From assembly GCA_009840595.1 (NCBI GenBank), contig VXNK01000105.1, positions 1-38,156 of the forward strand: a DNA stretch of 38,156 nt, given 5' to 3'. Of this stretch, positions 1 through 38,156 are shown piece after piece; the first letter of the stretch is position 1; every line of letters begins with the position of its first letter. The notes under the pieces are model-generated. The model was not told the DNA's origin. It worked only from the letters and a program-made list of their open reading frames with translations, and searched no databases. The translations under genes and the position numbers were made by a program. This DNA comes from Rhodospirillaceae bacterium (lineage in GTDB: Bacteria > Pseudomonadota > Alphaproteobacteria > Bin65).

Positions 1-10
1 TCCTCCACTC

Positions 11-130
11 GCTGCGCTCGGTCGGAATGACGGGTTGGGGGTTGCGCCCGGTCGGAATGACGGCGCGGGGGTTGCGCCCGGTCGGGATGACGGAAAGGGA
101 GGGCGACCCGGCCGGGATGCCGGTCGAAAG
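11..130. repeat. 30-bp tandem repeat, three clear units plus one degenerate
   Basis: Units at 11-40, 41-70 and 71-100 are in exact 30-bp register and share the core GCGCCCGGTCGGAATGACGG with few changes. 101-130 looks like a decayed fourth unit. The core resembles the right end of repeat family A (CGGTCGAAATGAC), and bases 1-34 look like the right end of such an element cut by the window edge. I infer that the array grew from the end of a palindromic repeat. Confidence 0.7.
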
Positions 131-171
131 GGCGCCCGGCCGGGGAGGCGGCGGCGGCGGGACGGGAAGAC

Positions 172-1464
172 TCACGCGCCGGCAGCCGATGCCGGATCGG
201 CCGCGGGCGCGGACGGCACGCGGACGGCGTCGCAGAGCGGCGGGCGGCCCGCCGTCCCGATGCCGGCCATTCCGATGCCAGGTTGGGCGGCGGCGAACCG
301 GTCGTCCTCCGGTGTTGCCGGAATTTCGTGTGCCGGGCCGTCTGCCGGCTCCGGCATCGCGTCGTCCGCCGGGTCCGGCGCCGCCCCTTCCAGCGCCGGA
401 TCGGCCGCCTCCGGCCGCCGCTCAAACGACGATTCGGCAGGCGGCGATTCGGTGGGTGGCGATTCGGCAGGCGGCGTTTCGGCAAAACGCGCCTTTATCT
501 CCTCGTCCGCTGCCAGCACCGCCTCGCTCCACGGGTCGTCCGGCCGATCGCCCGCGCGCATCGCCTGCATCCAGAGGCTCTCGGACGCGTCGATTTCCCT
601 GTCGTCGCCCGGCTGGAGGTCCGGGCCGGTCCGCGGCACCGGGAGCCCGCCGCGCGCGTAGCGCTCCTCCGGCGGATCGTCGGCAACCGCGCCGGTCCAG
701 CCTTGCCGAGCGCCTTCCGGCGCGGCGTCAGCCACCGCCTGCAACACGGTCGGCCTCGGGGCGGCGGCGAGCGCGCGCCCGAGCCAGCGGCGGTCCTCGA
801 TGGCGCCGTCGAGCTCCCGGTCGGCCGCCGCCCCGGGCGCCGCCCCGGGTCCCGCGACGGCGCAGGGCTCCCGCACCGGCGGCCCGGCGGCGATCCGGCG
901 CCGGGCGCGCTCGCGCTCCGCCCGGTCCCGCTCCATGCGCACCGCGCCGGCCAGCGGCCCGTCCGGCAGGCCGATCCCCGCCAAGGCGTCGAGGTCGGCC
1001 TCCGGCATGCCCGGCCCGCGGAACTCGTCCCCGCCGAACTCGTTCTCGCCGAACTCGTCCTCGCCGGGTACCGGCCACAGCGCGCCCCGGTTGGCCGCGC
1101 CCGCGCCGCCCAGGCCCGAAAGCTCCTCCTGCTTTCGGATCACCAGATACATGAGCCAGGCCGAACCCCGGGCGGTCGCCGCGTCCCAGGCCTGTTCGAG
1201 GCGCGCCAGCAGAATCCGCGACTCGGCCCGCTCCGCCTCGCGCCAGAGCATGCGGATCTGGCGCACCCGCTCGACGATATGGGGCCGCTGCAGCAGCGCG
1301 TGGCCGGTCTGCCGCGCCGACATCGGGGCATAGCCGGACCGGCGCGCGGCGTCGGCGGCGTTGCCGGTCGCCACGAAATGCCGGCAGAAGGCCTCCTGCC
1401 GGCTCGACAGCACGGGAAAGCGCTCCGCCACCGGGTCGGTCTCAAACTCGGGATCGGGATGCAT
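172..1464 (-). CDS. Orphan protein with terminase-small-subunit-like N-terminus and long low-complexity tail
   Basis: The product is 430 aa. Residues about 18-75 read as a helix-turn-helix DNA-binding region of the phage terminase small-subunit type: SRQEAFCRHFVATGNAADAA, then RSGY and a QRPHIVERVRQ-like helix. The following 45 residues are helical. The rest is acidic, Pro/Ala/Glu-rich and probably disordered, with short internal repeats (EFGENEFGGDEF near 137-148; PPAES/PPTES near the C-terminus). A start at 1464 is preferred over the longer frame to 1500 because AGAGGAG lies about 8 bases upstream. No terminase large subunit, portal or capsid gene is nearby, so this may be a domesticated or relic phage gene, or an unrelated regulator with a similar fold. 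Function is unknown. Confidence 0.6.
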   Translation of the reverse strand: MHPDPEFETDPVAERFPVLSSRQEAFCRHFVATGNAADAARRSGYAPMSARQTGHALLQRPHIVERVRQIRMLWREAERAESRILLARLEQAWDAATARGSAWLMYLVIRKQEELSGLGGAGAANRGALWPVPGEDEFGENEFGGDEFRGPGMPEADLDALAGIGLPDGPLAGAVRMERDRAERERARRRIAAGPPVREPCAVAGPGAAPGAAADRELDGAIEDRRWLGRALAAAPRPTVLQAVADAAPEGARQGWTGAVADDPPEERYARGGLPVPRTGPDLQPGDDREIDASESLWMQAMRAGDRPDDPWSEAVLAADEEIKARFAETPPAESPPTESPPAESSFERRPEAADPALEGAAPDPADDAMPEPADGPAHEIPATPEDDRFAAAQPGIGMAGIGTAGRPPLCDAVRVPSAPAADPASAAGA

Positions 1465-1905
1465 GGCGACACTCCTCTGATTTTCTGTGTTTGTTCTCAA
1501 TGAGAATTTGGGAATTTTCCTGCGATGTCAAGTATAATTTCTTTTCGCCGGTGCATCGGTTCGAATTTCAGCGCCCGACGGAGCCGATCCCCTGTTCGTC
1601 ATTTCGACCGAAGCGAAGCGAGTGGAGAAATCCGGCTGGCGACGGAGGCCGGCCAGGCGCTGAAACCTCGGGCGTCGCCACTCTTTTCCGGGGGTGCGCG
1701 GGCAAGATTTCTCCGCTCCGCCCCGGCCCCTTCGACTTCGCTCAGGGCAGGCTCCGAGCCGGGGCTCCGGTCGAAATGACGGGATGGGGGCGAGGAGGGG
1801 TGAGCGTATTCCCACCGGTCCCGCGGCGCCGTTGCTTCGCATGGGCCGGTGCCGCTACGGTTGCCGCAGCGGGAATGCGCCGATCGATTGACACGGGAGA
1901 CGACG
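1465..1905. other. Intergenic region, 441 bp, mostly repeat family A
   Basis: Only the first about 60 bp, upstream of the leftward orphan gene, are AT-rich enough to suggest a promoter. The centre is occupied by palindromic element A (1598-1780). The last about 75 bp resemble the sequence upstream of the second paralogue (GTGCCG.TACGGTTGCCGC shared), so the duplication of the secreted protein gene includes its promoter region. No gene is supported here. Confidence 0.5.
1598..1780. repeat. Palindromic intergenic repeat, family A, copy 1
   Basis: The element is bounded by the inverted pair GTCATTTCGACCG (1598-1610) and CGGTCGAAATGAC (1768-1780). An inner pair GTGGAGAAATC and GATTTCTCCGC follows the same symmetry. 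The core contains GGCCAGGCGCTGAAACCTCG, also present in copy 2 (35343-35514) and, inverted, in diverged form in copy 3 (37071-37214). It has no coding capacity of its own and looks like a non-autonomous, hairpin-forming repeat. Confidence 0.85.
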
Positions 1906-2733
1906 ATGCTTCGAATTTGCGCCGCGCTGGCTGCGGCCGTTCTGGTTCCGGGGATGGCCTCGGCCAAGGAACTGAAGCCGAAATTCGGCGATATCGACGG
2001 CGTCTACTACACCGACGTTGCGGAGAACCGCGAGGCGTGCCGGCAGGCGGTCCAGCGCAAGATTTACCTGTGCAGCCAGAACACGGGCTTCGTCAGCAAC
2101 ACGGAGGACCGGAAATATCCGGGCTGCCTGCCGATCTTCCGGCGGCAGGCCGGAGCCTGCGCGGACCATTTCCGCAGCGAGGCCCACAAGTGCCAGGGGT
2201 CCGGCTCCGTGCGGATCGCGGACTTCACCGGATTTAGCTGCACGGTGACGGCGACGGTCGTGGAAGAGGGCGGCGAACCGGAGCGCCGCGAGCCCGAGGG
2301 CCGGACGGGCTCCCGGGAACCGGCGCAACGGGACGCCGGCGCGGCGGCGCACCTGTCGCCGAAATGCGCCGGGATGCCGCGGAAGGCCAAGTGCTGGGTC
2401 GAACTCGCCAACAAGCCTGGCTGCTATGCGCATGCCCGCTCCTACTCGCCACGGACGAAATGGACCTGGTCGGGAGCGTGCGCAGGCGGTGTCGCCGTCG
2501 GGCAGGGCACGATAGTCTGGACGTCGCCGCGCGGCTCCAGCAACACCACGGGCATTCTGGTGCGTGGCAAGCGGCACGGCAGGTGGGTGTACCACTTCAA
2601 CAGCCCCACGCTGCGCACCGACAAGCGGACCGGAAAGAAGATCTGGGGCAAGATGCCCCTGTGCCTGATCCGACAGTGGAATCGCGGGAAGATTTTGTCG
2701 GCCAGCAAGTATCTGCTGCCAAAGGATTGCTGA
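1906..2733 (+). CDS. Secreted cysteine-rich protein, paralogue 1 (no SH3 domain)
   Basis: The product is 275 aa with a clear signal peptide (residues 1-20, ending GMASA before KELKPKFG), so it is exported, probably to the periplasm. The N-terminal domain (21-115) has six cysteines at 45, 56, 74, 85, 96 and 112. A linker rich in Glu, Arg and Gly (120-150) leads to a C-terminal domain from SPKCAGM (151) on, with further cysteines at 154, 163, 173, 192, 253 and 275. Its Gly pattern WSGACAGGVAVGQGT...GKRHGRWV recalls MORN-type repeats. The start at 1906 has GGGAG upstream and places the signal peptide at the N-terminus. It is a tandem paralogue of the next gene. I do not recognise a described family and infer no function beyond an extracytoplasmic disulfide-bonded protein. 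Confidence 0.8.
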   Translation: MLRICAALAAAVLVPGMASAKELKPKFGDIDGVYYTDVAENREACRQAVQRKIYLCSQNTGFVSNTEDRKYPGCLPIFRRQAGACADHFRSEAHKCQGSGSVRIADFTGFSCTVTATVVEEGGEPERREPEGRTGSREPAQRDAGAAAHLSPKCAGMPRKAKCWVELANKPGCYAHARSYSPRTKWTWSGACAGGVAVGQGTIVWTSPRGSSNTTGILVRGKRHGRWVYHFNSPTLRTDKRTGKKIWGKMPLCLIRQWNRGKILSASKYLLPKDC

Positions 2734-2825
2734 CCGCGGGCGGTAAGCCGGTTCGAATTGCAGGCGCAGTGCCGGTACGGTTGCCGCGGCTACGGTATGC
2801 GAGCCGACGACGGAGGGAAGATACG

Positions 2826-3761
2826 ATGTTCCGGGTTTGCGCCGCGCTGGCGGCGGCCGTTCTGATTTCGGCGCCGGCCTCCGCCAAGGAGCTGAAGCCG
2901 AAATTCGGCAATATCGACGGCGTGTACTACTCCGACGTTGCGGAGAACCGCGAGGCCTGCCGCCAGGCGATCCAGAACAAGATTGCGTTGTGCCGGCAGA
3001 ACACGAATTTCGAGAGCAACACGAAGAACCGCAAATACAAGGGCTGCCTGCCGATCTTCCGAAGGCAGTCGCAGAGCTGCGTCGTGCATTTCCGGCGCCA
3101 GATGAGCAAGTGCAACCTGTCGGGCGCGGCGCGGATTACCGATTTCACGGGCTTCAGTTGCGAGGCGACGAGGACGGTGGTCGAGGACGGCGGCGGGCCG
3201 GGCGTCGCGCCGCTGGACCGGCGGATGCAAGCGCGCACCCGGGTCAACCTGCGCGCCGGGCCGGGCACGAACTACCGCGTCGTCGGCTCGCTGGCAGCCG
3301 GCCAGGCGGTGCAGGCGACCGGCCGGGCCGGCGACTGGCTGCGCATCGCCCTGCCGGGCGGCGGCACGGCCTTCGTGCACTGGGATTTCATGGTCGCTAT
3401 GGCGGGGCAGGAGCGGCAGCCGCAGGACCGCGGCACCGCCGCCGGCCCGTCGCCGAAATGCGCCGGGATGAGCGAGGGCGCGAAGTGCTGGAAGGAAATC
3501 GCCAACCGGCGCGGCTGCCATATTTGGGATTTCCACTTGCGTCACAACCAGACCGTGACCTGGTCCGGGGCCTGTTCCGGCGGCATCGCCGTCGGACGGG
3601 GAACGTTTAGCTTGCGATGGGACGACGGATCTGCCACCGGAACCGGCGCGATGGTCGGCGGCAGGCGGCACGGATGGTGGGTCTTTCGCTTTGCCAGCGG
3701 CGGGTGCCTCACGGCGCGCTACAATCGAGGGAAAGAGCTGGAAAACAGCGCCGATTGCTGA
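2826..3761 (+). CDS. Secreted cysteine-rich protein, paralogue 2, with inserted SH3b domain
   Basis: The product is 311 aa. It shares the signal peptide (1-20), the N-terminal domain with cysteines at exactly the same positions (45, 56, 74, 85, 96, 112) and the SPKCAGM-led C-terminal domain with the preceding gene. Between them, residues about 134-191 form a bacterial SH3 (SH3b/SH3_3) domain with the usual RVNLRAGPGTNYRVVG opening and a GDWLRI strand. SH3b domains commonly bind peptidoglycan or other wall ligands, which suggests this copy is tethered to the cell wall. The start has GGAGGGAAG upstream. It ends 19 bp before the convergent mnmE stop. The C-terminal part has the MORN-like pattern GRGTF...GGRRHGWWVF. 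Confidence 0.82.
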   Translation: MFRVCAALAAAVLISAPASAKELKPKFGNIDGVYYSDVAENREACRQAIQNKIALCRQNTNFESNTKNRKYKGCLPIFRRQSQSCVVHFRRQMSKCNLSGAARITDFTGFSCEATRTVVEDGGGPGVAPLDRRMQARTRVNLRAGPGTNYRVVGSLAAGQAVQATGRAGDWLRIALPGGGTAFVHWDFMVAMAGQERQPQDRGTAAGPSPKCAGMSEGAKCWKEIANRRGCHIWDFHLRHNQTVTWSGACSGGIAVGRGTFSLRWDDGSATGTGAMVGGRRHGWWVFRFASGGCLTARYNRGKELENSADC

Positions 3762-3780
3762 CCGCGCGGCCCTTGGGCGC

Positions 3781-5103
3781 CTACTTGCCGATACAGAAAT
3801 CCCGGAAGATCAGGTCGAGCAGGTCTTCGACGTCGGTGCGGCCGATCAGCCGGTCCATGGCGCGCAGCGCTAGGCGCAGGTCTTCGGCGGCGAGCTCGGC
3901 CTCGGTGGCGGCGAGCGCGCGCTCCAGGGCGGCTGAGGCATCCTCCAGGCATTGCCGGTGGCGCAGCCGGGTCAGCGCCGGGTGTTCGGCTGCGCCCATC
4001 GCCGCCGTCACCCGCTCCCCGATCGCCGCCAGCAGCGAATCGATGCCGTCCCCCGTTCGGGCGCTGACGCCGAGATCGGCGCCCGGCGGCGCGGGCGCGA
4101 GATCGGTCTTGTTGGCGACGGTCAGCACCCGGTCCGGACCCGCCCCGACATCCGCGGGCGGCCCGGCGGCGGGCGCCGCGGCATCGACGACGTGCAGCGC
4201 CAGATCGGCGTTTTCCGCCTGGAACCGGGCGCGCGCCATGCCCTCCCGTTCGATGTCGCCGGCCGTATCGTCGTCGCGCAGCCCGGCCGTGTCGGCGAAG
4301 ATCACGGCATAGCCGGCGAGATCGGCCCGCACCTCGATCACGTCGCGGGTCGTGCCCGCGGTTTCGGCGACGATGGCGACGTCGCGCTGCGCGATCCGGT
4401 TGAGCAGCGACGACTTGCCGACGTTGGGCGCGCCGACGATGGCGACTCGGTAGCCCTCGCGCACCATGCGGCCGCGGTCCGGCGCGGCGAGCCAGCCGGC
4501 CAGCCCGGCGGCGACCGCCTCGACCGCGGGCCGGACCTGCGCCGCCAGGTCTTCGGGCAGCGCCTCGTCGGGAAAGTCGATCGCCGCCTCGAGCCAGGCC
4601 AGGCTGCGCCGCAGTTGCGCGCCCCACTCGGCGCAGCGCTCCGCGAACGCGCCCGCCATCTGGCGCCGGGCCTGGATGCGCTGGGCCTCGGTCTCGGCGT
4701 CGATCAGGTCGGCCAGGCCCTCGGCCTCGGACAGGTCCATCCGGCCGTTCTCGAAGGCGCGGCGGGTGAACTCGCCGGGCTCGGCGGGGCGGACGCCGGC
4801 GAGCCCGCACAGGACCGACAGCAGCCTGCCGACGACCGCCGGGCTGCCGTGGACCTGGAATTCCGCGACGTCCTCGCCGGTCACCGAGCCCGGCCCCGGC
4901 AGCCAGAGCACGAGGCCGCTGTCGATGGCGTCGCCGGCCGGGCCGTCGCGCAGCGTGCGCAATGCCGCCCGCCGGGCCGGCACGTCGGCGCCGGCGAGAT
5001 GCCGGATGCAGGCCGCCGCGCCCGGCCCCGACGCCCGGATCACCGCGATCCCGGCCTTCCCCGCCCCCGACGACAGGGCGACGATGGTGTCCGGCGCGGT
5101 CAT
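3781..5103 (-). CDS. mnmE: tRNA uridine-5-carboxymethylaminomethyl modification GTPase MnmE
   Basis: The product is 440 aa, close to the family's usual 450. MnmE works with MnmG to install the cmnm5 group on U34 of certain tRNAs in the cytoplasm. The folate-binding N-terminal domain (1-118) has the VTGEDVAEFQVHG motif. The G domain is inserted in the helical domain: G1 GAPNVGKS (224-231), G2 TAGTTRD (248-254), G3 DTAG (271-274) and G4 NKTD. The protein ends in CIGK, the conserved C-terminal motif with the catalytic cysteine. In many alphaproteobacteria mnmE lies between rho and mnmG. Here it is 7 kb from rho and no mnmG follows within the window, so the cluster has been interrupted on both sides. 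Confidence 0.97.
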   Translation of the reverse strand: MTAPDTIVALSSGAGKAGIAVIRASGPGAAACIRHLAGADVPARRAALRTLRDGPAGDAIDSGLVLWLPGPGSVTGEDVAEFQVHGSPAVVGRLLSVLCGLAGVRPAEPGEFTRRAFENGRMDLSEAEGLADLIDAETEAQRIQARRQMAGAFAERCAEWGAQLRRSLAWLEAAIDFPDEALPEDLAAQVRPAVEAVAAGLAGWLAAPDRGRMVREGYRVAIVGAPNVGKSSLLNRIAQRDVAIVAETAGTTRDVIEVRADLAGYAVIFADTAGLRDDDTAGDIEREGMARARFQAENADLALHVVDAAAPAAGPPADVGAGPDRVLTVANKTDLAPAPPGADLGVSARTGDGIDSLLAAIGERVTAAMGAAEHPALTRLRHRQCLEDASAALERALAATEAELAAEDLRLALRAMDRLIGRTDVEDLLDLIFRDFCIGK

Positions 5104-5180
5104 GATTGCGCGGAAGTGTCGTTGGGATTCATGCCCTGGACCGTTCCCGGCGAATACCGGCGGCGCCCAAAAACAATAAT

Positions 5181-5276
5181 GCCGCCCCGGACTTGATCCG
5201 GGGCCCAGGGACGACCCGAGAATCCGTGCCGGGCGGCCCTGGTCCCCGGATCTCCGCTGCGCTCCGTCCGGGGCGA
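5181..5276. repeat. Palindromic intergenic repeat, family B, copy 1
   Basis: The element runs from GCCGCCCCGGACTTGATCCG to a CGCTCCGTCCGGGG-type end and contains the inverted halves GGGCCCAGGG and CCCTGGTCCCCGGAT. A second copy at 26599-26693 matches closely at both ends but differs in the central loop. It lies in the gap upstream of mnmE and of the SPATA20-like gene, and occupies about a third of that gap (5104-5418). I see no gene in the rest of the gap. Confidence 0.85.
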
Positions 5277-5418
5277 CACATTTGCGTTGTTCGAAGATAC
5301 GGCGCTGCCATCCCGCATTCCCGCAGTCTGCCCGCCCCCCGACATTGCCGGCGGCTGTCCCGCTACACCATATAGGCTGGACCGCATCCTGCGCCCGCTT
5401 CCGCTCCCGACCGCCGCC

Positions 5419-7494
5419 ATGACCGCACCCGATCCCATCGCCACCAACGCCCTCGGCAACGAGACCAGCCCGTATCTGCTGCAGCACAAGGACAATCCGG
5501 TGCACTGGCAGCCCTGGTCCGAGGCGGCCTTTGCGGCGGCGCAGCGCGACGGCAAGCCGGTATTGCTCTCGATCGGCTATTCGGCCTGCCACTGGTGCCA
5601 CGTCATGGCCCATGAGAGCTTCGAGGACGACGGCATCGCTGCGGCAATGAACCGCGACTTCGTCAACATCAAGGTCGACCGGGAGGAGCGGCCGGACGTC
5701 GACCAGATCTACCAGCACGCCCTGGCGCTGCTCGGCGAACAGGGCGGCTGGCCGCTCACCATGTTCCTGACCGCGGAGCGCGAGCCGTTCTGGGGCGGCA
5801 CCTACTTTCCGCCCGAGGACCGCTGGGGCCGGCCCGGCTTTCCGCGGGTGCTCGACCGCATCGCGGCGATCTACCGCGACGAGGGCGACAAGGTCCGCGC
5901 CAACGCCGATACGCTCAAATCCGCGCTCGCCGGCCTCGGCGTCAACCAGCCGGGCGGCGCGATCGCGCGCCGGACCTTCCTCCAGGTCGCCGATTTCCTG
6001 CTCAGCCGCATGGACCACGCCCATGGCGGCCTCGCCGGCGCGCCGAAGTTCCCGCAATGCGCCCTGTTCGACCTGATCTGGCGCGCGTATGCCGAGACCG
6101 GCAACCCGCAATACCGCAACGCCGTGCTGCTGCTGCTCGACCGCATGTCCCAGGGCGGCATCTACGACCATCTCGGCGGCGGCTATGCGCGCTATTCCAC
6201 CGACATGTTCTGGCTCGCGCCGCATTTCGAGAAGATGCTCTACGACAATGCGCAGATTCTCGAACTGCTGGCCCACGCCTGGGCCGAAACCGGCGCCGAC
6301 CTCTACCGCATCCGCGCCGACGAGACCGTGGCCTGGCTGACCCGGGAAATGATGATCGAGGGCCGCGCCTTCGCCAGCGCGCTCGACGCCGACAGCGAGG
6401 GCGAGGAGGGCAAGTTCTACGTCTGGTCGCGCGGTGAGATCGAGGAGCTGCTCGGCGGCGACGCCGAGGCCTTCTGCGAGGCCTACGACGTGGCGGCGGA
6501 CGGCAACTGGGAAGGCAAGGTCATCCTCAACCGCTCCCAGCGGCCGATGTTGGGCGACGCCGGGCACGAGGCGATGCTCGAACGCTGCCGGGCCGTGCTG
6601 CTCGACGCGCGCGCGGCGCGGCCGCGGCCCGGCCTGGACGACAAGGTGCTGGCCGACTGGAACGGCTACATGATTCACGCCCTGGCGCTCGCCGGCGCGA
6701 TCCTGGACCGGCCGGCCTGGATCGAACTGGCGGCCGGCGCCTTCGATTTCGTGCTCGACAAAATGACCCTGGACGAGGACTCAGGCGGCGGGCGGCTGGC
6801 CCACAGCTGGCGCGCCGGCAGGGCGGCCCATCCTGCGACCGCCGAGGACTATGCCAGCCTGATCCGCGCCGCGCTCACCCTGTTCGAGGCGACCGGCGCA
6901 GAGCGCTACCTGGCGCAGGCCCGGCGCTGGACCGAGACGATCGACCGGCATTTCCTCGATTCCGCCGGCGGCGGCTATTTCCTGGCGGCCGACGACGTGC
7001 CGGGCCTCATCGTGCGCGCCAAGTCCGTGCACGACAACGCAACGCCGTCGTCCAACGGGCTGATGGTACACAATCTCGCCCGGCTCGGCCTGCTTGCCGG
7101 CGATGCGGCGCTGCTCGACCGGGCCGACGCGCTGGTCCGGGCCTTTTCGGGCGAACTGAACCGCAACGCGCTGGCGGCCCCGCTGCTCGCCAGCGGCGCG
7201 CGATTGCTGGAGACCGCGCTGCAGACCGTGGTCGTCGGCCCGGCGGACGATCCGGACACGCAAGCGCTGGCCCGGGCGGCCTGGCAGGCCGCGGCGCCGA
7301 CCCGGGTCTTCCGCCGGATCGATCCGCAGGACCGGCTGCCGGACGGCCATCCGGCGCAGGGCAAGGGCCTCGCCGAAGGCAGGCCGGCGGCCTATGTCTG
7401 CGAGGGCATGACGTGCAGCCTGCCGATCGCCGAGCCGGCGGCGCTGACCGAGCGGCTGACCCGGCGCAGCCCGGCAACGGCGGCGGCCACCTGA
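5419..7494 (+). CDS. Thioredoxin-domain protein of the YyaL/SPATA20 (DUF255) family
   Basis: The product is 691 aa, the usual size for this family. The N-terminal thioredoxin-like domain carries the family signature [15 protein letters not shown], with the CHWC pair at residues 57-60. It is followed by a long alpha/alpha-barrel-like region resembling six-hairpin glycosidases (for example [20 protein letters not shown] and [18 protein letters not shown]). The biochemical role of the family is not established; a redox or carbohydrate-related activity is often suggested. The longer frame from 5287 overlaps repeat B, so ATG 5419 is preferred: the conserved [14 protein letters not shown] opening begins nine residues later. 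No signal peptide is seen, so it is probably cytoplasmic. Confidence 0.93.
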
Positions 7495-7564
7495 TTTTTC
7501 GGGCGCCTGATTTTCCGGCCGGCCGGCCGATCCTTGGGCCGGGGAGCGAACGAAACGGAATCCG

Positions 7565-8116
7565 ATGGCGGAGACGACCTATCACAGCCCGCTCGGTCCG
7601 CTGCGCCTGCGCGAAGCCCACGGCCATATCACCCATCTCGACTGGGGGCCGGCCCTGCGGTCGGAGTTGCTGGACGAGCCCGAGCCGCAGAACGACGAAT
7701 CGCCGCTGCTCAACCGGGCCGTGCACCAGCTGAATGCCTATTTCTTCTGCGGCCTGCGCCATTTCGACCTGCCGCTGGCGCCGCACGGCACCGCCTTCCA
7801 GCGCGCGGTCTGGCAGCAGATGCAGGCGATCCCCTACGGCGAGACACGAACCTACGGCGAGATCGCGCGCTGGCTGCGCAGCGCGCCGCGGGCGGTCGGC
7901 CGGGCGTGCGGCCGCAACCCGATCCCGATTATCGTCCCGTGCCACCGGGTCGTCGCGTCGGGCGGCCTCGGCGGCTATTCCGGCGACGGCGGGACCGACA
8001 CCAAGCACTGGCTGCTGGAGCTCGAGGGCTGGTCCGCCGACCGCCCGCGCACCCTGTTCGACGCGCCGCCCGACGCGCAAGAGGCGGAGGCGGAGCCCGG
8101 CCTCGGCTTGCAATAA
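7565..8116 (+). CDS. ogt: Methylated-DNA--protein-cysteine methyltransferase
   Basis: The product is 183 aa. It removes alkyl groups from O6-alkylguanine in DNA by irreversible transfer to its own cysteine. The acceptor motif IIVPCHRVV holds Cys126. The helix-turn-helix region FQRAVWQQMQAIPYGETRTY, the Arg finger around RAVGRACGRNP and the downstream GGLGGYSG loop are all present. An Ada-type regulatory domain is absent, so this is the stand-alone Ogt/MGMT form. It follows the DUF255 gene by 70 bp in the same direction. The C-terminal 20 residues are a short acidic tail outside the fold. A repair role fits with the OGG-fold-like gene 3 kb downstream, though there is no evidence that the two are co-regulated. 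Confidence 0.95.
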   Translation: MAETTYHSPLGPLRLREAHGHITHLDWGPALRSELLDEPEPQNDESPLLNRAVHQLNAYFFCGLRHFDLPLAPHGTAFQRAVWQQMQAIPYGETRTYGEIARWLRSAPRAVGRACGRNPIPIIVPCHRVVASGGLGGYSGDGGTDTKHWLLELEGWSADRPRTLFDAPPDAQEAEAEPGLGLQ

Positions 8117-8236
8117 CCGCGCCGGTTTTCTAGGACATCGTCCGCGCGCTTCATGCGGTTTCGACAATTCGGCCGCGCGTCCCGCCCCGTTGCGGGTCTC
8201 GTGGGGGCCGCGGCCCGGCATTCCAGGGAGGAAACC

Positions 8237-8929
8237 ATGCCCGAAATCACGATCGACGGCCCGGACGGGCAGTTCATGGCCTATCGCGCCGACCCGGCCG
8301 CCGGGTCCGGTCCGGCCATCGTCGTCATCCAGGAAATCTTCGGCGTCAACAAGGTGATGCGGGATATCTGCGACTGGTGGGCCGGCCAGGGCTTCATCGC
8401 GGTCTGCCCGGACATTTTCTGGCGCCAGGAGCCGGGCATCCAGCTCACCGACCAGACCGAGGAGGAATGGGGCCGCGCCTTCGAGCTCTATCAGGGCTTC
8501 GACGAGGCCAAGGGCGTCGAGGACATCCAGGCGACGATCGACGCGATCCGCGGCGACGCGGCGTGCAGCGGCAAGGTCGGCGCCGTCGGCTTCTGCCTCG
8601 GCGGCAAGCTCGCCTGGCTGTGCGCGACCCGCACCGACGCCGACGCCAGCGTCGGCTATTACGGCGTCGGCATCGGCAACAATCTGGACGAGGCGGGCAA
8701 CATCGCAAAGCCGGCCATGCTGCATATCGCCGAAGAGGACGGCTTCTGCCCGAAGGAGGAGCAGGCGCAGATCCACGCCGCGCTGGACGGCCACGGCAAG
8801 GTGACGATCCACGACTATGCCGGCATGGACCACGCCTTCGCCCGGGCCGGCGGCGAGCATTACGACGCCAGCGCGGCGCAGAGCGCCAACGACCGCTCGG
8901 CGGCCTTCTTCAACGCCCACCTGCGCTAG
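8237..8929 (+). CDS. Dienelactone hydrolase family protein
   Basis: The product is 230 aa with an alpha/beta-hydrolase fold of the carboxymethylenebutenolidase type. The nucleophile elbow GFCLGG places Cys120, Asp168 in the EEDGFC stretch and His199 in GMDHAF complete a Cys-Asp-His triad, and QEIFGVN near 32-38 provides the conserved Glu that interacts with the cysteine in this family. The start at 8237 has a strong AGGGAGG six bases upstream. No chlorocatechol genes are nearby, so a specific dienelactone substrate cannot be assigned; a general cytoplasmic esterase role is equally possible. The gene is 120 bp downstream of ogt and about 100 bp upstream of the quinone oxidoreductase, all in one direction. 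Confidence 0.93.
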   Translation: MPEITIDGPDGQFMAYRADPAAGSGPAIVVIQEIFGVNKVMRDICDWWAGQGFIAVCPDIFWRQEPGIQLTDQTEEEWGRAFELYQGFDEAKGVEDIQATIDAIRGDAACSGKVGAVGFCLGGKLAWLCATRTDADASVGYYGVGIGNNLDEAGNIAKPAMLHIAEEDGFCPKEEQAQIHAALDGHGKVTIHDYAGMDHAFARAGGEHYDASAAQSANDRSAAFFNAHLR

Positions 8930-9031
8930 CCGGCCCGGGACCATCTCCGCGGGGCCATCTCCGCAGCGTCGCCCAGCCGCGGGGCCGCCGCTCCGCGGCC
9001 GGGCGCGCGCCGATCATCGAGGACAGATTCC

Positions 9032-10009
9032 ATGACCCACGCAATCGTCGTGCATGAAACCGGCGGCCCCGAAGTCCTGCAATGGGAGGCCGCCGAGGTC
9101 GGCGATCCCGGCGCGGGCGAGGTGCGCATCCGGCACACCGCCGTCGGGCTCAACTATATCGACGTCTATTTCCGCTCCGGCCTCTACCCGGCGGCGAGCA
9201 TGCCGTTCACGCCGGGCTTCGAGGGCGCCGGCACCGTCGAGGCGGTCGGGCCGGGCGTCGCCGGCTTCGCCGAGGGCGACCGGGTCTGCTACGGCACCAG
9301 CCCGCCGGGCGCCTACGCCGAATCCCGCATCATCCCGGTCTCGCACCTGGTGAAAATCCCCGACGGCATCGACGACCGGACCGCGGCGGCGATGATGCTC
9401 CAGGGCATGACGGTGGAATATCTCATCATGCACACCTGCCCGGTGCAGGCCGGCCAGACCGTGCTGTTCCACGCCGCGGCCGGCGGCGTCGGCCTGATCG
9501 CCTGCCAGTGGCTGAAGCATCTCGGCGTCGAGGTCATCGGCACGGTCGGCAGCCCGGAGAAGGCCGCGCTGGCGAAGGCCCACGGCGCGGCCCACACGAT
9601 CAACTACCGGACCGAGGATTTCGTCGAACGGGTCAAGGAGATCACCGATGGCAAGGGCGTGCCCTACGTCTACGATTCGGTCGGCCAGGACACCTTCATG
9701 GGTTCGCTCGACTGCCTCGCGCCGTTCGGCACCCTGGCGACCTTCGGCAACGCCTCCGGCCCGATCGAGCCGTTCAACCCGGCGATCCTCGGCCCCAAGG
9801 GCTCGGTCTACGTCACCCGGCCGACCCTGTTCACCCACGCCTCGCACCGGCCCCGGCTCGAGGAGATGGCCGGCAACCTGTTCGACGTCGTGCTGAGCGG
9901 CGCGGTGACGATCGAGGTCAACCAGACCTATCCGCTGAAAGACGCCAGCCAGGCCCACGCCGACCTCGAAGGGCGGCGCACGACCGGGAGCACGGTGTAT
10001 ACGGTCTAG
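9032..10009 (+). CDS. NADPH:quinone oxidoreductase (zinc-independent MDR family)
   Basis: The product is 325 aa, typical of QorA. It belongs to the medium-chain dehydrogenase/reductase superfamily and probably reduces quinones by one electron using NADPH. The N-terminal GroES-like domain has GLNYIDVYFRSGLYP and PGFEGAGTVEAVG. The nucleotide-binding domain contains the quinone-oxidoreductase signature around HAAAGGVGLIACQW. The structural and catalytic zinc ligands of alcohol dehydrogenases are missing, as expected. It ends in a short TVYTV tail. It is well separated from the phytochelatin-synthase-like gene that follows (88 bp). The natural substrate is not shown by sequence. Confidence 0.95.
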   Translation: MTHAIVVHETGGPEVLQWEAAEVGDPGAGEVRIRHTAVGLNYIDVYFRSGLYPAASMPFTPGFEGAGTVEAVGPGVAGFAEGDRVCYGTSPPGAYAESRIIPVSHLVKIPDGIDDRTAAAMMLQGMTVEYLIMHTCPVQAGQTVLFHAAAGGVGLIACQWLKHLGVEVIGTVGSPEKAALAKAHGAAHTINYRTEDFVERVKEITDGKGVPYVYDSVGQDTFMGSLDCLAPFGTLATFGNASGPIEPFNPAILGPKGSVYVTRPTLFTHASHRPRLEEMAGNLFDVVLSGAVTIEVNQTYPLKDASQAHADLEGRRTTGSTVYTV

Positions 10010-10097
10010 GCGCCCCCCCGACCGTGCGCCCGACCGCGGCGCCGGCCCGGTAGCGGTATCCGGGCGGCCGTATCCGGGCGGCAGAGGAGAAATCGAT

Positions 10098-10895
10098 ATG
10101 ACTACACGCGGAAACCGCTTCGCCGCCCTGCTGATCGCGGGCCTGCTTGCTGCGCCCGGCGCACACGCCGAATCGCGCTCCGTCCCCCTCGTCGACTGGA
10201 GCTCCGGGGAAAGTGCGGAGCGCCTCTCCCGGTCCCGCCACAAGGCCGACTTCTTCCCGCTCAGCAACAACTTCGTCAGCCAGGACAACAAGATTTTCTG
10301 CGGCCCGGCCTCGGCGGCGACGGTGCTCAATGCGCTGCGGCTCCGGCGCAAGCAGAACCTTCCGCAAGACACGGCGTCGATCGCCGAAAGCGAGCGCGCC
10401 TGGCTGCCCAAGGGCTTCAGCCCGTTCTTCGGCAAATACACGCCGGGCAACGTGCTCAACGACCGCACGAAGCGCCGGGTCGAGGTGCTCGGCAAGCCGA
10501 TCGAGATCCGCGGCCGGCTGCGCCCGGATTTCGGCCTGCAGCTGCACCAGCTGGCGCAGGCGTTGCGCGTCCACGGCCTCAAGGCGGACGTGCGGGTCGT
10601 GGACGACGGCGCCGATGCGGAAGCCGTCAAGCGCGAGATCGTTGCGAACCTGGCGCGCCGGGACGATTATGTGCTGGTCAACTATGCCCGCAAGGCGCTC
10701 GGCCAGCCGGGCGGCGGCCATATCTCGCCGCTCGGGGCCTACGACGCGCGCACCGACTCCTTCCTCATCATGGACGTCAACCCGAACCGCGCGCCCTGGG
10801 TCTGGGTGCGCGCCGCCGACCTGATTGCCGCCATGCGCACCTTCGACACGGTCGAGAACCGCGGCTACCTGCTCGTCTCCGACCCGCAATCCTGA
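10098..10895 (+). CDS. Exported phytochelatin-synthase-like cysteine peptidase
   Basis: The product is 265 aa with a signal peptide (about 1-24, cut after AHA). The remainder matches the papain-like catalytic domain of phytochelatin synthases: Cys68 in FCGPASAATVLNAL, His208 in GGGHISPLGAYD and Asp226 in MDVNP. The His-Asp spacing of 18 is the same as in plant PCS (His162, Asp180). The Cys-His spacing is 140, larger than in plant or cyanobacterial enzymes, because of an extra segment around residues 85-140. The Cys-rich C-terminal domain of plant enzymes is missing, as in prokaryotic members, which mainly cleave Gly from glutathione or its conjugates. The signal peptide implies periplasmic action. 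The start at 10098 has GAGGAG upstream. Confidence 0.88.
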   Translation: MTTRGNRFAALLIAGLLAAPGAHAESRSVPLVDWSSGESAERLSRSRHKADFFPLSNNFVSQDNKIFCGPASAATVLNALRLRRKQNLPQDTASIAESERAWLPKGFSPFFGKYTPGNVLNDRTKRRVEVLGKPIEIRGRLRPDFGLQLHQLAQALRVHGLKADVRVVDDGADAEAVKREIVANLARRDDYVLVNYARKALGQPGGGHISPLGAYDARTDSFLIMDVNPNRAPWVWVRAADLIAAMRTFDTVENRGYLLVSDPQS

Positions 10896-10979
10896 CCGGG
10901 GGCGGGGCGGCGGGAAGATATGCACGAAGCCCGACCCGCGAAGTATACTGCCCGGCCGAAGAAGCCGTTGGAGCGCGCA

Positions 10980-11270
10980 ATGAAACTCTATGAGCCCGGC
11001 ACCGTGATCGAGATTCCTTGCAGCATCGCGGCTGGCGCCTTCCCGACTGAATATTTCGTCGCTATCCCGCTCGATGGAGAGGTCATTAACGGATTTGTGC
11101 CGACGCACTACATTTCGGAAAATGTCGGGTCGTCCGCCTATATACCCGGAACCGTCGAGCGGGTTGCCGGATCGACGCTAACGATCAGGATGCCGGGGTC
11201 TTATTTCACGACGTCGGGGATCGCGGATATTTCTCGAACATGGGCGGAGCGAAACGTACGGTTGACGTAA
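10980..11270 (+). CDS. Unknown small beta-rich protein, 96 aa
   Basis: I do not recognise this protein. It is predicted to be mostly beta strand (KLYEPGTVIEIPC, YFVAIPLDGEVINGFV, GTVERVAGSTLTIRM) with no signal peptide or membrane segment. The frame is open back to an ATG at 10920, but GGAG seven bases before 10980 and the compact domain start favour the shorter form. Base composition falls below that of the upstream genes here and drops further in the next gene, so the two may have arrived together. Its closeness to the OGG-fold-like gene (108 bp to the preferred start) is the only clue to context. Confidence 0.6.
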   Translation: MKLYEPGTVIEIPCSIAAGAFPTEYFVAIPLDGEVINGFVPTHYISENVGSSAYIPGTVERVAGSTLTIRMPGSYFTTSGIADISRTWAERNVRLT

Positions 11271-11378
11271 TTTTCAATAAGTGGAGATTACAGCGTGTGA
11301 TTCTTTCGCAGCCGACCCTCAAGTGCCCTCTTGCTTGAATCAAAGGATTCATTGGTAGCAAATACAAGAAGTTATGAA

Positions 11379-12161
11379 ATGACAAGTTTTCTTTCTGAGC
11401 ACCTAGTGCACTTCTCAAAATCCGTCGAGGCCCACTCCGAATCAAATAATTCCGGTGGCAAAAATGCCAAAAAGTTCGTTGGAGGGATTTTCGGTTTAGG
11501 TTCAGACGTTCTGCCCGACCGTAAATTGTGTCGCTGCGAGGTTTTTGAGCGGGTGGCGAGACCAAGCGTTTCCGATCTTACCGTTTGCGCAGCGATTATG
11601 GCTTGGGGCGGCATGTGGTATAAACACAGGAACATGCTGTTCAATACCGCCTCTCGTCAGGAGTGGCTTGGAATCGCTCAAAGTATTAGGCGCGGCGAAA
11701 TCGACCGGAAAACCGCATACGGCCGACTACGAGAACTTAGACTCCAAAAAAAGCTGAGGGGAGCGGGGCCGGCGTACTTCACAAAGCTGATCTACTTCCT
11801 ATTGCCACGTGATGATAGCGCACCAAAGGCCGGATACATAATGGACCAGTGGGCAGGCTGCTCCATTAATCTTTTATCTGGACGAGAGGTTGTCTTAATG
11901 GACACCAATAAAATCCGGAAGCAAATAATCGGCCCGACTGCTCCGTCGTATGCTTTCAGAGTTTCAGATAGAAACACCGAAGCCAACTACGAGGCATTTT
12001 GCTGCGCGGTGGATCGATTGGAGGAGTATTTTGGGATCAATACAGACCGAATTGATCGGGCGCTCGTATCCGATGGTGGAAAAACCCCGACGCCATGGCG
12101 ACAATATGTGATGAAACACAGACTTCAACGCATCTTGGACGACCTTGACGACCGTGACTAG
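11379..12161 (+). CDS. OGG-fold (8-oxoguanine glycosylase-like) protein in a lower-GC island
   Basis: The product is 260 aa from ATG 11379. The central region (about 95-170) reads as a helix-hairpin-helix DNA glycosylase-like fold: a hairpin LRGAGPAYFTKLIYF (127-141) followed by YIMDQWAGCSINLL (153-166). Asp156 occupies the place of the catalytic Asp. The Lys that follows the GxG hairpin in bifunctional OGG1/Nth enzymes is Ala132 here, with Lys136 one turn later, so lyase activity is uncertain. Codon use and GC are clearly lower than in neighbouring genes, suggesting transfer. The start is ambiguous: TTG 11331 and TTG 11352 (with AAAGGA upstream) are alternatives. It converges with rho, 9 bp away. 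Family assignment is from memory of the motif pattern. Confidence 0.7.
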   Translation: MTSFLSEHLVHFSKSVEAHSESNNSGGKNAKKFVGGIFGLGSDVLPDRKLCRCEVFERVARPSVSDLTVCAAIMAWGGMWYKHRNMLFNTASRQEWLGIAQSIRRGEIDRKTAYGRLRELRLQKKLRGAGPAYFTKLIYFLLPRDDSAPKAGYIMDQWAGCSINLLSGREVVLMDTNKIRKQIIGPTAPSYAFRVSDRNTEANYEAFCCAVDRLEEYFGINTDRIDRALVSDGGKTPTPWRQYVMKHRLQRILDDLDDRD

Positions 12162-12170
12162 CGCGCGCCC

Positions 12171-13436
12171 TCACGTATTCATGCTGTCGTAGAATTCGTC
12201 GTTGGACTTGGTGTCCTTGAGCTTGCCGAGCAGGAACTCCATGGCGTCGGTGACGCCCATCGGCAGCAGGATGCGCCGCAGCACCCACATCTTGGCGAGG
12301 GTCGCCTGGTCGGCCAGCAGCTCCTCCTTCCGCGTGCCGGACTTGCCGATGTCGATGGCCGGCCAGACCCGCTTGTCGGACAGCTTGCGGTCCAGGTTGA
12401 TCTCGCTGTTGCCGGTGCCCTTGAACTCCTCGAAGATCACCTCGTCCATGCGGCTGCCGGTGTCGATCAGCGCCGTGGCGATGATCGAGAGCGAGCCGCC
12501 CTCTTCGATGTTGCGCGCCGCGCCGAAGAAGCGCTTGGGCCGCTGCAGGGCGTTGGCGTCGACGCCGCCGGTCAGCACCTTGCCGGAGGACGGCACGACC
12601 GTGTTGTAGGCGCGCGCCAGCCTTGTGATCGAATCGAGCAGGATGACAACGTCGTGCTTGTGCTCGACCAGCCGCTTGGCCTTCTCGATCACCATTTCGG
12701 CGACCTGGACGTGGCGGCCGGCCGGCTCGTCGAAGGTCGAGCTGATGACCTCGCCGTTCACCGTGCGCTGCATGTCGGTGACTTCCTCCGGCCGCTCGTC
12801 GATCAGCAGGACCAGCAGGTAGACCTCCGGATGGTTCGACGAGATGGCGTGGGCGATATTCTGGAGCATCATCGTCTTGCCGGTGCGCGGCGGCGCGACG
12901 ATGAGCGCGCGCTGGCCCTTGCCGATCGGCGTGACGATGTCGATCACCCGGCTGGTCAGGTCCTTGCCCGTCGGGTCCTTCGGCTCCATGGTCAGCCGCT
13001 GGTCCGGGTAGAGCGGCGTCAGATTGTCGAAGTTGATCCGGTGGCGGACCTTTTCCGGCCCCTCGAAATTCACCCGGTCGACCTGGAGCAGGGCGAAATA
13101 GCGCTCGCCGTCCCTGGGGCCGCGGATCGGGCCGTGCACCGTGTCGCCGGAACGCAGCGAGAATTTCCGCACCTGGCCGGGCGAGACGTAGATATCGTCC
13201 GGGCCGGGCAGGTAGTTGGCCTCGACCGAGCGCAGGAAGCCGAAGCCGTCCGGCAGCACCTCCAGGGTGCCCTGGCCGATGATCGGCGTGTCCTGCGCGG
13301 ACAACTCCTTGAGGATGGCGAACAGCAGCTCCTGCTTGCGCAGGGTGCTCGCCGCCTCGATTTCCAGCTCCTCGGCATAGGCCAGCAGGGCGCCGGGCGT
13401 CTTGGCTTTCAGATCCTGTAGATCGACGGATGACAT
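12171..13436 (-). CDS. rho: Transcription termination factor Rho
   Basis: The product is 421 aa, matching the usual 419-aa Rho. The N-terminal Rho-N helical domain begins [20 protein letters not shown]. It is followed by the RNA-binding OSB domain with GFGFLRS and [16 protein letters not shown], and then a RecA-like ATPase domain with the P-loop [10 protein letters not shown], the Walker B stretch [14 protein letters not shown] and the R-loop region. The hexamer translocates on C-rich untranslated RNA to end transcription. The ORF is open further upstream, but MSSVD at 13436 with AGGTGA upstream matches the conserved start. It is the last gene of the leftward hemE-hemH-hemJ-rho series, set apart from hemJ by a 318-bp leader that probably carries its own promoter. 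Confidence 0.98.
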
Positions 13437-13754
13437 GAGTATTTCACCTGGGGCGTTTGACTTGGGGCGTTCGGCTTGGGGATTGCGCTGCGCACCGGCC
13501 GCGGGCCGGGAGGGCGCGAATGGGGAAGAAACGGCGGCGGCCGCGCAACGGCGGGATCGGGGAACGGAGACCGGACGGCGTGCCCTGGGCGGGCAGTCTG
13601 AGCGGGCGCCCGGGCTCCGGGAGACGCCGGTACGGGCGTCGTGCCGCTTCATCGGAAGGAAGGACCCCGAATATAGCAGCCGCGGCCGGGAAAGTAAGGG
13701 GGCGCGAATGCCGCGCCGGCGGCCGACCCCGCGGCGGGCCGGCGGCGGGCGGGA
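13437..13754. other. rho leader region, 318 bp
   Basis: No protein-coding gene is supported here; frames crossing it are extensions of flanking genes or antisense to them. It contains a candidate leftward promoter (13670-13697), leaving an untranslated leader of over 200 nt before rho. rho is autoregulated through its leader in other bacteria, so a long leader would be consistent with that, but the sequence alone does not prove it. Confidence 0.4.
13670..13697 (-). promoter_or_regulatory. Candidate rho promoter
   Basis: Read on the minus strand, TTACTT (plus 13692-13697) and TATATT (plus 13670-13675) are separated by 16 bp. The AT-rich hexamers stand out in an otherwise very GC-rich stretch between hemJ and rho. 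This is a pattern match only. Confidence 0.4.
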
Positions 13755-14183
13755 TCAGAACGGCCTGACGACCACCAAGACGACCAGCGGGATCAGGAAC
13801 AGGACCGGGACCTCGTTCCAGATCCGGTAGAAGCGCGCCGGGCGGGCGTTGCGGTCGTGCTCGAAATCCTTGCGCCAGCGGGCGTAGACGTGGTGCAGCA
13901 GGGTGAGCGCGATCACGCACAGCCATTTCGCGTGCATCCAGCCTTCGGTCCAGTATTCCAGTTCGAGATACATGGCGATGCCGGTCGCCCAGACGACGAC
14001 CATCGACGGGTTGGCGATGCCGCGCAGCAACCGGCGCTCCATGACCTTGAAGGTCTCGGACTTGTCGGAGCCGGGTACGGCGTCGGCGTGATAGACGAAC
14101 AGCCGCGGCAGATAGAGCAGCGCCGCCATCCAGGCGATGACCGCAAGGACGTGCAGCGCCTTGACCCAGAGGATCCAGTCCAT
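13755..14183 (-). CDS. hemJ: Protoporphyrinogen IX oxidase HemJ
   Basis: The product is 142 aa with four predicted membrane helices, the normal size for HemJ (UPF0093). It carries out the oxidation of protoporphyrinogen IX to protoporphyrin IX, the penultimate step of heme synthesis, in the inner membrane. The N-terminal WVKALHVLAVIAWMAALLYL places His11 in the first helix, and LPRLFVYHA, ANPSMVVVWATGIAMY, HAKWLCVIALT and FYRIWNEVPV follow as in the family. His11 and Lys86 are likely the conserved functional residues. It lies 16 bp downstream of hemH, the enzyme for the next step, in a hemE-hemH-hemJ operon. Confidence 0.96.
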   Translation of the reverse strand: MDWILWVKALHVLAVIAWMAALLYLPRLFVYHADAVPGSDKSETFKVMERRLLRGIANPSMVVVWATGIAMYLELEYWTEGWMHAKWLCVIALTLLHHVYARWRKDFEHDRNARPARFYRIWNEVPVLFLIPLVVLVVVRPF

Positions 14184-14199
14184 GGCCGCGCCCCGCCCC

Positions 14200-15279
14200 T
14201 TACACCGCCCCCGGCGCGGCGGCGGCCAGCGGGCAGGCGCGCCACGCGCCGGGGCACAGCCGGCCGCCGCAATCGGATTCCAGTCCGCCGCGCGCCAGGA
14301 TGGTTTCGACCATATCGGCAAGGCCGCCGATGAAGGCCGGGTGGGCGCCGGCCGTCGGCGCGCGGAGATAGGCCGGCACGCCGGCCGCTTCGGCGACCTT
14401 GCGGTATTCGATATCGAGTTCGACCAGGGTTTCGGAATGCTCCGAGACGAAGGCGACCGGCGCCACCAGCACCGGCCTCTTTTCCGCACCGGCGCGGCGG
14501 ATTTCGTCCTCGGTCGACGGCCCGATCCACTTCAGCGGCCCGACCCGGCTCTGGTAGCAGACGACGCTGTCGGCGGCGGCCCCGGCGAGTGATCCATCAA
14601 GCGCTTCGGCGAGCGCGGCGGCCGTCTGCTCGACCTGCCACCGGTACGGATCCCCCGCGGCGATGACCTTTTCCGGCAGCCCGTGGGCCGAAAACAGGAT
14701 GCGCGGCGGGTCTCCGTCATGGCCGGCCAGGGTTTCCGCGATCCTGTCCGCCATCGCCGCGACGAAGCCCCGGTTCGCCGGATAGCAGCACACGCCGCCT
14801 GCGGCCGGGCCGAGGCCGGTTTTCGCCGCCCACCGGCTCCATTCGCGCACCGACGAGGCCGATGTCGTCGTCGAGAATTGCGGATAGAGCGGCAACAGGA
14901 CGGTGCGGCGCACGCCCCGCCCGGCCAGGTCGCGCGCCACGGCCTCCGCGCGCCGGCCCCAGTAGCGCATGACGACATGGACCGAGGGGGCGCCGGCCGG
15001 GCCCAGCCGCTCGCGCAAAACGGCTTCCAGCGCCGCAGCCTGGGCGTCGGTCTCTTCGTGGATCGGCGACTTGCCGCCGAGATGGGCGTAGATGTCCCGC
15101 GCGACCGGGGCGCGGCGGCCGGCGATCAGCTTCGCAAGCAGCCAGCGCACCGGCTGCGGCGCGCCGACGATCGCCCGGTCGTTGAACAGGTTGAACAGGA
15201 AGGGCTTCACCGTGTCCGGCGCGGTCGGCCCGCCGAGATTGAACAGGATGACGGCGGTATCGCTCTTCGGGCCGCTCAT
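14200..15279 (-). CDS. hemH: Ferrochelatase
   Basis: The product is 359 aa. It inserts Fe2+ into protoporphyrin IX to make heme. The opening AVILFNLGGP, the substrate loop YPQFSTTTSAS, the catalytic His199 in FSAHGLPEKV and Glu283 in SEHSETLVELD are all present. The C-terminus extends past the core and carries three cysteines (337, 342, 349; pattern C-x4-C-x6-C). Some alphaproteobacterial ferrochelatases bind a [2Fe-2S] cluster through C-terminal cysteines, and this tail could do so, with a fourth ligand from the core such as Cys164 or Cys165. hemE ends 10 bp upstream, so the two are almost certainly co-transcribed. Confidence 0.97.
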   Translation of the reverse strand: MSGPKSDTAVILFNLGGPTAPDTVKPFLFNLFNDRAIVGAPQPVRWLLAKLIAGRRAPVARDIYAHLGGKSPIHEETDAQAAALEAVLRERLGPAGAPSVHVVMRYWGRRAEAVARDLAGRGVRRTVLLPLYPQFSTTTSASSVREWSRWAAKTGLGPAAGGVCCYPANRGFVAAMADRIAETLAGHDGDPPRILFSAHGLPEKVIAAGDPYRWQVEQTAAALAEALDGSLAGAAADSVVCYQSRVGPLKWIGPSTEDEIRRAGAEKRPVLVAPVAFVSEHSETLVELDIEYRKVAEAAGVPAYLRAPTAGAHPAFIGGLADMVETILARGGLESDCGGRLCPGAWRACPLAAAAPGAV

Positions 15280-15289
15280 GCCGCGCCAC

Positions 15290-16318
15290 TCATGCAGGGC
15301 CGCGCAGGGCCGCTACCAGCGCGGCTACATGGTCCGGCGGTGTCTGCGGGACGATGCCGTGGCCGAGATTGAAGATATGCGGCCCGCCGGCCAGTCCGGC
15401 CCGGAGCTGACCGGCCCGTTCGACCAGCGCCGGCCCGCCGGCGACCAGCAGCAGCGGATCGAGATTGCCCTGGACCGGCACGGTCTTCTGGATTTCCGCG
15501 GCCTGGGCGAGCGGGACGCCGGTGTCGAGGCCGACCGCCGCAATGCCGGTCCCGGCGACATAGTCCTCGATCAGGCGCCCGGCGCCACGCGGAAAGCCGA
15601 TGACCGGCGTCGCCGGATGCCGCGCCCGCAAGGCCTCGACGATCCGCCGCGTCGGTTCGATGGCGTAGCGGCGGAATTCCGGCTCGGCGAGCACACCGGC
15701 CCAGCTTTCGAAAATCTGTACGCAGTCCGCACCGGCCGCGATCTGGCGCGACAGGTGATCGACGGTCGCCTCAGTCAGCATGTCGATCAGCGCGCCGAAC
15801 CCGTCCGGGTCGCGCCACATCCAGTGTTTGACCGTCTCGAACGTCCGGCTGCTGCCGCCCTCCACCGCGTAGGTCGCGACGGTCCAGGGCCCGCCCGCGA
15901 ATCCGATCAGCGCCTTGTCCGGTGCGAGCGCCGTGCGGATCGCGCCGACCGCCTCGTAGACCGGCGCGCAATGCGCCGCCACCCGGCTTGGGTCGAGCGG
16001 CGCCAGATCGCCGGCACTGCGGACGGGTTCGAGCACCGGGCCGTGGCCGTCCTCGAAACCGACGCTCATCCCCATCCCGTCGGGCACGACCAGAATGTCC
16101 GAAAACAGGATCGCGGCGTCGAAATCGAAACGCCGAACCGGCTGCAGGGTAATCTCGGTCGCCAGCGCGGGCGTGTAGCACAGGTCGAGGAACGAGTCGG
16201 CAGACCGGCGCAGCGCCCGGTATTCCGGCAGATACCGCCCGGCCTGCCGCATCAGCCAGACCGGCGGGACCGCCAGGACCTCTCCTGCCAACACGCGCAT
16301 GATCGGCCGATCGGTCAT
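15290..16318 (-). CDS. hemE: Uroporphyrinogen decarboxylase
   Basis: The product is 342 aa, standard for the family. It decarboxylates the four acetate groups of uroporphyrinogen III to give coproporphyrinogen III. The family signature WLMRQAGRYLPEY is at 22-34, Asp74 in FSDIL is the likely catalytic aspartate, and GFAGGPWTVATYA and the C-terminal FNLGHGI signature are present. The frame is open far upstream, antisense to PPSR and maf; ATG 16318 is chosen because MTDRPIMRVL aligns with the usual start. hemE is the first gene of a leftward heme operon and borders the candidate replication origin, a position conserved in Caulobacter and Rickettsia. Confidence 0.98.
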   Translation of the reverse strand: MTDRPIMRVLAGEVLAVPPVWLMRQAGRYLPEYRALRRSADSFLDLCYTPALATEITLQPVRRFDFDAAILFSDILVVPDGMGMSVGFEDGHGPVLEPVRSAGDLAPLDPSRVAAHCAPVYEAVGAIRTALAPDKALIGFAGGPWTVATYAVEGGSSRTFETVKHWMWRDPDGFGALIDMLTEATVDHLSRQIAAGADCVQIFESWAGVLAEPEFRRYAIEPTRRIVEALRARHPATPVIGFPRGAGRLIEDYVAGTGIAAVGLDTGVPLAQAAEIQKTVPVQGNLDPLLLVAGGPALVERAGQLRAGLAGGPHIFNLGHGIVPQTPPDHVAALVAALRGPA

Positions 16319-16629
16319 CGGGTCGCCTGCCGGTTTGCCGGAACGGTAACGCCGCCCGGAAACCGGCCGGCGGCGGCGAGGCCTCCGCACGGCCGTCGGG
16401 CGGCAATCTTCAAAGAGTCTTTTATATAGAAGGTTGAGGTTGTTTTTGTTGGGCAGGGGAGTCGCGGGGATTGCGCGTTGGCCACAGCGCGGTCGATGCC
16501 GGATCCGGGTGCCGCACGGAAGCGTGCCGGCGATGTGGAAAGGATGCAGAACGCCGGTAACGCCCTGAAAATGCCGGATATGCCGGCCGTCCGGCCGCGA
16601 ATAACCGGACCGGCGCGGCGTGGGCGGCT

Positions 16630-16638
16630 TGCGGATAA
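16630..16638 (-). promoter_or_regulatory. Near-consensus DnaA box
   Basis: On the minus strand this reads TTATCCGCA, one mismatch to TTATCCACA. It is one of several GGATAA cores spaced over about 65 bp (16630-16693). Confidence 0.5.
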
Positions 16639-16796
16639 CCGTCCGATGGGCGCAAGCGGTCCACGGCGGGATAAACGATCCCCAGCCGGATAACCCGGTT
16701 TCCGGACTCCGGCTGTGCCGGGAAAACATTTTGCGGTCGCCGCCGGCCGCCGCCGCCGCGTATAACGGGGCCGTTTCCGGCGCTTCGACAGCGCGC

Positions 16797-16805
16797 TTGT
16801 CCACA
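16797..16805 (+). promoter_or_regulatory. Near-consensus DnaA box
   Basis: TTGTCCACA, one mismatch to TTATCCACA, 23 bp before the PPSR start. It is the closest match in forward orientation in the candidate origin. Confidence 0.55.
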
Positions 16806-16828
16806 GGATTGTTCCGCCGGCCGCCGCC

Positions 16829-17752
16829 ATGGACCGCCATCATCTCTATCTGATCTCCGATTCGACCGGCGAGACGGTCCAGAGCATCGGGCGCGCCTGC
16901 ACGGTCCAGTTCGAGCAGGTCGAGGTTGTCGAGCATCTGTGGCCGATGGTGCGCAGCCCGCGGGCGCTGGAGATCGTCATCGAGGAGCTGGAGGAGGAGC
17001 CCGGCCTGGTCCTCTATACCCTGCTCGACCGGACGCTCGCCGAAACCCTGGAGGAGTATTGCAAGCGCCGCGGGCTGACCTGCGTCTCGGTGATCGAGCC
17101 CTTTATCGAGGTGATGGCGACCTATTTCGGCGCCAAGAGCCGCGACATGCCGGGCCGGCAGCACGAGCTGGACGACGAATATTTCCAGCGCATCGACGCC
17201 ATGAACTACGTCATGCAGCATGACGACGGCCAGCAGACCGGCAACCTGGAGGAGGCCGACGTCGTGCTGGTCGGGGTCTCGCGCACGTCGAAGACGCCGA
17301 CCTCGATCTATCTGGCCAACCGCGGCATCAAGGCGGCCAACGTGCCGATCGTGCCGGATCAGCCGCTGCCGGACATCCTGTTCGCCCTGAACCGGCCGCT
17401 GGTCGTCGGCCTGACCGAGGACCCGCGCCGGCTGGTCGACCTGCGCCGTTCGCGCATGCGCCAGTCGCTCGGCGACACCGAAACGGCTTACACCGATATC
17501 GCCGCGGTCCGGAAGGAGGTCGCCGACGCACGCCGGCTGTTCGGGCGCTACGGCTGGCCGGTCATCGACGTGACCCGCCGGTCGATCGAGGAGACCGCGG
17601 CGGCGATCCTGCGCCTGGTGCGCGACCGCGAGCGCCGCCACGAAGAGGGCGCCGACGCCGACCTGCTCCAGCTCGGCGGCCGGCCCGATGCCGCACCGCT
17701 CCTGGACGGGGCGGGCGGCGCCCCGGCGCGGATCGAGAGCGGCAAACCATGA
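16829..17752 (+). CDS. Pyruvate, phosphate dikinase regulatory protein (PPSR/DUF299 family)
   Basis: The product is 307 aa. The family members are bifunctional serine/threonine kinases and phosphorylases that switch pyruvate phosphate dikinase, or PEP synthase, on and off using ADP and phosphate. The N-terminal LYLISDSTGETVQSIGRA is diagnostic, and the P-loop-like GVSRTSKT is at 149-156, followed by TPTSIYLANRG. The last 40 residues are a low-complexity tail that is not conserved. The gene is the homologue of RP001, which borders the replication origin in Caulobacter and Rickettsia. It leads a rightward series with maf, aroE, coaE and dnaQ. No clear Shine-Dalgarno is seen before ATG 16829. 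Which target enzyme it controls cannot be told from this window. Confidence 0.95.
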   Translation: MDRHHLYLISDSTGETVQSIGRACTVQFEQVEVVEHLWPMVRSPRALEIVIEELEEEPGLVLYTLLDRTLAETLEEYCKRRGLTCVSVIEPFIEVMATYFGAKSRDMPGRQHELDDEYFQRIDAMNYVMQHDDGQQTGNLEEADVVLVGVSRTSKTPTSIYLANRGIKAANVPIVPDQPLPDILFALNRPLVVGLTEDPRRLVDLRRSRMRQSLGDTETAYTDIAAVRKEVADARRLFGRYGWPVIDVTRRSIEETAAAILRLVRDRERRHEEGADADLLQLGGRPDAAPLLDGAGGAPARIESGKP

Positions 17753-17762
17753 CCGATAAGCG

Positions 17763-18404
17763 ATGACTGGCGCACACTGGCCGGCCCGCCCCGGCGCCCC
17801 GGCGCTCGTCCTGGCGTCCGCCAGCCGGACCCGCGCGGCGATGCTGCGCAACGCCGGGCTGGCGTTCGAGACCGTGCCGGCCGCGATCGACGAAGCGGCG
17901 GTCAAGCAACGCCTGCGCGGCGACGGCGCTTCGGCCGAACGGGTCGCCGGCATGCTGGCCGAACTGAAAGCCGAACGGGTCGCCTGCGCAATCGCGGCCG
18001 AACGTCCCGACGCCCTGGTGCTCGGGGCGGACCAGGTGCTCGATCTCGACGGCGCGCTGCTCGACAAGCCGGCGGACCGCGCCGCCGCCGCGGCGCATCT
18101 GCGACGCCTGTCCGGCAAGCGCCACCGGCTCGTCTCGGCGGCGGCGCTGCTGCGCGGCGGGCAGCGGATCTGGGACTGCACCGACAGCGCCAGCCTCGTC
18201 GTGCGCCCGCTGTCGGCGCGCTTCATCGCCGCCTATCTCGACGCCGCCGGGGCGGATGCGCTGGACTCGGTCGGCGCCTACCGGCTCGAAGGTCTCGGCG
18301 CCCACCTGTTCGCCTCGGTCGACGGCGACTTCTTCACCATTCTCGGCCTGCCGTTGCTGCCGCTGCTCGATTTCCTGCGCAGCGACGGGGCTCTCGACCC
18401 ATGA
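17763..18404 (+). CDS. maf: Maf-like nucleoside triphosphate pyrophosphatase
   Basis: The product is 213 aa. Maf proteins hydrolyse non-canonical or modified nucleoside triphosphates (dTTP, UTP, m7GTP, depending on subfamily) to the monophosphate. The N-terminal signature LVLASASRTRAAMLRNAGL, the GADQVL motif with the catalytic Asp, KPADRAAA, and the SVGAYRLEGLGAHLF motif are present. The subfamily cannot be decided from reading alone. It starts 10 bp after PPSR, and its stop overlaps an ATG of aroE in an ATGA arrangement. Confidence 0.94.
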   Translation: MTGAHWPARPGAPALVLASASRTRAAMLRNAGLAFETVPAAIDEAAVKQRLRGDGASAERVAGMLAELKAERVACAIAAERPDALVLGADQVLDLDGALLDKPADRAAAAAHLRRLSGKRHRLVSAAALLRGGQRIWDCTDSASLVVRPLSARFIAAYLDAAGADALDSVGAYRLEGLGAHLFASVDGDFFTILGLPLLPLLDFLRSDGALDP

Positions 18405-18427
18405 CGGGGACCCATGACGGGGGACCC

Positions 18428-19285
18428 ATGACCGGCCTGCCCAGCGGAAAGGCGGTCGTCGCCGGGGTCGCCGGCTGGCCGGTCGGCCATTCGCGCTCGC
18501 CGCGCCTGCACGGCCACTGGCTGCAGCGCTACGGCATCGACGGCCTATACGCCCCCTTTCCGATCGCGCCGGAGAACTTCGAGACGGCGGTGCGCGGGCT
18601 TGCCGCCGCGGGCCTCGCCGGGCTGAACGTCACGGTGCCGCACAAGGCGGCGGCCTGCGCCCTGTGCGACCGGCTGGACGACACGGCGCGCCGCCTTGCC
18701 GCGGCCAACACGCTGGTCTTCGGGCCGGACGGCGCCATCGAGGGCCGCAATACCGACGCCTACGGCTTTGCCGAGGCCCTGAAGGCCGCCGCGCCGGAGG
18801 CCGCTGCCGGCCGCGGGCCCGCCGTCGTCCTCGGCGCGGGCGGCGCGGCGCGGGCGGTCGTGCTCGCGCTGCAATCCCTGGGCTACAGCCCGGTCCGCAT
18901 CGCCAACCGGACGGCGGCGCATGCGGAGGCGGCCGCCTCTGCGCTCGGGCCGGGCGTCGAGACCGTGCCCTGGGAGGAGCGCGCCGCCGCGCTCGCCGGG
19001 GCCGCCCTGCTGGTCAACGCCACCTCCCTCGGCATGACGGGCCGGCCCGCGCTCGACCTGCCGCTCGCCGACCTGCCGCCGGAGGCGACGGCCTGCGACA
19101 TCGTCTATGCGCCGCTGGAAACCCCGCTGCTCGCCGCCGCGCGCCGGCGCGGCTGCCGCGCGGTCGACGGGCTCGGGATGCTGCTGCACCAGGGCCGGCC
19201 GGGCTTCCGGGCCTGGTTCGGCGTCGATCCGGCGGTCGATGACGACCTGCGCCGGGCCGTCGCCGGCGATCTGCTCGCCGCCTGA
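18428..19285 (+). CDS. aroE: Shikimate dehydrogenase (NADP+)
   Basis: The product is 285 aa from this start. It reduces 3-dehydroshikimate to shikimate with NADPH in aromatic amino acid synthesis. Catalytic Lys73 is in NVTVPHKAA and Asp110 in RNTDAYGF; the substrate loop WPVGHSRSP is at 17-25. The NADP-binding motif GAGGAARAV is followed by NRT. An in-frame ATG at 18401 overlaps the maf stop and would add nine residues (MTGTHDGGP); I prefer 18428 because GGGGGA lies just upstream and the N-terminus then fits homologues. The two ATGs lie in near-identical ACCCATGACGGGG microrepeats, so the start may have been duplicated. Confidence 0.94.
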   Translation: MTGLPSGKAVVAGVAGWPVGHSRSPRLHGHWLQRYGIDGLYAPFPIAPENFETAVRGLAAAGLAGLNVTVPHKAAACALCDRLDDTARRLAAANTLVFGPDGAIEGRNTDAYGFAEALKAAAPEAAAGRGPAVVLGAGGAARAVVLALQSLGYSPVRIANRTAAHAEAAASALGPGVETVPWEERAAALAGAALLVNATSLGMTGRPALDLPLADLPPEATACDIVYAPLETPLLAAARRRGCRAVDGLGMLLHQGRPGFRAWFGVDPAVDDDLRRAVAGDLLAA

Positions 19286-19287
19286 CG

Positions 19288-19974
19288 ATGCGCATCGTCG
19301 GCCTCACCGGCTCCATCGGCATGGGCAAGACGGCGGCGGCCGGCTATCTCCGCTTTCTCGGCGTGCCGGTCTACGACGCCGATGCGGCGGTCCACGCGGT
19401 CTATGCCCGCGGCGGCGCGGCGGTCGGCCCGGTCGGCGCGGCCTGGCCGGAGGCGGTGCGCGACGCCGCCGTCGACCGCGCGGCGCTGAGCGCGCTGATC
19501 GCCGCCGACCCCGCGGTCCTGCCGCGGCTCGAGGGCATCGTGCACCCCATCGTCCGGCGCCGGCAGGAGCGGTTTCTCCAGGCGGCGGCGCTGCGCCGGG
19601 CGCCGGCGGTCGCGCTGGACATCCCGCTCCTGTTCGAGACCGGCGGCGAACGGCGCTGCGATACGGTCCTCGTCGTCTCGGCGCCGGCCTTCGTGCAGCG
19701 CGGCCGGGCGCTGGCCCGCCCGGAGATGACAGCGGACAAGCTCGCGCTTATTCTGGCGCGCCAGATGCCGGATGCGGAAAAGTGCGCGCGGGCGGATTTC
19801 GTCATCCCGTCGCACCGGGGCTGGCGGGCCATGCTCGCCGGCCTGCGCCGGGCGGTGCGCCGGACGCTCGAACGGCCGGCCCGGCACTGGCCGCCCAATC
19901 CGCACACGGCGCCGCCGCGGCCGGTCCGCGTCGCGGCCGTGCGCCGCCCTATCGCCGGGGGACGCCATGCGTGA
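19288..19974 (+). CDS. coaE: Dephospho-CoA kinase
   Basis: The product is 228 aa. It phosphorylates dephospho-CoA at the 3' hydroxyl, the last step of coenzyme A synthesis. The P-loop GSIGMGKT is at 8-15, with the DADAAVH motif following the VPVYD strand, then VHPIVRRR and DIPLLFETGGE of the CoaE fold. The C-terminal about 30 residues (Pro and Arg rich) extend beyond the enzyme core. The start is two bases after the aroE stop and the end overlaps the dnaQ start by eight bases, showing translational coupling. Confidence 0.96.
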   Translation: MRIVGLTGSIGMGKTAAAGYLRFLGVPVYDADAAVHAVYARGGAAVGPVGAAWPEAVRDAAVDRAALSALIAADPAVLPRLEGIVHPIVRRRQERFLQAAALRRAPAVALDIPLLFETGGERRCDTVLVVSAPAFVQRGRALARPEMTADKLALILARQMPDAEKCARADFVIPSHRGWRAMLAGLRRAVRRTLERPARHWPPNPHTAPPRPVRVAAVRRPIAGGRHA

Positions 19975-20653
19975 AATCGTGCTCGATACCGAAACCACCG
20001 GCCTCGATCCGGCGGCCGGCCACCGGATCGTCGAGATCGGCGCCCTCGAACTGCAGCATCACCTGCCGACCGGGCGCGAATACCACACCTATCTCGACCC
20101 GGAGCGCGAGATGCCGGAGGAGGCCTTCGCCATCCACGGCCTGTCCGACGATTTCCTCGCCGGCAAGGCCAAATTCGCCGACGCCGCCGACGCCCTGCTC
20201 GATTTCATCGGCGACGCGCCGCTGGTCATCCACAATGCGGAGTTCGACCTGCGTTTTTTGAATGCGGAGCTGGCGCAGATCGGGCGCGAGCCGCTCGATC
20301 CGGGCCGCGTCGTCGACACCCTGCTCATCGCGCGGCAGAAATTCCCCGGCGCCCGGGCCAGCCTCGACGCCCTGTGCCAGCGCTTCGAGATCGACCTCGC
20401 CGCGCGCGACAAGCACGGCGCGCTGATCGATTCGCACCTGCTGGCGGCGGTCTATCTGGAGCTGGTCGGCGGTCGCCAGCCCGGTTTCGAGCTCGCCGCC
20501 GACACCGGCCGGCCGACCGACGCCGCAAGCGCCGAACGCGAGCGCCGAGCGCCGCGCCGGCACTTGCCCGGCGCCGCGCCGACCGAGGCCGAGCGCGCCG
20601 CCCACCGGGAGTTCCTGAAAAAGCTCGCCGACCCGATCTGGCTCGCCGAGTAG
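19967..20653 (+). CDS. dnaQ: DNA polymerase III epsilon subunit (3'-5' proofreading exonuclease)
   Basis: The product is 228 aa. It is the DEDDh-type proofreading exonuclease of the replicative polymerase. Motif Exo I is DTETTGLDP with Asp7 and Glu9, Exo II is IHNAEFDLRFL with Asp94, and Exo III has His150 and Asp155 (DKHGALIDSHLLAAVYLEL). The C-terminal region after about 185 should bind the alpha subunit; it contains Arg-rich and helical segments (EREHRR-like, then EFLKKLADPIWL). Its position beside the candidate origin is shared with other alphaproteobacteria. It converges with secB, leaving 12 bp between the stops. Confidence 0.97.
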   Translation: MREIVLDTETTGLDPAAGHRIVEIGALELQHHLPTGREYHTYLDPEREMPEEAFAIHGLSDDFLAGKAKFADAADALLDFIGDAPLVIHNAEFDLRFLNAELAQIGREPLDPGRVVDTLLIARQKFPGARASLDALCQRFEIDLAARDKHGALIDSHLLAAVYLELVGGRQPGFELAADTGRPTDAASAERERRAPRRHLPGAAPTEAERAAHREFLKKLADPIWLAE

Positions 20654-20665
20654 GCCGCCGCCCGC

Positions 20666-21139
20666 TCAGGCCGTGCCCGCGCCCTGGACCAGCTGGGCCT
20701 GCACGATGGCGTTGAAATCGATCGGCTGGAGCATGAGCGGCGGCATGCCGCTTTCCTGGGTGGCCGAGGCGATGATGTTGCGCGCGAAGGGGAAGAGGAT
20801 GCGCGGGCATTCAACCAGCAGGATGGAGCCGATATATTCCTCCGGAATGCTGCTGTTCAGCTCGAACAGGCCGGCATATTCCAGTTCGGCGACAAAGGCG
20901 GTCTCGTCCTCGACGGTGGCGCGCGCCTCGATATTCAGCACGACCAGATAGTCGTCGCCCTCGAGCTCTTCCGGGTGGACGTCGATCCGCACCTCGATTT
21001 CCGGCTCGGCCGAAAGCCGGCCGAAAATCGCCGGCGCGTTCGGCATTTCGAACGAAAAGTCCTTGATGAACTGCGCCTTCACGATCAGCGGCGGCGCGTC
21101 CGTCATGTCGATGCCGGAACCGTTGTCGTCTGCCGCCAT
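20666..21139 (-). CDS. secB: Protein-export chaperone SecB
   Basis: The product is 157 aa. SecB is a tetrameric cytosolic chaperone that keeps presecretory proteins unfolded and hands them to SecA. The family pattern KAQFIKDFSFEMPNAP, the beta-strand region VEDETAFVAELEYAGLFEL and CPRILFPFARNIIASATQES are all present, ending in the usual DFNAIVQAQ-type helix. Start 21139 is preferred over the longer frame to 21244 because GGGAGA lies seven bases upstream and the N-terminus becomes MAADDNGSG, of normal length. Its SecB-dependent clients are not shown by the window. Confidence 0.96.
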   Translation of the reverse strand: MAADDNGSGIDMTDAPPLIVKAQFIKDFSFEMPNAPAIFGRLSAEPEIEVRIDVHPEELEGDDYLVVLNIEARATVEDETAFVAELEYAGLFELNSSIPEEYIGSILLVECPRILFPFARNIIASATQESGMPPLMLQPIDFNAIVQAQLVQGAGTA

Positions 21140-21302
21140 CGCGGTGTCTCCCGAATGAAAGGGGGCAAGCCTGCCGCCGGGCGCGGGGCCCGCGCCGGGT
21201 GTCAGGGGTGTACGGCATGCGCTGCGCCGCGGCAACTGCGCCAAAGCCGGGCGCGAGGCGCCGCCGATCTGCGGGCGAAGCGCAGCCAGCGGCGCGACGG
21301 CC

Positions 21303-21806
21303 TCACCGCCTGCCGATTCTGGGGGCGTCGTCGGGTGTTTCGGGAGGGTCGGAGTCCGGCTCGACGGTTTCGAACTCGCCGTCGATCACCGTGTCGCGGC
21401 CGAAGCCGGCGCCGCGGCCCGGCCCGAAACCCGCGACATGCACCGAGCCGCGCGCCTGTATCGCGGTCCAGAGCCACGCGGCCAGCGCGCGCCGCACCGC
21501 CGGCAGCAGAAGGGCGAAGCCGACGCCGTCGGTCAGGAATCCGGGGGTCAGGAGCAGCGCGCCGGCGAGCAGCAGCCCGAGGCCGTCCAGCAGGTCGGCG
21601 ACCGGCGGCTCGCCGCGCCGCATCTTCTCCTGCGCCCGCGCCAGCACCCGCCGGCCCTGGGCGCGCAGCATGACCGAGCCGGCGACCGCGGTGAGCACGA
21701 CCAGCCCGATGGTCGGCCAGGTGCCGATCAGGCCGCCGAGCTCGACGAACAGGTAGATTTCGATCAGCGGCACGCCGATCAGCAGGGCGAGCAGGATCCA
21801 GCCCAT
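21303..21806 (-). CDS. fxsA: FxsA family membrane protein
   Basis: The product is 167 aa. FxsA-type proteins are small inner-membrane proteins; in E. coli FxsA counters exclusion of phage T7 by F plasmid, but the native role is unclear. Residues 1-50 contain two membrane helices (WILLALLIGVPLIEIYLFV and IGLVVLTAVAGSVML), followed by AQGRRVLARAQEKMRRGEPP and a third hydrophobic region GLLLAGALLLTPGFLTDGVG, the most conserved part. The C-terminal about 50 residues are polar and acidic. It is separated from secB by 163 bp and divergent from the Tim44-domain gene. Confidence 0.92.
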   Translation of the reverse strand: MGWILLALLIGVPLIEIYLFVELGGLIGTWPTIGLVVLTAVAGSVMLRAQGRRVLARAQEKMRRGEPPVADLLDGLGLLLAGALLLTPGFLTDGVGFALLLPAVRRALAAWLWTAIQARGSVHVAGFGPGRGAGFGRDTVIDGEFETVEPDSDPPETPDDAPRIGRR

Positions 21807-22161
21807 GAGGTGTTCCGGGTGTCGTGCGCCGCCCGGCCTGTCCGGCAGGCGGATCGGGCGGGCCGGTCAGGCGGGCCTGGCCCTTGCGTCCGGCCCGCGC
21901 GCCGGGTCGGAGCGCGGGACCAGCGCCGGGGCGCGCTTGTTATCGGGGGCCTGCCTGCCTATGTAGGAAGCTCCGGCGCCGGCCGCCAGTCGGGCCGCGC
22001 CCCGCCGCAGGCCCGGTCCGGCCAATGCGGCGAAAAAGTGCGGAAAACGGGCGACCGCCCGGACGAATCGGGTGTATAACCCGAAACCTAGGGCAAACGG
22101 CCGCAAGGCGGCCCCGGAAGCGCCGCCCCGAAAGCAACGCCCGGATAGCGATGCCGGTCCG
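21807..22161. other. Divergent intergenic region, 355 bp
   Basis: The region separates the leftward fxsA from the rightward Tim44-domain gene and should hold promoters for both. The one marked structure is a small inverted repeat CGGGT-GTATA-ACCCG at 22069-22083 around a TATAAC that could serve as a -10 box. No gene is supported here. Confidence 0.4.
22069..22083 (+). promoter_or_regulatory. Candidate promoter/operator palindrome
   Basis: CGGGT and ACCCG flank GTATA exactly, and TATAAC (22075-22080) falls inside. The arrangement could be a -10 element with an overlapping operator for the Tim44-domain gene 80 bp downstream. No good -35 is seen. Confidence 0.35.
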
Positions 22162-22866
22162 ATGAACAACGATCTGATCCTGACCCTGATCTTCGCGGCG
22201 GTCGCGGCCTTCGTGCTCTTCAAGCTGCGTTCCGTGCTGGGTCGGCGCGAGGGCCACGAGCAGCGGCCGCCGGACTTCTTCGCCGAGGCCGAGCGCAAGG
22301 CGGCCAACGACAGCGCAGCCAAGGACGGCGCGGGCCAGGACGGCGCAGGCGGCGATACCGCCCTGCCGGCGCCGGGCCCGCACGCCGCCGAAGCCGCCGG
22401 GGTCGATCCGGAGTCGCCGGCCGCCGAGGGCATCGCGGCCATCCGCGCCGCCGACCGCCACTTCGATCCCGCCGCTTTCGTGGACGGCGCCAGGGCGGCG
22501 TTCGACATGATCGTGGAGGCCTTCGCGAAGGGCGACCGCGACACCCTCGAGCCCCTGCTCGCGCCCGACGTGTTCGCCAGTTTCGACGCGGCCATCGCGG
22601 AGCGCGAACAGGCTGGCGAGACGCTGGAGACCACCATCGTCGCGCTCAATTCTGCCGAGCTGACCGGCGCCGAAATGCAGGGGCGGACGGCCCGCGTCAC
22701 CATGACCTTCGTGTCCGAGCAGTCCAATGTCGTGAAGGATGCGGAGGGCAATCCGGTGGACGGCGATCCCGCGACGATCGAGAAGATCACCGACATCTGG
22801 ACGTTCGCCCGCGATACCCGCTCGCGCGACCCGAACTGGCAGCTCGTCGAGACCGACGGCGGCTGA
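22162..22866 (+). CDS. Tim44/TimA domain membrane-anchored protein
   Basis: The product is 234 aa. One N-terminal membrane helix (about 5-20, LILTLIFAAVAAFVLF) is followed by a charged, Ala/Gly-rich linker (30-100) and then a Tim44-like domain (about 100-230: DRHFDPAAFVDGARAAFDMI, AFAKGDRDTLEPLL, SAELTGAEMQGRTARVTMTF, DIWTFARDTRSRDPNWQLVETD). The domain is that of the mitochondrial import protein Tim44; bacterial members are inner-membrane proteins of uncertain role. ATG 22162 places the membrane helix at the N-terminus. In related genomes it sits beside secB, fxsA and an Smr gene, suggesting an envelope-related function. Confidence 0.92.
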   Translation: MNNDLILTLIFAAVAAFVLFKLRSVLGRREGHEQRPPDFFAEAERKAANDSAAKDGAGQDGAGGDTALPAPGPHAAEAAGVDPESPAAEGIAAIRAADRHFDPAAFVDGARAAFDMIVEAFAKGDRDTLEPLLAPDVFASFDAAIAEREQAGETLETTIVALNSAELTGAEMQGRTARVTMTFVSEQSNVVKDAEGNPVDGDPATIEKITDIWTFARDTRSRDPNWQLVETDGG

Positions 22867-22953
22867 GGCCGCGCCTCCCCTTCCCGCTTCCGCCCGCTTG
22901 GCCGCCGGCCCGGTTTGGCGTACATCGGCAGAACCGACGCGAACGGTTCCGCC

Positions 22954-23754
22954 ATGCTCGCCCCTCCGACCGCCTCTGCTGCCGAATCCCCCACCGTCGC
23001 CCTGTTCGTCACCTGTTTGGTCGACCTGTTCCGGCCGTCGGTCGGCTTCGCCGCGGCCAAGCTGCTGGAACAGTCGGGCTGTCGGGTCGAGGTCCCGTCC
23101 GCCCAGGCCTGCTGCGGCCAGCCGGGCTACAACAGCGGCGACCGCAGGTCGGCGCAGGCCATCGCGAAGGGCGTCATCGCCGCCTTCGAGGGCTACGATT
23201 ACGTCGTCGCGCCGTCCGGCTCCTGCGGCGGCATGATCGCGAAGCATTATCCGGAGCTGTTCGCCGATGACCCGGCGTGGCGGCCGCGGGCCGAGGCGCT
23301 TGCGGCGAAGACCCACGAGCTGCTCGCCTTCCTGGTCGACGTCCGCGGCATGACGGCGATCGAGAGCCGGCTGGAGGCGGTCTGCACCTACCACGATTCC
23401 TGCTCCAGCCTGCGCGAGATGAAGGTGCAGGCCCAGCCGCGCCGCCTCCTGCAATCGGTCGAGGGCCTGGCCCTGCGCGAGCTCGATACGCCCGAGGTCT
23501 GCTGCGGCTTCGGCGGCGCCTTCTGCGTCAAGTATCCGGACATTTCCAACGCCATGGTCGCCGACAAGACGGCGGACATTACCGCCACCGGCGCCGATAC
23601 GGTGCTCGCCGGCGACCTGGGCTGCCTGATGAACATCGCCGGCAAGTTGAGCCGCGAGGGCTCGGCGATCCGCGCCTGGCACGTCGCCGAGGTGCTGGCC
23701 GGGGTCGAGGCGCCGCCGATTGCGCAGACCGGCGCTCTGGAACCTGCCCGATGA
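22954..23754 (+). CDS. lutA: Lactate utilization protein LutA (cysteine-rich (Fe-S) oxidoreductase subunit)
   Basis: The product is 266 aa. LutA, LutB and LutC form an iron-sulfur complex that oxidises L-lactate to pyruvate in bacteria lacking classic lactate dehydrogenases. Two CCG domains are visible: QACCGQPGYNSG near residues 48-60 with SGSCGGM downstream, and EVCCGFGGAFCVKYP in the second half, preceded by YHDSCSSLRE. ATG 22954 is the chosen start; a TTG at 22915 is in frame but unlikely. Its stop overlaps the lutB start in ATGA. Homologues are also annotated as YkgE or glycolate-oxidase-like FeS subunits; the substrate is inferred from the full lutABC set. Confidence 0.93.
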   Translation: MLAPPTASAAESPTVALFVTCLVDLFRPSVGFAAAKLLEQSGCRVEVPSAQACCGQPGYNSGDRRSAQAIAKGVIAAFEGYDYVVAPSGSCGGMIAKHYPELFADDPAWRPRAEALAAKTHELLAFLVDVRGMTAIESRLEAVCTYHDSCSSLREMKVQAQPRRLLQSVEGLALRELDTPEVCCGFGGAFCVKYPDISNAMVADKTADITATGADTVLAGDLGCLMNIAGKLSREGSAIRAWHVAEVLAGVEAPPIAQTGALEPAR

Positions 23755-25175
23755 CGGCCCTGTCGCCCGCCCGGTTCAAGGAACAGGCCGCCGCCGCGCT
23801 GAAGGACGCGCCGCTGCAGCGCGCCCTCGGCAACATGCGCGTCGGCTTCATCGAGAAGCGCCGCAAGGCGGCCGAGAAGCTGCCGGAATTCGAGGATCTG
23901 CGCGACCAGGGGGTGGCGATCAAGAACCACACGCTGGCCCATCTCGATCTCTACCTGGAAGCCTGGGAGAAGAAGGTCGTCGAGGGCGGCGGCCACGTCC
24001 ACTGGGCGCGCGACGCCGAAGAGGCCCGGCAGATCGTGCTCGGCATCTGCCGCAGCGCCGAGGCCCGGACGGTGACCAAGGGCAAGTCGATGATCGGCGA
24101 GGAGATGCACCTCAACCCGTTCCTCGAAGCCAACGGCATCGAGCCGGTCGAGACCGATCTCGGCGAATACATCATCCAGCTGCGCCACGAGACGCCGAGC
24201 CACATCATCGCGCCGGCAATCCACGTCAACAAGGAGCAGGTCGCCGACGCCTTCCGGGAGCATCACACCGGCCTGCCGCCCGACCGCCCGCTCGACGAGG
24301 GGCCGGACCTGCTGGCCGAGGCGCGCACGCAGTTGCGCGACCGGTTCATCGCCGCCGATGTCGGCATCACCGGCGCCAACTTCCTGGTCGCCGAGACCGG
24401 CTCGTCGATCATCGTCACCAACGAGGGCAACGGCGACCTGACCCAGACCCTGCCGCGGGTCCATATCGTGCTCGCCAGCCTGGAGAAGGTCGTGCCGACG
24501 CTGGAGGACGCGACGACCCTGATGCGCCTGCTCGCCCGCTCGGCGACCGGCCAGGAAATGTCGGTCTACACCACGGTCTCGACCGGCCCGCGCCGCGACG
24601 GCGACCCGGACGGGCCGGAGGAATATCACGTCGTCCTGCTCGATAACGGGCGCAGCGCGCTCTACGGCACCGAGTTCCAGGAGGTTTTCCGCTGCATCCG
24701 CTGCGGCGCCTGCCTCAACCACTGCCCGGTCTACGGCGCGATCGGCGGCCACGCCTACGGCACGGTCTATCCCGGGCCGATCGGCAAGGTGCTGTCGCCC
24801 GCGCTCATGGGCATCGACAAGGCCGGCGCGCTGCCCAACGCGTCGAGCTTCTGCGGCCGCTGCGAGGAAGTCTGCCCGATGCGCATTCCGCTGCCCAAGC
24901 TGATGCGCCACTGGCGGGAGGCGGAGTTCAGCGGGAAACACAATCCGGCGCCGGTACGCTGGGGATTGGGCTTGTGGGCCTGGGCGGTGCGGCGGCCGGC
25001 GCTCTACCGCTTCGGCGCGCGCTTCGCCATCGCCGGCATGGCCTTCCTCGGCCGCAAGCGCGGGCACCTGCGCAGCCTGCCGCTGGCCGGCGGCTGGACC
25101 GCGCACCGCAACCTGCCCGCGCCCCAGGGCGGCGTCTTCCACGATCTCTGGCGCAAGCAAAGGAAGAGGCGGTGA
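23751..25175 (+). CDS. lutB: Lactate utilization protein LutB (iron-sulfur subunit)
   Basis: The product is 474 aa, normal for LutB. The N-terminal LUD/DUF162 domain (about 60-300) contains TVTKGKSMIGEEMHLNPFLE, ETDLGEYIIQL and the GITGANFLVAETGSSIIVTN block. Two [4Fe-4S] clusters follow: CIRCGACLNHCP (near 314-325) and CGRCEEVCP (near 367-375). The C-terminal region with PVRWGLGLWAW is also typical. The complex acts in the cytoplasm or on the inner face of the membrane, passing electrons onward. It overlaps lutA and lutC by four bases on each side, showing tight translational coupling. Confidence 0.96.
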   Translation: MTALSPARFKEQAAAALKDAPLQRALGNMRVGFIEKRRKAAEKLPEFEDLRDQGVAIKNHTLAHLDLYLEAWEKKVVEGGGHVHWARDAEEARQIVLGICRSAEARTVTKGKSMIGEEMHLNPFLEANGIEPVETDLGEYIIQLRHETPSHIIAPAIHVNKEQVADAFREHHTGLPPDRPLDEGPDLLAEARTQLRDRFIAADVGITGANFLVAETGSSIIVTNEGNGDLTQTLPRVHIVLASLEKVVPTLEDATTLMRLLARSATGQEMSVYTTVSTGPRRDGDPDGPEEYHVVLLDNGRSALYGTEFQEVFRCIRCGACLNHCPVYGAIGGHAYGTVYPGPIGKVLSPALMGIDKAGALPNASSFCGRCEEVCPMRIPLPKLMRHWREAEFSGKHNPAPVRWGLGLWAWAVRRPALYRFGARFAIAGMAFLGRKRGHLRSLPLAGGWTAHRNLPAPQGGVFHDLWRKQRKRR

Positions 25176-25858
25176 GCAGCCGGGACGCGATTCTGGGCGC
25201 GCTGCGCCAACGGCTCGACCGCGACGCGGACGGCGGCAAGGGCGCCGAGGCGGTGGCGGAACGCCTGTCCGCCCATCGGCACAACCTGATCCCGCAGCGC
25301 GGCCAGCGCGACCGGGCCGGCCGGATCGACCTGTTCGAGGACTATGCCGCCGGAGCCGACGCGACCGTGGCGCGGGTGGCGTCGGCGGGCGACGTGCCGG
25401 CCGCGGTCGCGGATTTCCTGAAGCGGCATAACCTGCCGGCCAACCTGGTGCGCGCGCCGGACGCCGAACTCGACGCGATTCCATGGGACAGCCAGCCGAC
25501 CCTGACCCTGGAGGCGCGCAAGGCCGAGGAGCCGGACGCGGTCTCGGTCACGGCTGCCTTCGGCGCAGTCGCCGAGACCGGCACGCTGGTCACGGTCTCG
25601 GGCGACGACAATCCGACGACGCTGAATTTCCTGCCCGAGAACCACATCGTCGTGCTGTGGGCCGACCGGATCAGCGGCGACTACGAGGCCCAGTGGTCGG
25701 CGCTGCGGGCGCGTTACGGCGACGGCGCCCTGCCGCGCACGGTCACCCTGGTCACCGGCCCGTCGCGCAGCGCGGATATCGAGCAGACTCTCCAGCTCGG
25801 CGCCCACGGCCCGCGCCGGCTCCATATCGTGATCGTCGATGAGCGGCCGGAACCATAG
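25172..25858 (+). CDS. lutC: Lactate utilization protein LutC
   Basis: The product is 228 aa, a stand-alone LUD domain. Start GTG 25172 overlaps the lutB stop (GTGA) and gives MSSRDAILGALRQRL, a normal N-terminus. The conserved AFGAVAETGTLVTVSG and NFLPENHIVVLWADRI blocks are seen, as is TLVTGPSRSADIEQTLQLGAHGP. It lacks cysteines for Fe-S binding, as expected for this subunit. Its end overlaps the start of the Smr gene by 20 bases. No lutR or lactate permease (lutP) is adjacent in the window. Confidence 0.95.
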   Translation: MSSRDAILGALRQRLDRDADGGKGAEAVAERLSAHRHNLIPQRGQRDRAGRIDLFEDYAAGADATVARVASAGDVPAAVADFLKRHNLPANLVRAPDAELDAIPWDSQPTLTLEARKAEEPDAVSVTAAFGAVAETGTLVTVSGDDNPTTLNFLPENHIVVLWADRISGDYEAQWSALRARYGDGALPRTVTLVTGPSRSADIEQTLQLGAHGPRRLHIVIVDERPEP

Positions 25859-26528
25859 CCGGGACCGCAAACCGGCGGCCAAGCCCGTTGGAAGCTCCGC
25901 GGGCGCGGACCCCGCCGGCGAAGAAGACGCCCGCCTGTGGGAGAACGTCACCCGGTCGGTGAAACCGCTGGCGCGGAAGGGTGTTATACCGGCCGTTGCC
26001 GCGCCCGCGCCGTCCGCGCCGGAGAAACGGCCGGCGAAAGCGCCCGGTGCGAAAGAAAATCCGGCCGCCGCGCCCGAGCGCGTCGATCTATCCGGCCTGC
26101 GCATCGGCCCGCAGGAAAGGCGGCCCGCACCCGCCGCTCCCGGTCGCGGCGGCCTCGGCTACGGCGACGCGCCGGGCGTCGACAAGCGCACCGCGACCCG
26201 CTTCCGCCGCGGCCTGATGCCGATCGACGCGACGCTCGACCTGCACGGCCACACGCAGAACAGCGCCCGCGCGGCCCTCGCCGGCTTCCTGCGCGCGCAC
26301 CGGGCGGCCGGGCGGCGCTGCGTCCTGGTCGTCACCGGCAAGGGGCTGAAGGACGACTGGTCGGTCGGCGCCCTGCGCCAGGCCCTGCCCGGCTGGCTCA
26401 ACGCCCCGGACCTGCGCCGCCTGATCCTCGCCTACTGCCACGCCCAGCCCCACCACGGCGGCAGCGGCGCGGTGTATATCCTGTTGAGAAGGGAGCGGGG
26501 GAAGGGCGGCCGCGGGGAGGGCGATTGA
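25839..26528 (+). CDS. Smr/MutS2-C domain protein
   Basis: The product is 229 aa. The N-terminal half (1-120) is basic, Pro/Ala-rich and probably disordered. The Smr domain follows at about 128-225, with LDLHGHTQ (133-140), VVTGKG near 169 and HGGSGAVYILL close to the end, the key motifs of this nicking or RNA-cleaving endonuclease family. The ATG lies 20 bases inside lutC, so translation is likely coupled, although the Smr gene normally follows mltA in related genomes rather than lutC. The DNA or RNA target is not known from sequence. Confidence 0.92.
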   Translation: MSGRNHSRDRKPAAKPVGSSAGADPAGEEDARLWENVTRSVKPLARKGVIPAVAAPAPSAPEKRPAKAPGAKENPAAAPERVDLSGLRIGPQERRPAPAAPGRGGLGYGDAPGVDKRTATRFRRGLMPIDATLDLHGHTQNSARAALAGFLRAHRAAGRRCVLVVTGKGLKDDWSVGALRQALPGWLNAPDLRRLILAYCHAQPHHGGSGAVYILLRRERGKGGRGEGD

Positions 26529-26598
26529 GGCGGACAGTTTTGCCGCTGCATTCCGGCCGCCCGCCGTTTGCAGAAACGTCGAAGAATCAAGAAACTTT

Positions 26599-26693
26599 GC
26601 CGCCCCGGACTTGATCCGGGGCCCAGGGCCGACCCGAAAGGCCCATGCCTGTGGGCCCTGGTCCCCGGATCGTCGCTGCGCTCCGTCCGGGGA
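26599..26693. repeat. Palindromic intergenic repeat, family B, copy 2
   Basis: Same ends as copy 1 (5181-5276): GCCGCCCCGGACTTGATCCG at the left and CGCTGCGCTCCGTCCGGGG at the right. The paired arms GGGCCCAGGG and CCCTGGTCCCCGGAT are retained and the central loop differs. It lies between the convergent Smr and hslU genes, where it could act as a bidirectional transcript-end hairpin. Confidence 0.85.
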
Positions 26694-26746
26694 AACAATC
26701 TTTGGTCTTCAGCCTGAGACGGCAATCGCCTGTCCCGGCACACCCC

Positions 26747-28075
26747 CTACAAAATAAACCGGCTCAAATCCGCATCCTTCGCCAGATCCGCCACCTGGTC
26801 GCGGACGTAGGCGGCGTCGATGGCGATGGTTTCGCCGCTGCGCTCGGTGGCCGAGAAGCTGATGTCCTCGAGCAGCCGCTCCATCACCGTGTGCAGCCGG
26901 CGCGCGCCGATATTCTCGACGCTGCTGTTGACCTCGGCGGAATAGCGCGCGATCTCGGCGATCGCCTCGTCGCTGAACTCCAGGGTCACCTCCTCGGTCT
27001 GCATCAGCGCCTTGTATTGCAGCGGCAGGCTGTTCTCGGTCTCGCTCAGGATGCGCACGAAATCGTCGACGTCGAGGGCCTTCAACTCGACCCGGATCGG
27101 CAGCCGGCCTTGCAGTTCGGGCAGCATGTCCGACGGCTTGGCGAGGTGGAAGGCGCCCGAGGCGATGAACAGGATGTGGTCGCTGCGCACCGGTCCGTGC
27201 TTGGTCGCCACCGTCGTGCCCTCGATCAGCGGCAACAGGTCGCGCTGCACGCCCTCGCGGCTGACGTCGGCGCCGCCGAGCCGCTCGGAACGGCCGGTGA
27301 TCTTGTCGATCTCGTCGAGGAAGACGATGCCGTTCTGCTCGACCAGGTCGATGGCCTCGGCGACGACCTGGTCCTCGTCGAGCAGGTTGTCGCTCTCCTC
27401 GGCCATCAGCAGTTCATAGCTCTCGCCGACGCTCAGCCGCTTGGATTTGGTCGCGCCGCCCAGCGCCTTGCCGAGCATGTCGTTGAGGTTGATCATGCCC
27501 ATCTGGGCGCCGGGCATGCCGGGAATGTCGAAGGTCGGCAGGCCGCCGCCGCGGCTGTCGCGCACCTCCAGTTCGATCTCCTTGGCGTCGAGCTCGCCGG
27601 CGCGCAGCCGCTTGCGGAAGCTCTCTCGCGTGTCCTTGCGGGCGTTCTCGCCGACCAGGGCGTCGAGCACCCGCTCCTCGGCCGCCATCTCGGCCTTGGC
27701 GGTGACCGACTTGCGCAGCCGCTCCCGCGTCATGCCGATGGCGATCTCGACCAGGTCGCGCACGATCTGCTCGACGTCGCGGCCGACATAGCCGACCTCG
27801 GTGAACTTGGTCGCCTCGACCTTGAGGAAGGGCGCGTTGGCGAGGCGGGCGAGCCGGCGGGCGATCTCGGTCTTGCCGCAGCCGGTCGGCCCGATCATCA
27901 GGATGTTCTTGGGCAGCACCTCTTCCTTCATCGCGTCGTCGAGCTGCTGGCGCCGCCAGCGGTTGCGCAACGCCACGGCCACCGCCTTCTTGGCGTCCTT
28001 CTGGCCGACGATGAAGCGGTCGAGCTCCGAGACGATCTCGCGCGGGCTGAAGGCGGTCGGGGTGTAGCCGGTCAT
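26747..28075 (-). CDS. hslU: ATP-dependent protease ATPase subunit HslU
   Basis: The product is 442 aa, matching E. coli HslU. It is the AAA+ unfoldase that feeds substrates to HslV. The N-terminal [15 protein letters not shown], Walker A GPTGCGKT (62-69), the I domain (about 110-240), Walker [10 protein letters not shown] and the sensor region are intact, and the protein ends in the conserved DLSRFIL that docks into HslV. The start overlaps the hslV stop by four bases. The frame is open upstream antisense to hisB, but [15 protein letters not shown] is the usual start. Confidence 0.98.
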
Positions 28076-28620
28076 ACGCGCTCGATCACGATCTGGTCGT
28101 TGGTATAGATGCAGATGTCGGCGGCGATGCCCATGGCGCGGCGCGCGACCTCCTCGGCCGGCAGTTCGGTCTCCGCCATCAGGGCCTTGGCCGCCGCCAG
28201 GGCATAGGGCCCGCCGCTGCCGATGCCGATCAGGCCGTCCTCGGGCTCCAGCACGTCGCCGTTGCCGGTCAGCACCAGCGAGACGTCCCTGTCCGCCACC
28301 GCCATCATGGCCTCGAGCCGGCGCAGATAGCGGTCGGTGCGCCAGTCCTTGGCCATTTCCACGCAGGCCCGGGTGAGCTGGCCGGGATGCTGCTCCAGCT
28401 TGCCCTCCAGCCGCTCGAACAGGGCGAAAGCGTCCGCCGTGGCGCCGGCGAAGCCGACAACGACCTTGCCGTCGGCGAGCCGCCGCACCTTGCGCGCGCC
28501 GCCCTTGAGCACGGTGTTGCCGAAGGTGACCTGGCCGTCGCCGGCCACCACGACGTCGCCGCCGCGCCGGACCGATAGGATCGTCGTGCCGTGGAACAGG
28601 AGGGTATCGGGATCGCTCAT
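28072..28620 (-). CDS. hslV: ATP-dependent protease peptidase subunit HslV
   Basis: The product is 182 aa. It is the proteasome-beta-like threonine protease of the HslUV complex. The catalytic Thr is expected at residue 12 (GT-TILSVRR context), exposed after removal of the short propeptide [11 protein letters not shown]. The [13 protein letters not shown] block and [16 protein letters not shown] are present. It is the first gene of hslVU and is divergent from hisB across 169 bp, where promoters for both operons should lie. Confidence 0.97.
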
Positions 28621-28789
28621 GCCGCCCTGTATGTGGCGCTGCGGCGGCGCGGGTCAACATGGGCGAACGGCCCCCGTCTCGATTGGGGCCTCGGCCTGCG
28701 CCGTCCGGCGACCTACATTCGGATGCGTCGGCGGATGCGCCGGCAGGCATTCCGGGTTAAGAACGGGCGAAAGACGCCGGAGACCGACG

Positions 28790-29434
28790 ATGAACCAGGC
28801 CATCGGCCCCGACCCCACTCTAGACAGGCCGGCCGCGCGCACCGCCAGCGTGGCGCGGCGGACCAAGGAAACCCAGATCGACGTGTCGCTCAACCTCGAC
28901 GGCAGCGGCGAGTACAGCGTCGATACCGGGATCGGCTTCCTCGATCACATGATGGAGCAGCTGTCGCGCCATTCCCTGATCGACCTCGAACTGAAGGCGG
29001 TCGGCGACCTGCATATCGATTTCCACCACACCACCGAGGACACCGGCATCGCGATCGGCGAGGCGGTGAGCAAGGCGCTCGGCGATCGCAAGGGCATCCG
29101 GCGCTACGGCGACGCGCTGATCCCGATGGACGAGACGCTGACCCGGGTCGCGCTGGACTGCTCGAACCGGCCCTACCTGATCTGGAAGGTCGGCTTCTCC
29201 AAGCCGAAGCTCGGCGAGATGGATACCGAGTTGTTCAAGGAATGGTTCCAGGCCTTCGCCCAGGCCGCCGGCATCACGCTCCATGTCGAAAACCTCTACG
29301 GCGAGAACAACCACCATATCGTCGAGAGCTGCTTCAAGGGGCTGGCCCGGTCGCTGCGCAGCGCCATCGAGCCCGATCCGCGCAAGGCCGACGCCGTGCC
29401 CTCCACCAAGGGGGTGCTGGGTGGTTCCCTGTAG
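28790..29434 (+). CDS. hisB: Imidazoleglycerol-phosphate dehydratase
   Basis: The product is 214 aa, the monofunctional form without a histidinol-phosphatase domain. It converts imidazole glycerol phosphate to imidazole acetol phosphate, step 6 of histidine synthesis. Metal-binding and signature motifs are [20 protein letters not shown] and [13 protein letters not shown]. The first 20 residues (to RTASVAR) precede the core. GGAGA lies seven bases before ATG 28790, which decides the start against the longer open frame. It heads hisB-hisH-GNAT-hisA. Confidence 0.97.
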
Positions 29435-29458
29435 CGCTGCGGCGGACCGGAGGCCCTA

Positions 29459-30148
29459 GTGGCCGACGGCGTCGCCATCGTCGATTACGGCGCCGGCAAT
29501 TTGCGCTCGGCGGAGAAGGCCTTTGTCCGCATGGCCGGAGAGGCCGGCGCCGGCCTGCCGGTCGTCGCGACCGGCGACGCCGACCGGGTCGCACGGGCGA
29601 GCCATGTCGTGCTGCCCGGCCAGGGCGCCTTCGCCGACTGCCGCGCCGGCCTGCACGCGCTGGACGGCATGGTCGAGGCGCTGCACGAGGCCGTGACGGC
29701 GCGCGGCGCGCCCTTCCTCGGCATCTGCGTCGGCATGCAGCTGCTCGCCGACCGTGGCCTGGAGCATGGCGAGACGCCGGGTTTCGGCTGGGTGCCGGGC
29801 GAGGTTGCCGCGCTCGAACCGGACGATCCGGCGCTCAAGATCCCCCATATGGGCTGGAACGACCTGAGATTTCACGACAACGGCCGCGGCGGCGGCCGCG
29901 GTAGCGGGCCGAACGGCGGCGGCCATCCGGTGCTGGCCGGGCTGGCGGACGGCGACCATGCCTATTTCGTCCATTCCTACGGCTTTCGCTGCGCCGACGG
30001 GGCCGACCTGCTGGCGACCTGCGACTATGGCGGGCCGGTCGCGGCCATCGTCGGGCGGGACAACATGGTCGGCACCCAGTTCCATCCCGAGAAGAGCCAG
30101 CAGGCCGGCCTGCGCCTGATCGCCAACTTCCTGGCGTGGCGGCCGTGA
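29459..30148 (+). CDS. hisH: Imidazole glycerol phosphate synthase, glutamine amidotransferase subunit HisH
   Basis: The product is 229 aa from GTG 29459, which has a strong GGAGG five bases upstream. It releases ammonia from glutamine for HisF. The class I amidotransferase triad is Cys90 ([11 protein letters not shown]), His209 and Glu211 ([10 protein letters not shown]). The oxyanion motif PGQGAF is at 53-58. A Gly/Asn/Arg-rich insert at about 139-155 ([11 protein letters not shown]) lengthens a surface loop relative to most HisH proteins. Its partner hisF is not in the window. Confidence 0.96.
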
Positions 30149-30867
30149 GCGGGCCCGTGGACGGCACAAGCAGGGACGGCACAAGCCGGGACGGCAAGAG
30201 CGCGCGCGGTAAACGCAAAGGCGCCGGCCGCAAGAGCGCACCGCCGGCGCACGCCCCGTGGCCGGACCGCATGGCGCCCGACTCGATCCTCGGCGTCGAG
30301 GCGATCACCCGGTTCGAGCATGGCGACCTGAACGACATCTGCGACGCCGCCGAGGATGCGATCGACGCCGGCGGCGGCTTCGGCTGGCTGCGCGCGCCGG
30401 ACCGGACGATGCTGGAGAGCTACTGGCGCGGCGTCCTGGTCGTGCCCGAGCGCATCCTGATCGTCGCCCGGATCGACCGCACGATCTGCGGCGCGGCGCA
30501 GCTGGTCCGGCCGGCGCCGAACAACGAGGCGCGGGCCTTCGCCGTCCAGCTCGAACACGCCTTCATCGCGCCTTGGGCGCGCGGCCACGGCCTCGCCCGG
30601 ATGCTGATGGAAAAGGCCGAGGTGCTGGCGCGCAACGAGGGCTTCGACGTCATCGCCCTCGACGTCCGCGCGACCCAGGACCGCGCGATCAGCCTGTACG
30701 AATCGATGGGCTACGTCCGCTGGGGCCGCAACCCCTTCTACGCCCGGGTCGAGGGCAAGCCGGTCGCCGGGCTGTATTACTGGAAGGACCTGAACGCCGC
30801 GCCCGGCGCGGCGCCCGACGCAGCATCAGGCGCGGCGCCGGGCGACGGAACGGACGGGCCGGGATGA
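30145..30867 (+). CDS. GNAT family N-acetyltransferase inside the his operon
   Basis: The product is 240 aa from GTG 30145, which overlaps the hisH stop (GTGA). GTG 30136 and ATG 30271 are alternatives; the first 45 residues are basic and low-complexity and may not be translated. The GNAT core spans about 50-215, with acetyl-CoA binding in [21 protein letters not shown] (Q/R-x-x-G-x-G/A pattern) and [24 protein letters not shown], the C-terminal signature. The C-terminal tail is Ala/Gly-rich. The stop overlaps hisA by four bases. A similar gene between hisH and hisA occurs in related bacteria. The substrate is unknown. Confidence 0.85.
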
Positions 30868-31607
30868 ACCTGTACCCCGCGATCGACCTCAAGGACGGCC
30901 GTTGCGTGCGGCTGCTCAAGGGCGATTTCGCGCAGGAAACCGTGTTCAACGACGATCCGGCCGACCAGGCGGCGCAATTCCAGGCCCAGGGCTTCCGCCG
31001 GCTCCACGTCGTCGACCTGAACGGCGCCGCCGAAGGCCGTTCGGTCAACCGGGCGGGCGTCGAGGCGATCCTCGGCGCCGTGTCGATCCCGGTCCAGCTC
31101 GGCGGCGGCATCCGCGACATGGCGGGGATCGAGATGTGGCTGGGCCGCGGCCTGGCGCGGGTTATCCTCGGCACCGCCGCCCTGCGCGCGCCTTCCCTTG
31201 TGCGGCAGGCGGCGCGCGCCTTTCCCGGCCGGGTCGCGGTCGGCATCGACGCGCGCGGCGGCCGGGTCGCCACCCAGGGCTGGTTCGAGACCTCGGACGT
31301 GACGGCGGTCGATCTCGCCCGCTCGTTCGAGGATGCCGGCGTCGCCGCTATCGTCTATACCGATATCGAGCGCGACGGCGCGCTCCGGGGGGTCAACGTC
31401 GCGGCGACGGCCGCGCTCGCCCGGTCGGTCGGCACGCCGGTCATCGCGTCGGGCGGCGTCGCCGGGCTGGACGATCTCCGGGCGCTGAAGGCAGAAGCGG
31501 CGAGCGGCATCGAGGGCGTCATCTGCGGCCGGGCGCTCTATGACGGAAAAATCGAGCCGGCGCAGGCGCTTGCGCTGCTCGACGATAAAAAAAGATCGTC
31601 CATATAA
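30864..31607 (+). CDS. hisA: 1-(5-phosphoribosyl)-5-[(5-phosphoribosylamino)methylideneamino]imidazole-4-carboxamide isomerase
   Basis: The product is 247 aa, a (beta/alpha)8 barrel. It catalyses the Amadori rearrangement of ProFAR to PRFAR, step 4 of histidine synthesis. Asp8 (PAIDLKDG) is the catalytic base; [29 protein letters not shown] and ASGGVAG are the phosphate-binding and barrel motifs, and the second catalytic Asp is in YTDIERDG. The start is the ATG overlapping the GNAT stop. In most relatives hisF and hisE follow immediately, but here an unrelated DUF2147 gene comes 193 bp later. Confidence 0.97.
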
Positions 31608-31800
31608 AAACCGCTCCGGAACCGCGCCGCGGCTGCGGGCGCTGCCCGCCCGCCCGGATTTCCGTTTCGCCGCCGGCCGGAATTCCGTATAACCGGAGGC
31701 TGTACGGTGCCCGTTCCGCCCCGCCCGGTCGGCGCGCCGTATCTTCTGGGAGCGGATCCGCCGTTCGGGCGGGCGGCTGCGGTCCGGGGAGGTGCCGTCC

Positions 31801-32247
31801 ATGATACCGGCAAGACGCCTGTCTGCATTTGCCGCCGTTTTCTGCCTCGCTTGCGGCGGTAGCGCCCTCGCGGATCCCGGCGCGGATCCCAGGGGGGTCT
31901 GGCTCACCCCCGGCGGCAACTCGCATGTCGAGATCGCGCCGTGCGGCGACAAACTGTGCGGCCGGATCGTCTGGCTCAAGGAGCCGAACAACAAGAAGGG
32001 CCAGCCGCTGCGGGATGCCAGGAACGAAGAAGAGTCGCTGCGGTCCCGGCCGATCCTCGGGCTGCCCGTGCTGACCGGGTTCCCGCAGGAGCCGACGGAC
32101 GGCGTATGGGACGACGGCAAGATTTACAGTCCGAAGACCGGCAAGACCTTCAGGTCGGAAATGGAAATGAAGGGCCGGGACACCCTGAAGGTCAGCGGCT
32201 GCAGGTGGATACGCTGCAAGTCCCAGACCTGGAAGCGGGTGAAGTGA
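31801..32247 (+). CDS. DUF2147 family exported protein
   Basis: The product is 148 aa with a signal peptide (about 1-24, ending GGSALA), so it is probably periplasmic. The remaining part is a small beta-barrel of DUF2147 (PF09917): GVWLTPGGNSHVEIAPCGDK, CGRIVWLKEPN, VLTGF..., DGKIYSPKTGKTFRSEMEM and CRWIRCKSQTWKRV. The paired cysteines (around C-x4-C and CRWIRC) could form disulfides. GGGAGG eight bases before ATG 31801 decides the start. The family has no established role. Its stop overlaps the start of the MFS gene, so the two are translated together. Confidence 0.9.
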   Translation: MIPARRLSAFAAVFCLACGGSALADPGADPRGVWLTPGGNSHVEIAPCGDKLCGRIVWLKEPNNKKGQPLRDARNEEESLRSRPILGLPVLTGFPQEPTDGVWDDGKIYSPKTGKTFRSEMEMKGRDTLKVSGCRWIRCKSQTWKRVK

Positions 32248-33542
32248 CGGTCCGCCCGATCTGGACCGGCGGGCGCAAATCCGCCTTCGGCTGGGCGCTC
32301 TACGACTGGGCGAACTCGCCCTTCACCACCGTCGTCACGACCTTCATCTTCGCGGCCTATTTCGCCGGCGCCATCGCGCCGGACAAGACGACCGGCGCCT
32401 CGCAATGGGCGTTCACCCAGGGCGCGGCGGCCTTCGTCATGGCGATCCTCAGCCCGGTCCTCGGCGCGATCGCCGACCACGGCAAGGGCCGCAAGGCCTG
32501 GATCGTGTTCTGGACCCTGGTCATGGTCGCCGCGTCGGCCGCGCTGTGGTGGGGCGCGCCGGGCGTCGAGTCGACGGCCCTCGTGCTCACCGCGGCCTTC
32601 ATCGGCGTGATCGGGTTCGAGATGGGCCTCGTCTTCTACAACGCCATGCTGCCCGGCCTCGCCCCGGCGAGCCATATCGGCCGGCTCTCCGGCTGGTCCT
32701 GGGGGCTGGGCTATATCGGCGGCCTGGCCTGCCTGATCCTGCTGCTGTTCGTGTTCGTACAGCCGGAGGTCGCGCCCTTCGGGCTCGACAAGTCTGCGGC
32801 CGAGCATATCCGGATCGCCGGGCCGATCGTCGCCGTGTGGGCGCTGGTCTTCAGCCTGCCGCTGTTCTTCCTGACCGCGGATACGCCGGGGACGGGGCTT
32901 CCCATGGGCCAGGCGGTCGGCGCCGGGCTGCGCACGCTGGGCAACACCCTGGCCAATGTCCGCAAGCACGCCAACATCGCGCGCTTCCTGATCGCCCGGA
33001 TTTTCTATGTCGACGGGCTGAACACGATCTTCGCCGTCGGGGCGATCTATGCCGCCGCGGTTTTCGGCATGGACACGGCGGAGATCCTGATGTTCGGCAT
33101 CATCGTGAATGTCACGGCCGGGCTGGGCGCCTTCGCCTTCGCCTGGCTGGACGACCGGCTGGGCGCCAAGGCGACCGTGCTTCTGGGCGTCGCCGGCGTC
33201 ACGGTTTGCGGCATTCCGATGCTGTTTGTCGACGACAAGACCTGGTTCTACGTCCTCGGCGGGATCATGGGCCTGTTTTTCGGCCCGGCCCAGGCGGCAA
33301 GCCGCTCGCTGATGAGCCATCTCGCGCCCCGGGGGCAGGAGGCCGAAATGTTCGGCCTCTACGCCTTTGCCGGCAAATGCACGGCCTTTCTCGGCCCGTG
33401 GATCTTCGGCGCCGTTACCCTGGCCGCCGGCCCGCGCTGGGGCATGGCGACGGTCGTGCCGTTCCTGATCGTCGGCGCGCTGATCCTGCTGAAGGTCGAT
33501 ACCGGCAAGGACGCGCGGGCGGAGGCGGCGGCCCCGGAGTAA
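32244..33542 (+). CDS. UMF1-type MFS transporter (Atg22-like)
   Basis: The product is 432 aa from GTG 32244, which overlaps the DUF2147 stop (GTGA). The diagnostic opening [20 protein letters not shown] belongs to the UMF1/Atg22 family, and about 12 membrane helices are visible (for example [68 protein letters not shown]). It is an inner-membrane transporter; eukaryotic relatives release amino acids from vacuoles, but the bacterial substrate is unknown. Coupling to DUF2147 may be meaningful. It converges with purH, 9 bp between stops. Confidence 0.93.
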
Positions 33543-33551
33543 TCCGCGCCC

Positions 33552-35129
<1,578 letters not shown>

Positions 35130-35744
35130 CGGTCCTCGGCCGGGAAACGGCGGGCGGGCGGACGGGGCCGCCGAGTCTAACCCGGATTTCGCACCGCGGT
35201 CACGACCCGCATCGCCATCGCCCGAAGCATCTCCCTCCCTCAAGCGGTGCCTCTGCAAATGGGGCACCGACCGAATTCCCCTCCACCAAGGGGAGGATTC
35301 CTCTGCGAAAGGGGGAGGCCGCGCCGGGCGCACCCCCTCGCCGTCATTTCGACCGAAGCGAAGCAGCTTGCCCTGAGCGAAGTCGAAGGGAGTGGAGAAA
35401 TCCGGCTGGCGACGGGCGCTGGCCAGGCGCTGAAACCTCGGGCGTCGACGGAGCGCTGACCAGATTTCTCCACTCCGCCCCGGCCCGGGGGGCCGGGGCT
35501 TCGGTCGAAATGACGGGATGGGTTCGAGGACCGGATCGGGCATGGGGTCCGGCAGGGAAGGCCGCGCCGGCGCCCGCTTCCGCCTTGTCCGCGTTTCGCA
35601 GAGGAATTCCTCGGGGGAGGGGGAGGCGAAACGGATGGGCGATGCGAAGAAAATGCCGCACATGCCGGGTGGCGCCAGCGGCGCATAACGGCTTCGGACG
35701 CCGCGCAGCGGCTGCGCCCTCGAAACAGGAGACGTTTCGGCAGC
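35130..35744. other. Intergenic region, 615 bp, mostly repeats
   Basis: It separates the divergent purH and nucleotide-sugar dehydrogenase genes. Inverted pairs GGTGCC/GGCACC (near 35246-35269) and CCCCT/AGGGG (in TTCCCCTCCACCAAGGGGAG near 35278) form short hairpins. Repeat A copy 2 fills 35343-35514. A second piece with AGAGGAATTCCTCGGGGGAG near 35600 mirrors the earlier GGATTCCTCTGCG, hinting at a third repeat type. No gene is supported. Confidence 0.5.
35343..35514. repeat. Palindromic intergenic repeat, family A, copy 2
   Basis: It is bounded by GTCATTTCGACCG (35343) and CGGTCGAAATGAC (35502-35514), with the inner pair GTGGAGAAATC and GATTTCTCCAC. The core CCAGGCGCTGAAACCTCGGG is identical to that in copy 1. 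Copy 2 has an extra AGCTTGCCCTGAGCGAAGTC segment in its left arm; copy 1 has the matching inverse (GACTTCGCTCAGGGCAGG) in its right arm. Confidence 0.88.
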
Positions 35745-37010
35745 ATGGAACTTCCCGACCGGATCGCCGTTATCGGGCTGGGCTATGTCGGCCTGCCGCT
35801 CGCCGTCGCGCTGGCCCGGCATTTCGACGTCGTCGGGATCGACCGCGACGCGGGCCGGATCGCCGCCCTGCGCGCCGGGCGGGATGCCACCCGCGAGGTG
35901 CCGGACGAGGCGCTGGCGGCGACATCGGCGCGCTTTTCCGCCGATCCCGCGGCGATGGCCGGCGCCGGCCTGTTCATCGTGGCGGTGCCGACGCCGGTCG
36001 ATGCGCGCAACGCGCCGGACCTGGGCGCCGTCCGTTCCGCCATGGAGGCCGTCGGGGGCCATCTGCGCCCCGGCGCAACGGTCGTGCTGGAAAGCACCGT
36101 CTATCCGGGCGCGACCGAAGAGGTGTGCCGGCCGATCCTGGAGCGGGCGTCCGGCCTCGCCGCCGGCGCGGATTTCTTCCTCGGCTATTCGCCGGAGCGC
36201 GCCAATCCGGGCGACCGGGCGCACGGCCTCGCCGCGCTCACAAAGGTCGTGGCGGGCGAAACCTCCGGGGTCGCCGCCATGCTGGCCGCGGTCTACGGCA
36301 AGGTGACCGGCGGCAACGTCTTCGTCGCCCGCGACATCCGCACCGCCGAGGCCGCCAAGGCGATCGAGAACGCCCAGCGCGACATCAACATCGCCTTCGT
36401 CAACGAGGTGGCGATGATCTGCAACCGGCTGGGCCTGTCGGTCTACGACGTGCTCGACGCCGCGCGGACCAAGTGGAACTTCCTGCCCTTCGCGCCGGGG
36501 CTGGTCGGCGGCCACTGCATCGGCGTCGATCCCTACTGGCTGGCCCACCGGGCGCGCGCGGCCGGGCACGATCCGGAGATCGTCCTCGCCGGGCGGCGCA
36601 TCAACGACGGGATGGGCGGTTTCGTGGCGCAGGCGATCGACGCCGCGCTGGACGGGCCGTCGGACATTCTGGTCCTCGGCCTCGCCTTCAAGGAAAACGT
36701 CCCGGACCTGCGCAACACCGGGGCCGCCGCCATCGTGCGCGCGCTCGAAGGCGCCGGCCATACCGTGCATGTCCACGACGCCTTCGCCGACCCCGGAGAG
36801 GCGCAGCGCGAGCACGGCATCGCGCTGGTGCCGGACCTTGGCGGCGGGCCCTACGACGCCGTGGTCGGCGCCGTGATGCACGACCCCTACCGCGACCTGG
36901 GTCCGGCGGATTTCAGCCGGCTGCTGCGTGCGGGCGGCCTGCTTGCCGACATCAAGGGCATGTGGCGCGGCCTCGCCCTCCCCGACACCCTCCGCCGCTG
37001 GTCGCTCTGA
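35745..37010 (+). CDS. Nucleotide-sugar dehydrogenase (TviB/WbpA-like UDP-GlcNAc/GalNAc 6-dehydrogenase)
   Basis: The product is 421 aa. It oxidises the C6 hydroxyl of a UDP-sugar to a carboxylate in two NAD+-dependent steps, making precursors of acidic polysaccharides. The Rossmann motif GLGYVGLP is at 11-18, with [12 protein letters not shown] and [11 protein letters not shown] (148-157) in the family pattern. Lys205 and Asn209 ([11 protein letters not shown]) and the catalytic Cys258 ([11 protein letters not shown]) are intact. The [11 protein letters not shown] form favours the UDP-N-acetyl-sugar group over UDP-glucose 6-dehydrogenase. No glycosyltransferase or other sugar gene lies next to it in the window. 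RBS is weak before ATG 35745. Confidence 0.93.
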
Positions 37011-37334
37011 GACGGCCGGTCGCGGATTTCGCCCTGTTCCGGTTCGCAAGCGGCGGCGGAAACCCCACCCGTCATTTCGACCGGAGCCCCGGATTTAATC
37101 CGGGGCGGAGTGGAGAAATCTGGCCCGCGACCGTCGACGCCAAGGGTTTCAACGTCCGGCCGGCCTCCGTCGCCGGCCGGATTTCTCCACTCGCTTCGCT
37201 TCGGTCGAAATGACGGGGAGGAATGGCGCCAGGCATGGACCGGCGGGCGGCCCCGGCCTATCGTTCCGCGCGGGCCGGCCGGCAGGGCCCGGCGGAATGG
37301 GCTGGCGGAAACGGGCGGAACGGAAGGCGGCGGC
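37011..37334. other. Intergenic region, 324 bp, with repeat A
   Basis: Apart from element A copy 3 (37071-37214), the region holds only the leader of the deoxyribosyltransferase-like gene, with GGAAGG just before the start. No gene or terminator is supported; the palindrome itself could form a hairpin after the sugar dehydrogenase transcript. Confidence 0.45.
37071..37214. repeat. Palindromic intergenic repeat, family A, copy 3
   Basis: Outer pair GTCATTTCGACCG (37071-37083) and CGGTCGAAATGAC (37202-37214); inner pair GTGGAGAAATC (37110-37120) and GATTTCTCCAC (37180-37190). The core is inverted relative to copies 1 and 2 (GACGCCAAGGGTTTCAACGT). The left arm has GCCCCGGATTTAATCCGGGG, a small perfect hairpin that also recalls the left end of family B. 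Confidence 0.88.
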
Positions 37335-37802
37335 ATGACGCGGAAGAAAACCCTGTATCTCGCCAACCCCTACGGCTTTTCCGGACAGCAGCGCGCCGGC
37401 CCGCTGGCGGAGCTCGCCGCTGCGCTCGAGGCCCTCGGCGCCGAGGTCTGGGAGCCGTTCGCGCGCAACAACCAGGTCGACAAGCTGGAACCGGGCTGGG
37501 CCTGGCGCATCGGCCAGGCCGACCTGCGCGACGTGCGCGACAGCGACGGGATTTTCGCCGTGGTCAACGGCTGCCCGCCGGACGAGGGCGTGATGGTCGA
37601 ACTCGGCATGGCGATCGCCTGGGAGAAGCCGGTCTTCCTGTTCCGCGACGATTTCCGCCGCTGCACGGACAGCGAAGCCTATCCGCTCAACCTGATGGTG
37701 TTCACCGGCCTGCCGGAGCGGGGCTGGGAGGACCACTGGTACGAGTCGGTCGCCGGCCTCGCCGACCCGGACAAGGCGCTCGCCCGCTGGCTGGCCGCTT
37801 GA
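37335..37802 (+). CDS. Nucleoside 2-deoxyribosyltransferase family protein
   Basis: The product is 155 aa. Enzymes of this family cleave or transfer the 2-deoxyribose of deoxynucleosides; related members act on other N-glycosides. The N-terminal strand LYLANPYGFS, then ALGAEVWEPFARNN, the Asp pair in RDVRDSDGIFAVVNG (Asp71) and the catalytic Glu89 in GVMVELGMAIAWEKPVFLF match the family. GGAAGG about seven bases before ATG 37335 sets the start; the longer frame runs through repeat A and is not real. It is flanked by repeat A and a tRNA. Substrate is unknown. Confidence 0.88.
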   Translation: MTRKKTLYLANPYGFSGQQRAGPLAELAAALEALGAEVWEPFARNNQVDKLEPGWAWRIGQADLRDVRDSDGIFAVVNGCPPDEGVMVELGMAIAWEKPVFLFRDDFRRCTDSEAYPLNLMVFTGLPERGWEDHWYESVAGLADPDKALARWLAA

Positions 37803-37827
37803 TATTCTGACGCGTCCGGCCGATATC
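37799..37827 (+). promoter_or_regulatory. Weak candidate promoter for tRNA-Thr
   Basis: TTGATA (37799-37804) and GATATC (37822-37827) are 17 bp apart, about 35 bp before the tRNA. The -35 overlaps the stop of the preceding gene. The -10 is a poor match. Confidence 0.25.
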
Positions 37828-37861
37828 GGCGAGGATCCGAAGCCGCCCCGGGGACCGCAGC

Positions 37862-37937
37862 GCCGCAATAGCTCAGCCGGTAGAGCATCTGATTTGTAAT
37901 CAGGAGGTCGGGGGTTCGAGTCCCTCTTGCGGCACCA
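37862..37937 (+). tRNA. tRNA-Thr (anticodon TGT)
   Basis: A full cloverleaf folds by eye: acceptor arms GCCGCAA and TTGCGGC pair perfectly, the D arm is GCTC...GAGC, the anticodon stem TCTGA/TCAGG encloses the loop TTTGTAA with anticodon TGT, and the T arm is GGGGG-TTCGAGT-CCCTC. The 3' end A plus CCA is encoded (37934-37937). It reads ACA threonine codons (and probably other ACN codons by wobble). Confidence 0.97.
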
Positions 37938-38091
37938 ACATCCCGGGAGTCGGCGCGGCGCCGGCCGCCGGCTTCGCCCAGCCCGCCACCGCGCCGGCAT
38001 AGGGACAGGTTGACGGATTAACCGCCGGGCGCTATTTGTGCTGCGAGCGTTTCAATTCGGGCATCGAACCGGCATCGGGATCGCGCGCCGC

Positions 38092-38156
38092 ATGGAATAT
38101 CCGACCATCCTCACCGTGATCGCGACGGCGCTGGCCATTCTCGGCTTCATGTGGCG
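38092..38156 (+). CDS. Start of a small membrane protein, cut by window end
   Basis: The first 21 codons give MEYPTILTVIATALAILGFM and onward, a strongly hydrophobic N-terminal helix. The upstream region (37938-38091) is unusually AT-containing near 38030-38060 and may hold its promoter. No recognisable Shine-Dalgarno is seen. Identity cannot be judged from the fragment. Confidence 0.4.
   Translation, partial: MEYPTILTVIATALAILGFMW

Follow-up and report, generated by a model that had tools for sequence, protein, structure and literature searches.

The 510-bp gap between the divergent genes hemE and PPSR (COG1806) of an alphaproteobacterial MAG is very probably the chromosomal replication origin (oriC), whose location between these two genes is shared with Caulobacter. 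Judging from sequence comparison, we assign this reading a probability of about 0.91. The assignment is made by position, conservation and neighbourhood, and its notable parts are a derived unwinding segment and a genus that is free of CtrA. It is supported by the enrichment of DnaA boxes across the class, by the skew and KOPS polarity of a complete relative, by parS and parAB at 12-20 kb in congeners, and by an unwinding profile; clustering of boxes within the gap and a canonical DnaA gene were computed as well.

The window, i.e. the whole stretch of DNA that was analysed, is one complete contig (C11, 38,156 bp) of a 4.1-Mb MAG in 168 contigs. The nearest named relatives of this MAG are alphaproteobacterial MAGs, several of which are labelled Rhodospirillaceae and one of which is named Spongia_Bin9; the source bacterium is uncultured and probably associated with sponges. 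As an earlier sequence-only reading had stated, the genes on both sides of the gap run outward, with rho, hemJ, hemH and hemE on the minus strand and PPSR, maf, aroE, coaE and dnaQ on the plus strand (Table 1). For dnaQ the true start is later than the ORF start (the profile match begins at residue 66-67). The same reading had placed the origins of Caulobacter and Rickettsia between these two genes, in agreement with the literature (PMC1914354): experiments have mapped the Caulobacter origin to the hemE/COG1806 gap, and the origin of Rickettsia has been proposed to lie there as well.

Table 1. Features of the window discussed in the text (positions in the window; NCBIfam matches for the genes).
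Feature	Position	Strand	Basis or remark
Putative oriC, hemE-PPSR intergenic gap	16319..16828		divergent flanking genes; class-wide DnaA-box enrichment
DnaA box TTATCCGCA, 1 mismatch	16630..16638	-	kept in G003
DnaA box TTGTCCACA, 1 mismatch	16797..16805	+	motif scan, genus alignment
Weak DnaA box TTGGCCACA, 2 mismatches	16478..16486	+	
Weak DnaA box CTTTCCACA, 2 mismatches	16534..16542	-	
GGGATAAACGATCCCCAG, TTATCC core and W-box-like TCCCCA	16668..16685		mostly conserved across genus
Third GGATAA (TTATCC) core	16688..16693	-	
AT-rich DNA-unwinding element candidate	16405..16450		72% AT
AAGAGTCTT, instance of AAGANTCTT adjoining the AT-rich element	16413..16421		
Putative unwinding segment: trinucleotide array, GC spacer, degenerate box position, CGGGGATT	16428..16472	+	profile match; genus alignment
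Degenerate DnaA-trio-like array, mostly 3'-GTT-5'	16432..16451	+	4/6 in-frame triplets TNG
AGGGGAGTC at trio-proximal DnaA box position	16455..16463	-	genus alignment; class gap sequences
CGGGGATT, element common to other class gaps	16465..16472		
rho	12171..13652	-	TIGR00767
hemJ		-	NCBIfam; hemE side
hemH, ferrochelatase	14200..15279	-	TIGR00109
hemE, uroporphyrinogen decarboxylase	15290..16318	-	TIGR01464, 393.6 bits
PPSR (RP001/COG1806 homologue)	16829..17752	+	NF003742, 337.4 bits
maf	17763..18404	+	NCBIfam
aroE	18401..19285	+	NCBIfam
coaE	19288..19974	+	NCBIfam
dnaQ	19772..20653	+	NCBIfam; mechanical ORF

DnaA sites in the gap and across the class

The gap holds several DnaA sites, two with one mismatch and two with two mismatches, all of them weak; an exact DnaA box is not found in the gap. 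Both one-mismatch boxes are present where the sequence-only reading had put them, and at least two such boxes occur in only 0.06% of dinucleotide shuffles of the gap (a frequency of 0.0006). The repeated GGATAA cores described there are also confirmed: three of them (16633, 16669 and 16688) fall within 61 bp, and 0.08% of the shuffles contain three such cores. Within 329 kb of the own genome, two non-overlapping boxes inside 510 bp are encountered only here. For the window as a whole the number of boxes is not significant (3 found against 1.19 expected, with 14 of 100 shuffles reaching 3); the box signal is one of clustering in the gap rather than of whole-window count. The gap is ordinary by position, though its initiator-binding sites are weak.

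The box at 16797 reads TTTTCCACA or TTGTCCACA in all seven members of the genus alignment, and TGTGGAAAG is retained at the weak box at 16534 in six of the seven. The AT-rich patch that had been pointed out is indeed the most AT-rich 46-mer of the window (rank 1 of 38,111). A repeat of CGGTAACGCC had also been reported; it is present (at 16344 and 16555) and unique in 329 kb, but the pair is probably incidental because the genus alignment does not conserve it.

Nearly all loci that contain both genes keep them as a divergent pair, with a gap of 328-896 bp. Allowing up to one mismatch, we counted 85 DnaA boxes in 54 distinct alphaproteobacterial gaps, where dinucleotide shuffles give 3.4; exact boxes number 12, compared with 0.1 in the shuffles. 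TCCCCA, known as the Caulobacter W-box (PMC4285127), is enriched as well (83 against 21.6 in shuffles), and so are CGGGGATT near the unwinding segment (12 class gaps against 1.9) and AAGANTCTT next to the AT-rich element (15 of the 54 gaps against 0.3).

The closest known counterpart is Cori of Caulobacter crescentus (hemE/COG1806, CC0001), which is alike in its flanking genes, its similar size, its AT-rich patch and its weak DnaA sites, including those of the TCCCCA type (PMC1914354, PMC4285127). An AT-rich stretch of about 40 bp is a Caulobacter-type trait that has its equivalent in the unwinding element candidate of the window, whereas the Caulobacter G-box TGATCCACA is not present in the window's gap. 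The origin of Rickettsia prowazekii (hemE/RP001) shares the two flanking genes (PMC1914354).

An apparently derived unwinding segment and one DnaA residue

Near the hemE end, many alphaproteobacterial gaps combine AT-rich sequence with a TNG-triplet array, which is accompanied by a short GC spacer, a minus-strand DnaA box and GGGGATTA. Nine gaps have, on the plus strand, an array in which five or more of six triplets are TNG; the minus strand and the shuffles have no such array. With its box, GC spacer and trinucleotide array oriented alike, this layout corresponds to that of the basal unwinding system (BUS) of Bacillus subtilis, with its tandem DnaA boxes and 3'-GAT-5' trios, and the window appears to have the homologous segment. 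Across all genus members, four to five of the six in-frame triplets are TNG. Unlike in the BUS, most triplets of the window's array are 3'-GTT-5', and the box next to them is degenerate: no recognisable DnaA box is seen at 16455-16463, where other alphaproteobacteria do carry one (TGTGGATAA, plus strand). The unwinding segment of the window therefore looks derived.

A profile of the segment was built from 22 gaps outside the family and searched with nhmmer (--nonull2). Its best match in the 38-kb window is the segment listed in Table 1, with a modest score (E 0.05, --nonull2); it also matches the homologous spot in six congeners and ranks the gap first in congener contigs of 200, 140 and 211 kb. 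With the null2 composition correction on, the window is not reported. Given that the correction was off and that seed selection followed inspection of the genus alignment, we take the match as moderate evidence for a homologous unwinding segment. According to a published criterion (PMC8287927), a DnaA box should have at least three 3'-NAN-5' trios no more than 16 bp away. On reading the sequence by eye, no such set was found in the window, because 3'-GTT-5' predominates among the triplets and AGGGGAGTC occupies the adjacent box position.

Outside the genus, the middle base of the TNG triplets is T in 26 cases, G in 20, A in 19 and C in only one, for triplets that had been preselected for T and G at their ends. 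Asn187 of DnaA reads the central adenine of the trio in B. subtilis; according to the same paper, DnaA homologues in general keep the chemical character of the residues at these positions (PMC10721633). The alphaproteobacterial DnaA differs here from that of B. subtilis: the position is Tyr in 26 and Phe in one of 27 properly aligned sequences (a 28th was misread by the pattern). The pairing of relaxed triplets with Tyr at this position is suggestive, and the class-wide comparison yields a testable match between an origin trinucleotide array and one DnaA residue. It might tentatively be argued that alphaproteobacterial origins use a relaxed trio code, 3'-GNT-5' (middle T, G or A), matched to the Asn187 to Tyr change. 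The genus of the window would then be an extreme case, in which the trio-proximal box is gone, the triplets are mostly 3'-GTT-5', CtrA is lost and weak DnaA sites run the origin; we regard this proposal as rather doubtful.

The own DnaA gene (on contig C84) is present and canonical. The signature of its DnaA-box-binding domain is FGNRDHTTV in the genus of the window (L140:1654-3153, the own DnaA, together with L094 and L089), and FGGRDHTTV in the other alphaproteobacteria sampled.

Strand polarity, segregation genes and alternative readings

A GC-skew check had been proposed along with the origin, and its outcome differs by genome: there is a clear switch at the gap of a complete relative (G022), but neither a minimum nor a switch at the gap in the genus. 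In G022, nine of ten samples on the right side have positive skew and eight of ten on the left side have negative skew, and KOPS-type octamers number 61 on the leading against 17 on the lagging strand about the gap; polarity leans the same way, weakly, in G024 and G075. In congener contigs of 140-211 kb, GC, AT and keto skew do not switch at the gap, and neither KOPS nor any other 8-mer shows polarity beyond the expectation from 5960 tests. The sampled contigs of the own genome have small skews. As skew and KOPS show no switch at the gap, the skew test cannot decide in this genus; skew is uninformative there for locating the origin, which is a caution against its use for that purpose. GC skew is known to be insufficient for predicting the origin in several alphaproteobacteria (PMC1914354). 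In three congeners (G001:C33, G002:C25 and G003:C44), cumulative GC skew if anything peaks weakly near parS instead of reaching a minimum there.

Perfect parS sites occur at one or two places per genome in the seven genus genomes, on the contig whose parB is the best match and the chromosomal one. In G001, G002 and G003 the only perfect parS found is beside parAB, on the hemE side and at 12-20 kb from the gap. The parS of the own genome is on contig C25, which has the order parB, parA, rsmG, mnmG and whose right end abuts the left end of the window by synteny. In two congeners dnaA lies some 46-52 kb from PPSR, on the PPSR side. A lone exact DnaA box, TTATCCACA, is situated about 425 bp from the own parS (C25:30276), and exact boxes are similarly near parS in G001, G002 and G003.

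Taking the gap as the origin, we infer that DnaA would bind a PPSR-side cluster, consisting of the boxes at 16797 and 16630, the weaker ones at 16534 and 16478, and TCCCCA/TTATCC half-sites, and that its filament would extend toward the hemE side. The duplex would open at the AT-rich patch (16405-16450), adjoining the trinucleotide array (16432-16451), after which the helicase would be loaded and two outgoing forks would leave in opposite directions. Segregation of the new origins would fall to ParB-parS, which in relatives lies 12-20 kb away on the hemE side. As a variant of this explanation, it is quite possible that the origin lies at the gap but is opened by a distal-box mechanism (remote boxes and DNA bending, as in E. 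coli) and not by a box-adjacent trio, since about 160-180 bp separate the trinucleotide array from the closest one-mismatch box, and reading the sequence revealed nowhere three consecutive 3'-NAN-5' triplets within 16 bp of a box (criterion of PMC8287927). Against this, the array is conserved in register with other alphaproteobacteria, suggesting that it still matters.

It is improbable that the gap is only a conserved divergent promoter or regulatory region for hemE and PPSR, with the active origin moved elsewhere, e.g. toward parAB or dnaA. Such a move would fit the finding that neither skew nor KOPS switches at the gap in this genus, the degeneration in the window of the trio-proximal box of other alphaproteobacteria, and the exact boxes close to parS in the own genome and in G001-G003. 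However, the gap holds the only two-box cluster found in 329 kb, a box conserved in all seven congeners and the best match to the unwinding profile, whereas the exact box near parS is single; a moved origin would be expected to take a box cluster along, yet neither C25 nor C84, the dnaA contig, shows one. More improbable still is an explanation of the DnaA-like sequences by chance, as random matches within GC-rich intergenic DNA. The non-significant box count of the window would agree with chance, but not the frequency of 0.0006 in gap shuffles, the strong class-wide enrichment or the conserved position within the genus. With the hemE-PPSR gap as the likely origin, a fixed point is available for an uncultured genus, so that read depth over the gap could be used as a gauge of growth rate in metagenomes.

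Origin control in a genus probably without CtrA

The sequence-only reading had noticed that no TTAA-N7-TTAA site is visible and had concluded that cell-cycle control would differ from that of Caulobacter. The first part holds: the motif is found neither in the gap of the window nor in those of the sister genera. The conclusion does not follow from this alone, as the full motif is present in only 6 of the 54 distinct class gaps and is missing also from sister genera that keep CtrA, so that missing CtrA boxes are in themselves uninformative about control. What does point to different control is the protein: CtrA is not over the cut-off in any of the seven genus genomes (best 162 bits against a cut-off of 350), whereas it is in three sister-genus genomes (G007, G008 and G009). 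GcrA is absent in all 11 genomes of the family, and a CcrM-type RAMA domain was not found in the own genome; the family genomes are drafts of 74-98% completeness, those of the genus being 95-98% complete. Since neither CtrA sites nor the CtrA protein were found, control by CtrA is unlikely, and origin control in this genus is likely CtrA-free.

From the sister genera we infer that the CtrA sites were missing before the protein was lost. Missing CtrA parts have a precedent in Rhodospirillales (PMC2877005), and the genus may serve as a natural case of an origin without CtrA. In these respects it departs from Caulobacter Cori: the gap of the window is without CtrA sites, the genus without CtrA, the family without GcrA and the genome without a CcrM-type RAMA domain. 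For the R. prowazekii origin, CtrA and IHF sites are reported in a 2002 paper as cited in PMC2877005; compared with that account, the window differs in having no CtrA sites.

Two candidates were set aside. A TTAA-N7-TTAA motif in the gap of one congener (G004, L003) was treated as a chance occurrence, with no CtrA over the cut-off, and regulation by CcrM through GANTC was dismissed for the own genome because a RAMA domain was not detected there. AAGANTCTT is widespread in the class although the genome of the window is without a RAMA-type CcrM.

Further from the gap, positions 10011-12167 of the window form an AT-richer stretch that is missing in G003 and partly missing in G002. It contains ORFs for a phytochelatin synthase (10098-10892) and an OGG-like protein (11334-12158), and was possibly gained recently.
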